Assembly (NCBI GenBank): GCA_016190245.1
Contig: JACPQY010000056.1
Span: forward strand, 1 to 13,891
Source of the DNA: Nitrospirota bacterium
GTDB lineage: Bacteria > JACPQY01
Length of the DNA: 13,891 nt
Direction: 5' to 3'
Numbering within the stretch: the stretch's first letter is position 1; the number at the start of each line of letters is the position of its first letter. This document shows, one piece after another, positions 1 to 13,891 of the stretch. The translations under genes were made by a program, and so were the position numbers. The notes beneath the pieces are model-generated. The model was not told the origin of the DNA. It did no database searches and saw only the letters and a program-made list of their open reading frames with translations.

Positions 1-444
1 CTTGAACAGCAGGTCCCCCAGGAGGTGGCCGATCTGCGGGACGTTCAGGCGAGCGAGATCCACGACGTGTTCGGCGTGTCGGAAGACTCGGTGGCGGGAG
101 ATGGCGATTTCGCCGTGCGGGTGGGGACCACGCTCATGAAGGAACCCGAGCCCGAGTGGGTGCCGCTGCCACTTGTATCCTCCCTGCCGGCCTTCAAGTC
201 GAAGGTGGAACCCGCGTATCCCGAGGCGGCGCGGCGCGACGGGATCGAGGGCCTCGTCATCCTGGAGGTCGGCATTGACGAGAACGGCCGGGCGTTCGAG
301 GTGACGGTTGTTCAATCCGGGGGGCATGGGTTTGATGAGGCGGCGGTGGAGGCGATGAAGAACTCGGTCTTCTACCCCGCCAAGCGGGGCGATCAGCCGG
401 TGGCCGTTCGTCTGCGCATTCCCGTGAGGTTCTCCCTGCGGTGA
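1..444 (+). CDS. TonB family protein, C-terminal part (5' end outside window)
   Basis: The reading frame is open from base 1, so the gene starts upstream. A GTG at 25 is in frame but has no special claim to be the start. Only 147 codons are visible. The last ~80 residues form a TonB C-terminal domain: a P-x-YP-x-x-A-R-x-x-G-x-x-G motif (VEPAYPEAARRDGIEG), then strand-rich sequence with V-x-V-x-x-D-x-x-G, a helix with FDEAAVEA, and an F-x-P-A motif, ending in VRFSLR. In the family this periplasmic domain contacts the TonB box of outer-membrane receptors and transmits energy from an ExbB/ExbD motor. The part before it is acidic and proline-containing, as expected of the periplasm-spanning linker. 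The N-terminal membrane anchor is not in the window. The stop overlaps the start of the receptor gene by 4 nt, which implies translational coupling and suggests that this TonB serves that receptor. Confidence 0.9.
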   Translation, partial: LEQQVPQEVADLRDVQASEIHDVFGVSEDSVAGDGDFAVRVGTTLMKEPEPEWVPLPLVSSLPAFKSKVEPAYPEAARRDGIEGLVILEVGIDENGRAFEVTVVQSGGHGFDEAAVEAMKNSVFYPAKRGDQPVAVRLRIPVRFSLR

Positions 445-2933
445 GCCGCCGCGCCCCCTTCCTCTTTTGTTGCGCCCTCCTGTTCGGGCCGCTCGTGCGC
501 CCGGCGGCGGGTGAAGAAGAAACCTCGTCGAAACAGGACGCCGGCCCGCCCACAACCGCCACCCTTCTCGGTCTAATCCGGGAGAACGGCACGCGCAAAG
601 CGGTGGCCGGGGCGACCGTGACCTTGATGGGCCCGAACAACTTCATGCTGACCGCTTTCACGGAAGATGACGGTTCGTACCGGTTCGATGGTGTCCCGCC
701 GGGGAGCTACCAACTTTCCGTCCTGGCCGCCTCCTATGTGCTCGAGAAACCCAAGACGGTCGAGGTGCGCGCGCGGGCGAAGCCCACCGAGGCCAACTTT
801 TTCCTCACGCCGGACGTCGCGGGCGGGCTCTTCCTCGAGGTGGAAGCCGATCGGGAAAAGCGATCCGTCTCCACGCAAAAGGTGCAGAAGGAAGAGATCC
901 GCCACGTCCCGGGCACGCTGGGCGATCCGCTCCGGGTCATCCAACTCATGCCGGGAGTCACGGTCATGAACGAGGTGTTTGCCGACCTGATCGTGCAGGG
1001 AGGCGGGCCGGACGAAAACCGGATCTGGCTCGATCGCACGCCCATGGCTTTTCCCTTCCACCTCCTGAATTCTTCGAGCGTGCTCTCCGGCGAGTTCGTG
1101 GAGACGCAGACGCTGCACGCGGCGGGATTCGGCGTGCAATACGGGAACGCGACGGGCGGGGTGCTCGAGATCACCTCGTCGGATGGGAAAGAGGAGGGGA
1201 TCGCGGGCCACGGGAGCCCCGTGATGGTCTGGGCCGATCAGGCCGAGAAGCTCACGGTCGGACGGACCGAGGGCAGCTTCCAGGCGGGCATGCGGCCAGC
1301 CGGCGCGTTTCTCGGTTCCGGGCGGTACCTCTTCCCCCCCCCCACGATCCCAGCCGTGCGCATCCAGGAGGGCGGCCCCACCTTTCAATTCACACCGATC
1401 GGTTGGGACTACCAGGGCAAGACCACCTCCAACGCGGGGGGTGCGGGGACGGTCAGGCTGCTCAGCTACGGCTCTTTCGACGAGGAGAAACAAACCATTA
1501 ACTACAGCGGACCCGTTCCGCGGGCAGGTCAGGAGTTGACGATCAGCTTCGATTTCTTCCAACAGAAGGAGTTCCACACGCAAGGCGTCTTGTGGGATCT
1601 TCCGATGGGTTCCACCACCTCGCGGATGTCGCTTTATCGCACCGAGGCGATCGAGGACTTCAAAGTCGGCATGCCCCTCCTCAAGCTCGAGGATTTCATC
1701 GATCGGCGCGAGACGGACCGCGGATTCGGCGGGTGGGAGGAGCTGGAGATCCGGCTGGGGGGACACCAGACTCTGTTCCTGGGGACGCAGATCGAGAGGT
1801 TCACTTCCAACGTCGCCGGCGTCGCCCCGATCTTCCTCGCGGAGGAGGGGACGGGCGTCCGCCCGCCGGAGGAAATGGGAATGGCCCCCCCGAGGCGTCA
1901 GACTTCTCAGGAGGACGAGGAGGAAGAAGAAGAGGACGAGTTCGAAGCCCTCACTTTCGAGCCTTTCAAGGTCGAGGAAACGTACGACACGTTCGGCTAC
2001 TACGCGGAAGACAAGATCCGGCTTTTCGATCGGCTCACCTTGGCCCCGGGCCTCCGGTTCGAGCGGACCACGCTCCTGTGGAAGAATCCCAACCAACTCC
2101 ACCGGGACGCGCTGATGCCGCGATCCTACAGCACCCTCCAGATCTTCAAGACCACAAAGCTCCGGGGGGGGTGGGGCATCTACCGGCTCTTCCCAGAGGT
2201 GGACCAGGCCACGGATCAAGGGGAGGTGGACGAGGAGGGGAACGTCACAAGAAAGTTCGGCAATCCCTATCTCCTCCCCGAGCGTGCCGAGCATTTTGTT
2301 TTCGGGGTGGAACAGAGGCTGACCGACGCCCTTCGCGTAGAAGCGGACGTCTTCCACAAGCGCCTCAGCCGTCTCGTCGTGGGTGAGCCGGAGAGGAACG
2401 GCGGGAAGGGATTCGCGGAGGGTGCACAGTTCCTGCTGCGCCACGAGCTCACGCGCCGGTTCTTCGGCTGGATCTCATACTCCTACACGAAGTCCCGTCG
2501 CCGCCAGATCCGGTCCGGCGATCTCATCAAGACCTCCTGGGATCAGCCCCACGTCCTGAGCGTCGTCGGCAGCGTGAAGCTCACGCCCGAGTGGATCGTG
2601 GGCGCGACGTTCCGCTACACGAGCGGTTCCCCCTTCACCCCGATCTACAACGACGAGAAGCGTGATCCCGACATGGACGAGGACTTGGATGCGGATGCGC
2701 TTCCCACGGAGCCCAACTCGGGTCGGCTGAACGATTTCCACCGGCTGGATCTCCGCGTCGAGCGCGTCCAGCGGATCCGGTATGCGGAGGTGACGTTCTT
2801 CCTGGATGCCTTCAACGCGTACAACCGGAAGAACGAGATCTTCCGCATCCCGTCATTCGAGGATCCGAGCACGTATATCCCCCTCACGTCGGCCGGTCTC
2901 CTCGTCTATGGTGGGGTGGACGCGAGGTTCTGA
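441..2933 (+). CDS. TonB-dependent outer-membrane receptor with N-terminal carboxypeptidase-regulatory-like domain
   Basis: An 830-aa protein starting at GTG 441, with GAGG at 426-429 as a plausible ribosome site. Residues 1-24 are a Sec signal peptide (MSRR, hydrophobic core, cleavage near AAG/EE). Residues ~40-124 are a carboxypeptidase-regulatory-like beta-sandwich (AVAGATVTL, then T-x-D-x-G-x-Y-x-F-x-x-V-P-P-G-x-Y). Residues ~135-247 are the plug, with a V-Q-G-G-x-P-D-E-N-R-I-x-L-D core (185-198) and YGNATGGVLEI. The rest is a beta-barrel rich in alternating strands that ends GGVDARF; a terminal phenylalanine is the usual outer-membrane assembly signal. Residues 491-500 are ten consecutive acidic residues, probably in an external loop. 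Known family role: gated, TonB-energised import of a large or scarce ligand. The ligand cannot be read from sequence. The frame contains C10 and G8 homopolymers but is intact here. The next gene begins 3 nt after the stop. Confidence 0.92.
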   Translation: MSRRAPFLFCCALLFGPLVRPAAGEEETSSKQDAGPPTTATLLGLIRENGTRKAVAGATVTLMGPNNFMLTAFTEDDGSYRFDGVPPGSYQLSVLAASYVLEKPKTVEVRARAKPTEANFFLTPDVAGGLFLEVEADREKRSVSTQKVQKEEIRHVPGTLGDPLRVIQLMPGVTVMNEVFADLIVQGGGPDENRIWLDRTPMAFPFHLLNSSSVLSGEFVETQTLHAAGFGVQYGNATGGVLEITSSDGKEEGIAGHGSPVMVWADQAEKLTVGRTEGSFQAGMRPAGAFLGSGRYLFPPPTIPAVRIQEGGPTFQFTPIGWDYQGKTTSNAGGAGTVRLLSYGSFDEEKQTINYSGPVPRAGQELTISFDFFQQKEFHTQGVLWDLPMGSTTSRMSLYRTEAIEDFKVGMPLLKLEDFIDRRETDRGFGGWEELEIRLGGHQTLFLGTQIERFTSNVAGVAPIFLAEEGTGVRPPEEMGMAPPRRQTSQEDEEEEEEDEFEALTFEPFKVEETYDTFGYYAEDKIRLFDRLTLAPGLRFERTTLLWKNPNQLHRDALMPRSYSTLQIFKTTKLRGGWGIYRLFPEVDQATDQGEVDEEGNVTRKFGNPYLLPERAEHFVFGVEQRLTDALRVEADVFHKRLSRLVVGEPERNGGKGFAEGAQFLLRHELTRRFFGWISYSYTKSRRRQIRSGDLIKTSWDQPHVLSVVGSVKLTPEWIVGATFRYTSGSPFTPIYNDEKRDPDMDEDLDADALPTEPNSGRLNDFHRLDLRVERVQRIRYAEVTFFLDAFNAYNRKNEIFRIPSFEDPSTYIPLTSAGLLVYGGVDARF
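1334..1343 (+). repeat. C10 homopolymer inside the receptor gene
   Basis: Ten consecutive C residues encode a Pro-Pro-Pro stretch (YLFPPPT) early in the predicted barrel. The frame continues unbroken across it. Tracts of this length are prone to slipped-strand changes of ±1, which would truncate the receptor. Confidence 0.9.
2164..2171 (+). repeat. G8 homopolymer inside the receptor gene
   Basis: Eight consecutive G residues encode part of LRGGWG in the barrel. The tract is shorter than the C10 tracts and so is a weaker candidate for slippage. It is in frame in this copy. Confidence 0.85.
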
Positions 2934-2936
2934 ACG

Positions 2937-5900
2937 ATGCATTTCCTCCGGCGCCATACCCTTCTCCCCCTCACGCTCGCCGTCCTGCTCGCTGCCTGCG
3001 ACTCGAAAAACGACGATCCCGTTCCTCCCGTCGTCAAGGTCGGAACCGTCGAGGGGAAGGTGACCCCTCCGCTTGCGGGGGCGTTCGTCCGCATTGAAGG
3101 CACGTCCCTCGCCACCACCACGGACGCCGAGGGGAAATTCAGGCTCGATCTCGCCCCCGAAGGGCAGCAGCGACTCTGGGTGGAGCACCAAGACGAGGAT
3201 GGGGCCGTGCGCATGGCCCGCACGCGGATTGTGGTGGAGGCGGAGAGGGCGGGGGAAGTGGACGATGTGAAACTCTCGGCGGCCGGCTCGATCGTGGGCC
3301 ACGCACGTTTGAAAGAACGGGATCACCACGAGGACGTTGTGGTCACCGTCGCCGCAACCGCCGTGACCGCGCGAACGGACCGCAGCGGCGCGTTCTCGAT
3401 CCCCGCCGTTCCGGCGGACACGTATTCGCTCACGTTCTCCTACCCCGGTTTTGGGGTGGCTGTGCGCGAAAATATCGAAGTTCATTCGGGAGAGGCGGCC
3501 AATCTCGACTCGGTTGAACTGGAGGCCGAGGACGATCCCGACAGCAGCGTCATCTACGGGTCCATCAGGGGGAAGATCACGGACGGCGACGATCACGCCG
3601 TCGCCGGCGCCGTGGTGACAACGACTCCCGCCTCTGCGATCGCCGTGGCCGGGGAGGACGGCTCCTACACTCTGCTGGGGCTCTTCCCAGTCATCTACGC
3701 CGTGCGCGCCGAGAAAGAGGGATACGTCTCGCGCTCGGCCTACGTGGGGGTCAAGGTGGGGAAGATCGAGACGGCGGACATCGTTCTGAGCCGCCAGCTC
3801 CGCCCGGAGATCAAGGGGCATCGCGCCTTGCGGAACAGGCCGCCTGCCGTTTCGCTCCGCTGCCCCGAACTGGCACGGCCCGGCGAGGAAGTGCTCGTTT
3901 CGGTCCTGGCTCAGGATTCGGACGGGGATGTTGTGAAGCTCTCACCTTTCTCGGTCAGCCCGGGGATGTTGAATCCGCATTCGGGATCAACCAGGTGTCC
4001 AGACGTGGCGGGCGCCGCATGCGCTGAGGTTGACGTGACCGCGCCGGCCTCGGGCGGCCGCGTCGTCGTCGCTGTTTTGACCACGGACGGTCTTCTGGCC
4101 GCCGAGGCGCAGTGCGAGATACCGGCTCTGCCGACCCCCACGCGCCCGAACGCCTGTCCGCTTGTCGCGGTCTCGGGGCCGACGAGTACCGCACCGGGGC
4201 GCGCCTTGCGCCTCACCGCGGCTACCGCCGATGCGGACGGGGATCCCGTTCTCCTCGAGTGGAACGCCTCGGCCGGAGCCCTGGCCCGTCCGGCAGGTGA
4301 AACTGCGGTTTGGACCGCGCCACAGGTCCCCGGCACGTATGAAATTGCGGCGTGCGGCACGGACGGGTTCTGCCGGCCGCGCGCCTGCGGCTCGATCCGT
4401 GTCCGCGTGTCGCTTCCGGAAGGCGACACGCATGCCCCCGCCTGCGCCCTCAGCGGCCCGACGGCCGCGAAGGTCTTCGAGTCCGTCGCGCTCACCGTGT
4501 CGGCCACGGATGCGGACGGCGATGCGCTCGATTTCTCTCTTGCTGCATCCGGAGGGCGTCTTTCGGCGACGACCGGCTCTCTCGTCACGTGGACGGCCCC
4601 CGAGGACGCCGGGGCGTACGCCATCACGTGCATCGCCCGGGACATTCGCGGCGCGGAGGGAACCGCCCAACTCGGCATCGCGGTCGCCGCCCCCCCCCCG
4701 GGGAAAACCTGCCCGTCCCTGGTCGTCCGCGGTACGCCCGTTGCCTCACCGGGCGGAAAAGTCACCGTTGACTTTCACGCCACGGACTCGAATTCGCCCG
4801 CCGAAACGCTCACTGGCGGCTGCAGCGCGCCGTCGGGCGCCTACAATGTCTCCAACCTCTTTGCCACCGGCGGCGCGAACTTCGAGTGGACCGCACCCGA
4901 TGCTGCCGGCGCCTACTCGTTCCACTGCTTCGCTTCGAACCCCTTCTGCACGCGATCCTACGCGCACACGGTCTCGGTGGTTCCCGCGTCCCTTCCGCAC
5001 GTCGCCGTGAGTTGTTCCGAGAGCGTCATCACCGCGGGGATGACCACCACATGCACCGCCACGGCTTCGGAACAGGCCGACTTTCGATGGGCGGCCTCGG
5101 GAGGCTCCCTCTCCAATTCGACAGGCTCCGAGGTCAAGTGGACCTCGCCGTCCTGCGCGCGTTGCGGGGGCGCGTACACCCTGGTGGTGACCGGCGCCAC
5201 CGCCGACGGCAGGGCGAACGCGGCGCTCCACACGTTCACCGTCCTTACGGCCAACATCGCCCCCGAGGTGTGGCTGGACGGGCCGACGCCGGTCGAACCC
5301 GGCCGATCGGTTACGCTGCGCGCGCGCGCTGCCGACCAGGACGGATCCCCGGGGTCGCTCACCTGCACGTGGGAAGCAACCGGCGGTTTCCTCTTGAGCA
5401 TTGAGGGCTGCCAGGACCAGACATGGATCGCGCCGGCCGCGGTGGGGAGCCACACGGTGTGGATCACGGCCAGCGACACCGATCGGGCCGTCCGAACCTC
5501 GCTTTCCATCGCGGTCACGTCGGCTTCGGCGAACCAGAGGCCGTTGGGCCTTATCTCGGGGCCGGCCAAGGTGGAGGCCGGCGGCGCGATCGATCTGGAG
5601 TGCTCCGCGTCCGATCCCGAAGGCAAGACCGTGGGCTACGCTTGGAGTGCGACCGCCGGGACGTTCTCCTCGGCCACGGGGGAATCCGTCAGCGGGGGGC
5701 GCGCCCTCAGCCGGTGGACGGCGCCGAACACGTCCGCCAACGTCACGATCACCTGCACGATGCGCGATGATGCATCGCCCGCGAACGACACCGCCGTCAG
5801 CCATTCCGTCTCCGTCTCCGGCATCCCGTCCGGCCGCGCGTACGAGTGCGACGAGCACACGCTGGCGCTTTATCACTTCGATGAGACCTCGGGCGCCGTG

Positions 5901-8096
5901 GCGCGCGATGCGTGCGGGGGACGCGACGGCCTGGTCCAAGGGGCGGCCCTTGACCACGACGGGATGGCCGGCCGCGCCTTCTCCTTCGACGGTGTGGACG
6001 ATCTCGTGAAGATGGCGAGCGCCCCGAACCCCGGCGAGGACTCCCAGTTCACCCTCGAGGCATGGTTCAAGCTCAAGTGCGACTGTCCCACCTCCGGCTC
6101 CACCATCGTGGGCAAAGGGTCGTCGGGTGACAGCACCTTCGGCCTGAAGGCGACGGGCGCTCAACAGGCCCAGGCTTACCTCACGCCCATGGATCGCTCC
6201 TCCACCTCCACGGCCACCTCCGTGCGGACGGTCAACGACGACGCCTGGCACCATGCCGCCGCCGCCTACGACGGACGAACGCTCCGGCTCTACCTGGATG
6301 CGACAAAGGAGGCGAGCGTGAACGTGTTCAAGCTTGTCGGCGCCCGCACGTCAGCCCTCTTCGTCGGCGCTGCCGATCAGGACGAGAACGGCTCGGCCGA
6401 CGCCCTGTTCTTCAAGGGCTGGATTGACGAAATCCGCATCTCCGACATCGCGCGCGCTCCGCAGGAATTCAACGTGCTCCAGGTGAGTCGTGGCCTGGAG
6501 TGGGCAAAGCGAAGCGGTAACCCCTTTCTGAGCGCGAGCGCCGTTTGGGAATTGGCCAACGTGGCCTATCCGAGCGTGGTGAAGGTCTCGTCCAACTACC
6601 TTATGTACTATCAGGGCGGCACATCGCTGGTGGCGACGAACATCGGCGAGGCTACATCCACGGACTCGATCACTTGGAAGGCGCTCCCATTTCCCGTGGT
6701 CACGATCGGTTCGGCCGGCTCGTGGGATGCCGCGGCCGTCCAACAGCCGGCGGTGTACTACGACGGCGCGAAGTACTGGCTGTTCTACGGAGGCAAGAAA
6801 ACCCTTTCCGACAGCACCACCCAACTCGGCCTGGCCACCTCGACCAACGCCGTTGAGTTCACGAAACACGCCTCGAATCCCCTGTTGGGCGGTGGCGACT
6901 CGGCCGCGTGGGATGCGTCCACCTCCTTCCCCGGCAGCGTTGTCAAAGAGGGCGGCGAGTTCCGCCTCTACTACACGGGCTACGAGAAAGTAAACACGAA
7001 CCCCGGCAGGATAGGCTTGGCCACGTCCCCGGATGGCGTGGCATGGACCCGCTACGCGAGCAACCCGATTCTGTGGACGGGAGACACCGGACAGTTCGAC
7101 GATACGTCGGTTCAGAACCCGCGCGTGATCAAGGTGGGATCGCTCTGGTACATGTTCTACGAGGGCGTGAAAAAGAGCGGCGTGATGGCGATCGGCCTGG
7201 CCACGTCGCTCAACGGCGTGAACTGGACGAAGTCCGACTCGAACCCTGTGATGAGCGCGACGCACTCCTGGGAGGTCCTCAACCAGTTCCAGGGGACGAG
7301 CGTGATCCTGGATGGTGAACAGCTCAAGATGTACTACGCCGCGCTCACCTCCACGGGGGCCAAGATCGGCATGGCCTTCGAGATCCCCGAGGTGTTCGTG
7401 CCCGGTGGTCCCTTCGTGATGGGGAGCGATTCGGACGAAGGGCTGCCGACGGAGAGGCCCGAACATGTCGTTCGGCTCTCGCCGTACTGGATCGATCGCT
7501 TCGAGGTGACGAACGCCGCATACAAGGCGTGCGTGGACACGGGCCCTTGCAAAGATCCCGAAGGCGGCACCAACTCCGCCACGCGACCGGGCTACTTCGG
7601 CACCGCCAACTTCGATAACCACCCGGTGCTCCGGCTCACGTGGAAGCAGGCGGATCAGTACTGCCGTTGGATAGGAAAACGGCTGCCGACGGAGGCGGAG
7701 TGGGAGAAGGCGGCACGCGGCGCCTACCCGGACGAGCGCCTCTACCCCTGGGGCGATTCCGACCCTTCGTGTTGGCCGGCGAACCTCGAGGGCTGCATCG
7801 GCGACACCGAGCCGGTCGGCGCGCGGCCCGGCGGCCTCTCGCCCTTCGGCTTGTATGACATGGCGGGCAACATTGCGGAGTGGGTGGGCGACTGGGCGGA
7901 CATGGGGTTCTACGCGGTGACCCCTACGCACGATCCCGCCGGCCCGGCCACCGGCAGCCTCAAGCTCGTCCGCGGAGGCTCGTGGAATAGCGCCGATCCC
8001 AAGGTCACCGTCCGGGTCTCATACCGGGAGGCCTCCGCCGGGAGCGACACCTTCACGAGCGAGTTCGTGGGGTTCCGCTGCGCGCGGGATCCGTAA
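2937..8096 (+). CDS. Giant modular lipoprotein: regulatory-like, Ig-like, LamG, five-bladed propeller and FGE-like domains
   Basis: A 1719-aa protein. ATG 2937 follows GAGG (2924-2927) at 9 nt. Residues 1-21 form a lipoprotein signal peptide with lipobox LAAC (Cys21). Domains in order: three carboxypeptidase-regulatory-like beta-sandwiches (~36-115, 116-196, 206-286); seven Ig/PKD-like repeats (~302-960), six with a W-T-A-P-type motif (W459, W552, W651, W735, W830, W927) and several with a D-x-D-G-D probable calcium site (327, 432, 525); a LamG-like jelly-roll (~969-1182, ending in the typical GWIDEIRISD); a five-bladed propeller (~1187-1482) with five I-G-x-A-x-type repeats about 60 residues apart, resembling the GH43 fold; and an FGE-sulfatase-like domain (~1486-1719: GGPFVMGSD, RLPTEAEWEKAAR, YDMAGNIAEWVGDW, GGSW, GFRCA). 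The copper-site cysteines of true FGE are absent and no glycosidase triad is evident, so a binding or adhesive role is inferred. Location is probably the outer membrane, perhaps the cell surface. It is coupled to the receptor gene by a 3-nt gap. Confidence 0.9.
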   Translation: MHFLRRHTLLPLTLAVLLAACDSKNDDPVPPVVKVGTVEGKVTPPLAGAFVRIEGTSLATTTDAEGKFRLDLAPEGQQRLWVEHQDEDGAVRMARTRIVVEAERAGEVDDVKLSAAGSIVGHARLKERDHHEDVVVTVAATAVTARTDRSGAFSIPAVPADTYSLTFSYPGFGVAVRENIEVHSGEAANLDSVELEAEDDPDSSVIYGSIRGKITDGDDHAVAGAVVTTTPASAIAVAGEDGSYTLLGLFPVIYAVRAEKEGYVSRSAYVGVKVGKIETADIVLSRQLRPEIKGHRALRNRPPAVSLRCPELARPGEEVLVSVLAQDSDGDVVKLSPFSVSPGMLNPHSGSTRCPDVAGAACAEVDVTAPASGGRVVVAVLTTDGLLAAEAQCEIPALPTPTRPNACPLVAVSGPTSTAPGRALRLTAATADADGDPVLLEWNASAGALARPAGETAVWTAPQVPGTYEIAACGTDGFCRPRACGSIRVRVSLPEGDTHAPACALSGPTAAKVFESVALTVSATDADGDALDFSLAASGGRLSATTGSLVTWTAPEDAGAYAITCIARDIRGAEGTAQLGIAVAAPPPGKTCPSLVVRGTPVASPGGKVTVDFHATDSNSPAETLTGGCSAPSGAYNVSNLFATGGANFEWTAPDAAGAYSFHCFASNPFCTRSYAHTVSVVPASLPHVAVSCSESVITAGMTTTCTATASEQADFRWAASGGSLSNSTGSEVKWTSPSCARCGGAYTLVVTGATADGRANAALHTFTVLTANIAPEVWLDGPTPVEPGRSVTLRARAADQDGSPGSLTCTWEATGGFLLSIEGCQDQTWIAPAAVGSHTVWITASDTDRAVRTSLSIAVTSASANQRPLGLISGPAKVEAGGAIDLECSASDPEGKTVGYAWSATAGTFSSATGESVSGGRALSRWTAPNTSANVTITCTMRDDASPANDTAVSHSVSVSGIPSGRAYECDEHTLALYHFDETSGAVARDACGGRDGLVQGAALDHDGMAGRAFSFDGVDDLVKMASAPNPGEDSQFTLEAWFKLKCDCPTSGSTIVGKGSSGDSTFGLKATGAQQAQAYLTPMDRSSTSTATSVRTVNDDAWHHAAAAYDGRTLRLYLDATKEASVNVFKLVGARTSALFVGAADQDENGSADALFFKGWIDEIRISDIARAPQEFNVLQVSRGLEWAKRSGNPFLSASAVWELANVAYPSVVKVSSNYLMYYQGGTSLVATNIGEATSTDSITWKALPFPVVTIGSAGSWDAAAVQQPAVYYDGAKYWLFYGGKKTLSDSTTQLGLATSTNAVEFTKHASNPLLGGGDSAAWDASTSFPGSVVKEGGEFRLYYTGYEKVNTNPGRIGLATSPDGVAWTRYASNPILWTGDTGQFDDTSVQNPRVIKVGSLWYMFYEGVKKSGVMAIGLATSLNGVNWTKSDSNPVMSATHSWEVLNQFQGTSVILDGEQLKMYYAALTSTGAKIGMAFEIPEVFVPGGPFVMGSDSDEGLPTERPEHVVRLSPYWIDRFEVTNAAYKACVDTGPCKDPEGGTNSATRPGYFGTANFDNHPVLRLTWKQADQYCRWIGKRLPTEAEWEKAARGAYPDERLYPWGDSDPSCWPANLEGCIGDTEPVGARPGGLSPFGLYDMAGNIAEWVGDWADMGFYAVTPTHDPAGPATGSLKLVRGGSWNSADPKVTVRVSYREASAGSDTFTSEFVGFRCARDP
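4690..4699 (+). repeat. C10 homopolymer inside the first lipoprotein gene
   Basis: Ten consecutive C residues encode AAPPPGK, the linker between the third and fourth Ig-like repeats. The frame is intact. A ±1 change would release only the N-terminal third of the lipoprotein and remove the LamG, propeller and FGE-like domains. Confidence 0.9.
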
Positions 8097-8123
8097 GGCA
8101 TCAGCACAGCTTTGGCGGCTCTC

Positions 8124-8219
8124 TACCTCCCCCCACCCCTCCCTACAAAGGAGGGGAGTTGCACGGAGCAACAGCAGCTTCCTCCCCTTCGTAAGGGGAG
8201 GACAGGTGGGGTCGAGGTA
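8124..8219. repeat. Composite palindromic intergenic repeat (REP/MITE-like)
   Basis: This 96-bp element is nested inverted repeats. Outer arms are TACCTC (8124-8129) with GAGGTA (8214-8219), and CCCCACC (8131-8137) with GGTGGGG (8205-8211). Inside are two hairpins: CCCCTCC/GGAGGGG (8136-8142/8150-8156, 7-bp stem, 7-nt loop) and TCCTCCCCTT/AAGGGGAGGA (8180-8189/8193-8202, 10-bp stem, 3-nt loop). The first inner arm overlaps the outer arm by two bases, so the two folds compete. The C/T-rich, AAGG/CCTT-looped style matches dispersed intergenic palindromes seen in many bacterial genomes. No transposase gene and no clear target duplication are visible. There is no U-tract, so it is not a classical terminator, though it could affect mRNA stability or reduce read-through to the second lipoprotein gene. 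Confidence 0.75.
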
Positions 8220-8246
8220 CCCCCTTTCGCCGGACGTTCCCGGCTC

Positions 8247-11200
8247 GTGTACCTCGATCCCAACATCGTCTCCCGACCCGCACCCGCGCGACGCATCCTC
8301 GCCCCACTCGCCCTTGGCATCCTCCTCGCCGCCTGCGAGGAGAACGACCTTGGCGACCCTCTCACCGTCCGGACCGCGACGATTGTGGGCGAGATTGAGG
8401 AGGGCGGGAAGCCGGTGTCCAAGGCGACGGTCCGGATCGAGGGCACGAACCTGGAGACGCTCACGGGCGTGGATGGCCGCTTCCGCCTCGACCTCGTTCC
8501 TCCGGATGAAGAGGGGATCCTCGATGTCGAATACCAGGCGCCGGATGGAATTCACCGCAGGCGGAGGCAGACCGTGGACCCCGAGGCCGGGGAGGTCCTG
8601 GACGTCGGCACGGTCGCACTTGAGCGAACGGGATCGGTCTCGGGGATGGTCACGCGTGAAGGAGCTGCGCGGCACGGCGGGACGGATGTCTTCATACCTG
8701 GAACGTCGTTTTGGGTGCGAACGGGTTTGGACGGCGCGTTTGAGATTGCCCGGCTGCCCGGCGGGTGGTACAAGGTCGCCGCTCTCGTAACCGGTTACCG
8801 CGGTTTCGTTTCCGCCGAGTTCGAGGTGACCCCCGGCGAAACCACCGTGCTCGGCGCCGTCCAACTTCGGCCCGAGGACGAGGACGAGCCACGCGGCGAC
8901 GTGACGGGCCGGGTCATCAGTCCGATCGGCGTACCCCTCGAACACGCCATCGTGAGCCTCACCCCTAGCCGTGAGGCCGTCGTCACGGGCGAGGACGGGG
9001 GATACCGTTTTGAAGATCTGTACGCCACGGAATACCTCGTGCGCGCGGAACTCGAAGGCAAGATCTCGAACAGCGTGCGCGTCACGGTCGAGAAGGGCCA
9101 GACGATCACGGCCCATATCCCCCTCTACGCGCAGCCGGATCAGGACAAGCCCGGCCGGGCAGGCTGGAATGCCGCGCCAACCCTGCGCCTGGCGTGTCCC
9201 GAGTCCGTTGCCGCCGGGGGACATGCCGATCTCGTGGTCACGGCGCTGGACCCGGACGGGGACCCGGTCACACTTGGCGAGTTCGATGCTTCGGCCGGCT
9301 CCATCGCGATTGTCGGCGAGGGCGCAACGTGCGAGCCGGAGCCGGGCGGTGTGTGCCGCCGCGTGCGCTGGGTAGCTGGTGATCGCCCTGGAACCTATGA
9401 AATCTCCGTCACAGCAACGGACGGTCAGCTCACCGCGCGCGCCGTTTGCGAGGTGGTTGTGTCGAGCGCCCAATCCACGGCCAATCGTTGCCCTGCGGTG
9501 GCCCTCACGGGACCCACACGCGCGCTCGTGGGGCGCACCCTTGACCTCACCGCCGCAGGCTTCGACGCGGATGGAGATCCCCTTTCCTTCGCCTGGCTCG
9601 CCGCCGCAGGCCGCCTCGATCGGACGAGCGGGGAACGCGTGGTATGGACCGCTCCGCAGGAGGCGGGCGATTACGGGCTCTCCGCTTGCGTGACGGATGG
9701 TCTGTGCCCGCGCGCATGCACCGAGGTGAAGCTCGGGGTGGCCAAGGAGGATGAGAAGAAACTCTTCCCCGCCTGCTACGTCGCGGGTCCCTCCCTTGCC
9801 GCGGCCGGCTCGGCAGTCGGGTTGCGGGCGGTTACCTACGACCCGAATGCTTACCCGGTAAGCACGAGCTGGTCGGCCCAGAGCGGCGTGCTCTCCACGG
9901 CGGAGGGGGCCGCGGTGAACTGGATGGCCCCACAGCAACCCGGCGCCTACACCGTGAGCTGCCTCGCCCGCGCGGCGAGCGGCTCCACCGTGACGTGCCA
10001 GATCGGGATCATCGTCGTGGAAGCGGACGCGGCGAACGCCTGCCCGCTCGTGTCCGTCAGCGGGCCCTCAACCGGTGTGACGGGGATGCCCGCGCGGCTC
10101 GATTTCGAGGCCGAGGACGCCGACAACGGCCCTTCGCCCCTCACGCTCACGTGCCGCGCCCCGAACGGGATCTTCTTCACGCACGACATCGAGTCCGATG
10201 AGGCCGTGTTCGAGTGGCTCCCCTTCTTCGAGGGCGTCTCCACGTTCGTCTGCGAGGCGAGCGACGGGGCCTGCCTCATGACGCGGTACCACGCAATCTC
10301 GATTGCCGAGAAGCCCGACGATCTTCCCCCCATCGTGAGCCTCATCTGCACCGTGGATGAACTTCTGCCGGGCCAGACGACGGTCTGCATCGCGATCGGC
10401 GCCGACCCGGAGGACAAAGACGTCACCTTCAAGTGGTCTGCCCCTGCCGGTGCCTTCTCCTCGGCCGCCGGCGAGAGCGTGACGTGGACCGCGCCGCCGT
10501 CGAGCGGAGAATACGCTCTCACCGTGACCGGTGGAGACGGCGCCCATGAGACCCAGGCCTCCTCTGCGATTCGTGTGAAGCGGCCGGTCGCAGGACGTCT
10601 TGCCGGCGGATCGGGCGCCGAGGGCGTGTTGGGGGAGTACGCCTGCGATCCCAGCACCATCGCGCTGTATCATTTCAGCGAGACCGACGGCCCGCCCGTT
10701 CGGGACGCGTGTGGATCCCTTGACGCCACGCTCCGAGGGGCCTCGATCGCAGGACCGGGCCAACGCGGCAGGGGTTACTACCTGAACGGGGTCGAGGATT
10801 CCGTCGAAGTCGCTTCCGCTGCGGTGGCCGGTCTCGCCAACGGGACGATAGAGCTCTGGGTGAAGCCGGTGGATACCCGTCAGGACTACGACCTCCTCTA
10901 CCGCAAGGGAGAGGAGGGGAAATGGGATGTGCGAGTCCAGTACACCGTTCGAACGCAGTCATGGGGCCTGACATGGGACGACGATTGCTCGGGAGCGAGG
11001 CAGAAGCTCTCTCAAGACTCGGCCACGGATCCCGGCTACCACCACCTCGCCATCACGTGGGATGGGACGACGTGGAGAATGTATCAGGACGGCATCCTGG
11101 GCGTGGTCGCGCCCGATGTGTACGGTCTTGCGGAGCACGCAGAGCCGTTGGTGGTCGGCCGATCTGTTCCGGGCACGGAGAGACCTTTCCGGGGCTGGAT

Positions 11201-12149
11201 AGATGAGTTGCGCATCTCCGATCGCGCCCGCGAACCGGAGGAGTTCAGAGTCCTCGATCGGCCGGAATCGCCGCTCTGGTCGGCGAAGTCCAACATGCCC
11301 ACGGCCAGGAGCGAGGTGGGCCTCGGTCTCGCGGCAGGCAAGCTCTACATCCTCGGCGGGCGCACGGCCGGCACGCAGGCCACCGGAGCGAACGAGGTGT
11401 ACGATCCGCTGAAGGATTCGTGGGAGAAAAAGAAGGAACTGCCCACGCCACGATGGGACGCGGCCACCGCGGCGGTTGGGCGGCTCGTCTTCGTCATCGG
11501 GGGGGCGCGCTACAAGGACAAGCACGAGCTCCTGGCGAAGACGGAAGAGTACGACACGGATGCCGATACGTGGACGACCGGACCGAACTGGCCCAAGCCG
11601 CGTTTCGGTGCCGCGGCCGCATCCGTTGATCAACAGGTCTTCGTGGTCGGCGGATCGTCCGGGATTGATGGTGACGGGAATCTCGCTCGGCTCGATCGGT
11701 ACGAGCCCGTCACTCGCACGTGGTCCGAGCGCGCACCCATGCCCACCCCACGCTCACGTCCGGCCGTGGCCGTGCTGGGCGGCGAACTCTACGTGATCGG
11801 CGGCAAGACTGACACGGGTTTTTCGCCCGTCAATGAGCGCTACAATCCTCGCACAAATTCTTGGACGCCCCTCGCGGCCATGCCGACGGCGCGCAGGGCC
11901 GCCGCGGCGGTGGCGGTTAACGATTTCATCTATGTGATCGGCGGCGAAAACGACGCCACCCTCGACCTCGTCGAGGCCTACGATCCGGTGAAGGACACGT
12001 GGACCTCGCTCGATGAGTTCCCGGACGCGCGGTACGGACACGTTGTCGGCTCCTTCCAAAGATTCATTTCTGTGATCGGCGGTCGCAACGCCGATTCCAT
12101 CCTGTCGAGCGTCCAACAGGGCTTCCTCCTCCCTCCCTCGCCGGAGTAG
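8247..12149 (+). CDS. Modular lipoprotein: regulatory-like, Ig-like, LamG and six-bladed Kelch propeller domains
   Basis: The frame is open from a TTG at 8112, but that start lies before the palindromic repeat and would put the lipobox near residue 75. GTG 8247 gives a normal lipoprotein signal peptide (basic n-region with RR, core LAPLALGILLA, lipobox LAAC, Cys30) and a 1300-aa protein. No strong ribosome site precedes it. Domains: three carboxypeptidase-regulatory-like modules (~45-126, 127-208, 217-296); five Ig-like repeats (~310-777) with W-T-A-P-like motifs and D-x-D-G-D sites (335, 440); a LamG-like jelly-roll (~799-1003, with GWIDELRISD); and a Kelch propeller (~1010-1290) with six GG doublets (1037, 1085, 1135, 1185, 1232, 1278), E-x-Y-D/N-P and W motifs. 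The first ~1000 residues are collinear with the preceding lipoprotein, so it is a tandem paralogue whose C-terminus was exchanged. No enzyme active site is recognised; ligand binding at the outer membrane is inferred. Confidence 0.85.
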   Translation: MYLDPNIVSRPAPARRILAPLALGILLAACEENDLGDPLTVRTATIVGEIEEGGKPVSKATVRIEGTNLETLTGVDGRFRLDLVPPDEEGILDVEYQAPDGIHRRRRQTVDPEAGEVLDVGTVALERTGSVSGMVTREGAARHGGTDVFIPGTSFWVRTGLDGAFEIARLPGGWYKVAALVTGYRGFVSAEFEVTPGETTVLGAVQLRPEDEDEPRGDVTGRVISPIGVPLEHAIVSLTPSREAVVTGEDGGYRFEDLYATEYLVRAELEGKISNSVRVTVEKGQTITAHIPLYAQPDQDKPGRAGWNAAPTLRLACPESVAAGGHADLVVTALDPDGDPVTLGEFDASAGSIAIVGEGATCEPEPGGVCRRVRWVAGDRPGTYEISVTATDGQLTARAVCEVVVSSAQSTANRCPAVALTGPTRALVGRTLDLTAAGFDADGDPLSFAWLAAAGRLDRTSGERVVWTAPQEAGDYGLSACVTDGLCPRACTEVKLGVAKEDEKKLFPACYVAGPSLAAAGSAVGLRAVTYDPNAYPVSTSWSAQSGVLSTAEGAAVNWMAPQQPGAYTVSCLARAASGSTVTCQIGIIVVEADAANACPLVSVSGPSTGVTGMPARLDFEAEDADNGPSPLTLTCRAPNGIFFTHDIESDEAVFEWLPFFEGVSTFVCEASDGACLMTRYHAISIAEKPDDLPPIVSLICTVDELLPGQTTVCIAIGADPEDKDVTFKWSAPAGAFSSAAGESVTWTAPPSSGEYALTVTGGDGAHETQASSAIRVKRPVAGRLAGGSGAEGVLGEYACDPSTIALYHFSETDGPPVRDACGSLDATLRGASIAGPGQRGRGYYLNGVEDSVEVASAAVAGLANGTIELWVKPVDTRQDYDLLYRKGEEGKWDVRVQYTVRTQSWGLTWDDDCSGARQKLSQDSATDPGYHHLAITWDGTTWRMYQDGILGVVAPDVYGLAEHAEPLVVGRSVPGTERPFRGWIDELRISDRAREPEEFRVLDRPESPLWSAKSNMPTARSEVGLGLAAGKLYILGGRTAGTQATGANEVYDPLKDSWEKKKELPTPRWDAATAAVGRLVFVIGGARYKDKHELLAKTEEYDTDADTWTTGPNWPKPRFGAAAASVDQQVFVVGGSSGIDGDGNLARLDRYEPVTRTWSERAPMPTPRSRPAVAVLGGELYVIGGKTDTGFSPVNERYNPRTNSWTPLAAMPTARRAAAAVAVNDFIYVIGGENDATLDLVEAYDPVKDTWTSLDEFPDARYGHVVGSFQRFISVIGGRNADSILSSVQQGFLLPPSPE

Positions 12150-12160
12150 CCCGTCCGGCG
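12139..12160 (+). other. Inverted repeat spanning the stop codon of the Kelch lipoprotein gene
   Basis: CGCCGGA (12139-12145) and TCCGGCG (12154-12160) form a 7-bp GC-rich stem with an 8-nt loop containing the TAG stop (12147-12149). A C-run, not a T-run, follows, so it is not an intrinsic terminator by the usual rule. It may be an mRNA 3' end structure, or chance in GC-rich DNA. Confidence 0.4.
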
Positions 12161-12219
12161 GGTCTCCCCCCGGCAGCGGCGAGTGGAATTGAGGCGAGGG
12201 GGGCGCTAACATCGGAACG

Positions 12220-13674
12220 ATGGCGGGCGAGTCGTCTTCTCGGGGGCCAAGGTCGGGCATTGCCCGGATGCTCAAGCTGGGCGGGCTGACCACGCAGGTC
12301 TCCGCCAGCTACTTTCTGCACAAAGTGGCCTCGCCGTTCCTCAGCGAAGAGAGGCGCGAGGCGGCGCTCGTCGCGAAGCACCTCAAGAATGCGGCGCGTG
12401 TCCTCTCCGTCTTCAAGCAGCTCAAGGGACCGCTCCTCAAGGTGGGCCAGATGCTCTCACAACAGGAATTCCTGCCGGGCGAGTTCCTCCGCGCCCTCAC
12501 GGATCTCCACAGCAACGTCCCGCCCATGGAATACCCCGTCATCCGAAAACAGTTCATGAAGGAGTTCAAGGCGCCTCCGGAGAAGGTGTTCAAGTCGTTC
12601 GAGAAGGAGGCGTTTGCTGCGGCCTCCCTCGGCCAAGTCCACCGCGCCGAGCTCCCGAACGGGACGACCGTGGCGGTCAAGATCCAGTACCCCGATGCCG
12701 TGAAACTCGTGGAGTCCGATCTCGGCGTCCTCAAGACGGGCATCGCACTCCTCAAGGGCGTGGCGGCCGACCTCTTCCGGGAACAGAAACTGGATCTCTC
12801 CGAGGTGTACGACGAGATCGCGGAAAACCTTTACCGCGAAGTGGACTACGAACTCGAAGCGAAGAACGCGAAGGAGTTCCGACAGCTTTTCAAGGACGAG
12901 GAGGACATCGTCGTCCCGCGCGTGTACGAGGACTACTCCACGGGGCGGATCCTCGCGATGGAGTACCTGGAGGGGGTTCCGATCCTCGAGTTCATAGACT
13001 GGGTGATGGATGCGCAACGCGACGGTCTCCCGCTCCAATTCAGCTCCGGAAAGGCAGAATGCGGCCAGTGGCTTGCCGAGCGGCTGGGGAATTTCTACTG
13101 GAGGCAGTTCTTCCGTTTCGGTCTGATCCACGGGGACCCTCATCCGGGCAACTACCTCATTCTTGGACCCGGGCGCGGCGACGGCAACGGACTTCCCCGG
13201 CTGGGCGTGATCGATTACGGGTGCGTCCGCCGGTTCCCCGGGACGTTCGTGCAGGACATGGCCGGCCTGCTTAGAACGGTCATCCGCGGGGAGAAGGAGA
13301 ACGCGGGACCGTACTACGAGCGCGTCGGGCTCATGCTCCCGGGCGAGGATCCCAATCTCCTGTGGCCGATCAGCCGCGTGTACCTGGCCCCTCTGCTCGA
13401 AGATCAGCCCTTCGAGGTGCGCTCGCTCGACGTCATCCGCCAAGGGACCGGCATCGCCAAGCACCTCCTCCGCCACCGATACCTGCCGCAGTACCAGCGG
13501 GAATTCGTCTTCATCGATCGGAACGTCGTTGGGTTCTGGTCCTATTTGATGAAGCTGCACGCGCGGATCAATCTGCACCGCCTGCTCATGTCCTACATCG
13601 CCGAGGGACCGCTGTACGACGGCGAGGGAGAGCCGCGGTATCCGGTGCGCAAGGGGAAGAAAAAGAAGAAGTGA
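12220..13674 (+). CDS. ABC1/AarF/UbiB family atypical kinase
   Basis: A 484-aa protein starting at ATG 12220. A purine-rich GAGGGGGG lies at 12196-12203, a rather long 16 nt upstream. Family hallmarks are all present: the K-x-G-Q motif (K74-Q77), the alanine-rich loop replacing the glycine loop (AAASLGQVH, 133-141), the ATP-site lysine in VAVK (K154), an E-x-D motif (E207, D209), the catalytic segment HGDPHPGN (304-311) and a DYG metal motif (332-334) in place of DFG. The family (UbiB in bacteria, Coq8/ADCK3 in mitochondria) supports ubiquinone or other isoprenoid-lipid metabolism through ATPase activity; the substrate of this member is unknown. No clear pair of C-terminal membrane helices, as in E. 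coli UbiB, is seen, so it is more like the soluble or peripheral members. It ends in a lysine-rich tail. It lies 70 nt after the lipoprotein gene and is probably functionally separate. Confidence 0.93.
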   Translation: MAGESSSRGPRSGIARMLKLGGLTTQVSASYFLHKVASPFLSEERREAALVAKHLKNAARVLSVFKQLKGPLLKVGQMLSQQEFLPGEFLRALTDLHSNVPPMEYPVIRKQFMKEFKAPPEKVFKSFEKEAFAAASLGQVHRAELPNGTTVAVKIQYPDAVKLVESDLGVLKTGIALLKGVAADLFREQKLDLSEVYDEIAENLYREVDYELEAKNAKEFRQLFKDEEDIVVPRVYEDYSTGRILAMEYLEGVPILEFIDWVMDAQRDGLPLQFSSGKAECGQWLAERLGNFYWRQFFRFGLIHGDPHPGNYLILGPGRGDGNGLPRLGVIDYGCVRRFPGTFVQDMAGLLRTVIRGEKENAGPYYERVGLMLPGEDPNLLWPISRVYLAPLLEDQPFEVRSLDVIRQGTGIAKHLLRHRYLPQYQREFVFIDRNVVGFWSYLMKLHARINLHRLLMSYIAEGPLYDGEGEPRYPVRKGKKKKK

Positions 13675-13891
13675 GCGCTTGCCGCGATTATTGTGCGGGA
13701 CGAGTCTTGGTGGGGTTTATGGTCCTTGAGATTGCTTGTTGACTCCAACATTCTGGCCTTTGGCACATTCTCGTGGGACTTGAAGACGCACCCGTGAAGG
13801 CCATGTTCCATGCGGCCCTTCCTGGGCCGCAACCTATCATGGCCCCATGCCATCCTCGGCAAGGGGGTGCGGCTACCACACAACTTGGGAC
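13675..13891. other. Noncoding tail after the kinase gene
   Basis: This stretch of 217 nt has no convincing gene. It is visibly less GC-rich than the coding regions. A minus-strand open frame here runs back into the 3' end of the kinase gene and shows no recognisable domain. I see no tRNA, promoter pair or mobile-element end. Confidence 0.6.
13812..13830. other. Perfect short hairpin downstream of the kinase gene
   Basis: GCGGCCC (13812-13818) and GGGCCGC (13824-13830) form a 7-bp all-GC stem with a 5-nt loop. It lies ~138 nt after the kinase stop. No T-run follows on either strand, so a transcription-termination role is possible but not supported by the standard signature. Confidence 0.4.

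Follow-up and report, generated by a model that had tools for sequence, protein, structure and literature searches.

A putative Nitrospirota ton operon with a TonB-dependent receptor and two giant multi-domain lipoproteins

We analyzed a stretch of 13,891 bases of a Nitrospirota bacterium, i.e., one whole contig, hereafter called the window. On its + strand, the 3′ part of a tonB gene is followed by genes for a TonB-dependent receptor (TBDT), two giant lipoproteins and an unrelated ABC1-type kinase (PF03109, 4.8e-62). The first four genes recur in the same order in a sister genome, each of the two genomes has one confident TonB, and homologous receptors adjoin a lipoprotein gene repeatedly elsewhere. 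As the best explanation, we tentatively propose that the main ton operon of this lineage (exbB-exbD-tonB) reaches with its 3′ part into the window, where a resident receptor and two giant lipoproteins are encoded with it.

Results

Gene order and junctions in the window

The reading frames of tonB and the receptor overlapped by 4 nt (GTGA), and lipoprotein 1 began 3 nt after the receptor. Both junctions were read in the window sequence and agree with the initial annotation. Because base 1 is the contig start, tonB is truncated in the window and its 5′ part lost. Promoter and terminator scans of the window gave nothing above chance. The features are collected in Table 1.

Table 1. Features of the window with coordinates, strand and supporting matches
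Feature	Coordinates	Strand	Evidence
tonB 3′ part, TonB C-terminal domain	1..444	+	PF03544 4.7e-21
TonB-dependent receptor, 830 aa	441..2933	+	PF00593 3.5e-15; AF2 model; Foldseek
Receptor N-terminal extension, CarboxypepD_reg, residues 42-122	564..806	+	PF13620 1.1e-11
Receptor acidic loop, 40 residues, 15 Asp/Glu; predicted extracellular loop 5	1833..1952	+	strand map
Lipoprotein 1, 1719 aa; signal peptide MHFLRRHTLLPLTLAVLLAA, lipid Cys 21	2937..8096	+	sequence; domains
Lipoprotein 1 stalk: three CarboxypepD_reg (approximate limits)	3048..3794	+	PF13620, 3 stretches, 9e-29
Lipoprotein 1 PKD/Ig-like domain series (approximate limits)	3834..5816	+	PF00801 1.8e-11, PF17963 9.3e-6
Lipoprotein 1 LamG / concanavalin A-like lectin domain	5991..6467	+	PF13385 1.6e-19
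Lipoprotein 1 glycosidase-type beta-propeller (GH43/32/117/130-like)	6519..7376	+	PF04041 8.5e-12, PF00251 3.3e-10
Lipoprotein 1 FGE/SUMF1-like (FGE-sulfatase-like) C-terminal domain	7389..8087	+	PF03781 8.7e-55
Interspersed repeat between lipoprotein genes, outside coding unit	8118..8235	.	14 own-genome matches
Lipoprotein 2, ~1300 aa, probable GTG start; lipobox LAAC, lipid Cys 30	8247..12149	+	sequence; domains
Lipoprotein 2 stalk: three CarboxypepD_reg (approximate limits)	8361..9125	+	PF13620, 3 stretches, 1.1e-25
Lipoprotein 2 PKD/Ig-like domains (approximate limits)	9144..10751	+	PF00801 1.3e-10, PF17963 3.4e-10
Lipoprotein 2 LamG domain	10788..11243	+	PF13385 5.2e-20
Lipoprotein 2 Kelch propeller	11286..12146	+	PF01344 2e-49

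Lipoprotein 2 had been annotated as a paralogue of lipoprotein 1, and the two proteins indeed matched each other over about 750 residues (37% identity) and in a LamG region (38%). Its annotated start at TTG 8112 is probably wrong, as the 118-bp segment between the two genes is a genomic repeat with full or partial matches and a lipoprotein signal peptide, MYLDPNIVSRPAPARRILAPLALGILLAAC, is encoded from GTG 8247 onward, which is probably the true start. The halves of the repeat (about positions 2-43 and 62-99) also occurred separately, suggesting a palindromic or two-part element.

The gene set is conserved in a sister genome

The second of the two phylum genomes compared (G001) belongs to the same family, but to another genus, and is 97% complete (the window's own assembly is 85% complete). 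One of its contigs (C14) carries the complete set exbB-exbD-tonB-receptor-lipoprotein 1-lipoprotein 2. Since homologous genes stand in the same order, we conclude that the gene order of the window is not due to chance. The initial annotation had asked if exbB and exbD lie upstream; in the sister genome both were found directly 5′ of tonB (PF01618, 2.8e-32, and PF02472, 8.2e-26, respectively), which there encodes a full-length TonB of 211 aa (L063:17787-18422). An lpxC gene (L063:15855-16706) lies directly 5′ of exbB. The junctions in the sister genome are equally tight, i.e., the end of tonB reaches 4 nt into the receptor gene, lipoprotein 1 directly adjoins the receptor, and the two lipoprotein genes meet in TGATG with one base in common. 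In the window's own genome, exbB and exbD were not found; we rejected a true absence, given that the contig start cuts tonB and that 15% of the genome is missing from the assembly.

Between the two genomes, TonB was 71% identical (over the part present in the window), the receptor 66.5%, and lipoproteins 1 and 2 were 54.7% and 51.3% identical, respectively. Within the receptor, the plug (region 151-250) was the best-conserved part with 90-92%. In lipoprotein 1, conservation was higher in the propeller (60-68%) and the FGE-like domain (63-80%) than in the stalk, where identity ranged from 34-56% and was mostly below 50%. Lipoprotein 2 is followed by a malic enzyme gene on the opposite strand in the sister genome versus the kinase gene in the window; because the genes beyond differ, the conserved block ends with lipoprotein 2. 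The giant lipoprotein form is known from these two genomes only.

The operon TonB is probably shared with other receptors

We searched both genomes for TonB_C domains and for receptors. One TonB_C domain per genome scored above the cut-off, compared with two PF00593 receptors in the window's own genome and five in the sister genome, where one receptor is followed by genes that we take, from reading their sequences and without a family search, to be BtuF-like and CobU-like. Such neighbors would be expected of a vitamin B12 receptor, which also needs TonB. The TonB of the operon therefore probably serves other receptors of the cell too. A dedicated TonB was hence rejected, and the description of the unit as self-contained, made in the initial annotation, is not supported. 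The sister genome moreover has one further TonB-like protein, below the threshold, and two copies of ExbD, one of them inside the ton operon. The second ExbD/TolR homologue and the sub-threshold TonB-like protein (L182 and L181, contigs C4 and C6) perhaps belong to a Tol system.

The receptor is predicted to be a complete TBDT

The plug family PF07715 matched the window receptor weakly (0.016, below the cut-off). We built an AlphaFold2 model from a 36-sequence alignment (mean pLDDT 81), in which a plug and 22 barrel strands were predicted, with periplasmic turns of two to five residues. Best Foldseek matches of the model were PfeA, PiuA, PqqU and YncD, with FepA among the further matches, and the alignments of 750-800 columns span plug and barrel. 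The predicted fold and topology are those of a complete TBDT. A candidate TonB box, LFLEVEADREKRSV, precedes the plug and aligns with LEVLVEAE and YETVIRSE of relatives; it was matched by no model. Three of the predicted extracellular loops are both long and acidic: loop 5 with 15 Asp/Glu, loop 7 with 7 and loop 10 with 11. Loop 5 was disordered in the model (low pLDDT) and is acidic in the sister genome as well. A ligand or partner of this receptor may thus be cationic.

Giant lipoproteins carry lectin, propeller and FGE-like domains

A lipobox, LAAC or AAAC, was found by pattern in both window lipoproteins and in both sister-genome homologues. The LamG and propeller domains seen by the initial annotation were recovered in Pfam searches (Table 1). 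Lipoprotein 2 shares the stalk and LamG plan of lipoprotein 1, but has a Kelch propeller as its head. For the propeller of lipoprotein 1, the PDB matches were 3r4y (1.7e-8) and 4ak5 (2.7e-7), and its matches to glycosidases of the GH43/117/130-like type were partial and shifted between blades. Designed SAKe proteins and Kelch-like protein 20 were the top PDB relatives of the Kelch propeller (best 60 of 111 matches). Neither the Pfam scan nor the PDB searches with the propellers (for Kelch, the best 60 of 111) gave a match to the BtuG/XusB family (DUF4374). SusD (PF07980) was absent from both genomes, as had been noted for the unit, with a positive Bacteroides control, and the lipoproteins had no SusD match.

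The C-terminal FGE-like domain of lipoprotein 1, which the initial annotation had left unmentioned, has GldK (NCBIfam, 1.8e-29), PorK and PvdO among its named relatives. An enzymatic function of the FGE type was rejected for this domain because the Cys pair is missing: LCHDSYC of FGE, with cysteines that we take to be the active-site pair, aligns with NSADPKV in the window and with NDAEPKQ in the sister genome. As the pair is lacking in both genomes, the domain is, judged from its sequence, probably a binding module.

The kinship with GldK/PorK and PvdO also bears on where the lipoproteins reside. They might face the periplasm, as GldK and PorK do, and have a scaffolding role, either around the receptor or on peptidoglycan. 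We consider this very improbable, since the periplasm would offer little room for mature proteins of such length, and LamG domains, glycosidase-like propellers and Kelch propellers on long stalks are more usual outside the cell.

A small Ig-like lipoprotein adjoins homologous receptors

A contig search with the window receptor alone gave no matches. With a ten-receptor alignment, we searched GTDB genomes and took the best 80 named loci among the matches listed, so that the counts below describe this sample. Neighboring genes were annotated by HMMER; gene starts are approximate because genes were called with our own script.

Besides the window pair, 86 receptors were listed, and a lipoprotein of one family was encoded directly downstream of 46 and directly upstream of four. 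The small lipoprotein typically has about 300 aa and two Ig-like domains; most members had 279-429 aa (two were truncated at contig ends), and the gap to the receptor was usually -4 to +3 nt. The initial annotation had raised the possibility that homologous receptors stand without lipoproteins. Among the matches listed, this applies to Poribacteria (none of 22 loci with the small lipoprotein), but the other loci, mostly from Myxococcota, had it in 50 of 64 cases, and so did 21 of 28 receptor clusters at 50% identity outside Poribacteria. The order tonB, receptor, lipoproteins thus recurs in its giant form in the sister genome, and with the small lipoprotein in many Myxococcota. An exbB gene lay within four genes upstream at 15 small-lipoprotein loci among the matches listed. 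At these small-lipoprotein loci, the gene two places downstream was homologous in 0.3% of cross-cluster pairs versus 44% for the lipoprotein, a figure that is partly circular because loci were chosen for having the lipoprotein. At four loci (L103, L121, L124, L148) the lipoprotein gene is directly upstream of the receptor; L103 has two divergent pairs.

Pfam gave no match for four members of the small family apart from a weak PKD match in one, and NCBIfam none for the two members tested. A model (pLDDT 89.8) showed Ig-like beta-sandwich domains. Since its Foldseek matches were generic Ig, FN3 and cadherin folds with low TM-scores, we draw no function for the small lipoprotein from them.

By phmmer, 44 of 88 receptors had a TonB_C domain fused to the N-terminus; the window receptor has no such fusion. 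Examples from Myxococcota are L070:8232-10940 and L071:6019-8637, and some loci have a separate tonB as well. The model of the myxochelin receptor MxcH (NF038079) covers the same fused N-terminal arrangement.

Relation of the giant to the small lipoproteins

An HMM of the small family matched the Ig region of lipoprotein 1 in the sister genome (6e-15, four-sequence search) and in the window (1.8e-4, among 958 proteins). Profile comparison of the giant Ig regions with the small family gave E-values of 4.8e-5 and 3.8e-4, compared with 0.19 for a propeller control. As the homology concerns one Ig-like domain, it holds at the domain level and does not imply common ancestry of the whole proteins.

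In the receptor tree, a long branch placed the window pair with receptors of Pseudomonadota, which are accompanied by the small lipoprotein, and with receptors of Poribacteria, Nitrosomonadales and genome G064, which are not. A second receptor of both phylum genomes fell inside the Myxococcota clade and is accompanied by a small lipoprotein. In the window's own genome, this second receptor (L066:7750-10887, contig C63) has its small Ig-like lipoprotein 3 nt downstream, followed by a 186-aa protein and a FadL-like outer-membrane protein (PF03349). The receptor of L120, labelled Comamonas sp. KCTC 72670, grouped beside that of Myxococcus vastator (L123), and the label or assembly may be wrong. 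As far as sequence comparison goes, the window unit is probably an enlarged, duplicated form of the Myxococcota receptor/Ig-lipoprotein pairing.

The tree position also touches on a reading in which the two giant proteins would be adhesins of the cell surface or components of a matrix, encoded in one operon with the receptor without taking part in transport. Most close tree relatives of the window receptor are without a lipoprotein neighbor, the stalk-plus-lectin and Kelch architecture suits adhesion, and with 1300-1700 aa the proteins are far above known TBDT caps. We nevertheless regard this reading as rather unlikely, because tight junctions in both genomes and pairing in 21 receptor clusters speak for a functional link.

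Discussion

Lipoprotein partners of TBDTs at the cell surface are best known from Bacteroidota and Neisseria. In Bacteroides, the seven-bladed propeller lipoproteins BtuG (BtuBG, vitamin B12; PMC10404256) and XusB (XusAB, xenosiderophore; PMC13142918) cap their TBDTs. A propeller lipoprotein beside a TBDT is hence not new in its logic, and the window resembles these systems in that the receptor is directly followed by propeller lipoproteins (Kelch and glycosidase-type). The initial annotation knew of no named system with this composition; BtuBG and XusAB are precedents for the propeller lipoprotein, but the domain make-up differs. Theirs is one single-domain propeller lipoprotein, whereas the window has two giant multi-domain proteins with LamG and an FGE-like domain in addition, and the operon includes exbB-exbD-tonB. 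With SusCD, the window shares a TBDT with an N-terminal CarboxypepD_reg extension followed by a lipoprotein; in contrast to SusCD, the SusD fold is missing. The Myxococcota pairs have a homologous receptor with a directly adjacent lipoprotein, often with exbB-exbD-tonB upstream. They differ in that their lipoprotein has about 280-430 aa and two Ig-like domains, and in that the receptor often has a fused TonB_C.

Myxococcus xanthus is known to have gene clusters that combine a complete Ton system with a receptor, and there the TBDT Oar is needed, with its Ton system, for secretion of PopC (PMC6434023). Oar is likewise a CarboxypepD_reg TBDT beside a complete Ton system, but it secretes, is a longer protein and stands in a different context. 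The window receptor might accordingly be an exporter like Oar, with the Ton motor driving protein, possibly these lipoproteins, to the surface. The common N-terminal domain and the position of the lipoprotein genes directly downstream would fit. However, Oar exceeds typical TBDTs by 300-400 residues (PMC6434023), compared with 830 aa in total for the window receptor, no sequence feature is known to tell exporters from importers (PMC6434023), and a neighboring cargo gene is no evidence of export. Export is hence distinctly improbable in our view.

We favor, with due reserve, a mechanism in which the lipoproteins capture a ligand at the surface and TonB then drives its import through the receptor. 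TonB, the receptor and both lipoproteins would be made together, from one transcript as the head-to-tail coupled junctions suggest. Both lipoproteins would be anchored in the outer membrane by their N-terminal cysteine, and the three CarboxypepD_reg domains with the Ig-like run would form a long stalk that bears the LamG and propeller heads, in lipoprotein 1 also the FGE-like head, outward. At the cell surface, the heads may bind the ligand, conceivably a glycan or glycoconjugate, before passing it to the receptor, which would import it when TonB pulls the plug. By analogy, the unit would work like BtuBG, XusAB or SusCD, with non-homologous lipoproteins. Capture and import are favored because both phylum genomes have the same set with coupled junctions, the receptor model is a complete TBDT, lipoboxes are present and the heads of lipoprotein 1 better conserved than its stalk, 50 of 64 loci outside Poribacteria show the pairing, and propeller caps have precedents. 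The reading is weakened because the FGE-like lipoproteins GldK/PorK (T9SS) can work in the periplasm, because the giant form occurs in two genomes and its Ig link is weak and at the domain level, and because the long branch of the window receptor places it close to lipoprotein-free receptors.

On a wider scale, the receptor family and its adjacent lipoproteins could represent a widespread, unnamed class of two-component outer-membrane transporters, centered on Myxococcota with further occurrences in other phyla, and often with its own exbB-exbD-tonB; in the phylum of the window, the partner would have grown into two giant surface proteins with multiple heads. We rate this proposal as possible, short of probable. 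We came across no name or description of the Myxococcota pairing in the literature searched, which is no proof of novelty; the wide receptor/Ig-lipoprotein pairing in myxobacteria, newly found here, thus appears to be unnamed. Its adjacency in 21 clusters among the matches listed, mostly from Myxococcota, suggests a capture-and-import class in these bacteria. In M. xanthus, the TBDT MXAN_0821, which adjoins the TonB gene MXAN_0820, resisted deletion (PMC6434023). If MXAN_0821 is the orthologue of the Myxococcus cassettes, the lipoprotein partner would be a lead to the essentiality of this transporter.
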